From contig JAHJDP010000107.1 of the NCBI GenBank assembly GCA_018831195.1, positions 1 to 64,000 on the forward strand: a DNA stretch of 64,000 bases, written 5' to 3'. A program made the position numbers and the translations under genes. Below the pieces are notes generated by a model that was not told where the DNA came from, did not search any database, and saw only the letters and a program-made list of their open reading frames with translations. Of this stretch, positions 1 through 64,000 are shown piece by piece (position 1 is the stretch's first letter; each line of letters opens with the position of its first letter). This stretch comes from Candidatus Eisenbacteria bacterium. Lineage in GTDB: Bacteria > Eisenbacteria > RBG-16-71-46 > CAIMUX01 > JAHJDP01.

Positions 1-2648
1 ACGCTGTCAGGGTAGACCAGCTGCATCTCAACCGTACGCTCCAGATTATTCTGCATCAGTAGCGTCGGATCTCCGTCCCACTGATCCCGCAATGTCAAGG
101 CTGTCGTCAGTTTGCTGTCGATCGTCAATAACTCCGTGCTCGTTGCGGCGTCGGAAGCGACCCTTACCCCGGTGCCGTCGCGCAGGATGGCAAACAGGTA
201 ATAGCTGCCATCGGCGGGTGTGCCGCCCGGAGAATTTTTAAACGACCATACCGCCGTGCCGGCCGTCGGAGTGGCGCTGCCGGCGGGAACGCATAATTTC
301 GCTGTTGATGTATCAAAAGTTCCCGTTGCGCCAAAGTAAAAATCAACCCATCCGCCATCCGGCGCATTCTGCGTCGTATAGCTGATGGTATAAGAAGAGG
401 CTGGTGGGAAGCTGTTGGGTAATGCGCTCGCACCGGTGAATGTTAATGTCACCGAGGGTACAGGCGCGGCTTCATACTTCACGACCTTGTTCCGGGATCC
501 ATCAGCGACATAAATGTCCAATTCGGTCCCGTTATCCACCAAATCAATAGCCTCAGCTTGGGCATAGTATCCGAAACCGTTGCCCATGGTTCCAAAACCC
601 GTGCTGTATTCCGGCGGCGTGGATCCACCATTCAGGGCTTCGGTATCTTCATAAACCAAGATCCGATGATTGGATTGATCTACAACAGCAATAAAGACAT
701 CGCCGCTGGCATCATCCTCAACATCGATATCCCAAGGTGAACTGAGCTTTTCAGAAACTTCGACCCCAAAATTCCATTCCGTTACATATTCAATATAGGC
801 TGGAATCTGCAGCGCGGGGTCTTCCGGATGGAAGGCCAGCTTCTGGATTCGATCATTGCCCGTGTCCACAACATACACGTCGAACTGGCCCAAACCGCTG
901 TTCCAGCGGGCGCAAATGGAGCGCGGGTCGCTGAACTGGCCGGGGCCGTCGCCGGAGGTGCCGTAACGGAGAACATCGGGTGTGGTTGTGTAATTGAATC
1001 GAAGAGAAGTTGCTGTCGGCGGGATCATACCGTGAATCCCGTCGCCAAAGGTGATCTGACCCGTCTGCCAATCAACCTCGAAAACACGATCGGCCGGACC
1101 GGCGGTCAGAACATTATTGTACCGTGTCCACGTCACCGGCGTCCCGTCGGGATCCGCCGTGATCGTGTTCAAAGACCCCTCCTTGATCGGAGCCGTCAGG
1201 GTCCATGTCACCCAGTTGATCGGCACCGTACCCGGGGTCACCACGTCATATTCGACATCCGCCACCGCGCCGACAAGACCCGCACCCGCAGGCTGGGCCG
1301 TCATTGTCCGCGCATCGCCGGGGAGCTGATCGCCCGCCCAGTTAAAGTTTCCAACCTCGACAACCTTGATCCGGTTTGCGCCCGCATCGGCGATAAAGGC
1401 GTAGTGATTCACCACCGACGCCGTCGTCGCCCAGTCATAATTGGCCGCGGCGGGAGCCACAGCGGGGGGATCCGCGGAGATGCCCGGGACGACCAATAGG
1501 GGATCGGCGAGGTTTGCCCATGCCGTCGATGTCACCAAAGTCCGGCCTGTCGTCAGGTCCAGAATGAGCGTGTTGCCCGCGCCATCAACCGTCGCACGAT
1601 AGGTATGACCGGTCACCTGGTTCGGGTCGGTGATTGACGCAGCAGCGTCCGCCCAGAACGTCGCGCCGCCGCCGACGGCCGCCTGGGATGCAATAGTGCT
1701 CGCCCCGCTCCACGCCACATAGACATCGGTGGGATTTGTTAAAACATCGTCATACGCTTCCTGATATGACTCAACACCGGCCGCCGTCACCGTATAAACA
1801 AAGAATTCCTCGTTTTGATTTGTGCTGTTATCCGCTTCATCAATGACAAAGATGTCGTCGGATGTGGCGGTGTTTTCATTCGCCGCCACCACAATCGAAC
1901 TCAGCGCCTCGAAACTGGTAGGACCGCCGGTCGCTTCATCAATCTCAACCGTCGCCACCGTAACGCCGGAGGAGTTCCCATAGTCCAAATCACCCAGACC
2001 GAATGCCGCCGTGCCACCGCCTTGATAATCCGTCACAAGGTAACGGACCTCGAAGGACGACGTCGCCGTCAGTGAGTTCGTGGGTAGTACAATTTCAGGA
2101 GCATTGCTTACATCATCGTAATCAATGGTATAAACCTGGTCGGCCGCCGTGAATCCCGACACATCGGCGACCCAGGTCCAGGTGACACCTCCAATCATGA
2201 CAACTTCAGATCCCGGAATCACCCAGTTCGTCGCCGGGTCTGCATATTCCGCCAGGATAATCTGGTTCGAATCCCATTCCTGCGCGGCCGGAGTCACACC
2301 GAGGGCCTGAAAGGTGAAGCTGGCGGACCTGTCATAGATATAGGTCGCATTGGCCTCAAATCCCTGGATCCGGTCATTACCGCTGTCCAGTGAATAGACC
2401 ATCTTCCGACCGTCCGCCGCATAGCGCGCGCCAACGCCGGTAGGTCCCTGGAAGGGTATTTCCGATACCGTGGCATCGACCCTCTGTGCGAGATTCACCT
2501 CGTTGATGACGTTATAGGTTGGTCCCTCCCATTCCAGAACGGCGATATATGCCGTATAGGTAAGACCCGCCTGGACCGGCTGTATCAGAACCCCCATGAC
2601 AAGCCCCAGTGTGAGCCCGATGGCTATAAGCTTGAGCTTCGCTTCCAT
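1..2648 (-). CDS. Exported NHL-repeat protein, C-terminus beyond the window
   Basis: The frame is open from its ATG to the window edge, so 882 residues are visible and the end is missing. Residues 1-27 form a signal peptide (MEAKLK, hydrophobic core, VQA cleavage site). Short NHL-like blade motifs recur near residues 88-97 (SGNDRIQGF), 420-432 (DAGANRIKVVEV), 590-603 (DTGNDRIQKL), 653-665 (QSNHRILVYED) and 713-725 (GSRNKVVKYE). Ala/Thr/Gly-rich beta segments lie between and after them. NHL repeats build beta-propellers that bind proteins, RNA or glycans; the ligand here is unknown. The start at 2648 has a GAGGGG ribosome site 9 bases upstream, while an in-frame ATG at 2657 lies too close to it. 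It lies downstream of flagellin on the same strand, but no flagellar function can be read from its sequence. Exported NHL protein is firm; the role is not. Confidence 0.8.
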   Translation of the reverse strand, partial: MEAKLKLIAIGLTLGLVMGVLIQPVQAGLTYTAYIAVLEWEGPTYNVINEVNLAQRVDATVSEIPFQGPTGVGARYAADGRKMVYSLDSGNDRIQGFEANATYIYDRSASFTFQALGVTPAAQEWDSNQIILAEYADPATNWVIPGSEVVMIGGVTWTWVADVSGFTAADQVYTIDYDDVSNAPEIVLPTNSLTATSSFEVRYLVTDYQGGGTAAFGLGDLDYGNSSGVTVATVEIDEATGGPTSFEALSSIVVAANENTATSDDIFVIDEADNSTNQNEEFFVYTVTAAGVESYQEAYDDVLTNPTDVYVAWSGASTIASQAAVGGGATFWADAAASITDPNQVTGHTYRATVDGAGNTLILDLTTGRTLVTSTAWANLADPLLVVPGISADPPAVAPAAANYDWATTASVVNHYAFIADAGANRIKVVEVGNFNWAGDQLPGDARTMTAQPAGAGLVGAVADVEYDVVTPGTVPINWVTWTLTAPIKEGSLNTITADPDGTPVTWTRYNNVLTAGPADRVFEVDWQTGQITFGDGIHGMIPPTATSLRFNYTTTPDVLRYGTSGDGPGQFSDPRSICARWNSGLGQFDVYVVDTGNDRIQKLAFHPEDPALQIPAYIEYVTEWNFGVEVSEKLSSPWDIDVEDDASGDVFIAVVDQSNHRILVYEDTEALNGGSTPPEYSTGFGTMGNGFGYYAQAEAIDLVDNGTELDIYVADGSRNKVVKYEAAPVPSVTLTFTGASALPNSFPPASSYTISYTTQNAPDGGWVDFYFGATGTFDTSTAKLCVPAGSATPTAGTAVWSFKNSPGGTPADGSYYLFAILRDGTGVRVASDAATSTELLTIDSKLTTALTLRDQWDGDPTLLMQNNLERTVEMQLVYPDS

Positions 2649-2837
2649 TAGATTCATCTCCCCTCTATTAGATCAAAACAGCCAAGCGAACCCCGGGTCT
2701 CCCTTGGGATTGCGCTCCTATAACCATCCGTTGGCGTTCTGCTTCAGGCAGTTGAGGACCCCCGACCCCCTTCCTGGAAGTCGGCTCTTCATTTCATGCA
2801 GGATGTTTATTGTTCACCAGCATTGACATCCCTCTCA
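2649..2837 (-). other. Structured intergenic leader between flagellin and the NHL gene
   Basis: On the minus strand this 189-base spacer can form several hairpins: CCGAC/GTCGG enclosing TTCC/GGAA (about 2763-2785), CTGC/GCAG around 2740-2752, and GGGT-CTC/GAGACCC with one bulge enclosing the latter. GGAGCGCAATCC slightly recalls the core of GEMM-type c-di-GMP riboswitches, but the rest of that consensus is absent. No T-rich terminator follows the flagellin stop. It is a possible 5-prime leader of the NHL gene; no known riboswitch class is recognised. Confidence 0.3.
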
Positions 2838-3677
2838 CTATTGAAATAGCGCCAAGACAGACTGTGAGTTGTAATTCGCCTGAGCCAGCATCGAGGTCGC
2901 CGTCTGCTGAAGGATCTGCATCTTTGTCAGATTCAGCTGCTCCATAGCCATGTCAGCGTTCATCAGCCGGTCAAAGGCCGCTTCGGTGTTTACCTGTGCA
3001 ATTGAAATGTTATCCTCTTTCATCGTCATACGGTTGACCATCGACCCGATACGCGCCAAGGCCGTGGTCACCGCATCCAGCCCCGTATCTACCTCATCCA
3101 GATAGGTCGTATAATTGGTGCTGTCGATGATCGAGTCTTCCGTCAGCGCCACGAGCTGACCCATGCCCAGACTTGCCGGTGCATAATCTTGTGTCTGCCA
3201 AATCGTGGCGTTTCTCTCACCCGTTTGAAAACTGAAGGTCGCGGAACCGCTCAGCAGCGTCACACCGCTGAACTTGGTTTGCTCAGCAATGTCTTGTATT
3301 TCTTCCACAAATTGTACAAGCTGCTTGCTGATCGCCTGCCGCTCGGAATCACCCAACGTATCGTTGGCGGCCATCTCGATTTTCTCCGAAAGAGTAACCA
3401 TGATATCGTTGATCGAAATCAACCCTCCTTCAGCCACCTCTAACAGGTTCTTTGCAGTTCCAATATTGTTATAGATGGCTTCAAAGATATGACTCCTGTT
3501 TTCCAATTTTGATGAGAGAATATAACCTGCCGGATCATCATAGGCATTGTTGATCCTTTTGCCGGTTGCCAGCCTCAGCTGGCTCCTTCCAACGTCTCTG
3601 TTCACTTCCCTGAGGGCCCGAATCATCATCAGACCCTGTATATTGCTCCGAATCCGAGTTAGATCTGGAGTAGCCAT
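2838..3677 (-). CDS. fliC: Flagellin, short form
   Basis: Flagellin, the filament subunit, 279 residues. The N-terminal D0/D1 region (residues about 1-140: RIRSNIQGLMMIRALREVN, then LATGKRINNAYDDPAGY) and C-terminal D1/D0 region (about 200-279, ending QANYNSQSVLALFQ) are both present. Only a short variable middle separates them, so the surface-exposed D2/D3 domains are lacking. The start at 3677 (MATPDL) is chosen because an AAGGAGG site lies upstream of it. A longer frame from 3707 would place that site inside the coding region. It is preceded by csrA and fliW, the usual translational regulators of flagellin, and its leader carries GGA motifs and a UUCG hairpin. Family assignment is firm; a hook-associated protein is unlikely because flgL and flgK lie separately nearby. 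Confidence 0.93.
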   Translation of the reverse strand: MATPDLTRIRSNIQGLMMIRALREVNRDVGRSQLRLATGKRINNAYDDPAGYILSSKLENRSHIFEAIYNNIGTAKNLLEVAEGGLISINDIMVTLSEKIEMAANDTLGDSERQAISKQLVQFVEEIQDIAEQTKFSGVTLLSGSATFSFQTGERNATIWQTQDYAPASLGMGQLVALTEDSIIDSTNYTTYLDEVDTGLDAVTTALARIGSMVNRMTMKEDNISIAQVNTEAAFDRLMNADMAMEQLNLTKMQILQQTATSMLAQANYNSQSVLALFQ

Positions 3678-3686
3678 TTCCTGAGT

Positions 3687-3722
3687 TCCCTCCTCCTTGA
3701 TGGACATTCACCGAAGTGAATG
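3687..3722 (-). promoter_or_regulatory. Flagellin mRNA leader: UUCG hairpin plus CsrA-like GGA sites over the ribosome site
   Basis: At 3705-3722 the mRNA forms a perfect 7-bp stem closed by a UUCG tetraloop (CAUUCAC/GUGAAUG). A few bases downstream (3687-3698) the ribosome site reads AAGGAGGAGGGA and holds two ANGGA motifs (AAGGA, AGGGA). CsrA binds GGA motifs and in Bacillus blocks flagellin translation until FliW titrates it. With csrA and fliW adjacent, the same loop is inferred here. The GGA motifs are not in the hairpin loop, unlike the best CsrA sites. Confidence 0.5.
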
Positions 3723-3749
3723 CGGGGTTCCTTCCCACAAGGATGAGCA

Positions 3750-3763
3750 GCGTAACAATTGCC
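3750..3763 (-). promoter_or_regulatory. Possible sigma-54 promoter of flagellin
   Basis: GGCAATTGTTACGC keeps the sigma-54 GG-N10-GC spacing and the GGCA of the -24 element, but its -12 element is ACGC rather than TTGC. The predicted start would lie about 60 bases before the flagellin ATG, just upstream of the UUCG hairpin. Inverted half-sites further upstream (3788-3827) would suit an enhancer-binding activator. No sigma-28 match (TAAA-N15-GCCGATAA) with correct spacing was seen. Confidence 0.4.
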
Positions 3764-3787
3764 GCCCAACCCGTCCGTTATAAACAC

Positions 3788-3827
3788 TCGGTAGAAAACT
3801 TACCGATATTAACAAAATATTTACCGA
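3788..3827. promoter_or_regulatory. TCGGTA/TACCGA half-site cluster upstream of flagellin
   Basis: TCGGTA at 3788-3793 and TACCGA at 3801-3806 form a perfect 6-bp inverted repeat with a 7-base spacer. A further TACCGA lies at 3822-3827, 21 bases (two helical turns) from the second. The cluster lies roughly 50-90 bases upstream of the predicted flagellin transcription start, where enhancer-binding proteins normally sit. The factor is unknown. Confidence 0.4.
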
Positions 3828-3844
3828 CCACTTCACCGCATAAT

Positions 3845-4087
3845 TCAGGTCTTATGTTTCCGCTTCTTGAACAACTGGGCCACATCTCTTAGGGTCTTGC
3901 TTGGTAGACCTTCCGCTCTCTGGTTTTCCTGTTGGATCCGTTCGTAGACCTCTTCGCGGTGAACCGCTACATCAGGCGGCGCCGTAATCCCCAATTTGAC
4001 TTGGCTGCCACGGACTTCCAGGATCATGATCTTGACCTTGTCCCCTATGCGAATAACCTCGCCTTGTTTTCGCGTCAGGATGAGCAT
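3845..4087 (-). CDS. csrA: Carbon storage regulator CsrA
   Basis: An 80-residue RNA-binding protein that binds GGA motifs in mRNA leaders and blocks translation. The sequence begins [16 protein letters not shown] and contains the conserved [19 protein letters not shown] stretch typical of CsrA, with an extended basic C-terminal tail (KKRKHKT). That tail makes it longer than the roughly 61-residue E. coli protein and resembles flagellar-type CsrA of other phyla. Its start overlaps the end of fliW by 13 bases, implying translational coupling. In this context its main target is probably flagellin mRNA, antagonised by FliW. Confidence 0.95.
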
Positions 4088-4554
4088 GAATCTTTTCCCC
4101 CCAAACTTTCTTCCTGTATGAGCGCCGTTGCCTGACTCAGGAAAGGGGCCCGCAGGGACAAGGATGGATTGTAAAGCACGATCTGTTTGGCGATATTCCG
4201 CCGCGGATTAAAAACGATGGGGCCTTTCAGATTGGCCGTCGGAGGACTGTTGTCTCCCGCCGTGACAATGACAAAGATCCGGATCGGGTCATCCGGACCC
4301 AATTCCAGAACCTGCCGGTCTTCTAGTGTCAACGAAACCTCATATTCCCCTTCAAAGAAGAGGCTCGGATCTATCAAAATAAACCCGAGACCGTCCTCGA
4401 TATCGGAAATAAGCCAATAGAAAGGCTGTGTATCCTCAATTTGTGTCAAAAGATATTTATTTCGCTCTTCGAATCCGAGAAGACCGTCAGGAAATTTGTA
4501 TTCCTGAGCGCCGGCCAGTTCCAAACTCTCTTGCTGAAATTCCGCTAGGCTCAT
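4075..4554 (-). CDS. fliW: Flagellar assembly factor FliW
   Basis: FliW binds free flagellin or CsrA in a partner switch that keeps flagellin synthesis matched to export. The 159-residue product shows the family core: [16 protein letters not shown] near the N-terminus, [20 protein letters not shown], and the C-terminal [19 protein letters not shown]. The ATG at 4554 is preferred because AAGGTGA lies about six bases before it. An alternative GTG at 4563 overlaps the flgL stop. It is part of a flgL-fliW-csrA-flagellin string, as in Firmicutes, Spirochaetes and several other phyla. Confidence 0.94.
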
Positions 4555-4559
4555 ACAAA

Positions 4560-5465
4560 TCACCTTAGAAAATCCAGTAGGCTCAAATCAAAGATGCGCG
4601 CACTTGCTGCTAATGTTGCTTCTAGAACGGCGGTTTGTTCCTGTATCTTCATTGCCGCTTCCGTCATGTCGAGGTCTTCATGGCGTGATCGGATGGCTTC
4701 TGATTCAACACGTTTTGTATCTAACACATCTTCCATGTCGAACAGCCGATTCACTTGAACTCCGACAACAGCTTGCTGTGTCTGATGCTGTGACAAATGA
4801 TCCTGAAACACGTCAATGAAGTTCCGAATACCGTCCCCATCGTCTGCCTTCAAACGGTCCCGAAGAGAAAGGATATCCTGGAAAGTCTCTCCATCTTTCC
4901 CAAACACATCGGCAGCCGTCACACCCAACGTTAGTTCTTGGCCGGTGCCGAAATAGAATGATCGCGCCTCGGAATCCGCAGAGGTCATTGCCACCGATTC
5001 GATCTCACCCTGCTCTCCCCGCCCCAAATCGACAGGAGCCGATTTTGAGGCTTTACCGCCAAAGAGCCTGACCCCGTTCCACTCCGTGTTTGCCAGATCG
5101 AAGAGCTCCTCCATATAGGCCTCCAACTCCACCGCCAAGGCATTACGAGAATCAGCTCCCATCCCATCTTGGGCGCCGCGATAAATAATCGTCGAAATCT
5201 TGTCAAAAACATCGTTCATCAGATCCAGATGGGCTTCCTGTGTTTCAAGAAAGGAACGAACGGTGAGCAACTTATCCATTCCCGATTCCGCGACCCGAAC
5301 ATCATGTCTCGCCCGCAAAATCGGCGTGACGGCTGCGGGATCATCAGATGGGTTTAGGACCCGCCGACTGGTCGCCATGCGGGCCTGTAAATCCGCCAAG
5401 CTGGCGGCATTATTCTGAATGGCCGACAATGGAATCTGATAGCTTGAATGTGTCGAAATCCTCAC
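4560..5465 (-). CDS. flgL: Flagellar hook-filament junction protein FlgL
   Basis: FlgL (HAP3) joins the hook-proximal FlgK layer to the filament. The 301-residue product has flagellin-like ends: MRISTHSSYQIPLSAIQNN and the ATSRRVLNPSDDPAAVTPIL segment at the N-terminus, and a helical C-terminus with EAAMKIQEQTAVLEATLAA ending in SLLDFLR. The TEWNGVRLFGG block near residue 130 is typical of FlgL. It follows flgK by 12 bases and precedes fliW. The length is normal for the family. Confidence 0.93.
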   Translation of the reverse strand: MRISTHSSYQIPLSAIQNNAASLADLQARMATSRRVLNPSDDPAAVTPILRARHDVRVAESGMDKLLTVRSFLETQEAHLDLMNDVFDKISTIIYRGAQDGMGADSRNALAVELEAYMEELFDLANTEWNGVRLFGGKASKSAPVDLGRGEQGEIESVAMTSADSEARSFYFGTGQELTLGVTAADVFGKDGETFQDILSLRDRLKADDGDGIRNFIDVFQDHLSQHQTQQAVVGVQVNRLFDMEDVLDTKRVESEAIRSRHEDLDMTEAAMKIQEQTAVLEATLAASARIFDLSLLDFLR

Positions 5466-5477
5466 AATGAGTCTCCT

Positions 5478-6827
5478 TTAGATCGACAACAGGTCACTTA
5501 GCATGTCATCCGCTGTTGAAAAAACCCGGGCCGCCGCTTGAAATGCTCTTTCCGTCATAACCAGATGCATCATTTCTTCGTCGAGATTGACACCGGTGAT
5601 GGCCTCCCGTTGGGCTTCCAGAGACTCTACGAAGCGGGCCGAGGCCTCCGTTTCCTCTTCTCCGCGCCGGCTCAATGTCCCCACGCGCCCCACCCAGGTC
5701 GTCCAATAGTCGCTGGGCGTTGACCCGGAAAGGCCGGGCAATGGAGAATCCTGCAAAGAGGCGATGGCGACACTTATGTCATTTTCCCCTGGATCTCTGG
5801 TCGTACCGGCATTGACACGGGTCGGGTCCAAAAGAATGTCATCAGAAACTTGGATATTCCCGGCAGTGGTGCCACTGAAGAAAGCGATTCCATCTGGTCC
5901 CATTGAATGAAGTCGATTTACTTCTTGGACTAGAGCAAGGGCAAGATTGTCAAGCTTCCCGCTGATGTCCGGGATAACCTCATCATGCAATTGTAGAATT
6001 CCACCGAACTCACCACCGGAAATATGAATTTGGCGCCCGTTTGCGAAGACTTGACTCGCGATACCATTGGCGCTGGTTTCACGCCGTGTTTCCAATGCAA
6101 CCGCCCCGGTATCTCCAACCAATTGGACACCATCCATACTGATGAGAAGAACACCGTCCTCCCTTTCTTGCGCCACCGCGCCCGTGATGGATGCAACCTC
6201 TTCCATCAACCGATCCCGTTGATCTCTGAGATCCGGCGCTTGATCCCCTCTGACTTGCGAATTCCTTACCGTCGCATTGAGTTCCGCAATTTGGGAAAGC
6301 TTTTGATTCAGTGAATTGACACCCTGTTCAAGGCGAAAATCTAAGTCTTCTTGGAGCGTTTTCATCCCTTTGGAAAGATTCTGGAAGCGGTCACTGAGCC
6401 TTTCCCCTTCCTGCACCAATACATAACGCAAGCCGTCACTCTCGGGTTGATTCGCCAATTCAGTCCAATCATCAAAAAAGGCATCCATGACGGCGCCCAA
6501 CCCGTTATCAGACGGTTCGCCGACCAGGGCTTCCAGACGCTGCAGATCTTGCTGCCAGACCGACCATTGGTTGTTTAGCGATTTTTGCCGGCTGATCTCC
6601 CGATCAAGGTAGGCGTTTCTCCTGCGGCTGATCTGGGCGACTTCAACACCGGTCCCGAATGTTAATGTCCCTTCACGGATAGCAGGAGTTGGAGACAACT
6701 CGGCCACCCGGCGGGAATACCCGGGAGTACTCACATTGGCAATATTGTGACCGATGACGGCCAGGGTCTCCTGGTGTGCCATCAGTGACCTTTGGGCGAT
6801 GCTAAGACTACGGATTAAACCCGACAT
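5478..6827 (-). CDS. flgK: Flagellar hook-associated protein FlgK
   Basis: FlgK (HAP1) caps the hook and links it to FlgL. The N-terminus carries the rod/hook signature (SLMAHQETLAVIGHNIANVSTPGYSRR) and the C-terminus the matching helix (EEMMHLVMTERAFQAAARVFSTADDMLSDLL). The middle has the conserved LRDQRDRLMEEVASI stretch. At 449 residues it is somewhat short, mainly in the central variable region. A ribosome site (AGGGGA) precedes the ATG. It lies between flgN, its export chaperone, and flgL. Confidence 0.94.
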   Translation of the reverse strand: MSGLIRSLSIAQRSLMAHQETLAVIGHNIANVSTPGYSRRVAELSPTPAIREGTLTFGTGVEVAQISRRRNAYLDREISRQKSLNNQWSVWQQDLQRLEALVGEPSDNGLGAVMDAFFDDWTELANQPESDGLRYVLVQEGERLSDRFQNLSKGMKTLQEDLDFRLEQGVNSLNQKLSQIAELNATVRNSQVRGDQAPDLRDQRDRLMEEVASITGAVAQEREDGVLLISMDGVQLVGDTGAVALETRRETSANGIASQVFANGRQIHISGGEFGGILQLHDEVIPDISGKLDNLALALVQEVNRLHSMGPDGIAFFSGTTAGNIQVSDDILLDPTRVNAGTTRDPGENDISVAIASLQDSPLPGLSGSTPSDYWTTWVGRVGTLSRRGEEETEASARFVESLEAQREAITGVNLDEEMMHLVMTERAFQAAARVFSTADDMLSDLLSI

Positions 6828-6845
6828 GGCTCACATCCCCTATAG

Positions 6846-7352
6846 TTAGGCACGCCGATCCAGTATGGACGGTGGCGTTTTGGCATCCGGCCGGTGACCT
6901 GAAGGACCGTACTCGGGCGGATTTAATACAGCGTCGATGAGAGTGCGTCCCAGTCCTTCGACACAGACCAAGGATTTTTCAGCAAGAAGGGCGTTAACTC
7001 TCTGAATCTTTCCCAATTGTTGAGCCATTGTGCGGCATGTCTCGCCCAGATTTTGAAGCTCTTCCCGGGCTTGATGGTCGAGATGCGGCAATAGATCAGA
7101 GAGGGAACTATTAGCGGATGGGATTTTAAAATGCGCCGTGAGTTCAACAACGACATCTCGGCGTTTCTGTTCCCACACCTTCAATTCGTCGAGACAGCCG
7201 ACCTGTTGATCCAGGGCTTTGATAAGCCCTTCTGATTTTCCGGCCACGAGAGCATCTTGAACATTCCCCGCGTAGATAAGGAATGTTTTCAATTGCCCGA
7301 TCTCGGTCTGGAGAATTGATATTAGCCGGCGAACCCTATCCGTAGGGATCAT
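6846..7352 (-). CDS. flgN: FlgN-like export chaperone
   Basis: A 168-residue, mostly helical protein that fits FlgN, the export chaperone for FlgK and FlgL. It has a long N-terminal helix (RRLISILQTEIGQLKTFLIYAGNVQDALVAGK), a Glu/Gln-rich middle and a disordered Pro-rich tail. FlgN sequences diverge strongly, so the call rests on length, helicity and position directly before flgK and flgL. The ATG at 7352 has AAGGAGG eight bases upstream. A longer frame from 7484 has no support. Confidence 0.78.
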   Translation of the reverse strand: MIPTDRVRRLISILQTEIGQLKTFLIYAGNVQDALVAGKSEGLIKALDQQVGCLDELKVWEQKRRDVVVELTAHFKIPSANSSLSDLLPHLDHQAREELQNLGETCRTMAQQLGKIQRVNALLAEKSLVCVEGLGRTLIDAVLNPPEYGPSGHRPDAKTPPSILDRRA

Positions 7353-7828
7353 ACTGATCGCCTCCTTGCGACGGTTAACCTCACTTTGACCCATCGGAAA
7401 GCGGATGGGATATCTGAAGCTGAAACCGTGTGTGGAAAACGCACTCCCCGCATATAAGGCGGATGGTGATATCGATGAGTGCAAAGGCCTCCTATCGGGT
7501 CATCCGCTTTTTGTATCCAGGCTGTCTTAGCGTCTGCCTTGAGGGACTGCTTGAAGGACCCTTCAAGGGATGTTTCAAAATGAGACGCCCTGATGGAGGC
7601 CCTCTATATATTGGAGAAATTCTTACAACCGGATAAGGATTGCGCTCTAAGGGATCTCCCTTTTGTGGCCGAAATTTGACCCAGCAGATCTTTGTGCGAT
7701 TTTCAGTTTGCAGGAGATCTCTGCGATTCAAGCGGAGGGGATACCGATCATGATAACATTAAGACGGTTCGGATCCGACATTCCACAGCACTGATCCGCC
7801 CAATGATGAAGGAGCGGGAGGCTTGCCT
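7353..7828. other. Divergent intergenic region flgN / cheX
   Basis: No gene was found in these 476 bases. They must hold the promoters of the flgN-flgK-flgL block (minus) and of cheX-cheY (plus). A -10-like CCCGATAG on the minus strand near 7492-7499 resembles the sigma-28 -10 element, but no correctly spaced TAAA was seen. A short palindrome and related half-sites lie at 7538-7580. Confidence 0.5.
7550..7567. promoter_or_regulatory. Operator-like palindrome
   Basis: CTTGAAGG and CCTTCAAG form a perfect 8-bp inverted repeat with a 2-base centre. Related half-sites flank it (TTGAGGGA at 7539 and TTTCAA at 7573). The tight spacing suggests a dimeric DNA-binding protein rather than an RNA hairpin. 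It lies between the divergent flagellar and chemotaxis genes; the factor is unknown. Confidence 0.4.
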
Positions 7829-8344
7829 ATGAATTTTGAAATCAAAGCAACGGATGACCTTACTTTTGGAAAGCCCTTTATAGAGAGTATTCAGGACCTT
7901 TTCCATACAATGTTTATGGAAGAGATAAGGGTCGACTCCATTGTATCGGGTACGGATCCCGTAACAACCCGGGCGGTAACAGCTGTCATCGGTTTATCAG
8001 GAGCCGTTCGCGGTACTGTTGCGATATACTTCCCGGATTATATTGCCTGCCATTTGGCAGGGCGTCTTCTTGGGATGGAATTAAACACAATTGATGAGAC
8101 AGTTTCGGACGCCGTAGCTGAAATCGTAAATATTGTCGCTGGCGGCGCCAAAGGAAGAATCGCGAGCGATCAGATTCGGCAGGTTGATTTGGGATTACCG
8201 ACGGTCGTCGTTGGTACTGATTATACCGTCCAGTACCCCGCGGGGAGCCGCCGCGCTACCGTTGCTCTCAGCGGGAACTTCGGTGAATTCAGCATGGCAA
8301 TCACCTACAAGGAATTGATCGGAGAAGGGAGCTACGGCAAATGA
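7829..8344 (+). CDS. cheX: CheX-like CheY-P phosphatase
   Basis: A 171-residue chemotaxis phosphatase of the CheC/CheX/FliY group, which dephosphorylates CheY. The catalytic E-x-x-N signature is visible in DAVAEIVNIVAGGAKGRIA (about residues 92-110). The rest matches the CheX fold, with GAVRGTVAIYFPDYIACHLAGRLLG before it. The ATG at 7829 has GGGAGG seven bases upstream; a TTG two codons earlier is less likely. Its stop overlaps the start of the cheY-type gene by four bases, so the two are translated together and probably act as a phosphatase-substrate pair. Confidence 0.88.
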   Translation: MNFEIKATDDLTFGKPFIESIQDLFHTMFMEEIRVDSIVSGTDPVTTRAVTAVIGLSGAVRGTVAIYFPDYIACHLAGRLLGMELNTIDETVSDAVAEIVNIVAGGAKGRIASDQIRQVDLGLPTVVVGTDYTVQYPAGSRRATVALSGNFGEFSMAITYKELIGEGSYGK

Positions 8345-8712
8345 GAGTTCTGATTGTGGACGATTCAGCCGTCATGCGGAGAATTCTGGGAAATGCCATG
8401 TCTCAGATCGGTGCAACCGTGATCACCCAGGCTGCAGACGGGCGCGAAGCTGTTGAAGCCGCAAATAGGGCTGATTTTGATCTCGTCCTTATGGATTGGA
8501 ACATGCCCAACCTGTCGGGATTCGATGCACTTAAAGAGATACGCGCCAACGGGAAAAAAATGCCTATTATCATGGTCACGACCGAAGCGGAGAAAGCCCG
8601 GGTCATCGACGCGGTCCGCGCCGGCGCCAACAACTATATTATTAAGCCCTTTACTCTCCCAGGTGTGACGGCAAAAATCAAGGATACGCTCGAAAGGGCC
8701 CGTGCGGCCTAG
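8341..8712 (+). CDS. cheY: CheY-type response regulator
   Basis: A single receiver domain of 123 residues with no output domain. Visible are the acidic pair VDDS at the N-terminus, the phospho-acceptor Asp in VLMDWNMP (residue 52), MVTTEAEK with the switch Thr, and the conserved Lys in YIIKPF (about residue 102). Such proteins bind the flagellar switch or act as signal relays. Its start overlaps the cheX stop (ATGA). A terminator follows it. It is most likely the motor-acting CheY, but the window has no CheA to confirm this. Confidence 0.9.
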   Translation: MRVLIVDDSAVMRRILGNAMSQIGATVITQAADGREAVEAANRADFDLVLMDWNMPNLSGFDALKEIRANGKKMPIIMVTTEAEKARVIDAVRAGANNYIIKPFTLPGVTAKIKDTLERARAA

Positions 8713-8761
8713 GCCGGAACCTTACAACCAGGAATTTTAAAGGGATCATTGGAACCATCAG

Positions 8762-8800
8762 AATATCCGGAGATCGGCGCACAGACGGTCTTCGGATATT
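8762..8800 (+). terminator. Rho-independent terminator after cheX-cheY
   Basis: A 15-bp stem (AATATCCGGAGATCG paired with CGGTCTTCGGATATT, with two wobble pairs) and a 9-base loop lie 50 bases after the cheY stop, ending in a short T-rich run on the plus strand. It separates the plus-strand cheX-cheY unit from the convergent flgJ-type gene. Confidence 0.7.
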
Positions 8801-8809
8801 TTCACTTGA

Positions 8810-9829
8810 TCAAATTGAATTACCGAGACTCCCGGGAAACGAGGATGTAGTAGCCCCCTCTGGATCTGCGGCATCAAACCGGCTTTTCAATTCCAAAACA
8901 TCTTTTATATATGCCTTTGTGGATGGATAGGGCGGCACTCCGTCATACTCCTCGACGCGGCGGGGACCGGCATGATAGGCGGCCAGAGCCAGTTGAGGTT
9001 TCTGAAAGCGCTGTAAAAGATTTTTTATATACCGCGCGCCGCCGCGCAAATTATCTAGTGGATTCAGCGGATCCAAGACACCCATATCCTTCGCTGTGCC
9101 CGGCATCAACTGCATCAAACCCTGAGCGCCCTTTGAGGAGACCGCGTCGCTTCGACCCGTTGATTCCCGCATGACGATAGCCCGAATCAGATTAGCCGGT
9201 AAATCCAACTCACCGGATACTTTTTGAATCAGGGAATCGATCGGTTTCAATGCTGTTTTCTCGGAACGAATCGATTCCAAAGCGGCGGTGTTTCGCACAG
9301 CAGTATGATCCGCGGGTGATGCCGTTGGTTTCTGTGATGGATGGAGCGCTTCCTCAATCGTCTTCTTTCGACTGATTTCAGGAGGCGCCTCCCTGGAATC
9401 CTTCTGTACCAGATCCAACTGAGGGCGTCGTTCTATTGCGAAACCGGATGCGGAAGGCGGCATCGCGTTTTCATTATCCGAGACCCAGAGTCCGGAGGGG
9501 AAAAGATCCATTCTCTCAGCCATCTGGTGGGCCACGGGATCCAGCCAGAGGCTGCTCAAGAGGTCGCTATGCGCCCCCAATCCACCCGTCGATTTTTCCC
9601 CTGAAAGAGAAGATTCCAGAGGACGGAGAAGTTCCTTGAACAATAAGGCTTCGAAAGAATCGATCGCCTTCTGCATGGAAGCCGGCGAGTTCAACTGACT
9701 TCCAGAGTCCGAAATTCCAATGCTCTTCGTGATGGGGGAGCATGAATTCGCCGGCGCCTGATTGAGTGGGAAATATTTCACACCTGGGACCGGTAACTTG
9801 CCGGGCGTTATGGGGTTGATCGGAGGCAT
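8810..9829 (-). CDS. flgJ: FlgJ-type rod-binding protein fused to a lytic transglycosylase
   Basis: Two domains in 339 residues. The N-terminal part (about residues 50-110; SFEALLFKELLRPLESSL) matches the FlgJ rod-binding domain that caps the growing rod. The C-terminal part (about 198-320) is a family 1 lytic transglycosylase (SLT): the catalytic Glu lies in IVMRES (about residue 222), followed by SSKGAQGLMQLMPGTAKDMG, NLRGGARYIKNLLQRF and LALAAYHAGP. Proteobacterial FlgJ carries an unrelated N-acetylglucosaminidase domain instead. A low-complexity linker separates the domains. The ATG at 9829 is chosen over a TTG three codons upstream. It follows flgI, where it would open peptidoglycan for the rod. 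Confidence 0.85.
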   Translation of the reverse strand: MPPINPITPGKLPVPGVKYFPLNQAPANSCSPITKSIGISDSGSQLNSPASMQKAIDSFEALLFKELLRPLESSLSGEKSTGGLGAHSDLLSSLWLDPVAHQMAERMDLFPSGLWVSDNENAMPPSASGFAIERRPQLDLVQKDSREAPPEISRKKTIEEALHPSQKPTASPADHTAVRNTAALESIRSEKTALKPIDSLIQKVSGELDLPANLIRAIVMRESTGRSDAVSSKGAQGLMQLMPGTAKDMGVLDPLNPLDNLRGGARYIKNLLQRFQKPQLALAAYHAGPRRVEEYDGVPPYPSTKAYIKDVLELKSRFDAADPEGATTSSFPGSLGNSI

Positions 9830-9844
9830 CAGGATCAAACCGCT

Positions 9845-11002
9845 CTACAACACCACAAGCTCGGCCTGAAGAGCGCCCGCCGCCTTCAGCGCTTGGAATA
9901 TTGAGATGACGTCACGGGACGAAAGTCCCATGGCGTTCAAGGCCCGGGCCAATTCACCCAATGTTGCTGCGCCGCCCAGCACTGTGAAGGCGCTGATCTC
10001 ATTACCCACCGAAATATCCGATTCGGAAACAACCGTTGTTTCCCCGCCGGAGAAAGCGCCGGGTTGGCTGACATAGGGTTGATTCCGCACTTCTATATTG
10101 AGGTTTCCCTGTGATATGGCGACCGGTTGAAGTGTCACACCCGCTCCGGCGACGATCGTTCCGGTTCGCTCATTGATCACAACTCGAGCCGACACGCCGG
10201 GTATGACGCGGAGATTTTCCAACTCAGCAACAAAGTGAACAGCGGATTGACCACTCGGGATCCGCGATATGACGGTCCCGGCATCTTCCGCATTGGCCAG
10301 GTCTCCATTGGCATCGCCAAGGGAGCTGTTGATGGCCTCAACAAGCCGGCGGGCGGTTGAGAAGTCGGGTCTGTGGAGAAGAATCTTCAAAGAATCCCCC
10401 GAAGAAAGTATAACCGGCACCGTCTTCTCGACGATAGCGCCGTTGGGGATTCTTCCGACGGTAAGATGATTGGACAGAACCTGGCTGCCGCTTGGAGCCC
10501 CAGCGCCGTAACCGCCGAGAGTGACCGCGCCTTGGGCGACGGCATAAACCAGGCCATCCGCCGCAAGCAGAGGGGTCTGAAGCAGAATCCCGCCCATGAG
10601 GCTGGACGCATCACCAATAGAAGAAATAGTGACATCCAACTCCCCCCCTTCGCGGAAAAAGGGAGGCAATGTCGCCGTAACCATGACGGCGGCGACGTTC
10701 CGCACCGACATATCATCCTTGGATATTGTTATTCCCATCCCTTCAAGGACATTGGCCAGGGATTGGATTGTGAAACCGGTCCCCGAACGGTCTCCGGTGC
10801 CGTCGAGACCCATGACCAAACCATAGCCGGTGAGCTGGTTATTCCTCACACCTTCAATCCTGGCCAGGTCCTTGATCCGCACACCGACATCCTGTCCTTG
10901 ACTCATACCGGGCATCAGAAGCAGGCAAAGAATTAAGTAGAGAACCGAACTCCATCGATTCTTTTGCCCTCCCATTTCTTCTATTAAGTTTCGTATCATC
11001 AT
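9845..11002 (-). CDS. flgI: Flagellar P-ring protein FlgI
   Basis: FlgI forms the P-ring around the rod in the peptidoglycan layer. After a signal peptide ending near MSQGQD, the product shows the family features: VRIKDLARIEGVRNNQLTGYG, GLDGTGDRSGT, the NVAAVMVTATLPPF block, and the C-terminal LNAMGLSSRDVISIFQALKAAGAL. At 385 residues it is of normal length. It lies six bases downstream of flgH and upstream of the flgJ-type gene. The P-ring supports a diderm envelope. Confidence 0.95.
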   Translation of the reverse strand: MMIRNLIEEMGGQKNRWSSVLYLILCLLLMPGMSQGQDVGVRIKDLARIEGVRNNQLTGYGLVMGLDGTGDRSGTGFTIQSLANVLEGMGITISKDDMSVRNVAAVMVTATLPPFFREGGELDVTISSIGDASSLMGGILLQTPLLAADGLVYAVAQGAVTLGGYGAGAPSGSQVLSNHLTVGRIPNGAIVEKTVPVILSSGDSLKILLHRPDFSTARRLVEAINSSLGDANGDLANAEDAGTVISRIPSGQSAVHFVAELENLRVIPGVSARVVINERTGTIVAGAGVTLQPVAISQGNLNIEVRNQPYVSQPGAFSGGETTVVSESDISVGNEISAFTVLGGAATLGELARALNAMGLSSRDVISIFQALKAAGALQAELVVL

Positions 11003-11008
11003 TTCAGC

Positions 11009-11608
11009 CTAGAAGATCCAGCCCAGGATCCTGGAAAAGATCCCCCGGTGAGCCGTATGCCGACCGACACCTTTGCCTTTGTAAGAAATCTGTGCGTCGG
11101 CCAAATAGGTGGAAAGCACAATATTGTCGGCTCCGATATCATCCGGGCGGACAACACCCCGTAGCGTTAAATGATCAATTTCTCCGTTCAACTCTATCTG
11201 CCGTGTCGCCTCCAGAACCAGATTCCCATTGGGTAAAACACTGACAACCTGGGCCGTCACTTTGGCCCTCAAATCACCGGTTATCGAATTATTCCCCTGG
11301 CCATCCATTTTATCCTCAAATCCCATCCCACCACTATAGAGGGGTATGAAATCCAGGATTTCTTCCCAGGGACTGCCGGTTACTTCCAATTCATTTTTCT
11401 TCGAACTGCGGAGGGTCGTCTTATTCGTGCCCTGAGCCGATTCCACGATATGGACGGTGACTAAATCGCCCACGCGGCCGGCTTTACGGTTTGCATACAA
11501 TGACACTCGATCTGAATTGTACAAGGATGTCGCCGCGGCAGACTGTAATCCGGGACCCAAGAAGATCAACGCCCAGAGGACCGGCAGATATCGATTCCTG
11601 CATATCAC
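11009..11608 (-). CDS. flgH: Flagellar L-ring protein FlgH, apparently not a lipoprotein
   Basis: FlgH builds the L-ring in the outer membrane. The core motifs are present: RVGDLVTVHIVESAQGTNKTTL, LRAKVTAQVVSVLPNGNLVLEATRQI, and LRGVVRPDDIGADNIVLST. The length is 199 residues. The signal sequence ends GLQSAAATS with no lipobox Cys, whereas most FlgH proteins are lipoproteins. The only early Cys is residue 3, before the hydrophobic core. The start overlaps the flgA stop by four bases (ATGA). The gene call is firm; the loss of the lipid anchor is read directly from the sequence. Confidence 0.93.
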   Translation of the reverse strand: MICRNRYLPVLWALIFLGPGLQSAAATSLYNSDRVSLYANRKAGRVGDLVTVHIVESAQGTNKTTLRSSKKNELEVTGSPWEEILDFIPLYSGGMGFEDKMDGQGNNSITGDLRAKVTAQVVSVLPNGNLVLEATRQIELNGEIDHLTLRGVVRPDDIGADNIVLSTYLADAQISYKGKGVGRHTAHRGIFSRILGWIF

Positions 11609-12324
11609 GGCAGCAAGACCTCCAATGTTCCATCTTCAAGAACCCGCGCCCGGCACTCCTTCCGTGCGTCGGTAACCCGGACCCGAATGATATCCCCGGC
11701 GCACCCATCCTCGCGGACTTCAGCCACCGTCGAGATTTCCATCATTGCCGAGCGGTATCTTATGGGGATTTTTTGCCCCCGTTGGACCACGGGCGGTTCT
11801 TCAATAAGTTCCAGCGTGAGAATCCGCGTCGATCCGATGCCGTGACGGGCTCTCATTCCGACCGGGCTCTTAAAACGGATCTCCTCTTTCTGATGTGTAT
11901 GCCGCAGCCACTCCCGCCGGACATCCTCTATAGTGAGAATCTCGCCCGGCGCAATAGCACGAGCCGAGATCCAAACCGAGTCGGTCCTGGTTACATCGAC
12001 GGTGAGAACCCTCTGGATTTCCCGGTCTCCATCCGAAATCCGCATTTGGAAATAATTCCGTCCCATCTGGATTTTTTCCGTCGGATTCAAATTCAAAATC
12101 GCGCCATCGGGAAGATCAAGCTCGCTCGGGCTGAAGGTAAATGAGTAAGGACCCGTGCCCAATGATTCCTGGATCAAATGTTCCACCTGCTGCGAGAGGA
12201 CTCCCATTGATTGACCGCCGAGCGCCCTGGAACCGAGAACCATGATAAGGACGATCCCCAGTCCCATCATGACCGCAACGATTCTTCGGCCGGATTGGAA
12301 TCGTTTTCGCCCACCAGACGGCAT
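11605..12324 (-). CDS. flgA: P-ring assembly chaperone FlgA
   Basis: FlgA is a periplasmic chaperone that helps FlgI form the P-ring. A single N-terminal hydrophobic segment (IVAVMMGLGIVLIMVLGS) acts as signal or anchor. The C-terminal half carries the SAF-type domain: ISARAIAPGEILTIEDVRREW, then a second SAF-like unit with GQKIPIRYRSAMMEIS and a basic, charged end. At 239 residues it is normal in length. The start shares one base with the flgG stop (TAATG), indicating coupling in the flgF-G-A-H-I-J string. Confidence 0.88.
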   Translation of the reverse strand: MPSGGRKRFQSGRRIVAVMMGLGIVLIMVLGSRALGGQSMGVLSQQVEHLIQESLGTGPYSFTFSPSELDLPDGAILNLNPTEKIQMGRNYFQMRISDGDREIQRVLTVDVTRTDSVWISARAIAPGEILTIEDVRREWLRHTHQKEEIRFKSPVGMRARHGIGSTRILTLELIEEPPVVQRGQKIPIRYRSAMMEISTVAEVREDGCAGDIIRVRVTDARKECRARVLEDGTLEVLLP

Positions 12325-13112
12325 TAGATTCTCCTCAGATTGTTGACGATTGAGAGCATCTCATCCGCTGATTGAACAGCTTTCGAGTTCAATTCAAAGG
12401 CCCTTTGCGCCATGATGAGGGCGACCATCTCCTCCACGACTTGGACATTCGATCTTTCCAGGGATCCCTGGATCGTCCGCCCCAGACCCAGCTCCTCCGG
12501 TGCGCCAACGACAGGATCACCGGCGGCGGCGCTCGCCTGCAATAAATTCCCCCCCTGCCCCTCCAATGCTCCCGGGTTGAGAAAACGGGCTAATAGGATC
12601 TGTCCCAGTTCAGCCGGTGTCGTGCTTCCCGCCGTTTGAGCTATAACGCGGCCGTCTGTGGTAATGGCAACACTGGTGGAATCCTGTGGCAGAGTAATTT
12701 CAGGTTCGAGGACGTACCCGCTGGCATTCACGAGCCGCCCTTCAGAATCGACTTTGAGGGCTCCATCGCGTGAATAGGCGATGGTGCCATCGGGTTGCAC
12801 AAATTGTAGAAAGCCTTCTCCTTGTATAATGAGATCCAACGGATTGTTTGTTGTCTCGGACTCACCCTGGGAGAAGAGCCGTTCCGTCGCGACAACGTGG
12901 CTTCCATGGCCTATCTCCAAGGGATTGGGAGAGCCGGATTCGCCGGCTTGGCCGGTGGCGGGGCGAAGCTTCTCATAAAGGAGATCTTCGAAGGCCATTC
13001 GAATCCGCTTGAAGCCTGTGGTGTTCACATTGGCCAAATTATGGGCGATTGTGTCCATCGACATCTGTTGCGCCAACATTCCAGAAGCCGCTGTTCGGAG
13101 ACCTCGAATCAT
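12324..13112 (-). CDS. flgG: Flagellar distal rod protein FlgG
   Basis: FlgG forms the distal rod. The 262-residue product starts MIRGLRTAASGMLAQQMSMD and continues with the rod/hook signature TIAHNLANVNTTGFKR. It contains the FlgG-typical LDLIIQGEGFLQF and YSRDGALKVDSEGRLVNASGY, and ends with the EEMVALIMAQRAFELNSKAV helix and SADEMLSIVNNLRR. It lies 15 bases after flgF. It is distinguished from flgF by its longer central region and its C-terminal ending. Confidence 0.95.
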   Translation of the reverse strand: MIRGLRTAASGMLAQQMSMDTIAHNLANVNTTGFKRIRMAFEDLLYEKLRPATGQAGESGSPNPLEIGHGSHVVATERLFSQGESETTNNPLDLIIQGEGFLQFVQPDGTIAYSRDGALKVDSEGRLVNASGYVLEPEITLPQDSTSVAITTDGRVIAQTAGSTTPAELGQILLARFLNPGALEGQGGNLLQASAAAGDPVVGAPEELGLGRTIQGSLERSNVQVVEEMVALIMAQRAFELNSKAVQSADEMLSIVNNLRRI

Positions 13113-13127
13113 AATTGATCCTCTCCT

Positions 13128-13832
13128 CTATTGCATGGCCCAGCGCATCAAACCGTCTAATGATTGATCCTGGGCTTGAAAGGCCTTCTGATTCGCTTCG
13201 AGAAAACGTAGAATCGTGATCATTTCAGTCATGGTATGTATAGGTGAGACATTGGAGCCTTCCAGACGCCCCTGGACAACCTGAAGGCCGGAGGCCTCCT
13301 CGGGTTCCGCATCACTCGAGAGCAAGCCTCCCCCGGCATGGCTCAACGATGTGGGATCCTTGAATTGCACCAATCGCAACCGGCCGGCCGATTGACCGTC
13401 GACCAGGACCTCACCCGAGGATTCGACGACCACCTGTGACGCACTCGAGACCATGATCGGTCCGCTCTCCGTTTGAAGCTCGGCCCCACCATAGGTTTGG
13501 ATTGTGCCGTCCGGTCCCAGAAAGAAATCACCCGAACGCGTATACTTCTCTCCCTCTTCCGTGGCGACGGTGAAGTACCCGTGGCCGATAAGCGCAAGAT
13601 GCAGGGGTTCGCCTGTTGTTTCGAGGGCCCCCGGTGTTTCATCAACCTGCATCGTGAGGCTCGCGCCGGATGCCTCCGTCAGGGAGCCGGTTTGAGCGGT
13701 GAGAAGATTGTGAAAGGCGGTGCGATCCGCCCTAAAACCGGAGACGGAGGAATTGGCGAGATTATTGGCAAGGACCTGTTGAAGGGTCAGAGCGGGGCGA
13801 ATGGCCGATCCTGAGATCACTAAACCACGCAT
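13128..13832 (-). CDS. flgF: Flagellar proximal rod protein FlgF
   Basis: A rod protein of the FlgF/FlgG family, 234 residues, taken as FlgF because it directly precedes a clear flgG. Seen are the N-terminal QVLANNLANSSVSGFRADR, the central LHLALIGHGYFTVATEEGEKYTRSGDF, and the C-terminal helix EMITILRFLEANQKAFQAQDQ. The ATG at 13832 (MRGLVIS) follows AGAAGGGGG with about seven bases of spacing. A frame start at 13859 would place that site inside the gene. It is the first gene of the flgF-G-A-H-I-J unit, with a sigma-54-type promoter upstream. Confidence 0.88.
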   Translation of the reverse strand: MRGLVISGSAIRPALTLQQVLANNLANSSVSGFRADRTAFHNLLTAQTGSLTEASGASLTMQVDETPGALETTGEPLHLALIGHGYFTVATEEGEKYTRSGDFFLGPDGTIQTYGGAELQTESGPIMVSSASQVVVESSGEVLVDGQSAGRLRLVQFKDPTSLSHAGGGLLSSDAEPEEASGLQVVQGRLEGSNVSPIHTMTEMITILRFLEANQKAFQAQDQSLDGLMRWAMQ

Positions 13833-13870
13833 AAGAAAGCCCCCTTCTATTAAGGTCATCCAATTGATCC

Positions 13871-13922
13871 GCCCGGGGACCCAAGGGATCCCCGGATGGA
13901 TCCTGGGACTTCCTGTCCCAGG
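13871..13922 (-). other. Paired hairpins in the flgF leader
   Basis: In the predicted leader of the flgF transcript, CCTGGGAC/GTCCCAGG is a perfect 8-bp stem with a 5-base loop (13902-13922). A GGGGA/TCCCC hairpin with one mismatch follows toward the gene. They lie between the sigma-54-type promoter and the flgF ribosome site, giving a leader of roughly 190 bases. No T-rich run follows, so attenuation is not evident. Confidence 0.4.
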
Positions 13923-14034
13923 GTGTGGTCAGGAAGGCGATCGGCACCGTTGTGGATTCCGAGAAGGAGGCCAGTCCCAAACCCATCCTCCACTGGTAAC
14001 GGACCGCCTGGCGACACCTGACGACCGTTTCACT

Positions 14035-14052
14035 ATGCAGAGGGCGTGCCAA
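14035..14052 (-). promoter_or_regulatory. Sigma-54 promoter of the flgF rod/ring operon
   Basis: TTGGCACGCCCTCTGCAT matches the sigma-54 consensus TTGGCACG-N4-TTGCW at nearly every position, with exact GG-N10-GC spacing. It points toward flgF, about 200 bases downstream, and the space between holds no other gene. Sigma-54 control of rod, ring and hook genes is common in many flagellated phyla. The rest of the gap (14053-14363) holds no convincing gene. It contains a CATTTGACCC direct repeat at 14229 and 14269 that may belong to the promoter of the divergent phosphatase gene. Confidence 0.75.
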
Positions 14053-14363
14053 CTTGGGTGATATTACACAGGGCATTTTGCAACTGATGGATAGATTTGC
14101 CGTTACAGCGATAGTTCTTCCTCCGCCACCAAAGACGCCCCTCCTCGACGCACCGAATGAACCTCCAAGTGGGCAACTTTTGATATCTGGAGAGGAAAAG
14201 TTTGCCACTCGGCTGAAAGAAAAATGACCATTTGACCCTAAAACCATGATCTTTGATTGTCAGCACTTCATTTGACCCGTAATCTATCTGTGCCGAGGGC
14301 AGGGGATAACGGCCGCATAGAATTTCTCTTCTTGGAACATCATCCGACCCACGGGGGTGGAGC

Positions 14364-16832
14364 ATGGCGGTCTCATTTCGATCTCTTCACTCCCTCTTTG
14401 TTCCTCTCGCGATCCTCACGATCGGAGCTCAGATCTTTTCTTTGGACCGCCTCGCCCAGGAGCCGCTTCTGGGACTCAGTGACAGAGAGGGAATTATCCA
14501 GGTCATTCATAAGGGAGGGCCCGCGGAGAAGGCCGGGCTTCGAGGGGGTGACCAAATCCTGGCCGTCGACGGAACGAGGGTTCGATTTCCCTACAGCGCC
14601 TCCGATCTCCTTAAAAGGGAGGGGGCCCGGCCCCACATACTTTACCTCCGTCGCGGAGCTGCGGGGCTGACGCTCGAACTCACTCCGAACCCGCCCCAGA
14701 AAGAGGATGTTGCATGGAATCTCACAATGGCGGGAATCGTGCTCGGCACTCTCTTGATGGGCCTAATCGTCTACCTCAAGAAACAGCGCTCCGTCACTTT
14801 AACATTTTTTGGCATCTGTTATGGAATAGGTATCCTTATACTCCCTCCTCACTTGCCACGTCAAGAGACGGTCCTGCTCATTAATGCGGTCCTAACGGAT
14901 TTGGTTTCAGCCTTTCTCCCGGCCCTCTTTGTCCATTTTTTCCTGCTCTTCCCCGCTCGAAGATCGATCCTGGCCCGGAACCCTTTTCTGGTCTGGATCC
15001 TCTATCTACCCTCATTCACACTCTTTGGCCTCGCCCAAATCACTCATCATGTTCAATACTTTCTGGATATCGATACCATAAGATTGTCCATTGCCCTCGG
15101 GATGGCGGCCGACATCCTCTTTATGACCGGAATCGCCCTCTCATTGGGCCTTTTTATTCATGCTTTCCGCCGGATGAAGATTCCATCGCTACGCCGCCGG
15201 ATTCATGTCACTTTCATCGGCACTCTATTGGGAATCACGCCGACTCTGATCGTCTATTCGCTTCACACCGCCCTGCCCGGGCATACCATTCCCGGGGATC
15301 GGTGGGCTGTCGTCACCTTTATCTTCATCCCAGCCTCTTTTGGCTATGCGATTATCCGGCATGGCGTTTTTGAAATTGATCGCCTCATCCGGCGGAGTCT
15401 CGCCGTGACGCTGCTCATCGCCCTCGTGGTGATTATCTACTTCGGAATTTATACAATCCTTCAGGGCTCCCTGCCGAAACTAACCGGAACGCCGGGACTG
15501 ACACCGAGTCTCGTGGCTCTGATCCTCGTTCTCGTGCTCTTCAGCCCGATCCGTGGTCGTTTCCAAAGGCTTTTGGATCGCGACCTTCCCCTCTCCCCGG
15601 CCTCTTCCGATCGAACCGCCATGGAGTTCGGCCGCAGGATACGCTCTGTCACAATCTGGGAGGAATTAGTAGCAGAAATTGTAGATGGGTTGTCTCAGCA
15701 CCTGAATGCCCGATCCGGACTCCTCTTCCTCCCCGACGCTGATGGAAATCGGCTCAAGTTGTCCTATGCCAGTGGCATAAAACTCGGTCTGCTCGGCAGA
15801 TTCAATCTCAGCGTCCGGGTCCTACAGGCGGTCAGCAGCCTTGGCAGCTCGATCGTCCGGGATGATTTGGATGCCGAACTACCATTTGGCTGGCTCGATG
15901 AAAAGGATCGTTTGGCTTTGGATCAGGCGGATTCGCGTCTCCTGGTCGCGCTTCAGGGCAAGGACCGGCCGTTGGGTTTGATCCTCCTCGGTCCCAGAAT
16001 GGACGGTGGATCATATGAGGGATGGCAGCTCGGTTTTCTTGACGACCTAGCCGAGCAGGGCGCCGTGGCCCTCGAGAACGCCCTTTTCCACCGGGAAGCG
16101 GTTCGTGAGGTGAAGCTAAAAAACGATTTGGAAATCGCCCACTCGCTTCAAAGCAGTCTTCTACCACGCTGCCCCCCGGTGATTCCCAACGCGGAGTTGT
16201 CCGGAAAAACCATTCCATGCCAGGATGTCGGCGGCGATTACTACGACTTTCTGACGCCGGATCCGGAACACCTCATCCTGAGTTTAGGGGATGTATCCGG
16301 CAAAGGCGTTCCCGGCGCCCTGCTGATGGCCAATTTGCAGGCCATTTTCCGCGCCGAAGCATCACACACATTCGATCCCGTGCAACTGCTTCAGAGGGTA
16401 AACCGGAGAGTTTGTGAAATCAGGCGGCCGGACCGCTTCATTTCACTTTTTTGTGCAACCTATGAGATTTCATCAAGGGTCCTGCGGTATGCATCCGCGG
16501 GCCATCCCCCCGCGCTGGTCATGCTGAAGGACGGCACAATGAGGCGATTGGATCTCTCCGGCCTTCTCCTCGGCATTCAACCCGATGCCGAATACTATGA
16601 GGGGCGGATTTCACTTTCTTCCGGGGATCTTCTCCTGAGCTACAGTGACGGCGCGATCGAGCGGGAAGGTCCCATGGGAATGCTGGGTGAAGAGGGAATG
16701 GTAAAAGCTTTGTCACGTCATAGGCAATTATCCGCCAGAGACCTCTTAAACCGTCTCTTTGACGAAATCCGTTATCACTCGGCCCAGCCGCTCCAAGATG
16801 ACACGACCTTGTTAATCTTAAAAGCACTGTAA
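14364..16832 (+). CDS. Membrane PDZ-GAF-SpoIIE family protein phosphatase
   Basis: An 822-residue PP2C-type serine phosphatase. In order: an N-terminal hydrophobic helix; a PDZ domain (about 43-105, GGPAEKAGLRGGDQILAVDG) outside the membrane; about eight membrane helices (about 115-405); a GAF-like sensor (about 425-575); and a SpoIIE/RsbU phosphatase domain (about 595-822). The last carries GGDYYDF (near 622), GDVSGKG (near 642), SAGHPP, SYSDGAIE (near 757) and DDTTLLIL (near 811), so metal-binding Asp residues are intact. Such enzymes dephosphorylate STAS-domain anti-sigma antagonists. The STAS protein at 46615 lacks the usual phospho-Ser and is an unlikely partner. The gene is divergent from the flagellar operon; the ligand of the PDZ or GAF part is unknown. 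Confidence 0.88.
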   Translation: MAVSFRSLHSLFVPLAILTIGAQIFSLDRLAQEPLLGLSDREGIIQVIHKGGPAEKAGLRGGDQILAVDGTRVRFPYSASDLLKREGARPHILYLRRGAAGLTLELTPNPPQKEDVAWNLTMAGIVLGTLLMGLIVYLKKQRSVTLTFFGICYGIGILILPPHLPRQETVLLINAVLTDLVSAFLPALFVHFFLLFPARRSILARNPFLVWILYLPSFTLFGLAQITHHVQYFLDIDTIRLSIALGMAADILFMTGIALSLGLFIHAFRRMKIPSLRRRIHVTFIGTLLGITPTLIVYSLHTALPGHTIPGDRWAVVTFIFIPASFGYAIIRHGVFEIDRLIRRSLAVTLLIALVVIIYFGIYTILQGSLPKLTGTPGLTPSLVALILVLVLFSPIRGRFQRLLDRDLPLSPASSDRTAMEFGRRIRSVTIWEELVAEIVDGLSQHLNARSGLLFLPDADGNRLKLSYASGIKLGLLGRFNLSVRVLQAVSSLGSSIVRDDLDAELPFGWLDEKDRLALDQADSRLLVALQGKDRPLGLILLGPRMDGGSYEGWQLGFLDDLAEQGAVALENALFHREAVREVKLKNDLEIAHSLQSSLLPRCPPVIPNAELSGKTIPCQDVGGDYYDFLTPDPEHLILSLGDVSGKGVPGALLMANLQAIFRAEASHTFDPVQLLQRVNRRVCEIRRPDRFISLFCATYEISSRVLRYASAGHPPALVMLKDGTMRRLDLSGLLLGIQPDAEYYEGRISLSSGDLLLSYSDGAIEREGPMGMLGEEGMVKALSRHRQLSARDLLNRLFDEIRYHSAQPLQDDTTLLILKAL

Positions 16833-16964
16833 CCGCTTGCCGTTTAAAGACAAATCGGATCTGCTTTTTGCGAAAATACCGTGTGTAACAGAGCCATTCG
16901 CACGAAAAAAATAAAAAAAGCCTTTCCCCCTCAAGTTAGGCTCGCATTCTGCAGATAATTGTAA

Positions 16965-17051
16965 TGGGAAGTCGGGAGGTGTGGAGTCATCGGGGTATCG
17001 TTTGATTCCCAGGGTTGGCGACAGGGGGATCGGCCAATCTTCCTCGTCGCC
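16965..17051 (+). other. Structured leader upstream of a small ORF
   Basis: Two strong stems lie in a row. TGGGAA (16965-16970) pairs with TTCCCA (17006-17011). GGCGAC (17017-17022) pairs with GTCGCC (17046-17051), and its hairpin continues inward through GGGGAT/ATCTTC. A GATAAT -10-like box lies just upstream (16954-16959) without a good -35. The leader ends a few bases before a purine-rich ribosome site. It does not resemble a riboswitch class I know. The rest of the 16833-17341 gap holds A-rich sequence near 16905-16920 and nothing else supported. Confidence 0.4.
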
Positions 17052-17080
17052 TCAATAACAGGAGGGAGAGGGGGCTCGAC

Positions 17081-17143
17081 ATGATTTGGGTAGCCCTACT
17101 CGTGGGAGTTCTGTTCGATCTTTTCTGGTGGCTGAGACGTTAG
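17081..17143 (+). CDS. Candidate 20-residue membrane peptide
   Basis: A very short frame: ATG, 20 codons, TAG. The peptide begins MIWVALLVGVLF, continues with an Asp and aromatic residues, and ends WWLRR. It is thus one hydrophobic helix with a cationic C-terminus. A purine-rich tract (GGAGGGAGAGGGGG, 17061-17074) ends six bases before the ATG, and a folded leader precedes it. This arrangement resembles small membrane proteins or type I toxin peptides. No homologue is recognised, and chance is possible at this length. Confidence 0.35.
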   Translation: MIWVALLVGVLFDLFWWLRR

Positions 17144-17265
17144 GATGGCTTCCGTTTTATAATGATCGAGGTCATGAGTTAAGATCACAAAAGAGTCGCC
17201 ATCGTCCCGCACCCACGGCGGGCCGGTACGACAGGAGGTTTGGATTCAGTGGAAACAATAACACT

Positions 17266-17298
17266 GCGCCTCCTGGGCACCGCGGTTCCAGGGGGCGC
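17266..17298 (-). terminator. Likely terminator of the L,D-transpeptidase transcript
   Basis: On the minus strand GCGCCCCCTGG pairs with CCAGGAGGCGC (ten pairs and one central mismatch) around an 11-base loop, followed by a moderately T-rich stretch (AGTGTTATTGTTT). It lies 43 bases after the stop of the minus-strand gene ending at 17342. The T tract is not pure, so efficiency is uncertain. Confidence 0.5.
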
Positions 17299-17341
17299 AT
17301 CTCAATTCCCAAAAATTCCTCATAACGCCTGATTCTAATGT

Positions 17342-18148
17342 TTAATATGAAATACCTTGGGGTTCTTCTTCAGCGGCGGGAACCGTGAAAGTATAAGCAC
17401 CTTCGGAGTCTATCGCAACAACCGGCGGCATCCCCGTTCGTACAAAACTCTCGTATCCCTCCTGGAGATTCCGCCAAAATCTCAGAAGTTCGCTGCGTTG
17501 ATCTTCCCCCCCCGGTTCCTGGACCATGGCGGCATAGGGCCCGGATCCGCTCAATAGGGCCTGCTGCAGCCATTCCATACCTGAGGAATCCATATGCGCC
17601 GGGAAAATATGAACCGGGATCTGCCCCTGTCCCATATTACGCGCTTCCACGGCCGCAATATAGAGTTCCTTGATATAGCTATCCGTCATGGCCAGGCATC
17701 CAATGCTGAGACAGCTTCCATGAATAAAAATATCTCCACCCGGGGAGTTCTGATCGCTGAAGAAGCCGTCGGATAGATTCGGATAATCCAATCCCAAAGC
17801 GAGATGGAAGCGGCTGGCTGGATTGAAACAATTAATTTTATAAAAGCCCTCAGGCACCTGCATATCACCTTCGCGGCGTTTCGGCCCCAGTCCGCCTGAG
17901 TGGGCGCAAATTTCGTATTCGCGAACCTTGAGGTACGGATCATTGGGTTCCGATTGTGTCCATAGCTCGAGAAGACCCTCGGCTTTGATAACACGCATAT
18001 AGATTCCGGTGGGCGGGAAAGAGGCTTTCTGTTGATCAAAAAATGTCTTTATGACACCGAGCTTTTCCTGATAGGCGACCCGGACCCGTGGGAAGCAGAT
18101 TTGTTCATCTTTAAAGGACCGGCCGGCCACTCTCTTCACCCCCCGCAA
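17342..18148 (-). CDS. YafK-type L,D-transpeptidase-like protein
   Basis: A YkuD-fold protein of the YafK branch. The active-site motif reads HGSCLSIGCLAM (residues 143-154) with the expected catalytic Cys at 151. The preceding EGFYKIN and GGDIFIHG segments are typical. Family members cross-link peptidoglycan or detach lipoproteins from it, so they act in the periplasm. No signal peptide is visible in this frame. An in-frame stop lies shortly upstream of the start, leaving only TTG (18148) or two GTG codons just after it. It is either secreted by another route or an N-terminally damaged copy. It lies 91 bases after uppP on the same strand. Confidence 0.75.
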   Translation of the reverse strand: MRGVKRVAGRSFKDEQICFPRVRVAYQEKLGVIKTFFDQQKASFPPTGIYMRVIKAEGLLELWTQSEPNDPYLKVREYEICAHSGGLGPKRREGDMQVPEGFYKINCFNPASRFHLALGLDYPNLSDGFFSDQNSPGGDIFIHGSCLSIGCLAMTDSYIKELYIAAVEARNMGQGQIPVHIFPAHMDSSGMEWLQQALLSGSGPYAAMVQEPGGEDQRSELLRFWRNLQEGYESFVRTGMPPVVAIDSEGAYTFTVPAAEEEPQGISY

Positions 18149-18239
18149 GAAGACATGTTGAACAGATGCATACGAATTAACCGCCGTTTCGGCGGAAAGC
18201 TATCCAGAAATTATAAAACGCGACGGCTCAGGCGGCGCC

Positions 18240-19040
18240 TCAGAATAAAAAGAGTCCCAATCCACCGACAAGAATACAATACACCCCAAATAAGGCCAAG
18301 TCACCCTTCCTTAACAGCCGCAGCAGGACGGCGATCGCTGAATACCCCGAAACCGCGGCCATGGTAAAACCGGCCGCCAGAGATCCCAAACCGCCGGTGG
18401 ATACGGTGCCGGCCAGTTCGGGGAGACTCACGATCATCGCCCCCAAAATCGCCGGAATGGAGAGGAGGAAACTGAATCGGGCGGCTTCCCGGGCATCCAC
18501 CCCGAGCATAAGCCCCGAAGTGATTGTGGAGCCGGATCGGGAGACGCCCGGCAGGAGAGCGATGGCTTGAAAAATTCCGATGAGGATCGCTGAAGGAGGC
18601 CGGACACCGGCCTTCCCACGGCGGAACCACCGGGATGACGCCATGAAGACCCCGGTGCACAGAAGACAAAGCGCCGCGGAGCGTGGGTATTGGAAGGCTT
18701 CCTCGATGTGGGACCTTAAGAGGAATCCCGCCACCACGACCGGTAACGTGCCGAGCAGCAACAGACCGGTATAAACGGCCTCCGAGCGCCCCTCCCCACC
18801 ACGGGTGGCGATCCAGCGCATAACCCCGCCCACCAAGCGCACCAGATCCGACCTATAGTAAATAATGACGGCCAGAAGTGTTCCCAAATGTAAAACGACT
18901 TCGAGTGCTACTCCCGGCTCCTCGATACCAAGAAGTCTTTGGGCAAAAACAAGGTGCCCGGAACTGCTGACCGGCAGAAATTCCGTGAGCCCCTGCAGAA
19001 GCCCCAGAAGCATCGTCTCCCATGTCGTTGGGTTAAACAT
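18240..19040 (-). CDS. uppP: Undecaprenyl-diphosphatase UppP (BacA)
   Basis: An integral membrane phosphatase that recycles undecaprenyl diphosphate to the monophosphate carrier used for peptidoglycan and surface glycans. The two conserved motifs are present: LTEFLPVSSSGHL (residues about 19-31) and ALLPGVSRSGSTI (about 160-173). Multiple hydrophobic helices fill the 266 residues, the normal length. It lies six bases downstream of trpA on the same strand. It serves the peptidoglycan genes and the polyprenol-dependent glycan genes elsewhere in the window. Confidence 0.95.
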   Translation of the reverse strand: MFNPTTWETMLLGLLQGLTEFLPVSSSGHLVFAQRLLGIEEPGVALEVVLHLGTLLAVIIYYRSDLVRLVGGVMRWIATRGGEGRSEAVYTGLLLLGTLPVVVAGFLLRSHIEEAFQYPRSAALCLLCTGVFMASSRWFRRGKAGVRPPSAILIGIFQAIALLPGVSRSGSTITSGLMLGVDAREAARFSFLLSIPAILGAMIVSLPELAGTVSTGGLGSLAAGFTMAAVSGYSAIAVLLRLLRKGDLALFGVYCILVGGLGLFLF

Positions 19041-19045
19041 GATGG

Positions 19046-19864
19046 CTATCTCCCGAGAGCCGGAGAAAGTTCCTGCAGAAAGCGGGTCAGCTTCGCGGTT
19101 CCATCCGTCAGATCCTCGGATTCCATGAGGATCTCCAGCAAGCGCGCGCCGAGAACAACGCCATCAACATCGGCCTTAATCGATCGTATATCCATTGCCG
19201 ATCGCACTCCGAAACCGCAAACAATGGGAAGATCGGTATGATCACGGACGAGGCCGACTTGCCGGTCTAGATTGTCGGCAAAACCCCGGCCGTGCCCCGT
19301 GACCCCGGTTCGGGTCAAACAATATACAAAGCCTGAAGCCCTGGATAGTATCCGGGGCAAACGCGCGGGTGGAGTCGTCGGCGCAACAAGCGTGATACAT
19401 TTCAATCCCGATTCATGGGCTAATTCCCAGAAATGAGGTCTTTCATCAACCGGGAGATCTGAAACAAGAAGCCCATCGACTCCGGCCGCGACGGCATCTG
19501 AAAAGAAGGCCTGCTCCCCATAGGCCAGCAAGGGATTTAGATAGGTCATGAGGATAACCGGTATGGTGCTTTCGCGCCGCAACTCGCCGACCAAACCCAA
19601 TATTGATTTGACCGTGACGCCCGCCGCGAGCGCTTTCTGTGAGGCCGCCTGAATCGTCGGACCATCGGCAATCGGATCGGAGTAGGGAATTCCGAGCTCT
19701 AACAGATCGGCGCCCCCCTTTTCCAGAGCTTTAACAATGAATAGAGTCTTATCGGGCTGAGGGTATCCCCCGGTCATGAAGGGAATGAGAGCGCGCCTTC
19801 CTGCGTCACGAGCGGCTTCAAAGGCCCTGGCGATCCGGCCGGATGTCCCACGTCTCGGTATCAG
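19046..19864 (-). CDS. trpA: Tryptophan synthase alpha chain, apparent CTG start
   Basis: TrpA cleaves indole-glycerol phosphate to indole. The catalytic residues are in LLELGIPYSDPIADGPTIQ (Glu56, Asp67 in this numbering), followed by the phosphate-binding GFGVRSAMD region. The first ATG (19777) would remove the conserved N-terminus. Reading upstream in frame gives SGRIARAFEAARDAGRRALI before PFMTGGYP, a typical TrpA beginning. The only start that keeps it is CTG at 19864, which overlaps the upstream TPR stop as CTGA, with GGAG seven bases before it. The frame is closed further upstream by a TGA. The resulting 272 residues match the normal length. No trpB is in the window. Confidence 0.85.
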   Translation of the reverse strand: MIPRRGTSGRIARAFEAARDAGRRALIPFMTGGYPQPDKTLFIVKALEKGGADLLELGIPYSDPIADGPTIQAASQKALAAGVTVKSILGLVGELRRESTIPVILMTYLNPLLAYGEQAFFSDAVAAGVDGLLVSDLPVDERPHFWELAHESGLKCITLVAPTTPPARLPRILSRASGFVYCLTRTGVTGHGRGFADNLDRQVGLVRDHTDLPIVCGFGVRSAMDIRSIKADVDGVVLGARLLEILMESEDLTDGTAKLTRFLQELSPALGR

Positions 19865-20970
19865 AGATCCTCTCCGCGCTTGGATCCCAGTTCATCGGCC
19901 TTCTGGTAAGCTCTCTGGGCTTTTTGATAGGCACCCTTCTTATCATAAGCGATCCCTTGATAGAAATGGGCGCGAGCGTTATCCGGCTCAAGCCTTAACA
20001 ATTCATCCAATAGGCGAATTGTTTCATCGGGGCGATCCAATTTGTTATAGGTCAAAGCGAGATAATAAAGGGCGCGGGTATCCTTGGGTTCCCTGTCAAG
20101 CCCCCTATGAAGAGCCTTCAGCGCCGCCGTATAGAGTCCACGCTTGTAACAGAGGCGTCCTATCTGAAGAGTGGCATCCTGGTGGGTGGGATCCATCGCA
20201 AGAACCTTGCGTAAGCGATCCAAGGCCGCATCCGGTTCTGATTCTTCAAGGAGCAGGCCGAGATTGAAATGGGCTTCGATACATTTATCATCAAGCTCCG
20301 CAGCTCGATGGAATTCCGCCGCCGCTTCTTGTCCATAACCCTTTTCGGCGTAGAGCGTGCCCAGATTCAGATGCCCTTCAACATTTTCGGGCTCCAACTC
20401 CAGCACCCGGCGCAGCATTTCGACGGCGCGATCGGTATCCCCCATCCGTTCATAGAGAAGACCGAGATTGACCAGGGCGCCCCCCATCCTGGTGTCCCGC
20501 TCGAGGGCGTCATGGAAGTACCCCAGCGCCTCTTCATCCTCCCCCAATTCAAGTGAAACCAGTCCCATCCGAAACCGGGGCTCCGCCTCTTCCGGTGCAA
20601 GCTGGGCCGCCCGCCTGTACTCCTCAAGGGCTTCCCGGAACCGATCCAGACCCTCGAGACAGGATCCCCGCAGCCGCCAAAACTCCCATTGGTGCTTGAA
20701 TTCCGACCCGCTCTGATTGAGGATTTCTGCAGCGCGTTTCGATTCACCCGCTTGCAGAAAAAGCATAACGCAGGTGCGCAGCGTGGACCAATCCCCCGGG
20801 TGTTTCCCGATGCGCAGCCGCAGTAGTTCCGCCGCGGCATGGGAGCGTCCAGTGGATCGATAGGTATCTAGAAGTTCTTGAAGGAGGATCTCATCATCCG
20901 GGCATTGCTTAAAACGGGTCTCCAGATCCTGGAGCCGCTGGGTTTCCTTTTCTGAGGACCGGGTGTCCAC
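19861..20970 (-). CDS. Cytoplasmic TPR protein
   Basis: A 369-residue protein made almost entirely of about nine tetratricopeptide repeats, e.g. ALVNLGLLYERMGDTDRAVEML and the repeat after it. No signal peptide, membrane segment or catalytic domain is visible, so it is probably a scaffold. The start is GTG at 20970. The stop overlaps the apparent CTG start of trpA. It lies in a minus-strand run from the degenerate deacetylase to uppP. Its partner cannot be inferred; proximity to an MglA-type GTPase suggests polarity or motility but is only circumstantial. Confidence 0.8.
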   Translation of the reverse strand: MDTRSSEKETQRLQDLETRFKQCPDDEILLQELLDTYRSTGRSHAAAELLRLRIGKHPGDWSTLRTCVMLFLQAGESKRAAEILNQSGSEFKHQWEFWRLRGSCLEGLDRFREALEEYRRAAQLAPEEAEPRFRMGLVSLELGEDEEALGYFHDALERDTRMGGALVNLGLLYERMGDTDRAVEMLRRVLELEPENVEGHLNLGTLYAEKGYGQEAAAEFHRAAELDDKCIEAHFNLGLLLEESEPDAALDRLRKVLAMDPTHQDATLQIGRLCYKRGLYTAALKALHRGLDREPKDTRALYYLALTYNKLDRPDETIRLLDELLRLEPDNARAHFYQGIAYDKKGAYQKAQRAYQKADELGSKRGEDL

Positions 20971-20987
20971 GAACGGGATCCCCTAGG

Positions 20988-21521
20988 TTAGGGTGAGGTT
21001 TCGTCAGACTCCTGGGTGACGTCATCCCCGCCCCACCAGGGTCGATAGCCTGGATAATACCCCAGTGCGTCATTCGCCGGCCGAAATTGCCAGGGTTGAT
21101 AACCCCTGTAAGAGGCATACCCAAATGAAATCTGCGTATGCCGGGAGGGATTCCAGGTCACCTGAAGATCGCGGATCCCAAACTCCGTCTGATTCCCCCC
21201 GAAGGCATCGGCGAAAGCAGGATTCCAATCAACCCCAAGACTCATCCTCATTTTAAGGGTCGAAGAAACAGGATAGGTTAGATGGGTCAGATAGTCGCCG
21301 GAGGGTCCTTCAAGGAATCCGCCTGACGAATAGCCAAAAGAAACAGAATTGGAAACCTGAAGTTTTTCCAAACCGGAGACCGATCCCAGGAGCCAAGGCG
21401 TCGACTGGGTGGGGATTTTAAGGAGTCCGGGTTGTTGGGTTGTGATCCCGCTATCGGATGTGGCGCCCGCGGAAACCGCTCCCCATACACACAAGACTAT
21501 CACGGCCAGGGTTCTTCGCAT
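20988..21521 (-). CDS. Small exported protein of unknown function
   Basis: 177 residues starting with a clear signal peptide (MRRTLAVIVLCVWGAVSAGA). The mature part has alternating polar and aromatic residues consistent with beta-strands (VSNSVSFGYSSGGFLEG, LKMRMSLGVDWNPAF, LQVTWNPSRHTQISFGYASY) and ends in a Tyr/Pro/Trp-rich tail. This looks like a small outer-membrane or periplasmic beta protein, but I do not recognise the family. The ATG at 21521 (GGGAG upstream) is preferred to a frame start at 21566 because it yields the signal peptide. It lies 41 bases after the MglA-like gene. Confidence 0.65.
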   Translation of the reverse strand: MRRTLAVIVLCVWGAVSAGATSDSGITTQQPGLLKIPTQSTPWLLGSVSGLEKLQVSNSVSFGYSSGGFLEGPSGDYLTHLTYPVSSTLKMRMSLGVDWNPAFADAFGGNQTEFGIRDLQVTWNPSRHTQISFGYASYRGYQPWQFRPANDALGYYPGYRPWWGGDDVTQESDETSP

Positions 21522-21562
21522 GCTAGACGACTCCCGGTAGATATGGTCCAACCTGGTACCCC

Positions 21563-23143
21563 TCACCTCAAATCTACTGCACGAAACTCCCTCCCGTCAA
21601 GATCATCGCCTTCATCCGGCACCTCTTCTTCCTCAATAAACCGGATGAGAAGTTTGAGGGCGATCTGTTTTTCCGATCCCCGCCTGGGGATCACCACCGG
21701 AACGATGATCTCTTGTGGCTGAAAATCCGCCGAGGCCGGTCCGGGCGGCGCATAGGGGGGTGGAACATTTTGCGGCAAGGGCGGCGGAGGGGGAGGCTCC
21801 TGTCTCATCCTCTCTTCTTTGGATTCCTCATCATGCGAGGCGATCATTCTCTGAGTCGGATCGGAGAGGCGGTCCTCGGTGATTCTCAAATCCGGCGGCG
21901 CCATGCGCGCCCCTTTCGAGATCGCCATCGGTTCCACCAGTTTCAAGGTAGGAACCTGTTCGGGTTCTGCCTTTGACTCTTCTTCTGAACCTTCTTTTGA
22001 CCCTGCTGGATCGGACCATCCGGCAACGGGTTGAAGCGGCCGGACCGGCTCCTTTGTTGCATCCGTTTCAGCTGTTTCCTTACGTTCCTTCCCAAGCGGG
22101 ATTGATTCCTGAATGGGCTTCAGCTCCAGATCCCTGTCGTCCGTTTGACCGGTCTTTTGAGCCGTGATTTCTTGGGGGAGATCCTCAGCCGGGGCCTGCC
22201 CTTTGGCTGGCGCCTCTTCCTGGCCATTCTTGGAGAACCACCGTTTGAATCGGGCGGTAAAACCATTTGATGGAGCATAGGCCGTCTCTTCCGGCTCCGC
22301 TTCCGTCTTTGCGATTTCCTGCGATGTGACGGAAAGGGATGGTTCGATCGGTGTCATTTCTTCCTTCGAAGGAATGTTCGACATTTCCTGCAGGTCCGCC
22401 ACCGCCTCCACCGCCTCTTCCACCTCCTCCACCTCTTCCGGCCCCTCATCCATGATGGGCTGGATTTCCTCTTGCTCCTCAGGCTGATCCAGAATCTCCG
22501 CGGTCAGATCGGCTTCCGGTTGCGAGCCCGGCGGCGCCGGTGTCACAACTTGTACACCAATCTCCTCTGAGAGATGTCGGAGAAGAAGGCGGCTGATGGC
22601 CTTGAAGGTATCCAAGACCCCCTCCCCTGTCGTCGCCACCGCCTCAAACCATGGAACACCCGTTGGATTGAGAACCCGCTGCATTTCATCGATGCTCATG
22701 ACATTCGGAAGATCCCGTTTGTTATACTGTATCGACCATGGAATATCATCTATGGACAATCCCTGTTCCCTGAGGTTCTCCTTAAGATTCTGGAGGCTCT
22801 CCACGTTTTCATCCATCTTGCCTCTTTGGGAATCGGCGACAAAAACAACGGCATCCACACCTTTAAGTACAAGTTTGCGCGTTGCATTGTAATAAACCTG
22901 TCCCGGCACGGTGTAGAGCAGAAATCGCGTTTTGAAACCGGCAAGTTCACCAAGATTGACGGGTAGAAAATCAAAGAAAAGGGTACGCTCCGTCTTTGTT
23001 TTGACAGAGACCATGCGACCCTTGTTCCCCTCCGGAACACTGCTAAAGATAGATTCCAGATTTGTCGTTTTCCCACTCAGTCCGGGGCCGTAATAGACGA
23101 TCTTCGCGTTGATCTCCCTACCGGAGTAACTGACGAGAACCAT
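21563..23143 (-). CDS. MglA-like small GTPase with a long disordered tail
   Basis: Residues 1-195 are a Ras-like GTPase of the MglA group: P-loop GPGLSGKTT (19-27), TVPGQ (78-82, G3), NKRD (141-144, G4). MglA GTPases set cell polarity and, in gliders, direct the motility motor. Residues about 200-470 are acidic, Pro/Glu-rich and of low complexity, with EEVEEVEEAVEAV stretches and a Pro run (about 445-470). The last 50 residues look folded again (IALKLLIRFIEEEEVPDEG). Typical MglA is about 195 residues, so a 330-residue extension is unusual. No mglB roadblock gene lies nearby. Confidence 0.85.
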   Translation of the reverse strand: MVLVSYSGREINAKIVYYGPGLSGKTTNLESIFSSVPEGNKGRMVSVKTKTERTLFFDFLPVNLGELAGFKTRFLLYTVPGQVYYNATRKLVLKGVDAVVFVADSQRGKMDENVESLQNLKENLREQGLSIDDIPWSIQYNKRDLPNVMSIDEMQRVLNPTGVPWFEAVATTGEGVLDTFKAISRLLLRHLSEEIGVQVVTPAPPGSQPEADLTAEILDQPEEQEEIQPIMDEGPEEVEEVEEAVEAVADLQEMSNIPSKEEMTPIEPSLSVTSQEIAKTEAEPEETAYAPSNGFTARFKRWFSKNGQEEAPAKGQAPAEDLPQEITAQKTGQTDDRDLELKPIQESIPLGKERKETAETDATKEPVRPLQPVAGWSDPAGSKEGSEEESKAEPEQVPTLKLVEPMAISKGARMAPPDLRITEDRLSDPTQRMIASHDEESKEERMRQEPPPPPPLPQNVPPPYAPPGPASADFQPQEIIVPVVIPRRGSEKQIALKLLIRFIEEEEVPDEGDDLDGREFRAVDLR

Positions 23144-23299
23144 GCCTCCTCCAATTCCCTGGGCAACGACCAGGGTTTGTCACTTCCTGCTGATGAAATG
23201 AGACCGGCGATAGCGGTATTGATTCCTAAATCCCTTCGCCGATGATCTTTAAAACCTAGACGTCCGAATGCCTCCCCTAACGGCATTCCGACGTTCCTC

Positions 23300-24037
23300 T
23301 TATCGGCCGCCCGGGCAAACACCTTGAAAGACCTGCTTTGAGGCGAACCACCATCTTTTGGACCCCGCACCCGCCTTCAACAGCTGTCGGGAAAGACGGT
23401 GCGGCCGGGAAACCTTCACTCCATCCACAACACCCGTAAATCCGGCGGCACGGGCGAGGGTGACAATCCTCTCATCCCCCTTTTCAAAGGGGAGAGCCAG
23501 CCACAAATCCCGCTCCTTTCGCTCGGTCCGCGGTAGATGAGCCATGAGCGTGTGACAGAAAAGTTCGAGATTCCAAGCGGCATCGGGTGTGCATAGGCTC
23601 TCCAGGCGGACGGGGGTATCCCAAAGGCCACCCAATCGGACCCCTTCTCGGAGAAGAACAGAAAGATCCAGGGAGGAGATCATCCCCTCATCTCCCAGTC
23701 TATTGGGATTCAGAAAGAGGGTGACGGGGATGTGCATCGCCTTTAAAAGAGGCCATACATAGTCCCTCTGGCACCGGCACCCACCCTCCAAGGCGACGAC
23801 AAATGATTCGGTCGCCTTCATCCCATTCCGCCCAGGTGTAAGATCCTGGGATAGCTCGCCCGCTTGACAGAATCTGTAGCCCCTTTCTCTGTACTCCAGG
23901 AGGGTGGAACGAAGATGTGAAATGGTAGAATCGCCTGAGCCTCCTCCAGGGACGGCATGGCCGACGACGAGTACCTTGGCGCCCTCCATGAATCCAGGTA
24001 CGGACCTGTTCGGACGCATCCATAGCGCCTGCAACAT
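23300..24037 (-). CDS. Degenerate polysaccharide-deacetylase-like protein
   Basis: A 245-residue product with the outline of a NodB-type polysaccharide deacetylase: FVVALEGGCRCQRDYVWPLLKAMHIPVTLFLNP (79-111) aligns with the usual TFDDG...P-L-L...I-P-A-T-F-F pattern. The metal-binding TFDDG is ALEGG here, and the HxxxH motif expected after SSLDLSVLLREGVRLGG is absent, so it should not deacetylate. The ATG at 24037 has AAGGAGG five bases upstream. A sigma-54-type promoter lies just before it. Downstream on the same strand is the MglA-like GTPase. The fold assignment is an inference from pattern alone; a carbohydrate-binding or regulatory role is possible. Confidence 0.6.
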   Translation of the reverse strand: MLQALWMRPNRSVPGFMEGAKVLVVGHAVPGGGSGDSTISHLRSTLLEYRERGYRFCQAGELSQDLTPGRNGMKATESFVVALEGGCRCQRDYVWPLLKAMHIPVTLFLNPNRLGDEGMISSLDLSVLLREGVRLGGLWDTPVRLESLCTPDAAWNLELFCHTLMAHLPRTERKERDLWLALPFEKGDERIVTLARAAGFTGVVDGVKVSRPHRLSRQLLKAGAGSKRWWFASKQVFQGVCPGGR

Positions 24038-24066
24038 GAGAACCTCCTTTCCCACCCGATCAATGT

Positions 24067-24083
24067 TGCAATGAAAGTGCCGG
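24067..24083 (-). promoter_or_regulatory. Sigma-54 promoter of the deacetylase-like gene
   Basis: CCGGCACTTTCATTGCA matches GGCAC-N5-TTGC with exact GG-N10-GC spacing. The predicted start lies about 20 bases upstream of the ATG at 24037. This is one of two strong sigma-54-type sites in the window; the other drives the rod/ring operon, so the two units may respond to related signals. The remaining gap to 24248 is AT-rich. It contains a T7 run on the minus strand near 24155-24161 that may end the recG/zinc-ribbon transcript. Confidence 0.7.
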
Positions 24084-24248
24084 AATAGAGATAGAAATTA
24101 TATTGAGGCAATGTTGTTAATTTATTGAATTTCAATGCATTAGAATCATGTGTGAAAAAAAGAAGCCGCGGGGTGGAATCGACGGGATCCAGTGTGGACG
24201 GAACCCAACAGGTTGTGGCTATTTTTCTACCACTGAGGGGAAAGGGAA

Positions 24249-24785
24249 TCAGGAATGTTTCGAGGCCGGGACCATCTCCAAAATCGTCCTAAGTCGTTCG
24301 AGTGCAACCCAGCCGATAGACCTAATCCTGCCTTTGGGGGCGGATTCAGGCGGCTCGGTCTCGGAGAACGCCTCGAGAAATTGTGAAAACTCCAAACCGT
24401 AGCTGGCCAAAAATTCCCCCTTTGCAAGAGCCTGGCGGATTTTGACCTCTCGGCCGGCGGCCCATCTCCGAAGCGCCCGATCGAGGAGTTCCTCCGGCGC
24501 AGAGGCTCTCCTCTCTGATTCTTTATCGGATTCCGAGGGGCTCTCGGGATGTTGAACCTGAATCGGTTCCCGTTGGTCCCCATCCGCTGTGGGAGAACTC
24601 ATGGGTATCGGGGAAGCGTCACTCCATGTCGAAAGACCCTCTTCCTCATCAAACCGGGGTGGCTCAATCCAGAGAAGCCGCCCGCATCCCTCACAACGGA
24701 ATTTGACACCGCAATCGGGAATCCAGTTGTTCTGGACATAATAAATCCGCTCACACTCGGGGCATCGGATCTTATGGCTGCTCAT
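24249..24785 (-). CDS. Zinc-ribbon protein of unknown function
   Basis: 178 residues. The N-terminus is a four-Cys zinc ribbon of the MJ0042 type: CPEC near residue 8, then CEGC near residue 31, with the WIPDCGVKFRCEGCG pattern. A hydrophilic linker rich in Ser, Pro and Glu follows (about 45-95), then a helical C-terminal part without recognisable motifs. Such proteins are widespread in delta-type and candidate phyla, and their function is unknown. It starts 16 bases after the recG stop, so it is probably co-transcribed with recG. Confidence 0.7.
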   Translation of the reverse strand: MSSHKIRCPECERIYYVQNNWIPDCGVKFRCEGCGRLLWIEPPRFDEEEGLSTWSDASPIPMSSPTADGDQREPIQVQHPESPSESDKESERRASAPEELLDRALRRWAAGREVKIRQALAKGEFLASYGLEFSQFLEAFSETEPPESAPKGRIRSIGWVALERLRTILEMVPASKHS

Positions 24786-24801
24786 TCATTGAACCCACCT
24801 T

Positions 24802-26886
24802 TCAACCCACGCGATAAAGTGATACGCGGTCCCGGTAACGTCGCAGGAGTTCGTCGAGCATCCGTCTTGTCTTGGGATCGTCCGGATCGCGGAGATCGGC
24901 AGTCCACTGTTGCGCCTCCTGCCGGGCCAAGCTGATGAGGACAGCATCTCCCTGTAAATCCGCCATCTTCAGTGGGGGCAGTCCACTTTGGGCCACACCA
25001 AAGAAATCGCCGGGACCCCTGAATTTCAGATCTTCCTCTGCAACCCGGAAGCCATCCGTCTCTCTTACGAGAACTGATAATCTCTCCCTCGCCTCTGGAG
25101 ATGTTTCGGATCCAACCATGAGGAAGAAATGGGATGGTTGCCGGCCGCGGCCCACCCGTCCCCGGAGTTGATGCAGTTGACTGAGTCCATATCGCTCCGG
25201 ATGTTCCACTACCATAATATTCGCATTAGGTACATCAACGCCAACCTCGACAACCGTCGTTGTCACGAGAAGGTGAATATCGCCGGAGCAGAATTCCTGC
25301 ATCAGCCGGTTTTTCTCCTCACCGGACAACCTCCCATGAAGCAATCCAATCCGGTACCGGCGCAGCAGTGGATGGGCCGCCAAGAGATCGGCCGTATCGG
25401 TGGCGGCCTTCAGATCGGAGAGTTCCGACTGCTCAATCAGAGGACACACGACGTAGATCTGGCACCCCTCCCCCAGCGATTGCGCGAGGAATGCGATCAG
25501 GTCATGACGCCGGGATTCGGGAACCCGCCGCGTGCGGGGAGGTCGGCGGCCGGGCGGTTTTTCATCCAGAATGGAGAGATCCAGATCACCATAAAGCGTC
25601 ATCGCAAGCGTCCGCGGGATCGGTGTGGCTGTCATCACCAGGCCGTGGGGGGACCTCCCCTTCGACAGAAGCCGGGATCGCTGCAGAACACCGAATCGCT
25701 GTTGTTCATCGGCTATCACCAGGCCCAGCTGTTCGAACTGTATCTCATCCTGAATCAGGGCCTGGGTTCCCAAGGCCAATTTGGCCTCCCCGGAGATCAA
25801 TCGGTCCCGGGCCTCCCGCTTCTCGCGAACCGGCATCCGCCCCAGCAGAAGACACCAAGGCAAACCCAGGGGATCCAGGATTTGCGCGGCGGTACGGGCG
25901 TGTTGTTGAGCCAGGATCTCCGTCGGGGCCATCAGGGCGACCTGCGCCCCGGCTTCTATCGCCGCGAGAGCCGCCAGGATGGCGACAATCGTCTTCCCCG
26001 ACCCGACATCTCCCTCCAGCAGCCGGTTCATCGGGTAATCCCGGTCCAGATCGCCCAGTATTTCGGTGAGGACTCTCTCTTGCGCCCCCGTCAGCTGGAA
26101 GGGCAGGGAAGCCCTCGCCGCAGCCACCAGACGGTCCGTTCCCCGAAGAGGCAGCGCCATCCCCGGCCGGCGATATCTCTTTCGCTCCAGGGCCATTAGA
26201 AGCTGCAGGAAAAAAAGCTCATCGAAAGCCAACCGGCGGCGGGAAGCCTCTGCCTCAGCCATTGAATCAGGAAAATGAAGCCCTTCCAGGGCTTCCTCGA
26301 TCGGCAGCAGTTTAAGGCGGCTACGAAGCTCAACGGGAATTGGATCGGTTAGATGTGGAAGAACGGTGTCGAGCGCCGAGCGGATGAGGGTGCGGAGCCC
26401 CCGTTGCCCGATTCCGGCTGTCAGCGGATAGATCGGCACAATCCGCCCGGAGGAGAGGGCGGGACCCTCCCGTTCGGTCAGGATATCAAACTCCGGATTG
26501 AGGATCTGGAGGCCCTGGTAAACCCCAACCGTGCCGGTGGCGGTCACTTTTACACCCGAACGAATGATCTTTTGCAGAAAGGGTTGGTTGAACCAGATCA
26601 ATGAGATAGACCCTGTTTCGTCGGAGAGAAGGGCATGGAGATTGATTTTCCCCTGCCGTGTGCGGCGTTGGGAAACAGAACCGAACACACCCTCTATGGT
26701 TACCGTATTTCCGGGACGGAGAGAGGCGATGGGCACGATATGGGATCGATCGAGATAGGTCCGGGGCCGGTGGTGGAGGAGGTCTTCAATCGTGGCGATA
26801 CCCAGGCGCTCGAGAATCTTTTTCCGCGCCGGGCCGGCCCCCTTGATGAACTGGACATCCATTTCGAGGTGTTTTCTGTGGGCCAT
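24802..26886 (-). CDS. recG: ATP-dependent DNA helicase RecG
   Basis: RecG remodels stalled replication forks and branched DNA. The 694-residue product has the N-terminal wedge/OB domain (FIKGAGPARKKILERLGI, then an OB fold). The superfamily 2 motifs follow: Walker A GDVGSGKT (about 290-297), APTEILAQQH, a DEQQRFGV box (about 391-398), MTATPIPRTLA, TTTVVEVGVDVPNA and QLRGRVGRG. The DExH box normally reads DEQHRFGV; here the His is Gln. The length is normal. A zinc-ribbon gene follows in the same direction, and rpmB is divergent. Confidence 0.95.
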   Translation of the reverse strand: MAHRKHLEMDVQFIKGAGPARKKILERLGIATIEDLLHHRPRTYLDRSHIVPIASLRPGNTVTIEGVFGSVSQRRTRQGKINLHALLSDETGSISLIWFNQPFLQKIIRSGVKVTATGTVGVYQGLQILNPEFDILTEREGPALSSGRIVPIYPLTAGIGQRGLRTLIRSALDTVLPHLTDPIPVELRSRLKLLPIEEALEGLHFPDSMAEAEASRRRLAFDELFFLQLLMALERKRYRRPGMALPLRGTDRLVAAARASLPFQLTGAQERVLTEILGDLDRDYPMNRLLEGDVGSGKTIVAILAALAAIEAGAQVALMAPTEILAQQHARTAAQILDPLGLPWCLLLGRMPVREKREARDRLISGEAKLALGTQALIQDEIQFEQLGLVIADEQQRFGVLQRSRLLSKGRSPHGLVMTATPIPRTLAMTLYGDLDLSILDEKPPGRRPPRTRRVPESRRHDLIAFLAQSLGEGCQIYVVCPLIEQSELSDLKAATDTADLLAAHPLLRRYRIGLLHGRLSGEEKNRLMQEFCSGDIHLLVTTTVVEVGVDVPNANIMVVEHPERYGLSQLHQLRGRVGRGRQPSHFFLMVGSETSPEARERLSVLVRETDGFRVAEEDLKFRGPGDFFGVAQSGLPPLKMADLQGDAVLISLARQEAQQWTADLRDPDDPKTRRMLDELLRRYRDRVSLYRVG

Positions 26887-26926
26887 GGATCCTCGCCCCT
26901 CTTTTCGGGCCCCTTTGTGACTCGTT

Positions 26927-26951
26927 CCCCGCTCGGAAGATGTGAGCGGGG
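26927..26951. promoter_or_regulatory. Inverted repeat upstream of the rpmB promoter
   Basis: CCCCGCTC and GAGCGGGG form a perfect 8-bp inverted repeat with a 9-base centre, ending directly against the -35 box of the rpmB promoter. No T-run follows on either strand, so it is more likely an operator or the end of an RNA on the recG side than a terminator. Confidence 0.35.
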
Positions 26952-26979
26952 TTGACGCCTCAATCCTCTGCCGTATAGG
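26952..26979 (+). promoter_or_regulatory. Sigma-70-type promoter of rpmB
   Basis: TTGACG and TATAGG are separated by 16 bases and lie about 38 bases before the rpmB start codon, in a divergent intergenic region where a promoter is required. The -35 box matches at five of six positions; the -10 box is weaker. Confidence 0.55.
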
Positions 26980-27016
26980 ATAAGGCCTTGACCGTATCGA
27001 GCAAGGAGGAACTCAA

Positions 27017-27253
27017 ATGTCTCGCATTTGTGACCGCTGTGGCAAGGGGATCCAATTCGGAAACCGGGTGAGCCACGCCCACAATGTCAATAAGCGGATT
27101 TGGAAACCGAATCTTCAGCGGGTTCGGGTGATCGTGGATGGAAAGCCGAAGCGGATAAGGCTCTGCACCGATTGTATCAAGAGCCCCGACATTCAAAAGA
27201 ATGTGCGTGTACAAGCCACCCCACAGGAGAAGTCCGGGGTCTCGACCCCATAA
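27017..27253 (+). CDS. rpmB: Ribosomal protein bL28
   Basis: A 78-residue ribosomal protein of the large subunit. It has the typical beginning MSRICDRCGKGIQFGNRVSHAHN followed by the RIWKPNLQRVRV segment. Two Cys pairs (CDRC and CTDC) mark the zinc-binding C+ form. A strong AAGGAGG lies seven bases before the ATG. It is a single-gene plus-strand unit between recG and lpxH. A short hairpin (TCCGCC/GGCGGA, 27264-27281) follows the stop but lacks a T-run. Confidence 0.95.
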   Translation: MSRICDRCGKGIQFGNRVSHAHNVNKRIWKPNLQRVRVIVDGKPKRIRLCTDCIKSPDIQKNVRVQATPQEKSGVSTP

Positions 27254-27360
27254 CCTCCCTTCTTCCGCCGGTGATGGCGGAGTCGCTGAAAACTGGAGAC
27301 GGGCAACATGGCGCCACCGATCGTTTCGATTCGGGGCGTTTCCGTCTTTTTTGGTTCTTC

Positions 27361-27417
27361 CAGGGATGGAAGCGGAGGCCTATCGGCTCCAAAGACTCAG
27401 GGATGGAAGCGGAGGCC
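27361..27417. repeat. 20-bp direct repeat at the lpxH 3-prime end
   Basis: A 20-base sequence at 27361-27380 recurs exactly at 27398-27417 (period 37). The second copy spans the last codons and stop of lpxH (encoding GLRFHP), and the first lies just beyond the stop. It looks like a local duplication of the gene end. Confidence 0.7.
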
Positions 27418-28128
27418 GTCATCATCAAGAACGGCGAACTCGAGGCGGTCGATACAACTTCCGGGCGAAACGAGTTCACAGGATCGGCCATCCACCGACC
27501 GGCTTTGTGAAGACTGCCGGTGGACGTGCCCGAAGATCATGGTATCGAAACCTCGCTTGAACTTCTCTGCTATGGCGCTTTCATCCATTTCCAATATTTT
27601 CTGTTCCGTTCGTGTCTGGTATTCAACGGATGAACGCATCATTTTTTTAATGACCCACTTGGCCGCAAACCACGGCAGCCAGCCGAAGAACATCTTGGCA
27701 AGGGGTGATCGGATCAACCGGCGGAAGCGCAGGTACCCCCCGTCGTTGCGGCATAGAAGATCGCCGTGGATGAGAAGGGTCCGTTTCCCATTAAGTAAAA
27801 CTTCCGCCTCATCTCCGAGAATCCTAATATTGCTCCCGACATGGCGGGGGAAATGCTCTTCATAGGAAAAATCCCTGTTCCCAAAGATGATCCCGACACT
27901 TTTCACCGACTGCGCCAACTCTCTGAGAAGCTCGAGTTCCTTCGCATAATATTCGAACAATCCGCGGTTGCGTTCATACCAGAAATCAAAGAGATCGCCC
28001 AGGATATAGACCTGTAGATCGGCCGGGGATTCCGGTCGCTGTCGCATGATGTCCACAAAAGATCGAAACCTCTCCGTTCGTTCGGGAAATTCGGGATTCA
28101 GATGAATATCACTGATAAAACAGATCAT
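27397..28128 (-). CDS. lpxH: UDP-2,3-diacylglucosamine diphosphatase LpxH
   Basis: LpxH removes UMP from UDP-2,3-diacylglucosamine in lipid A synthesis. The calcineurin-like metal ligands are all visible: DIH (7-9), GDLFDFW (about 44-50), GNRDF (about 82-86), IHGDLLCRND (about 119-128) and GHVH (about 199-202). The segment DGGYLRFRRLIRSPLA matches the LpxH-specific helical cap that binds the acyl chains. At 243 residues the length is normal. It ends in a short duplicated sequence. It implies a lipid A-bearing outer membrane. A related phosphoesterase such as LpxI is excluded by the motifs. Confidence 0.85.
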   Translation of the reverse strand: MICFISDIHLNPEFPERTERFRSFVDIMRQRPESPADLQVYILGDLFDFWYERNRGLFEYYAKELELLRELAQSVKSVGIIFGNRDFSYEEHFPRHVGSNIRILGDEAEVLLNGKRTLLIHGDLLCRNDGGYLRFRRLIRSPLAKMFFGWLPWFAAKWVIKKMMRSSVEYQTRTEQKILEMDESAIAEKFKRGFDTMIFGHVHRQSSQSRSVDGRSCELVSPGSCIDRLEFAVLDDDGLRFHP

Positions 28129-28228
28129 CTTGTCATCCCCATGGCATGATCCGCACCAAGCATTCAGGCGGCCTTTCCATTCAATTTAACATTTGAAAGA
28201 TATAGGAAAAGCGGGTGAATAGAAAGTC

Positions 28229-28251
28229 CGGGCTGCCTTACGCCAAGCCCG
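28229..28251 (-). terminator. Possible terminator after the dcw cluster
   Basis: On the minus strand CGGGCT/AGCCCG form a 6-bp stem with an 11-base loop, followed by GACTTTCTATTC. It lies about 50 bases after the stop of the last gene in the dcw run (28300). The stem is short and the T tract weak. Confidence 0.35.
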
Positions 28252-28299
28252 TTCTGCGATGGTGCGGCGGCGGATGGGCCCCGTCCCCAAGGCCGGGGA

Positions 28300-29934
28300 T
28301 CAGAGTTCCTCAACCAGCGCGACATCGCCGAGAATGGCGCTGGGGAAGGCGAAGGGATCGATCAAATAGGCGTCCGCCCAGCATTTCAACCCCTCCTCGA
28401 TCTTTCCCAGCCGGATTTGAACGCACCCGAGATCGCGCAGCAGCCGGGGATCGGTCGACAAGAAAGAGGCGGCGGAATGATAAGATTGTTCAGCCGTTTC
28501 GAGCTCCCCTTCCTCCTCCAGCAAAAGACCGCGCAAATAGGTCATCTGGAAGCTGGAAGGGAACCGCGCTTTAGCCGACTCCAGAATCTGAAGACCGTTT
28601 TCGATGCGCCCCTCCTTAAGATCGAGGGTGACGATAGCTTGAACGGCGATGCGGGCGACCTCGCGACGCGCGGCGTTCGCCAGCTCATCCAAAATCCCCC
28701 TGGCGGCCTCGGCCGTTCCCAATCCGAGCTGAGCCATCCCTTCAAGGAGACGCAGGCGCTCATCCCCCGGATGATTTTGCAAACCGCGCCGGGCGATTTC
28801 CAAGGCATCGGCATTTTTACGATCCCGAAGATGCCACCATCCCAGATCCGTCAGCGCGGCAACAAGAGAAAAGTGGCGCGCCGATTGTTCCAGCACCTCG
28901 CGGGCCGAACCCATATTTCGGGTCAGGGCAAGACAGCCGGCCAATAGATATTGGGCGCGCGGCTCTCCGGGCAGCCATTCCAGGTATCCGTTCAATAATT
29001 GGCGGGCCTCCTTGACCCGGTAGATCCGGATACAGGCCAAGGCCTTTAACAATACGGCATCCTGGTAATGCGGCTCCAAACGCAGGACTTCGGAAAGTGG
29101 AGGCAAGGCCTGATCCGGGCTGTTCCAGCGCAGATAGGTGATTCCCTTTTGAAGATACGCTTCCACATACCGGGGATTGATTTCCAAAGACTTGTTTAAA
29201 TGTTCAATGGCCTCGCCATACCGGCCATTTTCTTGTAGTAATATCGACAACCGGCAACGGAGATCCGGATAGGTGGGATGTTTCTCGACGGCCCCCAGAA
29301 AATGTTGAAGGGCTTGGTCCTTTTCACCTTCGGCATAGGCGATCAGAGCCGCTTGCGTCTGATTCGCTGAATCGCGGAAATGATTCAATCGGGTTTCGAA
29401 TTGTTCAAACCAGGAAGGAACATCCTCAGCGCGGGGATTTTCCGGCCGCCCGATCGCGAGATCGGTGGAACCCTCATCAAGCTTGGCCAGTTCGGCGAAA
29501 GCCTCCTCGACGCGATCCATCTTCCAAAGAACCAGCGCCAGCCATCCAAGCGCCTCATCATACCGCGGATTCAAACGCAAGGCCTCACTGAGGCGGATCA
29601 AGGCTCCTTCAAAATCGTTCCGCCGCGCCAGGAGACGACCGAGATGAAAGTGATAGTCCGGGAAAGTGGTCGGCGTCTTGACCGCCTCCCGCAGATCACT
29701 CTCCGCTCCGGACGGATCACCCTGGATTTCCTTGGCGAGACCGGAACGGACCAAAGCCTCAACCCGGTAGAAACGGGCCAATTCTCCGTAGGGGTGCGAT
29801 GAGTCCTGAAGCTGCTGAAGGGCTTCCTCAAAGTGAGGGATCGCCTCGGAAAAGCGTCCCTTATTATACAATCCCATGGCTTGAGTGTAGGCGACCATAG
29901 CTTGTGACCGAAAAAGACGTCCTAAAAGCGACAC
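28300..29934 (-). CDS. TPR protein at the end of the dcw cluster
   Basis: 544 residues of tetratricopeptide-like helical repeats from about residue 18 (MGLYNKGRFSEAIPHFEEAL) to the end, with especially clear units around 85-135 and 240-290. No signal peptide is present; a short basic N-terminus (SLLGRLFRS) precedes the repeats. GTG at 29934 is chosen as start because AAAGGAGG lies five to six bases upstream. A frame start at 29967 ignores that site. It follows ftsZ by 52 bases, so it is probably co-transcribed with the division genes. A division-linked scaffold is possible but unproven. Confidence 0.8.
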   Translation of the reverse strand: MSLLGRLFRSQAMVAYTQAMGLYNKGRFSEAIPHFEEALQQLQDSSHPYGELARFYRVEALVRSGLAKEIQGDPSGAESDLREAVKTPTTFPDYHFHLGRLLARRNDFEGALIRLSEALRLNPRYDEALGWLALVLWKMDRVEEAFAELAKLDEGSTDLAIGRPENPRAEDVPSWFEQFETRLNHFRDSANQTQAALIAYAEGEKDQALQHFLGAVEKHPTYPDLRCRLSILLQENGRYGEAIEHLNKSLEINPRYVEAYLQKGITYLRWNSPDQALPPLSEVLRLEPHYQDAVLLKALACIRIYRVKEARQLLNGYLEWLPGEPRAQYLLAGCLALTRNMGSAREVLEQSARHFSLVAALTDLGWWHLRDRKNADALEIARRGLQNHPGDERLRLLEGMAQLGLGTAEAARGILDELANAARREVARIAVQAIVTLDLKEGRIENGLQILESAKARFPSSFQMTYLRGLLLEEEGELETAEQSYHSAASFLSTDPRLLRDLGCVQIRLGKIEEGLKCWADAYLIDPFAFPSAILGDVALVEEL

Positions 29935-29986
29935 GCGGGCCTCCTTTGTCGACCCGCGCTGCGCCACACCGCTTTATGCTGAGAGA

Positions 29987-31408
29987 CTATCTCGCGATCC
30001 GCCTCCGGAAGGCCGGAATATCAAAAGTCCGCCGCCGCGGCCTGCGATCCCATCCCTCTTTGGGTGCAGAGGAGACGGGTGTCAACGGCAGCGGCATGAC
30101 CGCCTCTTCCTCAATCTCTTGAGGATCCAGCGGCTCATCGTCTTCCTTCCTGTTCCAGAGCGGCAGATCGTCCAAAGAGGTTGGGGCCGGATCGATCGCA
30201 CCTTTCCTCCAGGATCGGCTCATTGAATCGACCTCTGGAGTGGTATCCTGCGAAGCCGCTGCTTCATCGGCCGCCCGGTCGACAGCCATCGCCTCGAATC
30301 CGACGGCCTCGGCCCCCGCCGCCTCGCCTCCCATCGTCCCGGCTCCCACCATCTCAGCTCCCACTGTCCCGGGGAGTGGATCGGCGATTTCAAGCGGATT
30401 TTCGGATCTCTCGTTGCTCTTGTTGATCTCGGTTGTGATGCCGCGCTGCTTGGTGCCGAATCCGGTAGCCACCACCGTGACACGGACCTCTCCCTCCAGG
30501 GAGGGATCGATCACATTCCCAAGATAAACATGCGCTCCACGCCCGGCTGTCTCCTCGATCAATGTCACCGCTTCACTTAACTCGCCGATGCTGAGCTTTT
30601 GGCTTCCCGCGACATTGACCAGGACCGCCTCCGCGCCGGCGATGGAGACATCCTCCAACAGACGGTTGGAGATCGCCTGCTGGGCGGCGACCTTCGCGGC
30701 GCCCTCACCGGAGGCGACGCCGATCCCCATCAAGGCACTGCCGCCCCGCTTCATGACCGAGCGGACATCAGCGAAATCCCGATTCATGATACCGGGAATC
30801 GTGATCAATTCTGAAATACCCCGGGTCGCCTGATACAGCACCTCGTCAGCGGCGCGATAGGCTTCCTCCAAGGGGGTTTTGGCATCAAGAATCTCAAGGA
30901 GCTTCTGGTTGGGCACCACGATCAATGTATCGACAGATTCCCGAAGCTTTTCAATCCCGAGTACCGCCTGATCCGTCCGTGGTTGCCCCTCAAAGTTGAA
31001 GGGGGTGGTGACGACAGCGACAGAGAGGATATCCCGCTCCTTGGCGAGCCGGGCCAAGACCGGCGCAGCGCCGGTTCCTGTGCCCCCGCCCATCCCGGCG
31101 GCGATGAAGAGCATATCAACCCCCTGGATTTGCGCCTCCAGGGTCTCAGCGTCTTCCTCGGCGGCCTTCCGGCCGCGTTCGGGAAGCCCCCCGGTTCCTA
31201 GCCCCCGGGTTTCATCGACGCCGATCTGGAGCTTAGCCGGGCAGACGGAAACCTCCAGCGCCTGGAGATCGGTATTCATGACAAGGAACTCCAATCCTTC
31301 CAGACCCTCGAGGATCATTCTCCCCACGGCGTTCCCGCCGCATCCCCCGACACCGATGACTTTCAGCCGGGCCGGGCTCAAGACTTTGTCACTCGCTTCG
31401 ATCAGCAT
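29987..31408 (-). CDS. ftsZ: Cell division GTPase FtsZ
   Basis: FtsZ polymerises into the division ring. The GTPase core (about residues 12-320) has VIGVGGCGGNAV, the tubulin signature GGGTGTG (108-114 in AAGMGGGTGTGAAP), PFNFEG and the T7-loop NRDFADVRSVM. A long linker (about 330-455) is Ala/Gly/Glu-rich with imperfect repeats of the GAE-x-V/M type. The conserved C-terminal peptide DIPAFRRR, which binds FtsA and other partners, closes the 473-residue protein. The linker is longer than in most Proteobacteria. It follows ftsA. Confidence 0.96.
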   Translation of the reverse strand: MLIEASDKVLSPARLKVIGVGGCGGNAVGRMILEGLEGLEFLVMNTDLQALEVSVCPAKLQIGVDETRGLGTGGLPERGRKAAEEDAETLEAQIQGVDMLFIAAGMGGGTGTGAAPVLARLAKERDILSVAVVTTPFNFEGQPRTDQAVLGIEKLRESVDTLIVVPNQKLLEILDAKTPLEEAYRAADEVLYQATRGISELITIPGIMNRDFADVRSVMKRGGSALMGIGVASGEGAAKVAAQQAISNRLLEDVSIAGAEAVLVNVAGSQKLSIGELSEAVTLIEETAGRGAHVYLGNVIDPSLEGEVRVTVVATGFGTKQRGITTEINKSNERSENPLEIADPLPGTVGAEMVGAGTMGGEAAGAEAVGFEAMAVDRAADEAAASQDTTPEVDSMSRSWRKGAIDPAPTSLDDLPLWNRKEDDEPLDPQEIEEEAVMPLPLTPVSSAPKEGWDRRPRRRTFDIPAFRRRIAR

Positions 31409-31498
31409 GGGTCATCCCTCCTCAGTGCAGCCATCCTTGTTGAAAAGGCTCATTGCAAATGCTTGGTGAAAATCCTCTCGGAAGACCTCCTAGCCAAT

Positions 31499-32722
31499 TT
31501 ATAAGGCCAGACGGGCTTTAACAAATTCTTTTATGGGCCGGGTTACCTTATTTATGAGCTGTTTTTTGCCGGACTGCTCCTCAGGATTCCCCTCGGCCGC
31601 CATCTCCATCAGCAATCCCACCGCGCAACTCCAAGAAGGATTCAATCCTTCCGGCGGCAGATTGCCCAGGCCCGTCGGATGCCCGATCCGGACAGGGACT
31701 TGCAGGATCCGTTGGGCGTGCTGGGATAGCCCGATGAGATTGGCCCCTCCTCCGGTGAGGACCAGGCCTCCCTGCAGACGAGAGAGAGGCATCGTATATT
31801 GGATCTTGCGGACAACAAGACCGAGGATCTCCTCGACCCGCGGGCCCACGATCGAAGTGAGGAGGCTCGGGGCGACGTTTCGGGATCCATTGCCGCCCAT
31901 GGCGGTGATTTCCGGCTCGTCCCGGCCCGTGGAGGATCCCGAGGCAAGACCCCAGCGGCACTTGACCATTTCGGCCTCGGCCAGCGGCGTGCGGAGTCCG
32001 ACAGCCAGATCGTGGGTAATCCGATCGCACCCGACGCCGAGAATCGCCGTATCCTTGAGCGTGTCTTCATGGATAATGGTGATGCCTGTCGTCTGGGCGC
32101 CCAAATCGATGACAGCGACGCCCCAATGTTCCTCATCCGGATGAAGGACGGCCCGGGCGATCGCGAGAGGCGCGAGAATGATCCGGTCGGCCTTGTAGTG
32201 GATCCGCCCCAGCGCCTTTTGGAAATTCCGAACGACGGAGACCAGACCGGTGACGATATGGGCCTGGGCCTCCAATCTCTCCCCCCACATCCCCTCCGGT
32301 TCACGAATTCCGGACTGCCCATCGAGGATGTACTCCTGCTGGATCATATGGATCACTTCACGATCCGAGGGGATGCCCATCGCCTGGGCCGCCTGGAAGG
32401 CTTTCTGTTTATCAGCCGCCGAGACCTCCCGGTCTTTGCCCATGACCGGGACGACACCGCGTCCGTTGAAGCTGCGCACAGAATCATCCCCCAGACCCAT
32501 CGCAATTTGCTCGAGAGGGAATCCACAGTCATTCTCGACTTGGTGCAAGACCGTTTCCATCGCATCGGAGGCGGCCTCAAGATGGACGACGGCGCCGGCG
32601 CGGATGCCCCTGGAGGCAACGGATCCGTGCCCAACGAGTTCCAGACGGCCCTCTTCCGTCATGTATCCAGCCACCGCATTGATGGTATGGCTTCCAACAT
32701 CTAATCCGGCCAGTATCCTCAT
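31499..32722 (-). CDS. ftsA: Cell division protein FtsA
   Basis: FtsA, the actin-like membrane tether of FtsZ, 407 residues. Visible are the phosphate-binding ILAGLDVGSHTINAV at the N-terminus, the SHS2/1C region (SVRSFNGRGVVPV), WGVAVIDLGAQTTGITI, and the adenosine motif GGLVLTGGGANLIGL. The C-terminus ends in a basic amphipathic segment (RPIKEFVKARLAL) suited to membrane binding. ATG at 32722 has AAGGAG seven bases upstream, better than the TTG at 32728. It lies between ftsQ and ftsZ, the standard order. Confidence 0.94.
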   Translation of the reverse strand: MRILAGLDVGSHTINAVAGYMTEEGRLELVGHGSVASRGIRAGAVVHLEAASDAMETVLHQVENDCGFPLEQIAMGLGDDSVRSFNGRGVVPVMGKDREVSAADKQKAFQAAQAMGIPSDREVIHMIQQEYILDGQSGIREPEGMWGERLEAQAHIVTGLVSVVRNFQKALGRIHYKADRIILAPLAIARAVLHPDEEHWGVAVIDLGAQTTGITIIHEDTLKDTAILGVGCDRITHDLAVGLRTPLAEAEMVKCRWGLASGSSTGRDEPEITAMGGNGSRNVAPSLLTSIVGPRVEEILGLVVRKIQYTMPLSRLQGGLVLTGGGANLIGLSQHAQRILQVPVRIGHPTGLGNLPPEGLNPSWSCAVGLLMEMAAEGNPEEQSGKKQLINKVTRPIKEFVKARLAL

Positions 32723-32775
32723 ATACAATCTCCTTGCCGGTCTCCAAAGGCCTGGTTCCGGCCGGTCGTACGACG

Positions 32776-33594
32776 TTAGCCTGAGCTCTCTTTCCCTTCT
32801 GTCGATTTGCGGACGACAATCTGGTCATCAAAACGCAAATCCAGAACAACATCGGTCAGTTTCCTGCGATCGAGATCAGCCAAGATCGTCCCCACGGTAC
32901 GCCAGCGGGCCGCATCGAGGTTATCCGGCGCCACGAGAACCCTCCTGGAATCACAGAGTGTCAAGCGCCACAATCCGGCGCTGAAACCCTGCGCCTGTGA
33001 GATATCCGCCCAGAGACGGGGCTGCTCCTTCTGAAGATGATCCATCCATCCAAGAATGGCCTGGAGGCCGCCGACCCGAGCGCTCCAGCCTTCTCTTCGC
33101 AGTTGGACCCTCCCCTCTTCAACATTGAGAAATACGAGGGGAAGGTCCGGCAGCGAACCGGCGGCAGGCCAGGCGACGCCATCGGCCGCGACCTCCCAAG
33201 CTTCATCTGGAAAAGCAATCAGAAGCAGAACTGCTTGGCGTTCCTCAACCTCAATGTACAATTCGCCCCAAGGCCGCCAGGCCCATCGCATCGACCTGAT
33301 GCGCGGATAGGTGTCGCTGATCGTCCGAGCCTTATCATTCGGCAGCTTGAAGAAACTGATCCCCTCCTGTATTTCCAGCCAGGCGAGGAACTCTTCTTGA
33401 GGCATCGAAGATAGGTTCGCGACTTGCAGACTCCGAACCTGGAATGCCGGATTATTTATAATGCGCTCTTTTTGCCAAATAATTCCCGCGGTGATCGCCC
33501 CGATCGTCAAAAGAATCAGCGGGAAACCCCATCCATACCGGTTTCGCCTGAATCCGGCGGGTGCGCCTTCTTTGCGGAATCTCTGCGGGCTCAT
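32776..33594 (-). CDS. ftsQ: Cell division protein FtsQ (DivIB-like)
   Basis: A 272-residue bitopic protein: a basic cytoplasmic start (SPQRFRKEGAPAGFRRNRYG), one membrane helix (about 22-40), a POTRA-like region beginning NPAFQVRSLQVANLSSMPQEEF, and a beta-rich FtsQ domain. FtsQ links early and late division proteins and holds the FtsB-FtsL pair. Similarity is low, as usual for this family, so the call depends on topology and on position between murC and ftsA. Its ATG overlaps the murC stop by four bases. murB and ddl, often found next to it, are absent. Confidence 0.85.
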   Translation of the reverse strand: MSPQRFRKEGAPAGFRRNRYGWGFPLILLTIGAITAGIIWQKERIINNPAFQVRSLQVANLSSMPQEEFLAWLEIQEGISFFKLPNDKARTISDTYPRIRSMRWAWRPWGELYIEVEERQAVLLLIAFPDEAWEVAADGVAWPAAGSLPDLPLVFLNVEEGRVQLRREGWSARVGGLQAILGWMDHLQKEQPRLWADISQAQGFSAGLWRLTLCDSRRVLVAPDNLDAARWRTVGTILADLDRRKLTDVVLDLRFDDQIVVRKSTEGKESSG

Positions 33595-35033
33595 TCTGAT
33601 TTCATTCCCTTTACCGCCTTTGCCGCCTTTGCCGCCTTTGCGGCAGGTTCCGAATGGAGAGCTTCCAGCTCGGATAACACAGCTTCCCCCCAGCGCCAGA
33701 CATTTCCGGCGCCGAGGGTCACCAGAAGATCACCCGACTTTAACAAACCAGGGAGATGCCGGCGGATGGCCTCTTCATCCTCGAGATAGCGGACCTCCGT
33801 GCGGCTTTCATTCTGAATCGGCTCTGTCAGGTTACGGGCATCGATCCCGGGAATCGGTTTCTCGCCGGCCGGATAAATTCCGGTGACCACGACGATATCA
33901 GCGCCCTTGAAAGCGCCGGCGAATTCAGCCGCCATATCACGGACCCGTGTATAACGATGGGGCTGGAAAAGACAAACGATCCGGTCCTTCCAGATCGGTC
34001 GGAGCGTGGAGAGCACCGCATGGATCTCGGTCGGGTGGTGACCGTAATCATCCATCAGGGTCACACCGCCGACCTCGCGACGGACCTCGAAACGCCGGCT
34101 GACACCGGGGAAGGTGGATAAACCGCGGCGAACCGACTCCATTGATATTTCCAATTCCCTCGCGACGGCAATGACCGCCAGTGCATTTAATACATTATGG
34201 AGTCCCGGCAGGTTCAGCGTCACGAGACCCTCGTCCTTCCCCGTGATCCGCACCCTGAAGTGGGTTTGAAAACCCGCAGGCCGGATATCCGAAGCGCTCA
34301 CCGAGTAGGATGGATCCAGGCCGTATGTAACGATGCGCCGCTGTATCCGCGGCATGATCTCCCGCACCCCTGGATCTCCCGCGCAAACGACATTCACACC
34401 GTAAAATGGAACATGGTTGGCAAAGGTGACAAATTCAGCATGAAGGCGGTCCAGGGTCCCGAAATGCTCCATATGCTCGCGATCAATATTTGTGATAATT
34501 CCGATCGTCGGAAGGAGATCCAAAAATGAACCATCTGATTCGTCGGCCTCGGCGACAAGTATTTCACCAAGACCCAGACGAGCATTGCTCCCCAGGGTCC
34601 GCAGCCGGCCGCCGACGACAAAGGTGGGATCGAGACCGGCTTCCGTCAGGACATGGGCGACGAGACTCGTCGTTGTTGTCTTACCGTGTGTGCCGGCAAC
34701 GGCGATTCCCATCTTCATCAGCCGCATGATCTCCGCCAGCATCGCGCCGCGCTTTAGTACGGGGATCTTGCGGCGCCGCGCCTCTTTCCATTCCGGATTG
34801 GAAGGCTGAACCGCGGAGGAAACGACGACAAGGTGCTTCCCTTCAATATGATGGGGATCATGCCCCGTATGAATCTCGCACCCCAGGCGCGCCAATCGCT
34901 CGACAGTTTCACCGACCGCGAGATCGGATCCACTGATCTCGTAGCCAAGGTTTGACAAAACCTCGGCGAGGCCGCTCATTCCGCTTCCGCCGATGCCGAC
35001 GAAATGTATACGTTGAACGCGGTGGGAGCTCAT
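33591..35033 (-). CDS. murC: UDP-N-acetylmuramate-L-alanine ligase
   Basis: MurC adds L-Ala to UDP-MurNAc in the cytoplasm. The 480-residue product begins with a UDP-binding Rossmann part (IHFVGIGGSGMSGLAEVL). It carries the ATP loop GTHGKTTTTS, EADESDGSFL, and the C-terminal DDYGHHPTEIHAVL and LFQPHRYTR motifs. The last 20 residues are an odd tail of repeated AAK units (A-A-K-A-A-K-A-V-K) encoded by a 9-base tandem repeat. The start overlaps the murG stop, and the stop overlaps the ftsQ start, both as ATGA. Confidence 0.96.
   Translation of the reverse strand: MSSHRVQRIHFVGIGGSGMSGLAEVLSNLGYEISGSDLAVGETVERLARLGCEIHTGHDPHHIEGKHLVVVSSAVQPSNPEWKEARRRKIPVLKRGAMLAEIMRLMKMGIAVAGTHGKTTTTSLVAHVLTEAGLDPTFVVGGRLRTLGSNARLGLGEILVAEADESDGSFLDLLPTIGIITNIDREHMEHFGTLDRLHAEFVTFANHVPFYGVNVVCAGDPGVREIMPRIQRRIVTYGLDPSYSVSASDIRPAGFQTHFRVRITGKDEGLVTLNLPGLHNVLNALAVIAVARELEISMESVRRGLSTFPGVSRRFEVRREVGGVTLMDDYGHHPTEIHAVLSTLRPIWKDRIVCLFQPHRYTRVRDMAAEFAGAFKGADIVVVTGIYPAGEKPIPGIDARNLTEPIQNESRTEVRYLEDEEAIRRHLPGLLKSGDLLVTLGAGNVWRWGEAVLSELEALHSEPAAKAAKAAKAVKGMKSE
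33609..33644. repeat. 9-base tandem repeat in the murC 3-prime end
   Basis: Four tandem copies of a 9-base unit (CTTTGCCGC on the plus strand, first and last copies with a change) encode the Ala-Ala-Lys repeats at the MurC C-terminus. Because the unit is a multiple of three, slippage would change tail length without a frameshift. Confidence 0.8.
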
Positions 35034-36184
35034 GCTCTTCCCCTGGGACGGCGGCGGTGGCGGCGCGGGGCCACATCCTTCGGCTTGGGCTCCGACCCTT
35101 CCAAATTCGCCAGGCGTCTGGCGATGGTGTCCGCGGCCTCAAACCGAGCCAGTTTCTGCGCCATCATTCCTTGTGATCTCAGCAGCCGGCCGTCACCAAG
35201 CAACCGGGTGATTTCCTGCGCCATAACAAGACCCGACACCTCATCGCTGAGCAGGACCCTGGCCGCCCCAACCTCCTCCAGACACCGGGCGTTGGCTTCC
35301 TGGTGATTGTCGGCGGCGTGGGGATAGGGGATTAGAATCGACGGCCTTCCTGTGACGCAGAGTTCCGCTAATGTTAAAGCTCCGGCCCGAGCGATCACCA
35401 AATCGGCGACAGCCAGGGAATCACCCATCTGATGAATGAAAGGCCGGACCCAGGTCCGTATGGGAAGCGGCCGGACTTTTGAGAGGAGCCAGTTATAATC
35501 GGAGGGTCCCGATTGCAGCACGAATTGGATATCGTCCCGGCGTCCCAATTCCCGGATGGTTTCAACCACCAATCCGTTGATCGCGTGGGCGCCTTGACTC
35601 CCGCCTAGAACCAAAATCGTAAATCGATCCGGATCGAGACGGTACATTCTCGCCGCCCGTGTTCTGTTACCGAATAGAACATTTCCCCGGATCGGGATTC
35701 CGGTCAATCGGACACGCTCTCTTCTGGGGAGCATCGCCCGCGCCATCGAATTGCCAAGTAGGATTTCTGTCGCCAGATGACTCATCCAGCGATTGGCGCG
35801 GCCGGGGATAGCATTGGGCTCGAAGATGGCAACCGGAATCCGCCGCAACCAAGCGGCGAAACAGACCGGTGGGGAGACATAGCCGCCGGTCGCAAAAACG
35901 ACATCCGGTCTCCATTCGCCCATCCAGCGGTAGGCCTGCTGGGCGCCACGCAGCAAAGCCCATCCGGCTTGAAAACGTTGACGGCCGGATGTTCCCATCA
36001 CTCCACGAACGGGAAGAGTGATTAATTTATAGCCCTCGGCTGGAATCAGATTCGACTCCAACCCGCGGGTGGCTCCTGCAAAGCGAATATCCACATCGGG
36101 AAATTGGCTCCGCAGGGCGTCGGCAACGGCCAAAGCCGGCATGATATGGCCACCTGTTCCACCGCCGGCCATGAGTACCTTCAT
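35030..36184 (-). CDS. murG: N-acetylglucosaminyltransferase MurG
   Basis: MurG adds GlcNAc to lipid I to form lipid II on the inner membrane face. The protein (384 residues) shows the donor-loop MAGGGTGGHIMPALAVAD at the start, GVMGTSGRQRFQ, LGGSQGAHAINGLV, and the UDP-GlcNAc site RAGALTLAELCVTGRPSILIP. The tail is very basic (RRHRRRPRGRA). The ATG at 36184 overlaps the ftsW stop (ATGA) and has GGAG six bases upstream. A longer open frame from 36412 runs antiparallel to nothing useful and through ftsW, so it is not used. Confidence 0.95.
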   Translation of the reverse strand: MKVLMAGGGTGGHIMPALAVADALRSQFPDVDIRFAGATRGLESNLIPAEGYKLITLPVRGVMGTSGRQRFQAGWALLRGAQQAYRWMGEWRPDVVFATGGYVSPPVCFAAWLRRIPVAIFEPNAIPGRANRWMSHLATEILLGNSMARAMLPRRERVRLTGIPIRGNVLFGNRTRAARMYRLDPDRFTILVLGGSQGAHAINGLVVETIRELGRRDDIQFVLQSGPSDYNWLLSKVRPLPIRTWVRPFIHQMGDSLAVADLVIARAGALTLAELCVTGRPSILIPYPHAADNHQEANARCLEEVGAARVLLSDEVSGLVMAQEITRLLGDGRLLRSQGMMAQKLARFEAADTIARRLANLEGSEPKPKDVAPRRHRRRPRGRA

Positions 36185-37335
36185 CGTTTTCTCCATCGTG
36201 ACAGTCCCATATCGAGGGGCTCCTTTTTCGGAGTTTGTATCCCCTGCCGGGAGACTGCCAAAACCAATCCCACACCCACAAGATTGGCCACCAAAGCCGA
36301 TCCACCGTAAGATATAAAGGGCAATGGAACACCCGTTGTCGGTCCTACACCGAAATTTACGGCGGTATGAATGAGTACCAGCAGCCCGATCTGCAGTCCG
36401 ACCCCGAAGCAAAGAAGACGGCTAAAGGAATCGCGGGTCGCTATGGCAATTGCAAAAATTCTCCAAACCACAAGAGCCTCGAGTCCAAGCAGGATTATAA
36501 CACCGAGGAACCCTGTTTCCTCCCCATGAACGGCGAGGATGAAATCTGTATGCGGCTGCGCCAGAAATTTAAACTTTTGGAGACCGCGTCCGACCCCCGT
36601 ACCGAGGAATCCGCCGGATCCCAATGCGATAAGCGCCTGCTGCACTTGATCATTGGGCGCGGCCAGGATATCTCCTTGAAGAATGCCCCTTATCGCCTCG
36701 ACGAAGGTGGTCCATCGCTTCTCCTGGTACCCAACCAGAAGGAAACAGGTCACCCCCGACATCCCGGCTATCAATCCTCCCAGCCAGACCCACCCGCCCC
36801 CGGCGAGGAAGAGGATGCAGAAACCGGTCAGGCACAGCACCACGGAGACACTGAGACTGGGCTGGGCCGCCACAAGTCCCGCCGTCAGAATCGTGATGGC
36901 CAGCGCCTTGAACAAATCTTTTGTTTGCGGAGGGATCACCGCCTTCGCGAGGACCGCGGCTAATACCACAATCAAGGCGATACGCGCAAACTCCGACGGC
37001 TGTACCATAGAACCCCAAAGGGGAACCCATCGGACGGGGCTCGATTTGCCCGATAGCAAGCGGATGGCTACCAGCAGGGTCAGAAAACCAACGGTAATCC
37101 ACCACCCCACAAAGGACAATTTATCCCTCAGCAGCCGCAGCGGTATCATGGAGAGAAGGAACATCAGAAACAATCCAGCCACTGCTTTAACAATTTGACG
37201 CTCTACAAAAAAAACGGAATCTTTGCCCAACACCATCTGCCCGATGGTCCAACTGCTCGAGTAGACCATCACAAGCCCCCAGAGCGTCAGGAGTAGAACG
37301 AGCACCATCAACCATCGATCGGCCTTGCGCTTCAT
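36181..37335 (-). CDS. ftsW: Septal peptidoglycan polymerase FtsW
   Basis: A SEDS-family glycosyltransferase that polymerises lipid II at the septum with FtsI. The 384 residues form about ten membrane helices. Conserved segments seen are MVYSSSW, WGSMVQPSEFARIALIV, AQPSLSVSVVLCL (the D of the usual QPDxG is Ser here), QPHTDFILAVHGEETGFLG, and PLPFISYGGSALVANLVGVGL. The start overlaps the murD stop by four bases. FtsW rather than RodA is chosen because of its place in the dcw cluster. Confidence 0.94.
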   Translation of the reverse strand: MKRKADRWLMVLVLLLTLWGLVMVYSSSWTIGQMVLGKDSVFFVERQIVKAVAGLFLMFLLSMIPLRLLRDKLSFVGWWITVGFLTLLVAIRLLSGKSSPVRWVPLWGSMVQPSEFARIALIVVLAAVLAKAVIPPQTKDLFKALAITILTAGLVAAQPSLSVSVVLCLTGFCILFLAGGGWVWLGGLIAGMSGVTCFLLVGYQEKRWTTFVEAIRGILQGDILAAPNDQVQQALIALGSGGFLGTGVGRGLQKFKFLAQPHTDFILAVHGEETGFLGVIILLGLEALVVWRIFAIAIATRDSFSRLLCFGVGLQIGLLVLIHTAVNFGVGPTTGVPLPFISYGGSALVANLVGVGLVLAVSRQGIQTPKKEPLDMGLSRWRKR

Positions 37336-38717
37336 GCCGTTTCCTCATCCCTTCCACAAGATTCCACCTCAAGATGATGCTTCCGGACCAGATCGCGGAA
37401 TTGATGACCCCGCTCTTCATAGTCCTTAAACATATCCTGGCTGGCGCATCCCGGGCTCAGAAGAACCACCTCGCCGCTTCGAGCCTTCATCCCCGCCGTT
37501 TGAACCGCCTCTTCAAGATTCGCCACCATCGTGGCCGGAACATCAGGCCATGCCCGCCGGATCGTTTCCGCCGCTTCCCCCAATAGGATGAGATGCCGGA
37601 TCGATTGGACGGCGAGAGCCTTCAACCGGGAAAAATCACCTTCTTTATCTCTCCCGCCTGCTATGAGAATGATCCCAGATGGGTAAGATTTCAATGCCAC
37701 TTCGAGGGAATCAACATTGGTCGCTTTGGAATCATTAATCCACAAAATCTCATTCGCCCGGCCTACCGGTTCCATTCGGTGCGGCAGGGCTTTGAATGTG
37801 CTGAGACCCTCGACGATTTCATCCGGCGCCAGACCGTAGGCGATCGCCGCGGCGGCGGCCGCCATGGCGTTCCGCTGGTTGTGCGGCCCAGGGAGGGGAA
37901 GCCGGTTCAATGGAATGATCAACTCCCGCATCCCTTCCCTTTCACAAACCATCTCTCCGCCCAAGCTGAAGACCCCATCGACGCCGGGGGCATCCCCGAA
38001 ATGGAGCGTCCGCGCTTTTAAGGAACGCCCCTGGGACAGGTCGCCGGGGAGAACCGCCCAATCATCCGAACCTTGATGTGAAAAGAGGTTCCATTTCATC
38101 TCCGCATAGGCTTCAAGCGAGGCATACCGATCCAGATGATCGGGGGTGATATTGAGGAGAACCCCGACATGAGGGCGGAAGGATGAGATATCCTCCAGCT
38201 GAAAGCTGGAAACTTCCACGACAAAGCAAGTATCCGGCGGTTCTTCAAGTACCGCGTCGCTCAACGGCCTGCCGATATTACCGGCGGCCGTGGCCCGGCG
38301 TCCCGACTCCTTCAAAATATGAGCCAGCCAGGCCGTCGTCGTTGATTTCCCATTTGTCCCGGTCAAGGCCAGAAGGGCGCCCCGGATGCGACGATAAGCC
38401 AGCTCCAATTCCCCCACGACCTCAATGCCGCGCTGATAAGCTTCTTTTAACAATGGGATGTCATGACGGACCCCGGGACTTCGCACCAGGATCTCAACAC
38501 CATCGAGCGCAGACAGGGGGTGTTCTCCCCAGAGGCCTTGAATCGAGCCCATCCGCTCCAGGGCGGGCCACACCTCATGGGTTTCGGCAGACAGTGTCCG
38601 GTCGAGGGCGATGACATCATAGCCTTCGGTGAGAAGAAGCCGGGCGGCGGCACGGCCCGATCGAGCCATCCCGAGAATAAGAGCCCGTCCCCTTTTCTTT
38701 TCTCCTTTAACCGGCAT
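37332..38717 (-). CDS. murD: UDP-MurNAc-L-alanine-D-glutamate ligase
   Basis: MurD adds D-Glu to UDP-MurNAc-L-Ala. The 461-residue product has the N-terminal Rossmann loop ALILGMARSGRAAARLL, the ATP loop LTGTNGKSTTTAWL, the GNIGRPL motif, SSFQLEDI, the ITPDHLDRY block and the C-terminal ILIAGGRDKEGDF and LLSPGCASQDMFKDYEERG signatures. ATG at 38717 is preferred over the frame start at 38786, which lies inside mraY; AGGGTGGA precedes it. It ends by overlapping ftsW. Confidence 0.95.
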   Translation of the reverse strand: MPVKGEKKRGRALILGMARSGRAAARLLLTEGYDVIALDRTLSAETHEVWPALERMGSIQGLWGEHPLSALDGVEILVRSPGVRHDIPLLKEAYQRGIEVVGELELAYRRIRGALLALTGTNGKSTTTAWLAHILKESGRRATAAGNIGRPLSDAVLEEPPDTCFVVEVSSFQLEDISSFRPHVGVLLNITPDHLDRYASLEAYAEMKWNLFSHQGSDDWAVLPGDLSQGRSLKARTLHFGDAPGVDGVFSLGGEMVCEREGMRELIIPLNRLPLPGPHNQRNAMAAAAAAIAYGLAPDEIVEGLSTFKALPHRMEPVGRANEILWINDSKATNVDSLEVALKSYPSGIILIAGGRDKEGDFSRLKALAVQSIRHLILLGEAAETIRRAWPDVPATMVANLEEAVQTAGMKARSGEVVLLSPGCASQDMFKDYEERGHQFRDLVRKHHLEVESCGRDEETA

Positions 38718-38728
38718 CGGCTTCCACC

Positions 38729-39814
38729 CTATTGGAGTTTCAATGTGCTGAGAGTGATCAACGCCAACAATATCGAAATGATCCAAAAGCGGACCACGAC
38801 CCTCGTCTCAGGCCACCCCATCATCTCAAAATGATGATGCAGCGGTGCCATGAGAAAAATCCTCCGCCGCCTCGTTTTCCAGGAAAAAACCTGCAACATG
38901 ACCGAGAGGGCTTCCGCAACAAAGAGCCCGCCCACGACGACCAGCAGGAGCTCCCGCTTTATCAATATGGCCAGGGTTCCCAAGCAGCCACCGAGAGCAA
39001 GCGAGCCCGTATCACCCATAAAAATCTGCGCCGGATACGCATTGAACCAAAGGAATCCAAGACAGGCCCCAACAAAAGCGGCGCAATAGATAGTCAACTC
39101 TCCCACACCGGGCAGGTACGGGATATTAAGATATTCCGAAAATTTGGCATGGCCGCTGACATAGGCCAGGAGGCCGAAAGCCGCCGCCGGTGGAATGATC
39201 ATTCCAATGGCCAATCCGTCCAATCCATCAGAGAGATTAACGGCATTGCTGCTGGCCGTAATGATCAGCACCGATACACCCAGATATAGAATACCAAAAT
39301 TTAACAATATATCCTTGAAGAAGGGAATCGTCGTCATCGTTGTGAGATCCCCTTGCGGCCGGTGCCAGAGTAGAAGCCCGCCGACAATGAGACCCACAAC
39401 AATCTGTCCGGCGATTTTGTACCGGCCGAGCAGGCCTTTGGGGAATTTCTTCACAACCCTCAGGTAATCATCCAAAAAGCCGAGCCCACCCAGGGCGATG
39501 GTCACCAGAAGGATGATTTGGATATAAATGTTTGTTAGGTTCGCCCAAAGAAGCGTCGGAACAAGGATGGCGCTAAGCACCAGGAGACCGCCCATCGTCG
39601 GCGTTCCTTGTTTTGACAGGTGTGTGGTGGGCCCGTCGGTCCGGATCATCTGCCCCCAGCCCTTCGAACGCAGCCAGCGGATGATCAGCGGTCCCAACAG
39701 GAAGGAGAGGATGAGAGCCGTCACTGCAGCATATGCTCCGCGAAATGTTATATAGCGGAAGATATTGAAAACGCTGACCATATCCCGCAGCGGATACAAT
39801 AAATGATAAAGCAC
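38729..39814 (-). CDS. mraY: Phospho-MurNAc-pentapeptide transferase MraY
   Basis: MraY transfers phospho-MurNAc-pentapeptide to undecaprenyl phosphate, giving lipid I. The 361-residue, ten-helix membrane protein begins with MLYHLLYPLRDMVSVFNIFRYITFRG, as in E. coli. It contains the Asp-rich motif FLDDYLR, the NAVNLSDGLDGLAIG motif, NAYPAQIFMGDTGSLALGG and the MAPLHHHFE His motif, all catalytic or metal-binding regions. It lies between murF and murD in the standard order. Confidence 0.96.
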   Translation of the reverse strand: MLYHLLYPLRDMVSVFNIFRYITFRGAYAAVTALILSFLLGPLIIRWLRSKGWGQMIRTDGPTTHLSKQGTPTMGGLLVLSAILVPTLLWANLTNIYIQIILLVTIALGGLGFLDDYLRVVKKFPKGLLGRYKIAGQIVVGLIVGGLLLWHRPQGDLTTMTTIPFFKDILLNFGILYLGVSVLIITASSNAVNLSDGLDGLAIGMIIPPAAAFGLLAYVSGHAKFSEYLNIPYLPGVGELTIYCAAFVGACLGFLWFNAYPAQIFMGDTGSLALGGCLGTLAILIKRELLLVVVGGLFVAEALSVMLQVFSWKTRRRRIFLMAPLHHHFEMMGWPETRVVVRFWIISILLALITLSTLKLQ

Positions 39815-39866
39815 ACATCCCCCAGACTGAACTTACCGGCATCGCCGGCGGCGCTCCTTCGGACTT

Positions 39867-41312
39867 CTATTCTCTGCCGGCATTCCTTTCGACCGGCGAT
39901 ACCATCCCTGCCTTAAACAGCTTGCAAACCTTCTCCATACCGCTGCGGCGGGAGCCCTTGACAAGAATCAAATCCCCCCGCTTTACAATCGAAACCAAAT
40001 CCTGCGCCAGCTCTTCATGGCTGTCATAGAAACGACTTCTGCCCCCGAGCCTTTCAACTTCACGATGAGCCCATATCGCTTCCGGCCCCAAAAAGTAGGA
40101 GACATCGCAGCGGGCCGCCAATCGCCCGACCTCTTCATGGCATTCCCGGCTGTAGGCTCCCAATTCCCCCATTTCGCCAAAGGCGAAATAGCGATGTCCG
40201 GCTCCCTTGATGGCCAGGAGAAACTCCAAATTGGCCACACTCGATTCAGGACTGGCATTGTAGGTGTCCTGAAAAAGGGTCACACCCCCGATCCGAACGG
40301 GCTGCAAACGGCCGGCCGGTGAATCTACGGTTGCCATAGCGCGAGCGGCCTGAATCAGGGGAAGTTCCATGGCCCGGCACACCGCCAATGCCGCCAAGAA
40401 GCATTCAACGGCGCCCCTTCCAACCAGGCGCACTGTAACCGGCTCTGGAAGCCCTGAAACGCGAAAACGCGTTCCATCTTCGCTGAATTCCGGATCACCT
40501 TCGAGGGAGATCTCTGCATTCTTCGATGTGCCGAAGAGGAGCATCCGCCCGTTCCAGATACCTTTCGCATCAACATGGAGATCCGCCGGTTTATCGGGGA
40601 GAATTAAGATTCCGTCCGGATCCAACCCTTTGATGATTTCAAGCTTTGCCGCTTTGACCGCTCCGGGGTGCCCCAGGAATCCCACATGCGCCCGACCCAG
40701 GGATGTAATGAGAGCGATATGGGGTTTTACAAGGCCCACTAGGGCTTCAATTTCCCCGGAGCGGTTCATACCCAGCTCAGAGATGAGAAAACGATGCCGT
40801 GGTTCCAATTGAAGCAATGTATAAGGTACACCAATGGCATTATTAAAGCTGCGTTGCGCCGCACAAACCGGTCCGAAACATGATAGGGCGCCGGCCAAAA
40901 GATCCTTTGTTGTTGTTTTGCCGCTGCTTCCCGTCAGAGCGATTGTTCTCGGATTGAGCCGACCCCTGAGAGCCCCGGCCCAAAGCTGGAGTGAATGAAG
41001 GGTGTCGTTGCTGAGAAGCCAAATGCCTCCCCTTTCCCGCGCCAGCTTCCTCAGCGATGCGTCACTTAGCCAGCGTTGCTCATCCATAAGAATGCCGGCG
41101 GCGCCCCCTTCTAGACTTTGAGGGATGAAGTCGTGTCCATCGTACTGTTCACCTTTGAGGGCAAGAAACAATTCGCCGGACTGGATTGAGCGGGAGTCGA
41201 TAGAAAGCCCGCTGAATATTTTATCAGCAAACGGATCGAGCCCAGCTGCGGGGCGGGCCCCGGCCATCCTGGCCACATCCTCCCACCGCCACATGTCGGA
41301 TCGGGTGGACAT
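39867..41312 (-). CDS. murF: UDP-MurNAc-tripeptide D-alanyl-D-alanine ligase
   Basis: MurF adds D-Ala-D-Ala to complete the pentapeptide. In 481 residues are the N-terminal substrate domain (SIDSRSIQSGELFLALKGEQYDGHDF), the ATP loop ALTGSSGKTTTKDLL, NNAIGVPYTLL, the ELGMNRSGEIEAL motif, and the C-terminal DTYNASPESSVANLEFLLAI. The ATP loop has SSGKT in place of the usual TNGKT. It starts within the murE stop (TAATG). murE and mraY flank it. Confidence 0.94.
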   Translation of the reverse strand: MSTRSDMWRWEDVARMAGARPAAGLDPFADKIFSGLSIDSRSIQSGELFLALKGEQYDGHDFIPQSLEGGAAGILMDEQRWLSDASLRKLARERGGIWLLSNDTLHSLQLWAGALRGRLNPRTIALTGSSGKTTTKDLLAGALSCFGPVCAAQRSFNNAIGVPYTLLQLEPRHRFLISELGMNRSGEIEALVGLVKPHIALITSLGRAHVGFLGHPGAVKAAKLEIIKGLDPDGILILPDKPADLHVDAKGIWNGRMLLFGTSKNAEISLEGDPEFSEDGTRFRVSGLPEPVTVRLVGRGAVECFLAALAVCRAMELPLIQAARAMATVDSPAGRLQPVRIGGVTLFQDTYNASPESSVANLEFLLAIKGAGHRYFAFGEMGELGAYSRECHEEVGRLAARCDVSYFLGPEAIWAHREVERLGGRSRFYDSHEELAQDLVSIVKRGDLILVKGSRRSGMEKVCKLFKAGMVSPVERNAGRE

Positions 41313-42919
41313 TAGGATCCTTCCTGATTCAGGCCACGCCCCGCTGGATCATTTGAAATTTCCAACAAGATCTCTCTCACTACCTGCCGGTCGTCAAAGG
41401 GAATCTTTTCCCTCCCGAAATCCTGGATCGTTTCCGCGCCGCGGCCCGCAACCAGCAGGAGATCCCCCGGCTCCAGGCGGGGAATCACGCTGCGGAGGGC
41501 CTCACGCCTGTCCATAATCACTTCATGATGAGCCGAGGTCACCCGCAACCCTTCCAATATTTGAGCGACGATCCTCTCTGGATCCTCGCGCCTGGGATTG
41601 TCTGTCGTGATGATGACTTCATCCGCCATTTGACCGGCGGCCAATCCCATCAGGGGTCTTTTGCCTGAATCCCTCTCCCCTCCGCAGCCAAAAACGACAT
41701 AAACCTTTGAATCAGCCATCGCCCGGGATTCTCGAAGAACCGTTTCCAGCGCCTCCGGGGTATGGGCGTAATCGACAAGAATGACGCCGCGCGGTCCACG
41801 GGTTATACATTCCATACGTCCAGGGACCGGAGCGGACTTTGCCAGGGCATCCGCCGCATCTTTCCCACTGACACCCAAAACAAGAAGCGCGCTCAAGACC
41901 GCCAGCAAATGCGTGGCCTGAAACCTTCCCAAAAGCGGGGATCTGAGACGCAAAGAGCCCCCCGGCCACATGACACGTAAAAGAAGGCCGTGTGACCCGG
42001 CTTCCAAAATTTCGCCTCGAAGCCAGGGGTGGCCTTCATCCGTCAGGCCATGAGTCACCAAGGGAGAACCAGCAGCCACCGGCCAGCTTTGTCCTCCCTG
42101 TGCATCAGATGGATCTCCTCCAAGCAGGGCTTCTGCCAGCCGCCGGCCTTCCGGATCATCGACATTAATGACGGCGGCGGGTGGAACTTCATCAATGCAG
42201 CCCCGTCCCTCCGGCGTAAAAAGTTTCCATTTTGAGGCGCGATAATTTTCAACAGTTTGATGGAAATCCAAATGATCTCGGCCAAACAATGTGAACAGAA
42301 CGATACGGAACTGCGTTCCCAAGATCCGGTCCATGGCGAGGGCATGCGAAGAGACTTCGCATGCCACATGTGTAATCCCGGACTCCAGGAGTTCATAAAG
42401 GGTCTTTTGAAATGCGGGGGCCTCTGGTGTGGTGTGCGAAGGCCAAGCGATCTCACGCTTTTCTTTTCCTCGGGGGGCGAGACTGGCGCCCAGTGTTCCC
42501 AGAGAAGCCGCAGGAAAGCCCAAGATCACCAGGGCTTCTCTTAGGAGCCAGCAGACAGAGGTCTTGCCATTGGTTCCGGTTGCGGCGATGAGATCCATCC
42601 GTCCGCTTGGGTGGCCGTAAAACGCATCAGAGAGATAGGCCAGCGCCTTCCGGGGTGCTGGGGTTTGAATCCAAGGTATCTCTTTATTCTGCGGATCGGT
42701 GTCGGAGACGATCAGGGCGGCGCCGGCCTCAATGGCGCTGCGAACGAAACTCCGGCCGTCGTATTCCTTTCCCTTGATTCCGACAAAGATCGACCCGGGT
42801 TGGATAGCGCGGCTATCGTGATGCACTCCGGAAATCTCCATCCCAAGGATGGACTCCGGGAAAGATGCTCGAATCACGTCTCTAGGGACGCGTTTTAACA
42901 TTTCCCCAAGGTGCGGCAT
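41312..42919 (-). CDS. murE: UDP-MurNAc-tripeptide synthetase, mDAP-adding
   Basis: MurE adds the third residue of the stem peptide. The DNPR motif (TTDNPRREDP) marks meso-diaminopimelate as substrate rather than lysine. Other features are SRAIQPGSIFVGIKGKEYDG, the ATP loop ATGTNGKTSVCWLL, the TTPEAPAFQKTLYEL substrate loop, EVSSHALAMDRI and DYAHTPEALETVL. The start at 42919 has GAAGGAG six bases before it and overlaps the ftsI 3-prime end; a TTG at 42937 is less likely. The length is 535 residues. Confidence 0.94.
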   Translation of the reverse strand: MPHLGEMLKRVPRDVIRASFPESILGMEISGVHHDSRAIQPGSIFVGIKGKEYDGRSFVRSAIEAGAALIVSDTDPQNKEIPWIQTPAPRKALAYLSDAFYGHPSGRMDLIAATGTNGKTSVCWLLREALVILGFPAASLGTLGASLAPRGKEKREIAWPSHTTPEAPAFQKTLYELLESGITHVACEVSSHALAMDRILGTQFRIVLFTLFGRDHLDFHQTVENYRASKWKLFTPEGRGCIDEVPPAAVINVDDPEGRRLAEALLGGDPSDAQGGQSWPVAAGSPLVTHGLTDEGHPWLRGEILEAGSHGLLLRVMWPGGSLRLRSPLLGRFQATHLLAVLSALLVLGVSGKDAADALAKSAPVPGRMECITRGPRGVILVDYAHTPEALETVLRESRAMADSKVYVVFGCGGERDSGKRPLMGLAAGQMADEVIITTDNPRREDPERIVAQILEGLRVTSAHHEVIMDRREALRSVIPRLEPGDLLLVAGRGAETIQDFGREKIPFDDRQVVREILLEISNDPAGRGLNQEGS

Positions 42920-45053
42920 CCGCGACTCCTTCGCCAACCATTCGCCACTTCATCCATGCGTGACTGGCTTGATGTGTTGCCGTCAAGCGGCAGACTGCTG
43001 ATGTCTTCAATACTTCACCCGGCAGGGGACTCTGCCCACTGATCCAACCTTCGCCGTCGGCCGTCCATTCAACACCTCGGCGGGAAAGTAGAACGATGGC
43101 ACGGCGCAAAGGCCAGCCGAGAAGATTCGGCATGACTTGCTCTTCCTCTGAGATGGAACCGCCGGGGAACAATCTGACAACCCCACCATCAATCCCCAAT
43201 GATCCCGGCGCCGGGTTCATTTCTTTAATACGCAGGCCTCGGCCCTCGAGAACAGGAATAAATCCGGCCTCTTTTATCACACGCCGGGCTTCATCCGGGG
43301 AGAGACCGCGAACATCCGGAAGTGGTTGCGGTTTCTCCTCATCCTTGAAAACCTGAACTTCGGCCGTTGCCATCCCCCCATGGACGGCCGTCAAATCTTC
43401 CATAATCGCCTTAAAAATCGGCGCTGCTGTTTGGCCCCCGTATATCGACCCCTGAGGCGAATCAAGAACGACACAGCAGAGATAACGTGGCTCGTACCAT
43501 GGCGCAAAACCGATGAAGGAGGCCATGTAGTCTGTAGAGCTGTAGGTCCCGAGTTCAGGATCATACATCTCAGAAGTTCCGGTTTTCCCGGCAGGAGGAA
43601 ACCAGGGAATCTCAGCTAAGGTCCCCGTTCCATCAACAACAACCTGCCTCAGGAGCTCCGTCAGAATCTTGCAGGTTGTTTTCTTGAGAACCGGGCGCAC
43701 GACCCGTGGGGCGCACTTCTGTACAATTTTCCCGCGGGCATCCCGCACTTCGCGGATGAGCTGCGGCTTCAATAAATTCCCGCCATTTGCGACCGCTGCA
43801 TAACACATGGCCATTTGGAGGCAATTAACAGAGAGTTCCTGGCCAAACCCCATCGTCGGCAAACTTCTGCGATTCCAGCGATCGGGTTCGAGCACCCTGC
43901 CCTTGGCCTCTCCCGGGAATGGGATCCCTGTTTGGGACCCAAATCCCAAGTGCCGCACCATCCGGTAAAATTCATCGGTCCCGATTCGTAAGGCGATTTT
44001 CGCTGTTCCAATATTTGAAGAATGAACGAGAACATCGCGAGTCGACAATATCCCGTAGCGCTCATGGTCTCCGATTTTCCAATCCGCGGTGATCCATTTC
44101 CCATTTTCACAATCAATCGGTTCATCCAGGTCGATGCGCCCATTCTCGATCGCGGCGGCGAACGTCACAATTTTAAATGTAGAACCAGGTTCCCACTGAT
44201 CACAAATCGGGCGTTGCCGCCAAGGATGGCCGTTTCGACGGCGCCAAAGAGTCGAATCCGGATTAGGAACTGAGGCGATAGCAAGCATTTCACCGGTCAT
44301 AGGGTCCATCACCAGCGCAAACGCCGCACGGGCTTTCCAGAAAATCACACCCTCCTGCAAACGCCGCTGCGTAATTTCCTGTATTCGCAAATCAATGGTT
44401 AATTGTACATTCTGACCGGGTTGCGGTACCTCAATTATCCGGGGCGGCAAACTCGCCGTGGGACGATTTCCGCCTGTTACAAAGCGCTGTTCCCACCCTT
44501 GATGACCTTTAAGAAGGGGATCGAGTTCCAATTCGAGCCCGGAGAGGCCGGCGCCGTCTCTGCCGACGAAGCCGAGGATCGATGCCAGCAGGGGTCCTGA
44601 TGGATAGAGTCTTTTGGGCTCCACCCTATGGTAGGCCCCGGCCCATAGACTTTCTACATACGCAACATTTCCCCAAGACGCCCAATCACGGTATAACCAA
44701 ACAAAACGCCGCTGGCATGCATTTTCGATTTTCTGGGAAACCAGTCCCGGTTTTGTCCACCCCAGATTCGCCAGGGCGCGGTCGAGACCGACCGGATCGG
44801 AGACCTCTTTAGGATCCGCCCAGAGAGAGGGATTTTCAAGGCTTTGTACAAGGACGGTCCCATTACGATCTTCCAGGGAGCCGCGCAGAGCTTGGATTGG
44901 CAAGGTATCGCATTGCTGAGTCATAGCTTCTTCGCTCAGAAACTCATGATGGATGATCTGAACTTGCGCGGCGCGGCCGATAAGAAGGAAAAGAATCAGG
45001 CATCCCGCAAAAATCAAGAATTTCTCCCGGCCGCTTAAACGTTTACCTCCCAT
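42882..45053 (-). CDS. ftsI: Septal transpeptidase FtsI (PBP3) with two PASTA domains
   Basis: A class B penicillin-binding protein that cross-links septal peptidoglycan, partner of FtsW. It has one N-terminal membrane helix (about 11-30), a dimerisation/pedestal part, and the transpeptidase domain with S291-x-x-K (STFK), S345-S-N and K490-T-G. Residues about 570-625 (LPDVRGLSPDEARRVIKEAG) and 635-690 (MPNLLGWPLRRAIVLLSRRG) are two PASTA repeats. PASTA tails are common in Gram-positive PBP2x/SpoVD and scattered diderm phyla, but absent in E. coli FtsI. The length is 723 residues. The start overlaps the ftsL stop (TGATG). Confidence 0.94.
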   Translation of the reverse strand: MGGKRLSGREKFLIFAGCLILFLLIGRAAQVQIIHHEFLSEEAMTQQCDTLPIQALRGSLEDRNGTVLVQSLENPSLWADPKEVSDPVGLDRALANLGWTKPGLVSQKIENACQRRFVWLYRDWASWGNVAYVESLWAGAYHRVEPKRLYPSGPLLASILGFVGRDGAGLSGLELELDPLLKGHQGWEQRFVTGGNRPTASLPPRIIEVPQPGQNVQLTIDLRIQEITQRRLQEGVIFWKARAAFALVMDPMTGEMLAIASVPNPDSTLWRRRNGHPWRQRPICDQWEPGSTFKIVTFAAAIENGRIDLDEPIDCENGKWITADWKIGDHERYGILSTRDVLVHSSNIGTAKIALRIGTDEFYRMVRHLGFGSQTGIPFPGEAKGRVLEPDRWNRRSLPTMGFGQELSVNCLQMAMCYAAVANGGNLLKPQLIREVRDARGKIVQKCAPRVVRPVLKKTTCKILTELLRQVVVDGTGTLAEIPWFPPAGKTGTSEMYDPELGTYSSTDYMASFIGFAPWYEPRYLCCVVLDSPQGSIYGGQTAAPIFKAIMEDLTAVHGGMATAEVQVFKDEEKPQPLPDVRGLSPDEARRVIKEAGFIPVLEGRGLRIKEMNPAPGSLGIDGGVVRLFPGGSISEEEQVMPNLLGWPLRRAIVLLSRRGVEWTADGEGWISGQSPLPGEVLKTSAVCRLTATHQASHAWMKWRMVGEGVADAAPWGNVKTRP

Positions 45054-45538
45054 CAGGGATTCCTCACACCCGGGGCCGTAAAGAGGGCGCGATTGACATA
45101 TTCGGTCTCTTCAGCGGTCGGCGTATTTCGCCCATGGGGAACCTTGATTTCAAGCCAATGCGAAGGCATGAGAGCGGCCCAAGCTGTTGAAGTCGTCTCC
45201 GGTACGGGTGTCACGACCGAAGCAATCTGATCAGGAACCGATCTCTCCAGATTCAGATATTTCAATGCCGGAAGAATCGAATCCAGGGCTAGATCCGTTT
45301 TCAAATCTCTGACGGCCATAAGCGCTTCTGTTCGAAGCGAATCCCTTTGAAACTCCAACTTTTCAACCCGCTGACATGATGAGCAGAGCTGTGTTTCAAT
45401 TTGTACAAGTAATGCAAAGTAGATACACGCCAATGGAACCAACCACCAGGCAAAATGGAACCGGTTTCCGGCTCTTTTCCCACATCTGGCCATGGGACGG
45501 CCGTTCCCAGGAAAAAGAATGGTTTCTTTCGGCTTCAT
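45053..45538 (-). CDS. ftsL: FtsL-like bitopic division protein
   Basis: A 161-residue protein with a basic N-terminal stretch, one membrane helix (about 31-46, WLVPLACIYFALLVQI), and a short coiled-coil-like region with ETQLCSSCQRVEKLEFQRDSLRTEAL. A less ordered C-terminal part of about 60 residues follows, which is longer than in most FtsL. The family diverges strongly, so assignment depends on topology and on its location between rsmH and ftsI, where ftsL always lies. The start overlaps the rsmH stop by four bases. Confidence 0.75.
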   Translation of the reverse strand: MKPKETILFPGNGRPMARCGKRAGNRFHFAWWLVPLACIYFALLVQIETQLCSSCQRVEKLEFQRDSLRTEALMAVRDLKTDLALDSILPALKYLNLERSVPDQIASVVTPVPETTSTAWAALMPSHWLEIKVPHGRNTPTAEETEYVNRALFTAPGVRNP

Positions 45539-46446
45539 TCTGTGACCTTTCTATAAACCCGTAGGCGTGCGCTCCGGGATTTTGGGTTTCGCACAACCTC
45601 TTCTTGTGTCGGTGCCTGAGCTTTCCGAAGCACCAATTCCCAAACCGGCTTCCCGTCCGAATCCAACTCCTCCCGCAGGACCTGCCGCACGCACCGGCTC
45701 TCCAAAGAGTGATAACAAAGCACAACCAGACGTCCCCCCGGCGCCATATGCGGCGCGAGATTTTTCAGACAGCGCTCCAGATTTTCCAAATCCCCCTGAA
45801 GAGCCATCCGAATGGATTGAAATACCTTGCTGAGAAGCTTGGGGCTCGGGGACCGCCCGACGGCAACCCGTATACCTTCAACCAAATCTCCAACCTTCTG
45901 GATGGGCTGATCCTGCCTCCGTTCAATCAACACTTGCGCGATGCGGCGCGCCGATCGAACTTCGCCGAATGATCTAAAAACTTCAGTCATTTGATCCTTG
46001 GTCCATCGCCTTAACAAATCCGCCGCTGTTTCCTTCTGGCTCATATCAAAACGCATATCCAGAGGGGCGTCTGGGAAACGATAGGAAAGCCCTCTTGCGG
46101 GGTCTTCAAGCGCAAAGGACGAAAGGCCAAGATCCAATAAAACTCCAGCCGCTGAATATCCGCGATCGGCGAGCCGCCAGGGCAGCTCAGAAAAATTAGA
46201 ACGAATAAACTCTGTATAGGGTGAATACTTTTCCAGATGCTCCCTGGCTTTTGTTAAAGCAATGAGATCACAATCAAGGGCAAGGAGACGGCCGTGTGGA
46301 ATGATGCGGTTTAGTATGGCTTCAGAATGCCCCCCTGTTCCGACAGTGGCATCCACGTAGAGGCCGTGGTGCTCAGTGATCAGGGCCGATAGGACCTGGT
46401 CCACCATGACCGGTTCGTGGAGCACTTCCTCTCCCCCCCATGACAT
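45535..46446 (-). CDS. rsmH: 16S rRNA m4C1402 methyltransferase RsmH (MraW)
   Basis: RsmH methylates C1402 in the 16S rRNA decoding centre. Seen are HEPVMVDQVL, the SAM loop DATVGTGGHSEAIL, DLGLSSFALEDPARGLSYRFPDAPLDMRFD, a DLVEGIRVAVG insertion, FQSIRMALQGDLENLER and VVLCYHSLESRCVRQVLRE, the family landmarks. The ATG at 46446 gives 303 residues and a normal N-terminal length, but no ribosome site precedes it. A GTG at 46425 has a strong G-rich site (GGGGGGGAGAGG). Either start is possible. The leader is highly structured. Confidence 0.94.
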   Translation of the reverse strand: MSWGGEEVLHEPVMVDQVLSALITEHHGLYVDATVGTGGHSEAILNRIIPHGRLLALDCDLIALTKAREHLEKYSPYTEFIRSNFSELPWRLADRGYSAAGVLLDLGLSSFALEDPARGLSYRFPDAPLDMRFDMSQKETAADLLRRWTKDQMTEVFRSFGEVRSARRIAQVLIERRQDQPIQKVGDLVEGIRVAVGRSPSPKLLSKVFQSIRMALQGDLENLERCLKNLAPHMAPGGRLVVLCYHSLESRCVRQVLREELDSDGKPVWELVLRKAQAPTQEEVVRNPKSRSARLRVYRKVTE

Positions 46447-46461
46447 CCCGAAGGGGGCGAT

Positions 46462-46606
46462 GGGGTCCGATGGACCAAGCCTTTCCCGAGGTAGACCTGG
46501 AGGCAGGGACGCTAACTTCCCATTGGTCTCTTCCCGGTCCTATCGGACCCCACCACCCCCCACAGGGACGCAGCGGTTGAACACACATAGCAAGGCAACT
46601 TCAACC
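46462..46606 (-). ncRNA. Structured leader RNA before rsmH
   Basis: In transcript order: a 7-bp hairpin GGTTGAA/TTCAACC (46606-46575), then a long stem in which GGGGTCCGAT-A-GGACC (46551-46536) pairs with GGTCC-ATCGGACCCC (46476-46462), 15 pairs with one bulged A. It encloses about 59 bases with further pairing (AGACC/GGTCT and GGGA/TCCC). Directly downstream CCCCC (46457-46453) can pair with the G-run (46439-46433) that forms the ribosome site of the alternative rsmH start, so the stem and the site may compete. The structure is intergenic between the STAS gene and rsmH. Position recalls the actinobacterial mraW RNA motif, but identity cannot be verified here. Confidence 0.65.
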
Positions 46607-46614
46607 CCGGCCTC

Positions 46615-47049
46615 TTAATTTGGTGAGGGAAGGGGCATACTGTATCCCATTCCCAGTTGCACCATGGTCGGGCATGCTCGTAGCAGGGGTTCCTGCAGTG
46701 TGGGGGTTTGTGACGAGTTCCGGTCAGGTGCCGGCTTAGGATTGGTGATCAACTCATCCACTTCCTGAGCCACACCCAATCTCAGGAGATCCCAGAGGTA
46801 GTCCGAGACTCCCGTCATCTGCATCTCTCCTCCCCGGAGCCGAACCAGTCGGCATGTGGCCAGGAGAAAATGGCTGCCTCTGAAATCCAAATGCCGAACT
46901 TCGGAGAAATCCAGCAGGATCTTGGAAGGCGGATGTGTCCCCAATCGGCTGGTGAGAGTACTCAATTGCCGCAGATCATTCTGAGTCAGTGAGCCCATCA
47001 CTTGGACCCACCAGAGCGAACCGATCCTTGTCATGCCTAAGCTGGACAT
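46615..47049 (-). CDS. STAS-domain protein inserted between mraZ and rsmH
   Basis: A 144-residue protein with a STAS domain (about residues 10-100): VQVMGSLTQNDLRQL, ILLDFSEVRHLDFRGSHFLL and RLRGGEMQMTGVSDYLWDLLRLG. STAS proteins are anti-sigma antagonists or ligand modules switched by phosphorylation of a Ser in a D-S-S-G-like motif. The equivalent stretch reads HLDFRGSHF, lacking that Ser, so kinase control is unlikely. A Pro/Ser-rich tail follows. GAGGGAG lies about six bases before the ATG. It starts 11 bases after mraZ, separating it from rsmH, which is unusual for this conserved gene pair. Confidence 0.8.
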   Translation of the reverse strand: MSSLGMTRIGSLWWVQVMGSLTQNDLRQLSTLTSRLGTHPPSKILLDFSEVRHLDFRGSHFLLATCRLVRLRGGEMQMTGVSDYLWDLLRLGVAQEVDELITNPKPAPDRNSSQTPTLQEPLLRACPTMVQLGMGYSMPLPSPN

Positions 47050-47060
47050 GATGGACTCCC

Positions 47061-47516
47061 TCAGAGCGATTGGACGATCTCCAGCCAGAGGTTGTTTTCG
47101 TCCTGCGACAATGCCTTCTGCGCCATACCTTCAAAGGCCTTCGGGGACCACAATTCCAGGACGCGCATATTACCAAAAATTTGACATTCTTTACTCACAC
47201 CGGCGGCCTGCAATTGGTCTGGGCGAAGCATGATCCGCCCTTGAGAATCCAACCGACAAATCTCCCCACTTAATGCAACTTGACGCCGCAAATAGTCATA
47301 ATGCTGGGCGTTATGGGGGGGATTGTCTTCCGACAAAAGTCGTTCCACGAATTTCTCCCAAGCATCCTGCGGAAACAGGACGATGTGGTTTTCCCGGGCT
47401 ACGGCGTAGAGGTCGGATTGACCCCACTTGGCGAGCTGATCCCGGAATCGCGCAGGAATCGCGACCCTGAATTTCTCATCCACCGCATGTTTAAAAACCC
47501 CGAGAAAAGTGACCAT
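47061..47516 (-). CDS. mraZ: Transcriptional regulator MraZ
   Basis: MraZ is the DNA-binding repressor at the head of dcw operons. The 151-residue product has two AbrB-like halves: FKHAVDEKFRVAIPARFRDQL at the N-terminus and CRLDSQGRIMLRPDQLQAAGV in the C-terminal half, each with the D-x-K/Q-G-R pattern. The ATG at 47516 has AGGAG seven bases upstream; a TTG one codon earlier is rejected. A promoter and MraZ-like boxes lie just upstream, so it probably represses its own operon. Confidence 0.95.
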   Translation of the reverse strand: MVTFLGVFKHAVDEKFRVAIPARFRDQLAKWGQSDLYAVARENHIVLFPQDAWEKFVERLLSEDNPPHNAQHYDYLRRQVALSGEICRLDSQGRIMLRPDQLQAAGVSKECQIFGNMRVLELWSPKAFEGMAQKALSQDENNLWLEIVQSL

Positions 47517-47537
47517 CAACCTGCTCCTGGGAAACGC

Positions 47538-47552
47538 CCCCTTATTACCCCA
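47538..47552 (-). promoter_or_regulatory. MraZ-box-like operator
   Basis: TGGGG-TAATA-AGGGG, two 5-base G-rich boxes with a 5-base spacer, matches the TGGGN-N5-TGGGN layout bound by E. coli MraZ. It lies between the mraZ promoter and its ribosome site. A third box in phase is not clear. Direct GGCAAAAT repeats lie just upstream (to about 47585). Confidence 0.55.
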
Positions 47553-47597
47553 TTTTGCCTATTCAAGGCGTAATTTTGCCCCTCATCGCGCCATATC

Positions 47598-47627
47598 ATA
47601 ATATCGAGGATAACACCTCATCGTCAA
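47598..47627 (-). promoter_or_regulatory. Sigma-70-type promoter of the dcw operon
   Basis: TTGACG (47627-47622) and TATTAT (47603-47598) with an 18-base spacer point toward mraZ about 80 bases downstream. Two close matches with good spacing at the head of the operon make this a likely main promoter. The remaining gap to 47777 is AT-rich. It contains a GTCCT/AGGAC mini-hairpin at about 47651-47665 and no gene. Confidence 0.65.
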
Positions 47628-47777
47628 GAAATAGTTGAGACTTTTCGTCCTAAAAGAGGACAATTCTATTCCGAAAATGTATAGGCGCTAAGACGATCGA
47701 TTGTTCGTGTCGTTAAAATGGGTTATTGGGAAGAGAAAAGAGGCGGAAACACAGCAATACGAACATTTGTTTGTTAT

Positions 47778-49034
47778 TTATAGCTCTTTCAAAATATCGA
47801 AAAGTTGATGAGTCAGCGCTTTCCTCTCAAAAGGGGCCAGATCCTCCCGTTGGGCTCCATGTTCCGTCTTACCCTCACGAAAGGTCTGCCACCGGCTCTC
47901 CAGGCAATCGAGAATCTCAACCCCTGACCTCGGCGAAAAAGCCCAACCAGCACCCAAATCACGGGTCAATCGAACCGCATCGCCCTCTGGGTCGGCCAAT
48001 GTCAGCAAAGGTCGGCCTGATCGCAAATACTCCCAGAATTTACCAGGGAGTATCAGCCGGCCCCGCTCCCCCTCTTGCTCGAGTAAAAGGAGAAGGTGCG
48101 CCGTGCCGAGCCAAGCGACCCCCTCCCGATGTCGGCACGGGGGCAGGAAGCGAACGTGACCCTCCACACCCGCCCGTAACGCCTCGGCTTCGTGGGTCGC
48201 ATAATGGGGTCCGACGCACACCAGCTCGATATCTTTCTTGGCTTCAGGCCGGCGTCGCAACAACTGTGACAGCGGTTCAAGCAGGGGCTGAAGAGGCCGT
48301 TCGGGATTCAGTTGTCCCAGATGCAGGATTCGAAAACACTCAGGCGGAAGCTCGGTCTTGAAGTCACGAAAATCACCCTCATCGAATCCGTTCGTCAAGA
48401 CGACAAATTTCCCGGGATCGATTGACGGATAACGTCCCACGAAATCCTCGCGGGTCATATAACTTGTCACAATAATCTTGTCAGCCCGTTCAATGACAGC
48501 CTTCTCCATAGAATGATGGATCTTTTTATGGATTGCCGTCGGAGGAGCGAAGCTCAATCGTTGGGTCCAAGGATCCCGGAAATCGGCGACCCATGGAATG
48601 TCAAACTTTCGGCATAAACGGAGTCCGGCAAGATGAGTGGAATCGGGTGACGACGTTGTCCAGAGAATATGATCCGGCTCCCGCCGCAGAATCTGAGTCG
48701 CACAGCGACCGGCCAGCAATGACCATGGCAGATAGGCATCCGGAACAAGACCCAGACCGGCGACCCAGCGCAACCCTCGGATCCAGCTTGTGGATCGGCG
48801 CTTCCCCTTTCCACCCCCCCCCATTGGAATTGGATTTTTGACGCGATGCACCGTGACGCTCTTTGGAATTTCTTTTGTAAGGGTGGCGTCACGAATCCAA
48901 TATCCCGTTTCATGGGCCGTAACCACCGTCGGACGGACACCAAAATCAGGCAGGTACCGGACAAACTTCAATGTGCGCTGAACACCGGCGCCGCCTAGAG
49001 GAGGAAAGAAATAGGCAAGAACCAGTAATTTCAA
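47778..49034 (-). CDS. GT4-type glycosyltransferase
   Basis: A GT-B fold glycosyltransferase of 418 residues. The N-terminal half starts LKLLVLAYFFPPLGGAGVQR, with the usual GGAGVQR acceptor-domain loop, and continues with the IPWVADFRDPWTQ segment often found in GT4 surface-glycan enzymes. The C-terminal half has RILHLGQLNPERPLQPLL and FLPPCRHREGVAWLG, typical of the donor domain. TTG at 49034 is taken as start because it overlaps the upstream stop (TTGA) and begins the conserved strand; frame starts further upstream lie inside the propeller gene. Donor and acceptor are unknown. Confidence 0.75.
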   Translation of the reverse strand: MKLLVLAYFFPPLGGAGVQRTLKFVRYLPDFGVRPTVVTAHETGYWIRDATLTKEIPKSVTVHRVKNPIPMGGGGKGKRRSTSWIRGLRWVAGLGLVPDAYLPWSLLAGRCATQILRREPDHILWTTSSPDSTHLAGLRLCRKFDIPWVADFRDPWTQRLSFAPPTAIHKKIHHSMEKAVIERADKIIVTSYMTREDFVGRYPSIDPGKFVVLTNGFDEGDFRDFKTELPPECFRILHLGQLNPERPLQPLLEPLSQLLRRRPEAKKDIELVCVGPHYATHEAEALRAGVEGHVRFLPPCRHREGVAWLGTAHLLLLLEQEGERGRLILPGKFWEYLRSGRPLLTLADPEGDAVRLTRDLGAGWAFSPRSGVEILDCLESRWQTFREGKTEHGAQREDLAPFERKALTHQLFDILKEL

Positions 49035-51352
49035 GGACCGCAATCTCCATCGAGGACAGCGAATGGAATGGAACGGAAACCCTGTGATGACCGAATCCGC
49101 ACAATGTACAACCCCGCAGGAACCATTCGTCCGTCGGCTCGACCGTCCCAAATCACCTCACCGGAACCGACATCATCAAACACCGCCAAATGGCGCCCTT
49201 CTGTATCCAAGATAACGCCACTCACCCGGCTGGGAAGACCGAGGATGCGGAGCGATTGGCTGCATTTCGGCTGGTAGGGATTCGGATAGACTCCCGGACG
49301 TTCCCTTCCTTCGGTCACCGTGCTGCTGGGTCGCACCATTGATAAACCCCAGGCCGTCCCAAGCCAAAGTGAACGACCATCTGGGTCAACCGTCATCGTC
49401 TCTATGTCGGGATGAACGAGTTCTGGAGAATCATAGGTATATTCATATGTGAAACCTCCGAACCCGTCTGGTAAAACCCGAGTAACGCCACTATTTTTTG
49501 TCGCAATCCAGGCGCCTCCCTCAGCGGTCGGAATAATATCTTTGATCTCGCTCGCCGGGAGACGGTTGTACCCTTGTGTCAGATAACGGAGACCATAAAT
49601 ATCCTTAACCCGGGTGACACCGGATGTGCTACCAACCCAAACGGCATCGGAGCCCACCGCGATACAGGTTGTCCGATCGCCAACCGGTCTGCGTTGAACT
49701 TGGGAACTGGAATAGTGAATCCAGTCGTCATCCGTCGTAAGAGGCACTCCATCAGAACCCAAATTCCAGCGTGAAAAACCTTGATCGACATAGCCGATCC
49801 AAAGAATCACCCCTTCAGCTGCAATAGCTCTAACATTATTGCTTTGGAGCTCTGCGCCCATCGTCGTGGTTGTCAACTCAATCCAGGTTGAATCTGAGGG
49901 ATCCAGCCCGGTGACACCAAAGGCAAACTCTGTATTCTCGCTGGATGAAGCAAACCAAAGTCTTCCCCGCGCATCCTTTGTCATATCCTTGATATTGGTG
50001 GCTTGAGCATATTGGGAAATACCGTCAGGCCGGATCACCTCAACGCCGAAATCAGGCAAGGTCGAAGAAGTACCGCAGCAATTGCCCAGCCAAATGGCAT
50101 CCCCATCGACGAGCAGGCGCCAGGTCCAAGTATTGGTCAATCCAGAAGTTCCCTTAACAATGGTGGACCAATTCCCGTTATCCCTTATTGTCAATAGCGG
50201 CTGCTGCTGTGGTTGAGCGGTGGAAGTCCAAAGACGGCCGTCTTTATCGAAGGTGATATCCCGATAGTGATGCCGCCTATCAGGACCCAGCATTCGATGC
50301 TGGACCCATTCTCCACCGAGACGTTCCCACAGACCGTCTTCCGAGTCGGCGAGACCATTGGAATTTCGGGCATTGGCGCTGGCGCCCGCCCATAACCGGC
50401 CTTGCTGATCGCGCGCCAGACTGGAGACGGGAGGAGCCCCCGCCGCCGCTGTTATCCACTGCTCACCGGCCGGGTCGAAGTAGTAGACACCCGTTTTGCC
50501 GGCGAGCCAGAGAGTATCGGCCGCGGAGTATAAATCCATCCAAAGTGGTGATCCCGGCAGACCTGCCTCATGCCCGATCCATTCATCGCCGTTCCAGATA
50601 CCGATGAAGTCATCCGTAGCGACCCATATCAACTCATCATGGACGGCAAGATCGCGCAATGTTCGATTCTCCAGTCCCTGCGATCGGTCTTCCCACCGTC
50701 CAAGCTCAAAATTGAGCCTGACGACTCCGCCCAGATACCCTTCTTCCGTCACGGGTCGGCCGCCGATCCAAAGTTCACCTTGAAAAATTTGCCCGGTTCG
50801 AAGGTCCCAACTGGGCACAGGATCCAGATCAAGTCCCTCCAAACTCATCCAGACAAGAGAATCACCCTGAAAAACTGAAAATCCACCACGGGCGAGAACC
50901 AAGATCCAATCATCCTGTTTTATAAGATTGACGATGTCATCGCTCGGTATCGATTCCAGCAATGAAGTGAACGGCATGAAGATCGAGGATTCCACATCAT
51001 AAATGGCGATCCCCTGCGTTTCTGTCCCGTACCAAATTTGATCGCCGGGGGCGCCAATGGCGCAGGTCAGCGTATCGCTCGAAAGACCATTCGCCGCCCG
51101 GTTCCATTGACGGAATTCGCCCGTCTCGGATTGATAGAAGAGAGCTCCGCCCGAGGTTGCACAATAAATCCCATCAGAGAGAGGAACGACGCCCCGGATA
51201 TCATTCGCATAAATGTACGTCTGCCATGATTCCGCGGCACCATGTGATGAAGGATAACTGAGAAGTAAAACAATCAAGATAAAGAGACAAGTCAGACACC
51301 CGTGCGAGGATGATCTTCCCAAACACCCTTTGCTGGTATTATACAAACTCAT
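49031..51352 (-). CDS. Exported two-component-regulator-propeller protein
   Basis: 773 residues. A signal peptide (CLFILIVLLLSYPSSHGAA) is followed by a long series of propeller blades with the pattern L-x-D/G-x-x-G-x-x-W-x-G/A-T: WIGGRPVTEEGYLGG, LWVATDD-like, LWMDLYSAADTLWLAGKTGVYY, GRLWAGAS, GRLWTST, GRLWFASS and WIATKNSGVTRV. The last 80 residues (PGVYPNPYQPKCSQSL to the end, with EVIWDGRADGRMVPAGLYIVRI) are a FlgD-Ig-like domain, common as a C-terminal tail in FCB-type phyla. A surface or periplasmic sensor or adhesin is likely. It overlaps the GT2 fusion gene upstream and the GT4 gene downstream, forming one unit. Confidence 0.82.
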   Translation of the reverse strand: MSLYNTSKGCLGRSSSHGCLTCLFILIVLLLSYPSSHGAAESWQTYIYANDIRGVVPLSDGIYCATSGGALFYQSETGEFRQWNRAANGLSSDTLTCAIGAPGDQIWYGTETQGIAIYDVESSIFMPFTSLLESIPSDDIVNLIKQDDWILVLARGGFSVFQGDSLVWMSLEGLDLDPVPSWDLRTGQIFQGELWIGGRPVTEEGYLGGVVRLNFELGRWEDRSQGLENRTLRDLAVHDELIWVATDDFIGIWNGDEWIGHEAGLPGSPLWMDLYSAADTLWLAGKTGVYYFDPAGEQWITAAAGAPPVSSLARDQQGRLWAGASANARNSNGLADSEDGLWERLGGEWVQHRMLGPDRRHHYRDITFDKDGRLWTSTAQPQQQPLLTIRDNGNWSTIVKGTSGLTNTWTWRLLVDGDAIWLGNCCGTSSTLPDFGVEVIRPDGISQYAQATNIKDMTKDARGRLWFASSSENTEFAFGVTGLDPSDSTWIELTTTTMGAELQSNNVRAIAAEGVILWIGYVDQGFSRWNLGSDGVPLTTDDDWIHYSSSQVQRRPVGDRTTCIAVGSDAVWVGSTSGVTRVKDIYGLRYLTQGYNRLPASEIKDIIPTAEGGAWIATKNSGVTRVLPDGFGGFTYEYTYDSPELVHPDIETMTVDPDGRSLWLGTAWGLSMVRPSSTVTEGRERPGVYPNPYQPKCSQSLRILGLPSRVSGVILDTEGRHLAVFDDVGSGEVIWDGRADGRMVPAGLYIVRIRSSQGFRSIPFAVLDGDCGP

Positions 51353-53508
51353 AACGCTCCTGCACCGTCGGTTCGGCTCATTTCATGGCCAGCGGTTCTC
51401 TGACCCCAAAATATTCTGAGATCCTCTTCAAAGCTCCAGCGAAGGACGTAATATCGGTTGAGCCGGCGGTAATCCACGTGGGCGTTGTAAATCCAGGGAT
51501 CAGAACCCCAGAGCCCCATAAGCCCCGGTGGAGCATCAGGAGCATCTTTTCTTTCTGACTCTACGAGACCATCCCAAATCTCCACGGGAAATGGGTAGAT
51601 ACCCACAATACTCATCCGCCCTCCGATTACATTAGGGAGTCTAGGATACAATGCCATCCATCTCAAGATACGGGTCAGACCGGTTTCTTTGACATATCTC
51701 CTGAGATCGAAGATTCTCCCTTTTCTACCAATCGATTTCCTTGTTTCCAGCTTCGGCTTCCCCCTCAGCAAGGATAGATTGATGAGATGAAGTGGAAACC
51801 CCAAAATGAGAATAGGAAGGGCAACAAGCAGATCCATCGTTCTCTTGAGCGGTGATGAAACGCCTCGACCCCTGCGCCCCCCAATAGAAAGCACCGACCA
51901 CCCAAAAAATCCCTCAATCCGGGATCCGGGAACTAAAAGTCCCTGGCTCACCGGAACCAAACCAACCGGCACACCCAGCTTCGAAAGTGGTTCGATCACC
52001 TCCTCGAGGATAGCCCGCGTTTTCTCTGTTTCAAAGACCAGGACCTCACCGATTCGCTCTCTCTGGACCCAGCGAATCATCTCCTCAGCCGGATTCAGGA
52101 TCTCACCGGATGGATGTCGCTCAAGAGTTTCTGGCTGAAAGCAAATGGGTTCAATCCCCGTCCGGCCTTGCGCTTCACAGGAGCGCTGGAATGTTTCGAT
52201 CTGCGACATGGAGCCGACAACAAGGAATCTCTTCAACTGCAATCCCTGCCGTTTGACCTTGCGGACCAGTCTCCTCAAACAACCCCGGCCCAGTCCGACA
52301 AACAACAGGGTCAATGGAAAGTATAGGGCCACAATGACACGGGAGTAGGTTCGGGTATGCATGAGATATGTGGAAGCCATCATGACCATCGATATAACGA
52401 CCATGGCCCGAACCAGTTGCCACCACCCATGAAATGGATCAAACCATGCCCTTGCACGGTATAAACCGAATCCAATAAATGCCAGTAGACCGACAGTATT
52501 TGCAAAGAATAAGAATCTCAAATAATCACTCAAAGGAAACAGCGGATTCGCGAATAAAGCGCCAAAGAGAGCCCGCAATGAGTATGCGGCAAGAAAGGCC
52601 GCCGTCAGCATGGCGATATCAGAAATTACGGTGACGAAGGTTCGTATTTGAGTTGTTTTTAATTTCAGAATGTATAATATCATGCTCCATTTTTCAGTAT
52701 ACCGGAGCCATGATTCCAAATGTCTTCTCATCCCGAATCCAAGGAAGCCCTTTGCACTCTCTCTGCGATGATGATGGTACATCGTGGCATCCGGGACATA
52801 GAGTACCCGCCAGCCTCGTTGATGAGCCCGATAGCACCAATCGACATCTTCAAAATAGAGGAAAAACCGTTCGTCCATCCCACCGACGTCGTCCATCATC
52901 TTTCTGCGGATCATGAGGCTGCCGCCGATCATCCAATCGACATCCCTGGACGTGGCATGATCCCAATCAGACATAAGATGATCCCGCAGCACACGGTGGT
53001 GAGGAAACACCTTTCCGAGAAAGGTGCGGCGAAGAAGGAGTGTCGGGATGGTATAGAATGACCGGCATGAATATTGAAGCGTGCCGTCGGGATTTAGAAG
53101 TTTGGGTCCAGCTATGCCAATACGCGGATCCCCATCCATCACCGCGACCAGCGAATCCACTGCACCCTTCATCACAAAAACATCAGGGTTGAGTATTAAA
53201 ACATATTCAGCCCGCGACAATCCTATTCCAAGATTAACCGCTTTTGCATAACCAAGATTTTTTTTGGGGTTATGATACCGGCACAGTGGATGGGAAGAGC
53301 AAATCTCTGCAGCTCCATCCTCGGCGGGCCCATTATCAATGACGATAATTTCTGCAGACACCTCTGGCGGATACTTCTTGAGTGCATCCAGCCCCTTCTG
53401 AAGAAGAGTGGTCGTGCGGTAGTGGATAAATAATATACTCAGCCTAGGATTCTTGGCTATCCCTTCCGGCGGAATATCCTGATTAGAGTTTTCCCGGCTC
53501 GATTTCAT
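51349..53508 (-). CDS. GT2 glycosyltransferase fused to a degenerate phosphoglycosyl transferase
   Basis: 719 residues with four parts. About 22-260: GT2 rhamnosyl/glycosyltransferase of the WbbL type (LSILFIHYRTTTLL, VIDNGP, ILNPDVFV, ERFFLYFEDVDWCYRAHQRGW). About 290-420: four to five membrane helices. About 430-550: a Rossmann-like domain (KRFLVVGSMSQIETF). About 553-719: a monotopic phosphoglycosyl transferase domain (PLKRTMDLLVALP, PNVIGGRMSIVG). The catalytic Asp-Glu pair, normally in LDELPQL, is replaced by Ala619-Leu620, and the VGPRP motif reads VGIYPFP. The sugar-phosphate transferase is therefore probably inactive or altered. Confidence 0.82.
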   Translation of the reverse strand: MKSSRENSNQDIPPEGIAKNPRLSILFIHYRTTTLLQKGLDALKKYPPEVSAEIIVIDNGPAEDGAAEICSSHPLCRYHNPKKNLGYAKAVNLGIGLSRAEYVLILNPDVFVMKGAVDSLVAVMDGDPRIGIAGPKLLNPDGTLQYSCRSFYTIPTLLLRRTFLGKVFPHHRVLRDHLMSDWDHATSRDVDWMIGGSLMIRRKMMDDVGGMDERFFLYFEDVDWCYRAHQRGWRVLYVPDATMYHHHRRESAKGFLGFGMRRHLESWLRYTEKWSMILYILKLKTTQIRTFVTVISDIAMLTAAFLAAYSLRALFGALFANPLFPLSDYLRFLFFANTVGLLAFIGFGLYRARAWFDPFHGWWQLVRAMVVISMVMMASTYLMHTRTYSRVIVALYFPLTLLFVGLGRGCLRRLVRKVKRQGLQLKRFLVVGSMSQIETFQRSCEAQGRTGIEPICFQPETLERHPSGEILNPAEEMIRWVQRERIGEVLVFETEKTRAILEEVIEPLSKLGVPVGLVPVSQGLLVPGSRIEGFFGWSVLSIGGRRGRGVSSPLKRTMDLLVALPILILGFPLHLINLSLLRGKPKLETRKSIGRKGRIFDLRRYVKETGLTRILRWMALYPRLPNVIGGRMSIVGIYPFPVEIWDGLVESERKDAPDAPPGLMGLWGSDPWIYNAHVDYRRLNRYYVLRWSFEEDLRIFWGQRTAGHEMSRTDGAGAL

Positions 53509-53513
53509 TTGGA

Positions 53514-54251
53514 TCAGGACCTTCCCTTATCTGCTTTTGGTGCCGATCCAAACCAGCGGGAAAGGGCCAAACGCCAAACCAACCAGATGGCCTCCCATAC
53601 AATCCAACGGGATAATTTGCTGGCTCCCTTTTGCCTGTCTACAAATACAATTGGAATCTCGCGGATTCTCAAATTTCTGCGCCAGCATTGAAAATTCATC
53701 TCTATCTGGAAGCCGTATCCATCCGATCCTATCTTATCAAGATCAATTAACTCTAATGTTGACCGACGAAAACATTTAAATCCGCCGGTGGCATCAGACA
53801 ATGGCATTCCTGTCACGATTTTTGTATAAAGGTTGGCCCCAAAGCTCAGTATGAGCCGCCTTATGGGCCAATTGACAACCGTCACCCCGTTGAGATATCG
53901 GCTTCCTACGACCAAATCACTATCCTTAATGCCCTCTATAAACTCCGGAATGGCCTGCGGATCATGTGACAAATCCGCATCCATCTGGATTACGCAATCC
54001 ACATCCATTTCTATCGCCCTTTGAAAACCGGCGACATAAGCCGATCCAAGCCCCATTTTCCCCGGGCGCCGCAGAAGAGAAATCCGTGGGTCACTCTTCC
54101 CCATCTCTTCTACTATCTGTCCGGTCCCGTCGGGCGAGCCATCATCCACGACCAGGATCTGAAGATCATATGGATGATCCAGGATCTTGGGGATGACGAC
54201 CTGAATATTTTCCCTCTCATTATAGGTGGGTATAACGACTAGTGTGCGCAT
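53514..54251 (-). CDS. Polyprenol-phosphate mannose synthase-like GT2
   Basis: A 245-residue GT2 enzyme of the dolichol-phosphate mannose synthase family, which makes polyprenyl-phosphate sugar donors from GDP-sugars. Motifs are VVIPTYNERENIQVVIP, VVDDGSPDGTGQI, QMDADLSHDPQAIPE and VVGSRYLNG. The SDATGGFKCFRRSTLELID and SDGYGFQIEMNF segments are typical of DPM synthases. No membrane domain follows, as in the soluble-type DPM1. Its lipid-linked sugar could feed the DUF2723 GT-C enzyme at 57144. The exact sugar is inferred from family only. Confidence 0.85.
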   Translation of the reverse strand: MRTLVVIPTYNERENIQVVIPKILDHPYDLQILVVDDGSPDGTGQIVEEMGKSDPRISLLRRPGKMGLGSAYVAGFQRAIEMDVDCVIQMDADLSHDPQAIPEFIEGIKDSDLVVGSRYLNGVTVVNWPIRRLILSFGANLYTKIVTGMPLSDATGGFKCFRRSTLELIDLDKIGSDGYGFQIEMNFQCWRRNLRIREIPIVFVDRQKGASKLSRWIVWEAIWLVWRLALSRWFGSAPKADKGRS

Positions 54252-54253
54252 CG

Positions 54254-55207
54254 TTACCGGCCTTCCATCCCATTCTGGATTTTAATCGCCTCTCGGAAGT
54301 ATTCCACAGTTCGAATCAGGGCATCTCGTATATCAACCTTTGGTTTCCAATCCAGTTGGCGCTGCGCCAGAGTTATATCCGGCTGTCTCACTTTTGGATC
54401 ATCTTCAGGGAGTTCCTGAAAGACGATCTTGCTGCGGCTGCCGGTGATTTCCAGAATTCTCTCCGCCATTTCACGCACCGTCATCTCTTGCGGATTTCCT
54501 ATGTTTACCGGCTCAACGGAATCAGAGGCCATAAGTTTTACAATGCCCTCTACTAGATCAGTGATATAACCAAAACTCCGGGTTTGGGTTCCATCGCCAT
54601 AGATGGTTATATCCTCACCCCGCAAAGCCTGTGTGATAAAATTCGGAACCGCCCGGCCGTCATTCATACGCATCCGGGGGCCAAATGTATTAAATATCCT
54701 TACTATTTTTGTTTCTACGCCATGATAACGATGATATGCCATTGTCAGCGCTTCAGCGTATCTTTTGGCCTCATCATATACACCACGTATCCCGATTGGA
54801 TTAACATTTCCCCAATATGATTCTGGTTGGGGATGGATGAGGGGATCGCCATAGACCTCTGAGGTCGATGCAAGTAAAAATTTTGCATTTTTCGCTTTCG
54901 CCAGTCCTAGGGCCTTATGCGTGCCCAGGGCGCCGACCTTAAGTGTATGGATGGGCAGCCGCAGATAATCGATCGGACTTGCCGGACTCGCAAAATGAAG
55001 AACATAGTCCAGCGCTCCCTCGACGTAAATATAATTCGTTACATCATATTGAATGAAGGTGAATTCAGGACTTCGAATATGAGCAATATTATCCGGTGAG
55101 CCTGTGAGAAGATTATCCATGCAGATAACCTGATGCCCCCTCTCCAGCAGACCGTCACACAGGTTTGATCCGATGAATCCTGCGCCACCGGTAATTAATA
55201 TTCTCAC
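54254..55207 (-). CDS. UDP-glucuronate decarboxylase-like SDR
   Basis: A 317-residue extended short-chain dehydrogenase. It has the NAD loop [27 protein letters not shown], the [26 protein letters not shown] stretch and the Y-x-x-x-K pair (YDEAKRYAE). The SPASPIDY and PESYWG-VNPIG segments are characteristic of UDP-xylose synthase, which converts UDP-glucuronate to UDP-xylose. GTG at 55207 is chosen as start: AAAGGAG lies seven bases upstream. A frame start at 55237 adds an unsupported N-terminus. Confidence 0.83.
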
Positions 55208-55220
55208 CTCATTACTCCTT

Positions 55221-56174
55221 TCAATTGTCCTTGACATCCTCTGGCGGAATTCTTTTCCGCACCCTATAAGGACGTTCTCTCTGCAAACCCGCGATCATCT
55301 CACCCAACAAGCCCATTGTAACAAATTGAATCCCCAGAATTATGAGAACAACACCAAACAGCAATAATGGGCGAACTCGAAGGCTATGCTCAATGATCCA
55401 GATGCAGGCCATATAAATATTTATCAGAACACCGATCCCAAGAAAGGCCACACCCATCCGGCCGAAAACATGAAGCGGACTGCGTTGATGTGATGACATG
55501 AACATCACTGTCAACAAATCAAGGAATCCGTTTAGGAAGCGTTCAGCACCGAATTTCGAAGTCCCGAAACGCCTTCGGTGATGAATAACCGCCTTTTCAC
55601 CAATGCTAAAGCCTTGGCGCGCCGCCAGAACAGGAATGAATCTGTGGAGCTCACCATGCAGTTCCAGTTGTTCCACAACTTCCCGCCGATACGCCTTGAA
55701 ACCGCAATTGAAATCATGTATTTTTATCCCGGTAACAATCGATGTCACGGAATTATAAAGCCTTGACGGCCAGACTTTTGATATTGGATCCCGTCGCTTT
55801 TGTTTCCATCCCGATACCAAATCGTAATTTTCCAACATTTTAATCATGTCCGGGATCTCACGCGGATCGTCTTGAAGATCAGAATCCATGGTGACAATGA
55901 TTTCACCGCGGGCCGTATCGAATCCCGCCGCCAGAGCAGCCGATTTCCCGAAATTCCGTCGCAGCGAAATCACTCGAAGATGGGCATCCATACGACTCAG
56001 CTCCTCCAGCACAACCACTGAGTCGTCATTTGAGCCGTCATCAACAAAGATAATTTCATAAGTACTATCGGTTTTTATCAAAACATCGGTGAGAGCCGAG
56101 TGCAGTGCCTGCAGGGATTCTTTCTCATTATACGTGGGAATGACAATTGATACCGCAATTCTCTCAAGTGACAT
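55221..56174 (-). CDS. Membrane GT2, GtrB/ArnC-type polyprenyl-phosphate glycosyltransferase
   Basis: A 317-residue enzyme with an N-terminal GT2 domain ([54 protein letters not shown]) and two C-terminal membrane helices (about 235-295). ArnC and GtrB members make undecaprenyl-phosphate sugars and expose them to the periplasmic side. The [12 protein letters not shown] segment and the two-helix tail fit this group. ATG at 56174 follows GGCGGGGG; the longer frame from 56210 overlaps the next gene. It is a second polyprenyl-phosphate sugar maker in this cluster. Confidence 0.85.
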
Positions 56175-56176
56175 AA

Positions 56177-57133
56177 TCAAAGCCCCCGCCTCAGGCAGGC
56201 ATCCATCCAAAGGGCCATTTCCCGCAAACCTTCTTCCAACAGTATCTTTGGTTTAAAAGATATTTCACGGCGTGCCAGTGCAATATCTGCGCCCGTATGC
56301 AGCGGATCACCTGCGGGTCGTTTTTCGTACTTTATCCGTATTGACTGACCTAATATCTTTTCCATAGTTTTTAATATTTCGTTGATGCTCACCCGGTGGC
56401 CCCCGCCTATATTATATATCCCATTTTCAGAACCCTGATCCATTGCCTGAATGGTTGCATGCACAATATCGCCGACGAAAGTTACATCCCGGGTTTGATT
56501 TCCATCACCAAAAACAAGAATTTCATTATTTGTCATAATAGCGCGAAAAAAACGATGAAAAGCCATGTCGGGCCGTTGTCGAGGACCGTAGACTGTAAAA
56601 TATCGCAGAGCCGCCACCGATTGCTTAAAACAGCGGTGATATGCCATGACGAGATGTTCGCCCGCCAGCTTGGAAACTCCATAGGGCGACATCGGCCGTT
56701 TCGCATCATCCTCCCGAACCGGCCGACCCGGCATCTCTCCGTAAACAGATGAGGAGGAGGCATAGATTAACCGGCGCGGGCGGGTTATGATACATGCTTC
56801 TAGAAGTCGCTGAGTCGCTAAGACATTTTGACGATCATAAATTCGATAATTCTCGCCCCAGCTGTCCCGCACGCCGGGCCTGGCCGCCAGGTGGAAAACG
56901 AAGTGCGCTCCTTTCAGGATTTCAGTGAGATCAATTTCCATCAGGTCTCCATGAATCCATTGGAATTCACGACGGGCCTTCAGTGACTCTAGATTCCACT
57001 CTTTAATCCTGCAATCATAATTGTTGTCCAGTGCATCAATGCCTATAACACGCCATCCCGCTGATAGAAGAGCGTCGCTCAATTGTGAACCTATAAATCC
57101 CGCGGCTCCTGTTACAATACAAGTATTTGACAT
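56177..57133 (-). CDS. NAD-dependent sugar epimerase
   Basis: A 318-residue extended SDR. The NAD loop is VTGAAGFIGSQL, followed by HLAARPGVRDSW, the catalytic SSSVYG and Y-x-x-x-K (YGVSKLAGEHL), and FTVYGPRQRPDMAFHRF. The LAARPGVR and RQRPDMAFHRF stretches are typical of UDP-glucuronate 4-epimerase and related UDP-sugar 4-epimerases. The substrate is not decided; UDP-glucuronate would also suit the neighbouring decarboxylase-like enzyme. MSNTC at 57133 is used as start, with GGGGAA close before it. Confidence 0.8.
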   Translation of the reverse strand: MSNTCIVTGAAGFIGSQLSDALLSAGWRVIGIDALDNNYDCRIKEWNLESLKARREFQWIHGDLMEIDLTEILKGAHFVFHLAARPGVRDSWGENYRIYDRQNVLATQRLLEACIITRPRRLIYASSSSVYGEMPGRPVREDDAKRPMSPYGVSKLAGEHLVMAYHRCFKQSVAALRYFTVYGPRQRPDMAFHRFFRAIMTNNEILVFGDGNQTRDVTFVGDIVHATIQAMDQGSENGIYNIGGGHRVSINEILKTMEKILGQSIRIKYEKRPAGDPLHTGADIALARREISFKPKILLEEGLREMALWMDACLRRGL

Positions 57134-57143
57134 TTTCCCCACA

Positions 57144-59753
57144 TTACCGGGGGTGTGCAACCCCGGTGGAATCTAAAGTTTCAACGATGATACGCCGTGC
57201 GTCTAGGAACGCGGCATCATCCGGTTTAAACCGCAACCATCGATCAAGAATATCCAGCGCCAATCTAGGTTGATCAAGACTTACCAGGAATTGAAATAGA
57301 TTAACATAACTTTCCCGGTCCGCTGGATCCATATTCAGAGCGCTTTCATAAGACCGCAACGCATCATTGTTTTTGCCCTGAGCCTCTTGAGACAAACCCA
57401 ATAGTCTCAGAACTTGGACATCGCCATCACCCTGTTTCACCAAGTCCATGAATGTGGATTCAGCTTCAGCATAGTTTTGCATCCGGTAATAGATGACTCC
57501 CAAAGTATAACTTGTTCCAGGATAGGTCGGGCTGATGTTTTTTGCTTTTTCCAAGGCTTCCAACGCCAAACGCCGATTCTCTTCGTCTCCTCCGCGCTGC
57601 ACATATCTGTGCGCTATCCCAACCCAACCTGAAGCGTAATTTTGCACCAACTTTGATGCGGTTTCATCCTTGTAAATAGAATCGTCGTGTTTACCGTTCT
57701 CATCCAATAATCCGCGATAGGAAAATACTTCGCCCAGATTCCTTTGCGTCAATTCCACATCGATCCCGCCCTCTCCAGGTTTCCGGACGGAAAATACAAG
57801 TCCTTCCTGAACCAGGCGATCCTTTAGTCCACGAAGATCCGGAACGGTCACAGCGATATATATCGGCCGTTTCCCATAATAAACATCAATAATTCGATGC
57901 ACACAGATATCATTAACCCAGACAACTTCGCCATCCCGATCAATATAGGGACGAAGTGCGTCGATCGTCTTATCATCCCACCCAAGATCTACTTTCGGTT
58001 CATAATCCCGAAGCTGCCGGATATACCATTGTGTTTGCAGTAGCGAGAGATTTACTACCCGGATATCCCGTCGGAGGTATTCAACCTCCTGTATATACCA
58101 CAGTGGAAATGTATCATTATCACCATTAGTAAAAAGAATGGCATCAGGCTCCAGAGGGGTCAGCATGTTGCTCGCATAATCCCGCGCGATCCAAAACTTC
58201 GAACGATCGTGCTCAAAATAACCAGCTTTGGCCGGCATAAGACTCAATAGTACGGCCACCACGCCGACAACAGGCAGGATGAAACGGCTTGTACTCCTAT
58301 TAAGACTATCCTTCAAGGTAAGGAACAGCTCACCGACCCCCAAACCAATCCATACGGCAAAGAATTGATAACTTGCGACAAAGAAATAATCCCTATCCCT
58401 GACTTCATTCTCTCTAAAATTCAGGTACCAAATGAGAAACAAACTGGTCGATAGGTAAAGCACCGTCATAAAGATGGCGCCTTTCTTCTCTCTGATCCAG
58501 TGGGCAACGACCCCCATCAATCCCAGGGCATATGGCAAATAGAGTTTCAGACCTCCCGGAAGGATCCCTAAATTGTACTGATCGTGCGCATACCTCCAAA
58601 AGTGCTTAGTAAATTGAATGGCAAAAGTTGTTTGCCTTTGTATGAATGGATTGGGTGGTTTATATTGATCTCTTGTTAAAACCAGCCAAAACGCCTCCCA
58701 GGTTGAAGGATCGGCTTCATTGATTCCAGGATCCAAATGGGACCGAATAAACAAATAGAGATGCACAGAAACACCCAGAAAACCAAGACAAAAAAACCAG
58801 AAGGCATAGTTCCTTCGACCGAGCGTTTTCCAAGAAAAGACAACCACCAATCCATAAACTCCTAAGGATATGGCCAATGCCATGGGAATAGACGTTTGTT
58901 GATTAAGTATAAAGAAAAGAAGGATAGATAATCCAGCCACGACCATTGACCCAAGAAACCGGAAATTAAGTACTGTACGGGAATCAATGACGGCTACAAA
59001 TAAAACAATCGCCGGCAAAACAATAAACGTGCCCATGTGAATACCAATGGACAGGAACAGGAGATATACAATAAGAACCAACATACCAGGTTGCGCGGGG
59101 GAAACGGCTCCGCCTCGATCTCCCCTTTCATGCTTGTTCGCGCTCCACTTCCGAAAGCTCTCGACGCCGTCGGCCCATTTTAATGCCATCCAGACGGTGA
59201 GAATCATGACCAGACCGGAGAGACCGTAGACCTCCGCCTCTACGGCATTATCCCAGTAAGTTCTCCCAAATGCAGTGAAGAATCCAGCGACTAAACCCGC
59301 CGCCAATGCCATCCACTGGCCCCATCCTATCCGGGAAAACCTTCCTGCGGCAGGGTTCTCGGATGGAGTTTCCCAAGCTTCTTCAACCCCCGGCCAGCGC
59401 CGAAAGAATTGAATAGTGACGAGATAGACAAAAACAGCCGCAACAGACGAAGAGATAGCGGATAAATAGTTTACCCGGGTAGCCACCTCCCATATCGGAA
59501 TCAAACTAAAGAGACGCCCGATGAGGACATACATCGGAGTTCCTGGTGGGTGCGGGACGCCGAGAATATGCGAGCTGGCGATGAATTCCCCGCTGTCCCA
59601 AAATGGACAAGTTATATTTAGCGTCGCCAAGTAAACGATTTGGGTTACGACAAGGACCGCCAATCCCCCCAAGGAAATTGGAGTCAGCAGGCGTTTCCAC
59701 ACCGGAATTTTATTCGGGGCGGCATTCCAGGCCGTGGACGCTTCCTCTTTCAT
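57144..59753 (-). CDS. DUF2723 GT-C membrane protein with TPR tail
   Basis: 869 residues. About twelve membrane helices form a DUF2723 domain, a GT-C fold related to protein O-mannosyltransferases. The loop after the first helix has CPFWDSGEFIASSHILGVPHPPGTP, whose Asp-Ser-Gly-Glu motif is the presumed catalytic/substrate site. Residues about 500-700 form a soluble extracytoplasmic domain (DAILFTNGDNDTFPLWYIQEVE), and about 715-860 hold several TPR units (SYTLGVIYYRMQNYAEAESTFM). Such proteins use polyprenyl-phosphate sugars on exported substrates. The neighbouring DPM-synthase-like and GtrB-like genes could supply them. Protein glycosylation is an inference. Confidence 0.82.
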   Translation of the reverse strand: MKEEASTAWNAAPNKIPVWKRLLTPISLGGLAVLVVTQIVYLATLNITCPFWDSGEFIASSHILGVPHPPGTPMYVLIGRLFSLIPIWEVATRVNYLSAISSSVAAVFVYLVTIQFFRRWPGVEEAWETPSENPAAGRFSRIGWGQWMALAAGLVAGFFTAFGRTYWDNAVEAEVYGLSGLVMILTVWMALKWADGVESFRKWSANKHERGDRGGAVSPAQPGMLVLIVYLLFLSIGIHMGTFIVLPAIVLFVAVIDSRTVLNFRFLGSMVVAGLSILLFFILNQQTSIPMALAISLGVYGLVVVFSWKTLGRRNYAFWFFCLGFLGVSVHLYLFIRSHLDPGINEADPSTWEAFWLVLTRDQYKPPNPFIQRQTTFAIQFTKHFWRYAHDQYNLGILPGGLKLYLPYALGLMGVVAHWIREKKGAIFMTVLYLSTSLFLIWYLNFRENEVRDRDYFFVASYQFFAVWIGLGVGELFLTLKDSLNRSTSRFILPVVGVVAVLLSLMPAKAGYFEHDRSKFWIARDYASNMLTPLEPDAILFTNGDNDTFPLWYIQEVEYLRRDIRVVNLSLLQTQWYIRQLRDYEPKVDLGWDDKTIDALRPYIDRDGEVVWVNDICVHRIIDVYYGKRPIYIAVTVPDLRGLKDRLVQEGLVFSVRKPGEGGIDVELTQRNLGEVFSYRGLLDENGKHDDSIYKDETASKLVQNYASGWVGIAHRYVQRGGDEENRRLALEALEKAKNISPTYPGTSYTLGVIYYRMQNYAEAESTFMDLVKQGDGDVQVLRLLGLSQEAQGKNNDALRSYESALNMDPADRESYVNLFQFLVSLDQPRLALDILDRWLRFKPDDAAFLDARRIIVETLDSTGVAHPR

Positions 59754-59804
59754 CTTTGTGTGCCTTTCCTAAAACCTATTTTCCGCCAACCTCCGATTCA
59801 CCGG

Positions 59805-60935
59805 TTACGGAACGGCCGGTGAACCGATAACATGCTCAATCAGATTCAAGGTCTCTCGTGTCGACTTTTCCCAATGGAATTCACCAGCCCACTTCACGCC
59901 CTCCCGGCTCATCCGGAGCCAGAGCTGGTTATCCGTCAACAAGCGGATCAATGCAGCCGCCAAAGCCTTCACATCGCCATGAGGCACCAGCAGTCCGGTC
60001 TCCTCATGCCTTACCGATTCTCTGAGACCCGGGCTATTGGAAGCGACAGCAACACAACCGGTGGCATTGGCCTCGATAACGGACAAACCCCACCCTTCCT
60101 TGGGCGACGTGTAGACAAGAATACGACTTTTATGAAGAAGATCCAGCTTATCGCGCCCCATCCGCATCCCCAGAAAACGGACGGAATCCTTCAAGCCCAT
60201 ACGCGTCGTCAGCTCTTCCAGCTGCGGACGGTAATCCCCATCCCCCACAATCCAGTATTGGGCCTTAGGAACGGTCTTGAGTATCGTGGGCATGGCCAAG
60301 ATGGGAAGCTCGATCCTCTTGTATTTCTTCAACCGGCCCAGATAAAGGAAAATGGGCTCAGGAGATGACGGCCGCTCACTGGGAGGAACATGAAGATCAT
60401 GGTCTATTCCACTTCGTATAAGGTGAATGTGCTGCTGAGGGATGCCGCGCGAGATCAAATCGTCTCTGGTTGTTCCGGAAAGGGCCGAAAAATGGCTTCT
60501 TTTGTAGATGCGGGGAATAAATTGTTCATATAAGTAAACATAAGCCGCCAGGAGAAAGGGCGCCTCCTTGAAAACCGTCGTCCCAAACAGATGCGGGACA
60601 ATGCAAAGAGTCGGTGTGTTTTTTACAAATAGGGGGGAGTAGAATGGAATTTTATTTATATCCTCAACAACCAAATCAATCTTTTCCCGCGCCGCCATCG
60701 ATCTCAGGAATAGAGCCGCCTTAAAATTGAAGTTATACAGATTCCCGACTCTATAAATCTGCATTCCATCAATCTCATCCCGCGAGGGGCCGCCGGGAAA
60801 ACTGCCGCACAGAAACGATATCTTATACCCTTGGTGTTGGATTCGACGAAATATCTCATAAATGATGACTTCAGCGCCACCCCACTGCGGATGCCTGATG
60901 TCCCGGTAGGAAATGATGAGTATATGCCGTTTCAT
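59805..60935 (-). CDS. GT4 family glycosyltransferase
   Basis: A 376-residue GT-B enzyme. The N-terminal domain starts ILIISYRDIRHPQWGGAEVIIYE (the WGGAE acceptor loop). The C-terminal domain has FLYLGRLKKYKRIELPI, WIVGDGDYRPQLEEL, and the donor-binding SPKEGWGLSVIEANATGCVAVASNSPGLRE, with Glu residues of the E-x7-E motif. ATG at 60935 overlaps the methyltransferase stop by four bases and begins the conserved strand; the frame start at 61046 lies inside that gene. It is probably a surface polysaccharide mannosyl- or glucosyltransferase; the exact sugar is unknown. Confidence 0.85.
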   Translation of the reverse strand: MKRHILIISYRDIRHPQWGGAEVIIYEIFRRIQHQGYKISFLCGSFPGGPSRDEIDGMQIYRVGNLYNFNFKAALFLRSMAAREKIDLVVEDINKIPFYSPLFVKNTPTLCIVPHLFGTTVFKEAPFLLAAYVYLYEQFIPRIYKRSHFSALSGTTRDDLISRGIPQQHIHLIRSGIDHDLHVPPSERPSSPEPIFLYLGRLKKYKRIELPILAMPTILKTVPKAQYWIVGDGDYRPQLEELTTRMGLKDSVRFLGMRMGRDKLDLLHKSRILVYTSPKEGWGLSVIEANATGCVAVASNSPGLRESVRHEETGLLVPHGDVKALAAALIRLLTDNQLWLRMSREGVKWAGEFHWEKSTRETLNLIEHVIGSPAVP

Positions 60936-61708
60936 GTGGTGTGAATCTTCCTCCCCAATACGCCTATCATCGCTGTCGTATACAATCCCCATCGGTATTT
61001 CGATAAGATCCGGCGCCAGCGTCGTCCCATGGCCGAAAGGGGCCATATCTCAGGCGGATATAAAGGCAATCGCGCCAACCCACTTCGGCGTAGCATGAAA
61101 CGGATGCCGCGGTAAAAAAGCCCCGGCACAAACCAGGCGCCATAGGTTCGAACAACTTGAAACCCATGCTCCCGCATGAGGTGTTCCAATTCCGCAGGTG
61201 TAAATTCAGTTTCCCAGCCTGCAAACCACCTGCCAAGGGCAATCAGAATGTGCTTTCCAAACGTGTACAAATGGTACTTTTGAGGTACATCGGCGAGACA
61301 ATAACCGTTCTTCGCCGTTATCCGAAAATTATCCCTCAGCAAATCTCTGGGCTCACGAAAGTGCTCGAGCAGTCCCTGGTGGAAAACCAGATCAAAGGTG
61401 TTATCCCTGAAGGGTGATCGTGTCGCATCCGCACAGACACAGATGACCTCCGCTCCGTCTTCCTCAGCCAATCGGCGGATAACCTGAAACGAAGAGGCAA
61501 CATAATCCAGCAACACTACTCGGGCTCCATTTCGAGCCAGAATGAGACTATCTCGGCCAGAGCCAGCGCCGACTTCGAGAACCCACTTGTTTTTTAAGGG
61601 AAGATCCAGGAGATGCTTTAACAATCTATCTTCATTCGAATAGATTTCTTCTACCTGGGCTTCCTGCCGCCAATAGCGCTCCCAGTGCTGCGAGGTGGAT
61701 TCTTTCAT
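60932..61708 (-). CDS. SAM-dependent class I methyltransferase
   Basis: 258 residues with the class I Rossmann motifs: VLEVGAGSGRDSLILA (motif I), VVLLDYV, CADATRSPFRDNTFDLVFHQGLLEHF (post II and IV) and ITAKNGYCLADVPQKYH. A more basic, partly hydrophobic C-terminal part follows (RGIRFMLRRSGLARLPLYPPEIWP). The target is unknown; its position in a glycan cluster suggests a sugar or lipid-linked intermediate. It starts within the nusB stop and ends within the GT4 start (both ATGA), so the three are co-translated. Confidence 0.8.
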   Translation of the reverse strand: MKESTSQHWERYWRQEAQVEEIYSNEDRLLKHLLDLPLKNKWVLEVGAGSGRDSLILARNGARVVLLDYVASSFQVIRRLAEEDGAEVICVCADATRSPFRDNTFDLVFHQGLLEHFREPRDLLRDNFRITAKNGYCLADVPQKYHLYTFGKHILIALGRWFAGWETEFTPAELEHLMREHGFQVVRTYGAWFVPGLFYRGIRFMLRRSGLARLPLYPPEIWPLSAMGRRWRRILSKYRWGLYTTAMIGVLGRKIHTT

Positions 61709-62166
61709 GCCCCGCCTGCGTCTCCTTCCAATTCTCCCGGTCTAAAGTGCCTGGCGATGGGATCCAGGACCCCATTTACAAAGGCGGGAGATTCATCCGA
61801 ACCATAGCGGGTCGCCAGGCGCACCGCTTCATCCAGGATGATCCTGGCATCAATAGCGGTTTGCCACTTGAGTTCGACACCCGCCAGACGGAGAATCGCG
61901 CGCTCGACCAAGCCCAAACGTTCGGCATCCCAGGATTTCAAAACAGATGAAATGACCTGATCGATCGGCTCAAGTCCCTGCTCGCATGCCGCCGTCAATT
62001 GCAAGGCGTACTCGCGGCCCTCCATCGTCAACCGAAACTTCCCAAGGGAAAGCTCCATGATCTCCAGGAGAGAATCCCGAGTAACACCAGATTCATAGAG
62101 GGCGCGAAAAACCAGTTCTCTCGCCTTTCGACGCCCGCCCCTTCTTTGTAGATCGTTTAATTTCAC
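61705..62166 (-). CDS. nusB: Transcription antitermination factor NusB
   Basis: NusB works with NusE in rRNA antitermination. The 153-residue, all-helical product has the usual RRKARELVFRALYESGV at its N-terminus and ERLGLVERAILRLAGVELKW, RIILDEAVRLATRYGSDESPAFVNGVLD and PIARHFR toward the C-terminus. The start codon is GTG at 62166, with only a weak ribosome site. It lies 15 bases after ribH, a common ribH-nusB pairing in bacteria. Confidence 0.93.
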   Translation of the reverse strand: MKLNDLQRRGGRRKARELVFRALYESGVTRDSLLEIMELSLGKFRLTMEGREYALQLTAACEQGLEPIDQVISSVLKSWDAERLGLVERAILRLAGVELKWQTAIDARIILDEAVRLATRYGSDESPAFVNGVLDPIARHFRPGELEGDAGGA

Positions 62167-62181
62167 TATATTACCGGACTA

Positions 62182-62673
62182 TCATCTTTTCCGGGACCCC
62201 GGTTTTTGTCCGGCCTTCGGTACAAGATTCGCCATCTCGATGGCCACAGACGCAGCTTCATATCCACGACCGCCGCCCTTCATTCCAGCCCGGTCAATTC
62301 CCTGCTCCATGGTATCGACGGTCAGGACACCGAAAATCGTGGGGACTTCCGTCTCTAAATTGATATGCGCCAACCCTTTTACCACTTCACCGGCAATGTA
62401 CTCGTTGTGCGGTGTCTCGCCTCGGAGAACGCACCCCAGGGCCATGATGGCGTCGTAAACTCCGCTCTTCGCCCGAAGTTTCGCAACAAGTGGGATTTCA
62501 AAGGAACCAGGAACCCAGTAGATATCCACATCCGTCTCTCGTCCTCCATGTTGCTGAATACACTCCAAGGCGCCTGTAACGAGTCGATCGGTGATTATTC
62601 GGCCATACCGGGACGCCACGATACAGAATTTCTTGCCTTTGGCATCCAATGTCGCTTTAAACTCATTTGCCAT
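62182..62673 (-). CDS. ribH: 6,7-dimethyl-8-ribityllumazine synthase
   Basis: RibH condenses the dihydroxybutanone phosphate and pyrimidine precursors of riboflavin and forms icosahedral shells. In 163 residues are FCIVASRYGRIITDRLVTGAL, VPGSFEIPLVAKL, GCVLRGETPHNEYIAGEV and FGVLTVDTMEQGIDRAG, the complete active-site set. ATG at 62673 (MANEF) follows GGAGG; a frame start at 62718 would lengthen the N-terminus without support. It lies between ribBA and nusB. Confidence 0.95.
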   Translation of the reverse strand: MANEFKATLDAKGKKFCIVASRYGRIITDRLVTGALECIQQHGGRETDVDIYWVPGSFEIPLVAKLRAKSGVYDAIMALGCVLRGETPHNEYIAGEVVKGLAHINLETEVPTIFGVLTVDTMEQGIDRAGMKGGGRGYEAASVAIEMANLVPKAGQKPGSRKR

Positions 62674-62714
62674 CACTCCATCCTCCGTCTGCCCACAGGC
62701 GCTTGCGGCTTGTG

Positions 62715-63980
62715 TCAATCCGATCGGGAACCTTCCTCGTCCTGAAGGGTCTCATCATGTCCACTGCCGAAAAGATGTCCCAGTTTGGTTCTCTTTGTCT
62801 CTAAGTAGTGACGATTCTCCTCTTTTGGAGAGATCTCAAGAGGAATCCTTTCGACGATTTTCAGTCCATACCCTTCCAATCCCGCCCTCTTTTTTGGATT
62901 GTTGGTCATCAGCCGAATCTCTCGGACGCCCAACTCAGCGAGTATTTGGGCCCCGATACCATAATCACGCTCATCAGGGCGGAATCCCAGCTTCAGATTG
63001 GCTTCCACCGTATCCAATCCCTGATCCTGGAGATGATAAGCCCGAATCTTGTTTTCCAGACCTATCCCCCGTCCCTCCTGCCGCATGTAGAGGAAAACAC
63101 CGCGTCCCTCTTTCCCTATCCGCTCCAGCGCGAGATCCTTCTGTTCACCACAATCGCAACGATGACTTTCCAGGACATCCCCGGTAAGACATTGGGAATG
63201 GACCCGGACCAAAACCGGTCCCCCGGATGATACATCTCCCTTAACGAGGGCGACATGGACATCTCCTTCCAGAACGCTCCGGAAGATAAAGAGTTCAAAA
63301 TCCCCAAAACGAGTTGGGAGGTGTGTCCGCACAATTTTTCGGATCAATTGATCATGATGACGTCTGTACTGGATAAGAGAGGCGACTGAGATGATTTTGA
63401 GATCAAACCGCTTGGCCATCTTGCGCAAATGTGGCAACCGGGCCATCGACCCATCCTCATTCATGATCTCACACAGAACTCCGGCGGGAGTCAACTGAGC
63501 CAATCGTGCAAGATCAACGGCCGCTTCGGTATGTCCGGCTCGCCGAAGGACTCCACCCTGAGCCGCCCGAAGGGGGAAGATATGCCCGGGTCTCGCCAAA
63601 TCTTGAGGTCGGGTCCTGGGATCAAGCAAAGTCCTGATCGTCACAGCTCGATCCTGCGCGCTGATTCCGGTCGTGGTCTCCCGGACAGCATCAACACTTA
63701 CCGTAAACGAGGTTCCCATCTTGGATGTGTTCTCCGAAACCATTGGATGGAGATCGAGTTCTTTCAATCTCTCCTCAGCCAATGGGACACAGATGAGACC
63801 CCGACCGTAGAGGCTCATGAAATTGACCGCCTCCGGCGTCACCTTATCGCCTGCCATGATAAAGTCGCCTTCATTCTCGCGATCCTCATCATCGACAACA
63901 ATAAGCATCCGGCCGGCGCGGATCTCCTCGATCGCCTCCTCGATTGAATTGAGCTCTTCTGGGTCCTTTGAATCCCTCAT
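62715..63980 (-). CDS. ribBA: Bifunctional DHBP synthase / GTP cyclohydrolase II
   Basis: A 421-residue fusion that supplies both riboflavin precursors. Residues about 8-210 are 3,4-dihydroxy-2-butanone-4-phosphate synthase: [18 protein letters not shown], with the metal-binding acidic loop, and the [16 protein letters not shown] segment. Residues about 215-415 are GTP cyclohydrolase II with zinc ligands in [17 protein letters not shown], and the [16 protein letters not shown] motif. Both sets of catalytic residues are intact. A short C-terminal acidic tail follows. ATG at 63980 lies 20 bases from the window edge; the upstream gene (often ribE) is not visible. Confidence 0.95.
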
Positions 63981-64000
63981 AACCTCTGTGACTCCCTCAG

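Follow-up and report, generated by a model that had tools for sequence, protein, structure and literature searches.

The spacer between a STAS-domain gene and rsmH in the division and cell-wall cluster of a Candidatus Eisenbacteria bacterium (contig JAHJDP010000107.1) holds a structured RNA element that is kept before rsmH in related genomes, with compensatory changes in its helices, and that is likely to be a genuine, previously undescribed control element acting on rsmH. The bacterium belongs to an order that is poorly known and uncultured. We favour, at a probability of roughly 0.55, a conserved RNA domain that lies between cistrons of the mraZ–STAS–rsmH–ftsL–ftsI transcript and acts in cis, with rsmH and the later genes as its targets. 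The first-pass annotation of the window (the whole 64,000-nucleotide stretch of DNA analysed, in whose numbering all positions are given) had proposed a cis-acting RNA controlling rsmH through a ribosome-site switch; the structured RNA is supported, and the switch is not.

What is understood about how the opening genes of the division and cell-wall cluster are tuned comes mostly from MraZ, in a handful of model bacteria. An RNA element between mraZ–STAS and rsmH would give the same operon a second control point, based on RNA; it would have arisen independently of the mraW motif of actinobacteria and would provide a compact candidate RNA that can be tested.

Genomic context

Pfam assigns the genes of the locus, in order, to MraZ, a STAS-domain protein (46615–47049, minus strand, as are all features below; PF13466 and PF01740), RsmH (the MraW methylase; 45535–46425, PF01795, E = 5e-75) and a penicillin-binding protein bearing PASTA domains. 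A 161-amino-acid product without a Pfam match lies between the last two and occupies the position expected for FtsL. The STAS gene is just upstream of the element, and its stop at 46615 is the upstream limit of the spacer to rsmH. As annotated earlier, a run of seven Gs (46439–46433) precedes a GTG (46425–46423) that is probably the start of rsmH; a GTG-NNN-His start is also present in four relatives of family f4. The G-run and the probable Shine–Dalgarno region of rsmH together span 46427–46439. Many genomes of the class, and some outside it, likewise carry a STAS-domain gene in the mraZ–rsmH interval, which is an unusual extra gene for a division cluster.

The sole good promoter-like site (TTGACG-18-TATTAT, 47627–47598) precedes mraZ. 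Just before mraZ, TGGGG-TAATA-AGGGG (47538–47552) resembles the spaced TGGGN repeats bound by MraZ. A promoter scan found no promoter-like site between mraZ and rsmH (such scans say little here), and the element therefore looks intercistronic rather than like a 5′ leader.

Fold of the element in the window

The element (46453–46560) comprises a long stem, P1, and a branched core, and is supported by the MFE fold, shuffled sequences and the orthologous elements of relatives. The 5′ arm of P1 (46536–46560, with A 46541 bulged) forms 24 pairs with the 3′ arm (46453–46476), the outer end of which is CCCCC. An earlier description of this stem as 15 pairs with one bulge (46551–46536 with 46476–46462) was right about the bulge and too short, as nine further pairs (46560–46552 with 46461–46453) extend it. 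The separate 7-bp hairpin described upstream (46575–46606; 46606–46600 with 46581–46575) is also present in the fold, and no counterpart of it was recognized in relatives.

The fold in the window is real. Over 211 nt it has a z-score of −2.8, with 1 of 200 shuffles equally good, and over the 195-nt spacer −3.4, with 1 of 300 equally good; strong folding is common in GC-rich DNA, so that the shuffle result alone is weak evidence. The sense strand folds at −96 kcal/mol, versus −75 kcal/mol for the antisense strand. Within rsmH, GGTCCTATCGGCCC (46382–46395) is a near complement of GGTCCGATAGGACC in the P1 5′ arm, which may be chance; competition between the two was not seen in the ensemble.

Conservation in the order

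We compared 11 genomes of the order, comprising the 5.24-Mb assembly of the window and ten others, none of which is from the family of the window. The region upstream of rsmH was readable in nine, the window included, all of them diverged, GC-rich draft assemblies. In each of the nine, a spacer of 130–195 bases that folds into a long stem precedes rsmH; two of the folds (L004 and L008) are no better than shuffles (z −0.7 and −0.2). Among class members outside the order with a recognized STAS gene, the gap to the RsmH histidine codon is about −5 to 61 bases. Sequence search recognized the STAS gene in L001, L003, L009, L012, L013 and L014, six of the nine loci from the order; the upstream frame in L004, L008 and L049 was not confirmed as STAS.

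Core and stem occur together in seven of the nine: the window (family f1), G002 and G005 (f3), and G003, G006, G008 and G010 (f4). The RsmH proteins of these relatives are 37–44% identical to that of the window, and the element is always directly before rsmH, 17–30 nt ahead of the start codon. In the two f2 genomes (L003 and L014) the hairpin ahead of rsmH is very long (z −5.3 and −4.5) and lacks the conserved core, so the roles of core and stem may be distinct.

The core inside P1 reads UCCCUGCC-N(5–10)-CCUCGG in all seven genomes, across three families. Its first block, TCCCTGCC (46502–46509), is identical in the seven and was followed by pattern searches; the second is CCTCGG (46486–46491; CCTCGGGAA in six of the seven, shortened to CCTCGGG). 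With this longer second block, the pattern CTCCCTGCC-N(4–10)-CCTCCTCGGG occurs in 6 of the 11 order genomes, directly before rsmH in five and apparently by chance in the sixth; a reversed control gave none. By our estimate, a relaxed core pattern is met about once in every 17 Mb of strand across the phylum, which puts the probability of its falling by chance in the 195-base spacer of the window at the order of 1 in 100,000. Searches of 47 genomes of the phylum and 385 further-ranging genomes returned, outside the order, only scattered, chance-like matches, none near an rsmH match, and viral contigs gave none. A contig search for relatives returned one distant, uninformative locus. No further copy was found in the window genome, and this single copy rules out a repeat or mobile element. 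We also considered a coding peptide (SLPRVLLG in some f4 genomes), which is rejected by a stop in L004, a one-base length change in the window and the loss of four bases in L008.

Covariation of the helices

The sequences of P1 are unrelated between families (window, GGGGTCCGAT.../ATCGGACCCC; f4, GGAAGCGGGG.../CCCCGCTTCC; f3, GGTCGG.../CCGACC; f2, GGTCCGAG.../CTCGGACC), and the best partner of a 5′ flank is mainly the 3′ flank from the same genome. Because the stems are not alignable by sequence, the consensus that RNAalifold derived from a MAFFT alignment of the seven was poor, and we therefore used a partner-permutation test, in which P1 is aligned between families by position only, with nine sequences in total. 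For six diverse sequences, the true pairing (trace −339.7 kcal/mol) ranked first of 720, the next reaching −325.7 kcal/mol. It again ranked first, of 24, in each of the two one-per-family sets, and none of 20,000 permutations of all nine sequences, a set that includes close relatives, reached the true assignment.

Inside the core, the covariance model alignment and its pair table define P2, in which AGACC (46525–46529) pairs with GGTCT (46497–46493). P2 is common to f4 and the window and absent from f3; between the window and f4 one pair exchanges A-U for G-C and another varies among C-G, A-U and U-A. In the window sequence P2 lies 1.5 kcal/mol above the MFE. The 5′ strand of P3 in the pair table is TGGGA (46518–46522; AGGCA or GGGCA in relatives), and its pairing is perfect in f4 and G005, nearly perfect in G002 and reduced to three of five pairs in the window. 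There the MFE fold instead pairs GGGA (46521–46518) with TCCC (46509–46506) in a hairpin that replaces P3. The same TCCC could form a candidate pseudoknot with GGGA at 46487–46484.

A covariance model, R1, built from the four f4 genomes with the window excluded, recovers the window element in the expected place, strand and register at 20.3 bits (E = 2.8e-4 for a search of 453 bases in three spacer loci). Genome-wide this score is not significant, another site in the window genome scoring 22.9 bits, so the support comes from orthologous position plus structure. In seven of the nine genomes the sense strand gives the better fold of the two, with G-U pairs favouring the RNA sense strand. The expectation that relatives would keep the spacer and show covarying pairs was borne out: the spacer is in all nine, and compensatory changes are evident in P1 and, on both sides, in P2, with P3 weaker.

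Proposed role and alternatives

The constant position before rsmH (core in seven of nine, stem in all nine) and the compensatory helix changes are features of cis-regulatory RNAs, and the position suggests both that regulation takes place and that rsmH is its target. In the reading that we favour, P1 would, as a rigid stem, close and present a core maintained by selection, in which the small helices P2 and P3 and the two nearly invariant pyrimidine-rich blocks could be recognized by a factor, either a protein or a small molecule. This recognition, or the stem itself, would determine how far rsmH and the genes after it are translated, or how stable their message is, relative to mraZ–STAS; the stem could do so through RNase processing or by restricting how many ribosomes read on or re-initiate from STAS. 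Control of rsmH and downstream expression via a bound factor or processing seems to us the most likely arrangement.

The long stem might instead be a plain processing or stabilizing hairpin, for example an RNase III site, that splits the mraZ–STAS part of the transcript from the rsmH part and senses nothing. Its 24 pairs with one bulge suffice for RNase III, the stem is not followed by a terminator U-tract, and the f2 genomes retain a long stem without the core. We think this unlikely, as it leaves unexplained why two blocks that are unpaired or only weakly paired are nearly invariant in three families. A more specific proposal, which we hold only tentatively, is a new class of ligand-sensing RNA (a riboswitch) or an autogenous RsmH-binding site, with the pyrimidine-rich core perhaps locked by the UCCC–GGGA pseudoknot; it would make the division and cell-wall genes responsive either to a metabolite or to methylation of the ribosome.

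A compact, single-copy and strongly folded domain could also be a separate small RNA gene, or a processing by-product, that acts in trans, and its pyrimidine-rich core, with CCUCC in six relatives, could bind Shine–Dalgarno-like sequences. The constant place directly before rsmH in seven genomes, the lack of an adjoining promoter-like site and the lack of other copies make this doubtful at best. A DNA-level element, such as a protein-binding site or an rsmH promoter whose inverted repeats merely resemble RNA stems, is very improbable. Inverted repeats fit DNA-binding proteins too, and core conservation by itself is strand-blind, but it is the pairing of the stem and not its sequence that is conserved, and the G-U bias noted above points to RNA.

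The switch proposed at first, in which a leader would mask or free the ribosome site of rsmH, is hardly credible: CCCCC (46457–46453) and the seven-G run both exist, 14 bases apart, but CCCCC is buried in the outer 3′ arm of P1 and never free in the ensemble (unpaired probability 0.00), forcing the two to pair costs 10–11 kcal/mol, and the G-run is not conserved, the four f4 relatives having no comparable G-run just before the GTG start and no clear Shine–Dalgarno site.

Comparison with known RNAs

At gathering score, Rfam 15 gave no match in the whole window, and permissive scans of the window and eight relatives gave only weak, biologically unrelated matches. We found no description of such an element in the open-access literature. 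The mraW motif (RF01746), to which the element had initially been likened in position, is listed by Weinberg et al. (2010; PMC2864571) as probably cis-regulatory in Actinomycetales. Its covariance model, with a gathering cut-off of 50 bits, works in a control set (four genomes match, one above the cut-off); in the window genome it finds nothing, and none of the 11 order genomes scores above the cut-off, the best score, 18.9 bits, lying elsewhere in the genome. Both are candidate cis-regulatory RNAs tied to mraW (rsmH) of the division and cell-wall cluster; the element here, however, is from other bacteria and is not matched by the model, so that the position is similar and common descent is unsupported.

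Riboswitches and protein-binding leaders differ from the element in that it has a single gene context, is intercistronic, shows no terminator or conserved arm masking the ribosome site, and has no known ligand or protein. Like them, it holds a conserved, weakly paired core on a stem that varies and covaries, a short distance ahead of a start codon. We file it, on these comparisons, as an undescribed RNA family of a known kind, mraW-like in place and not itself an mraW motif.
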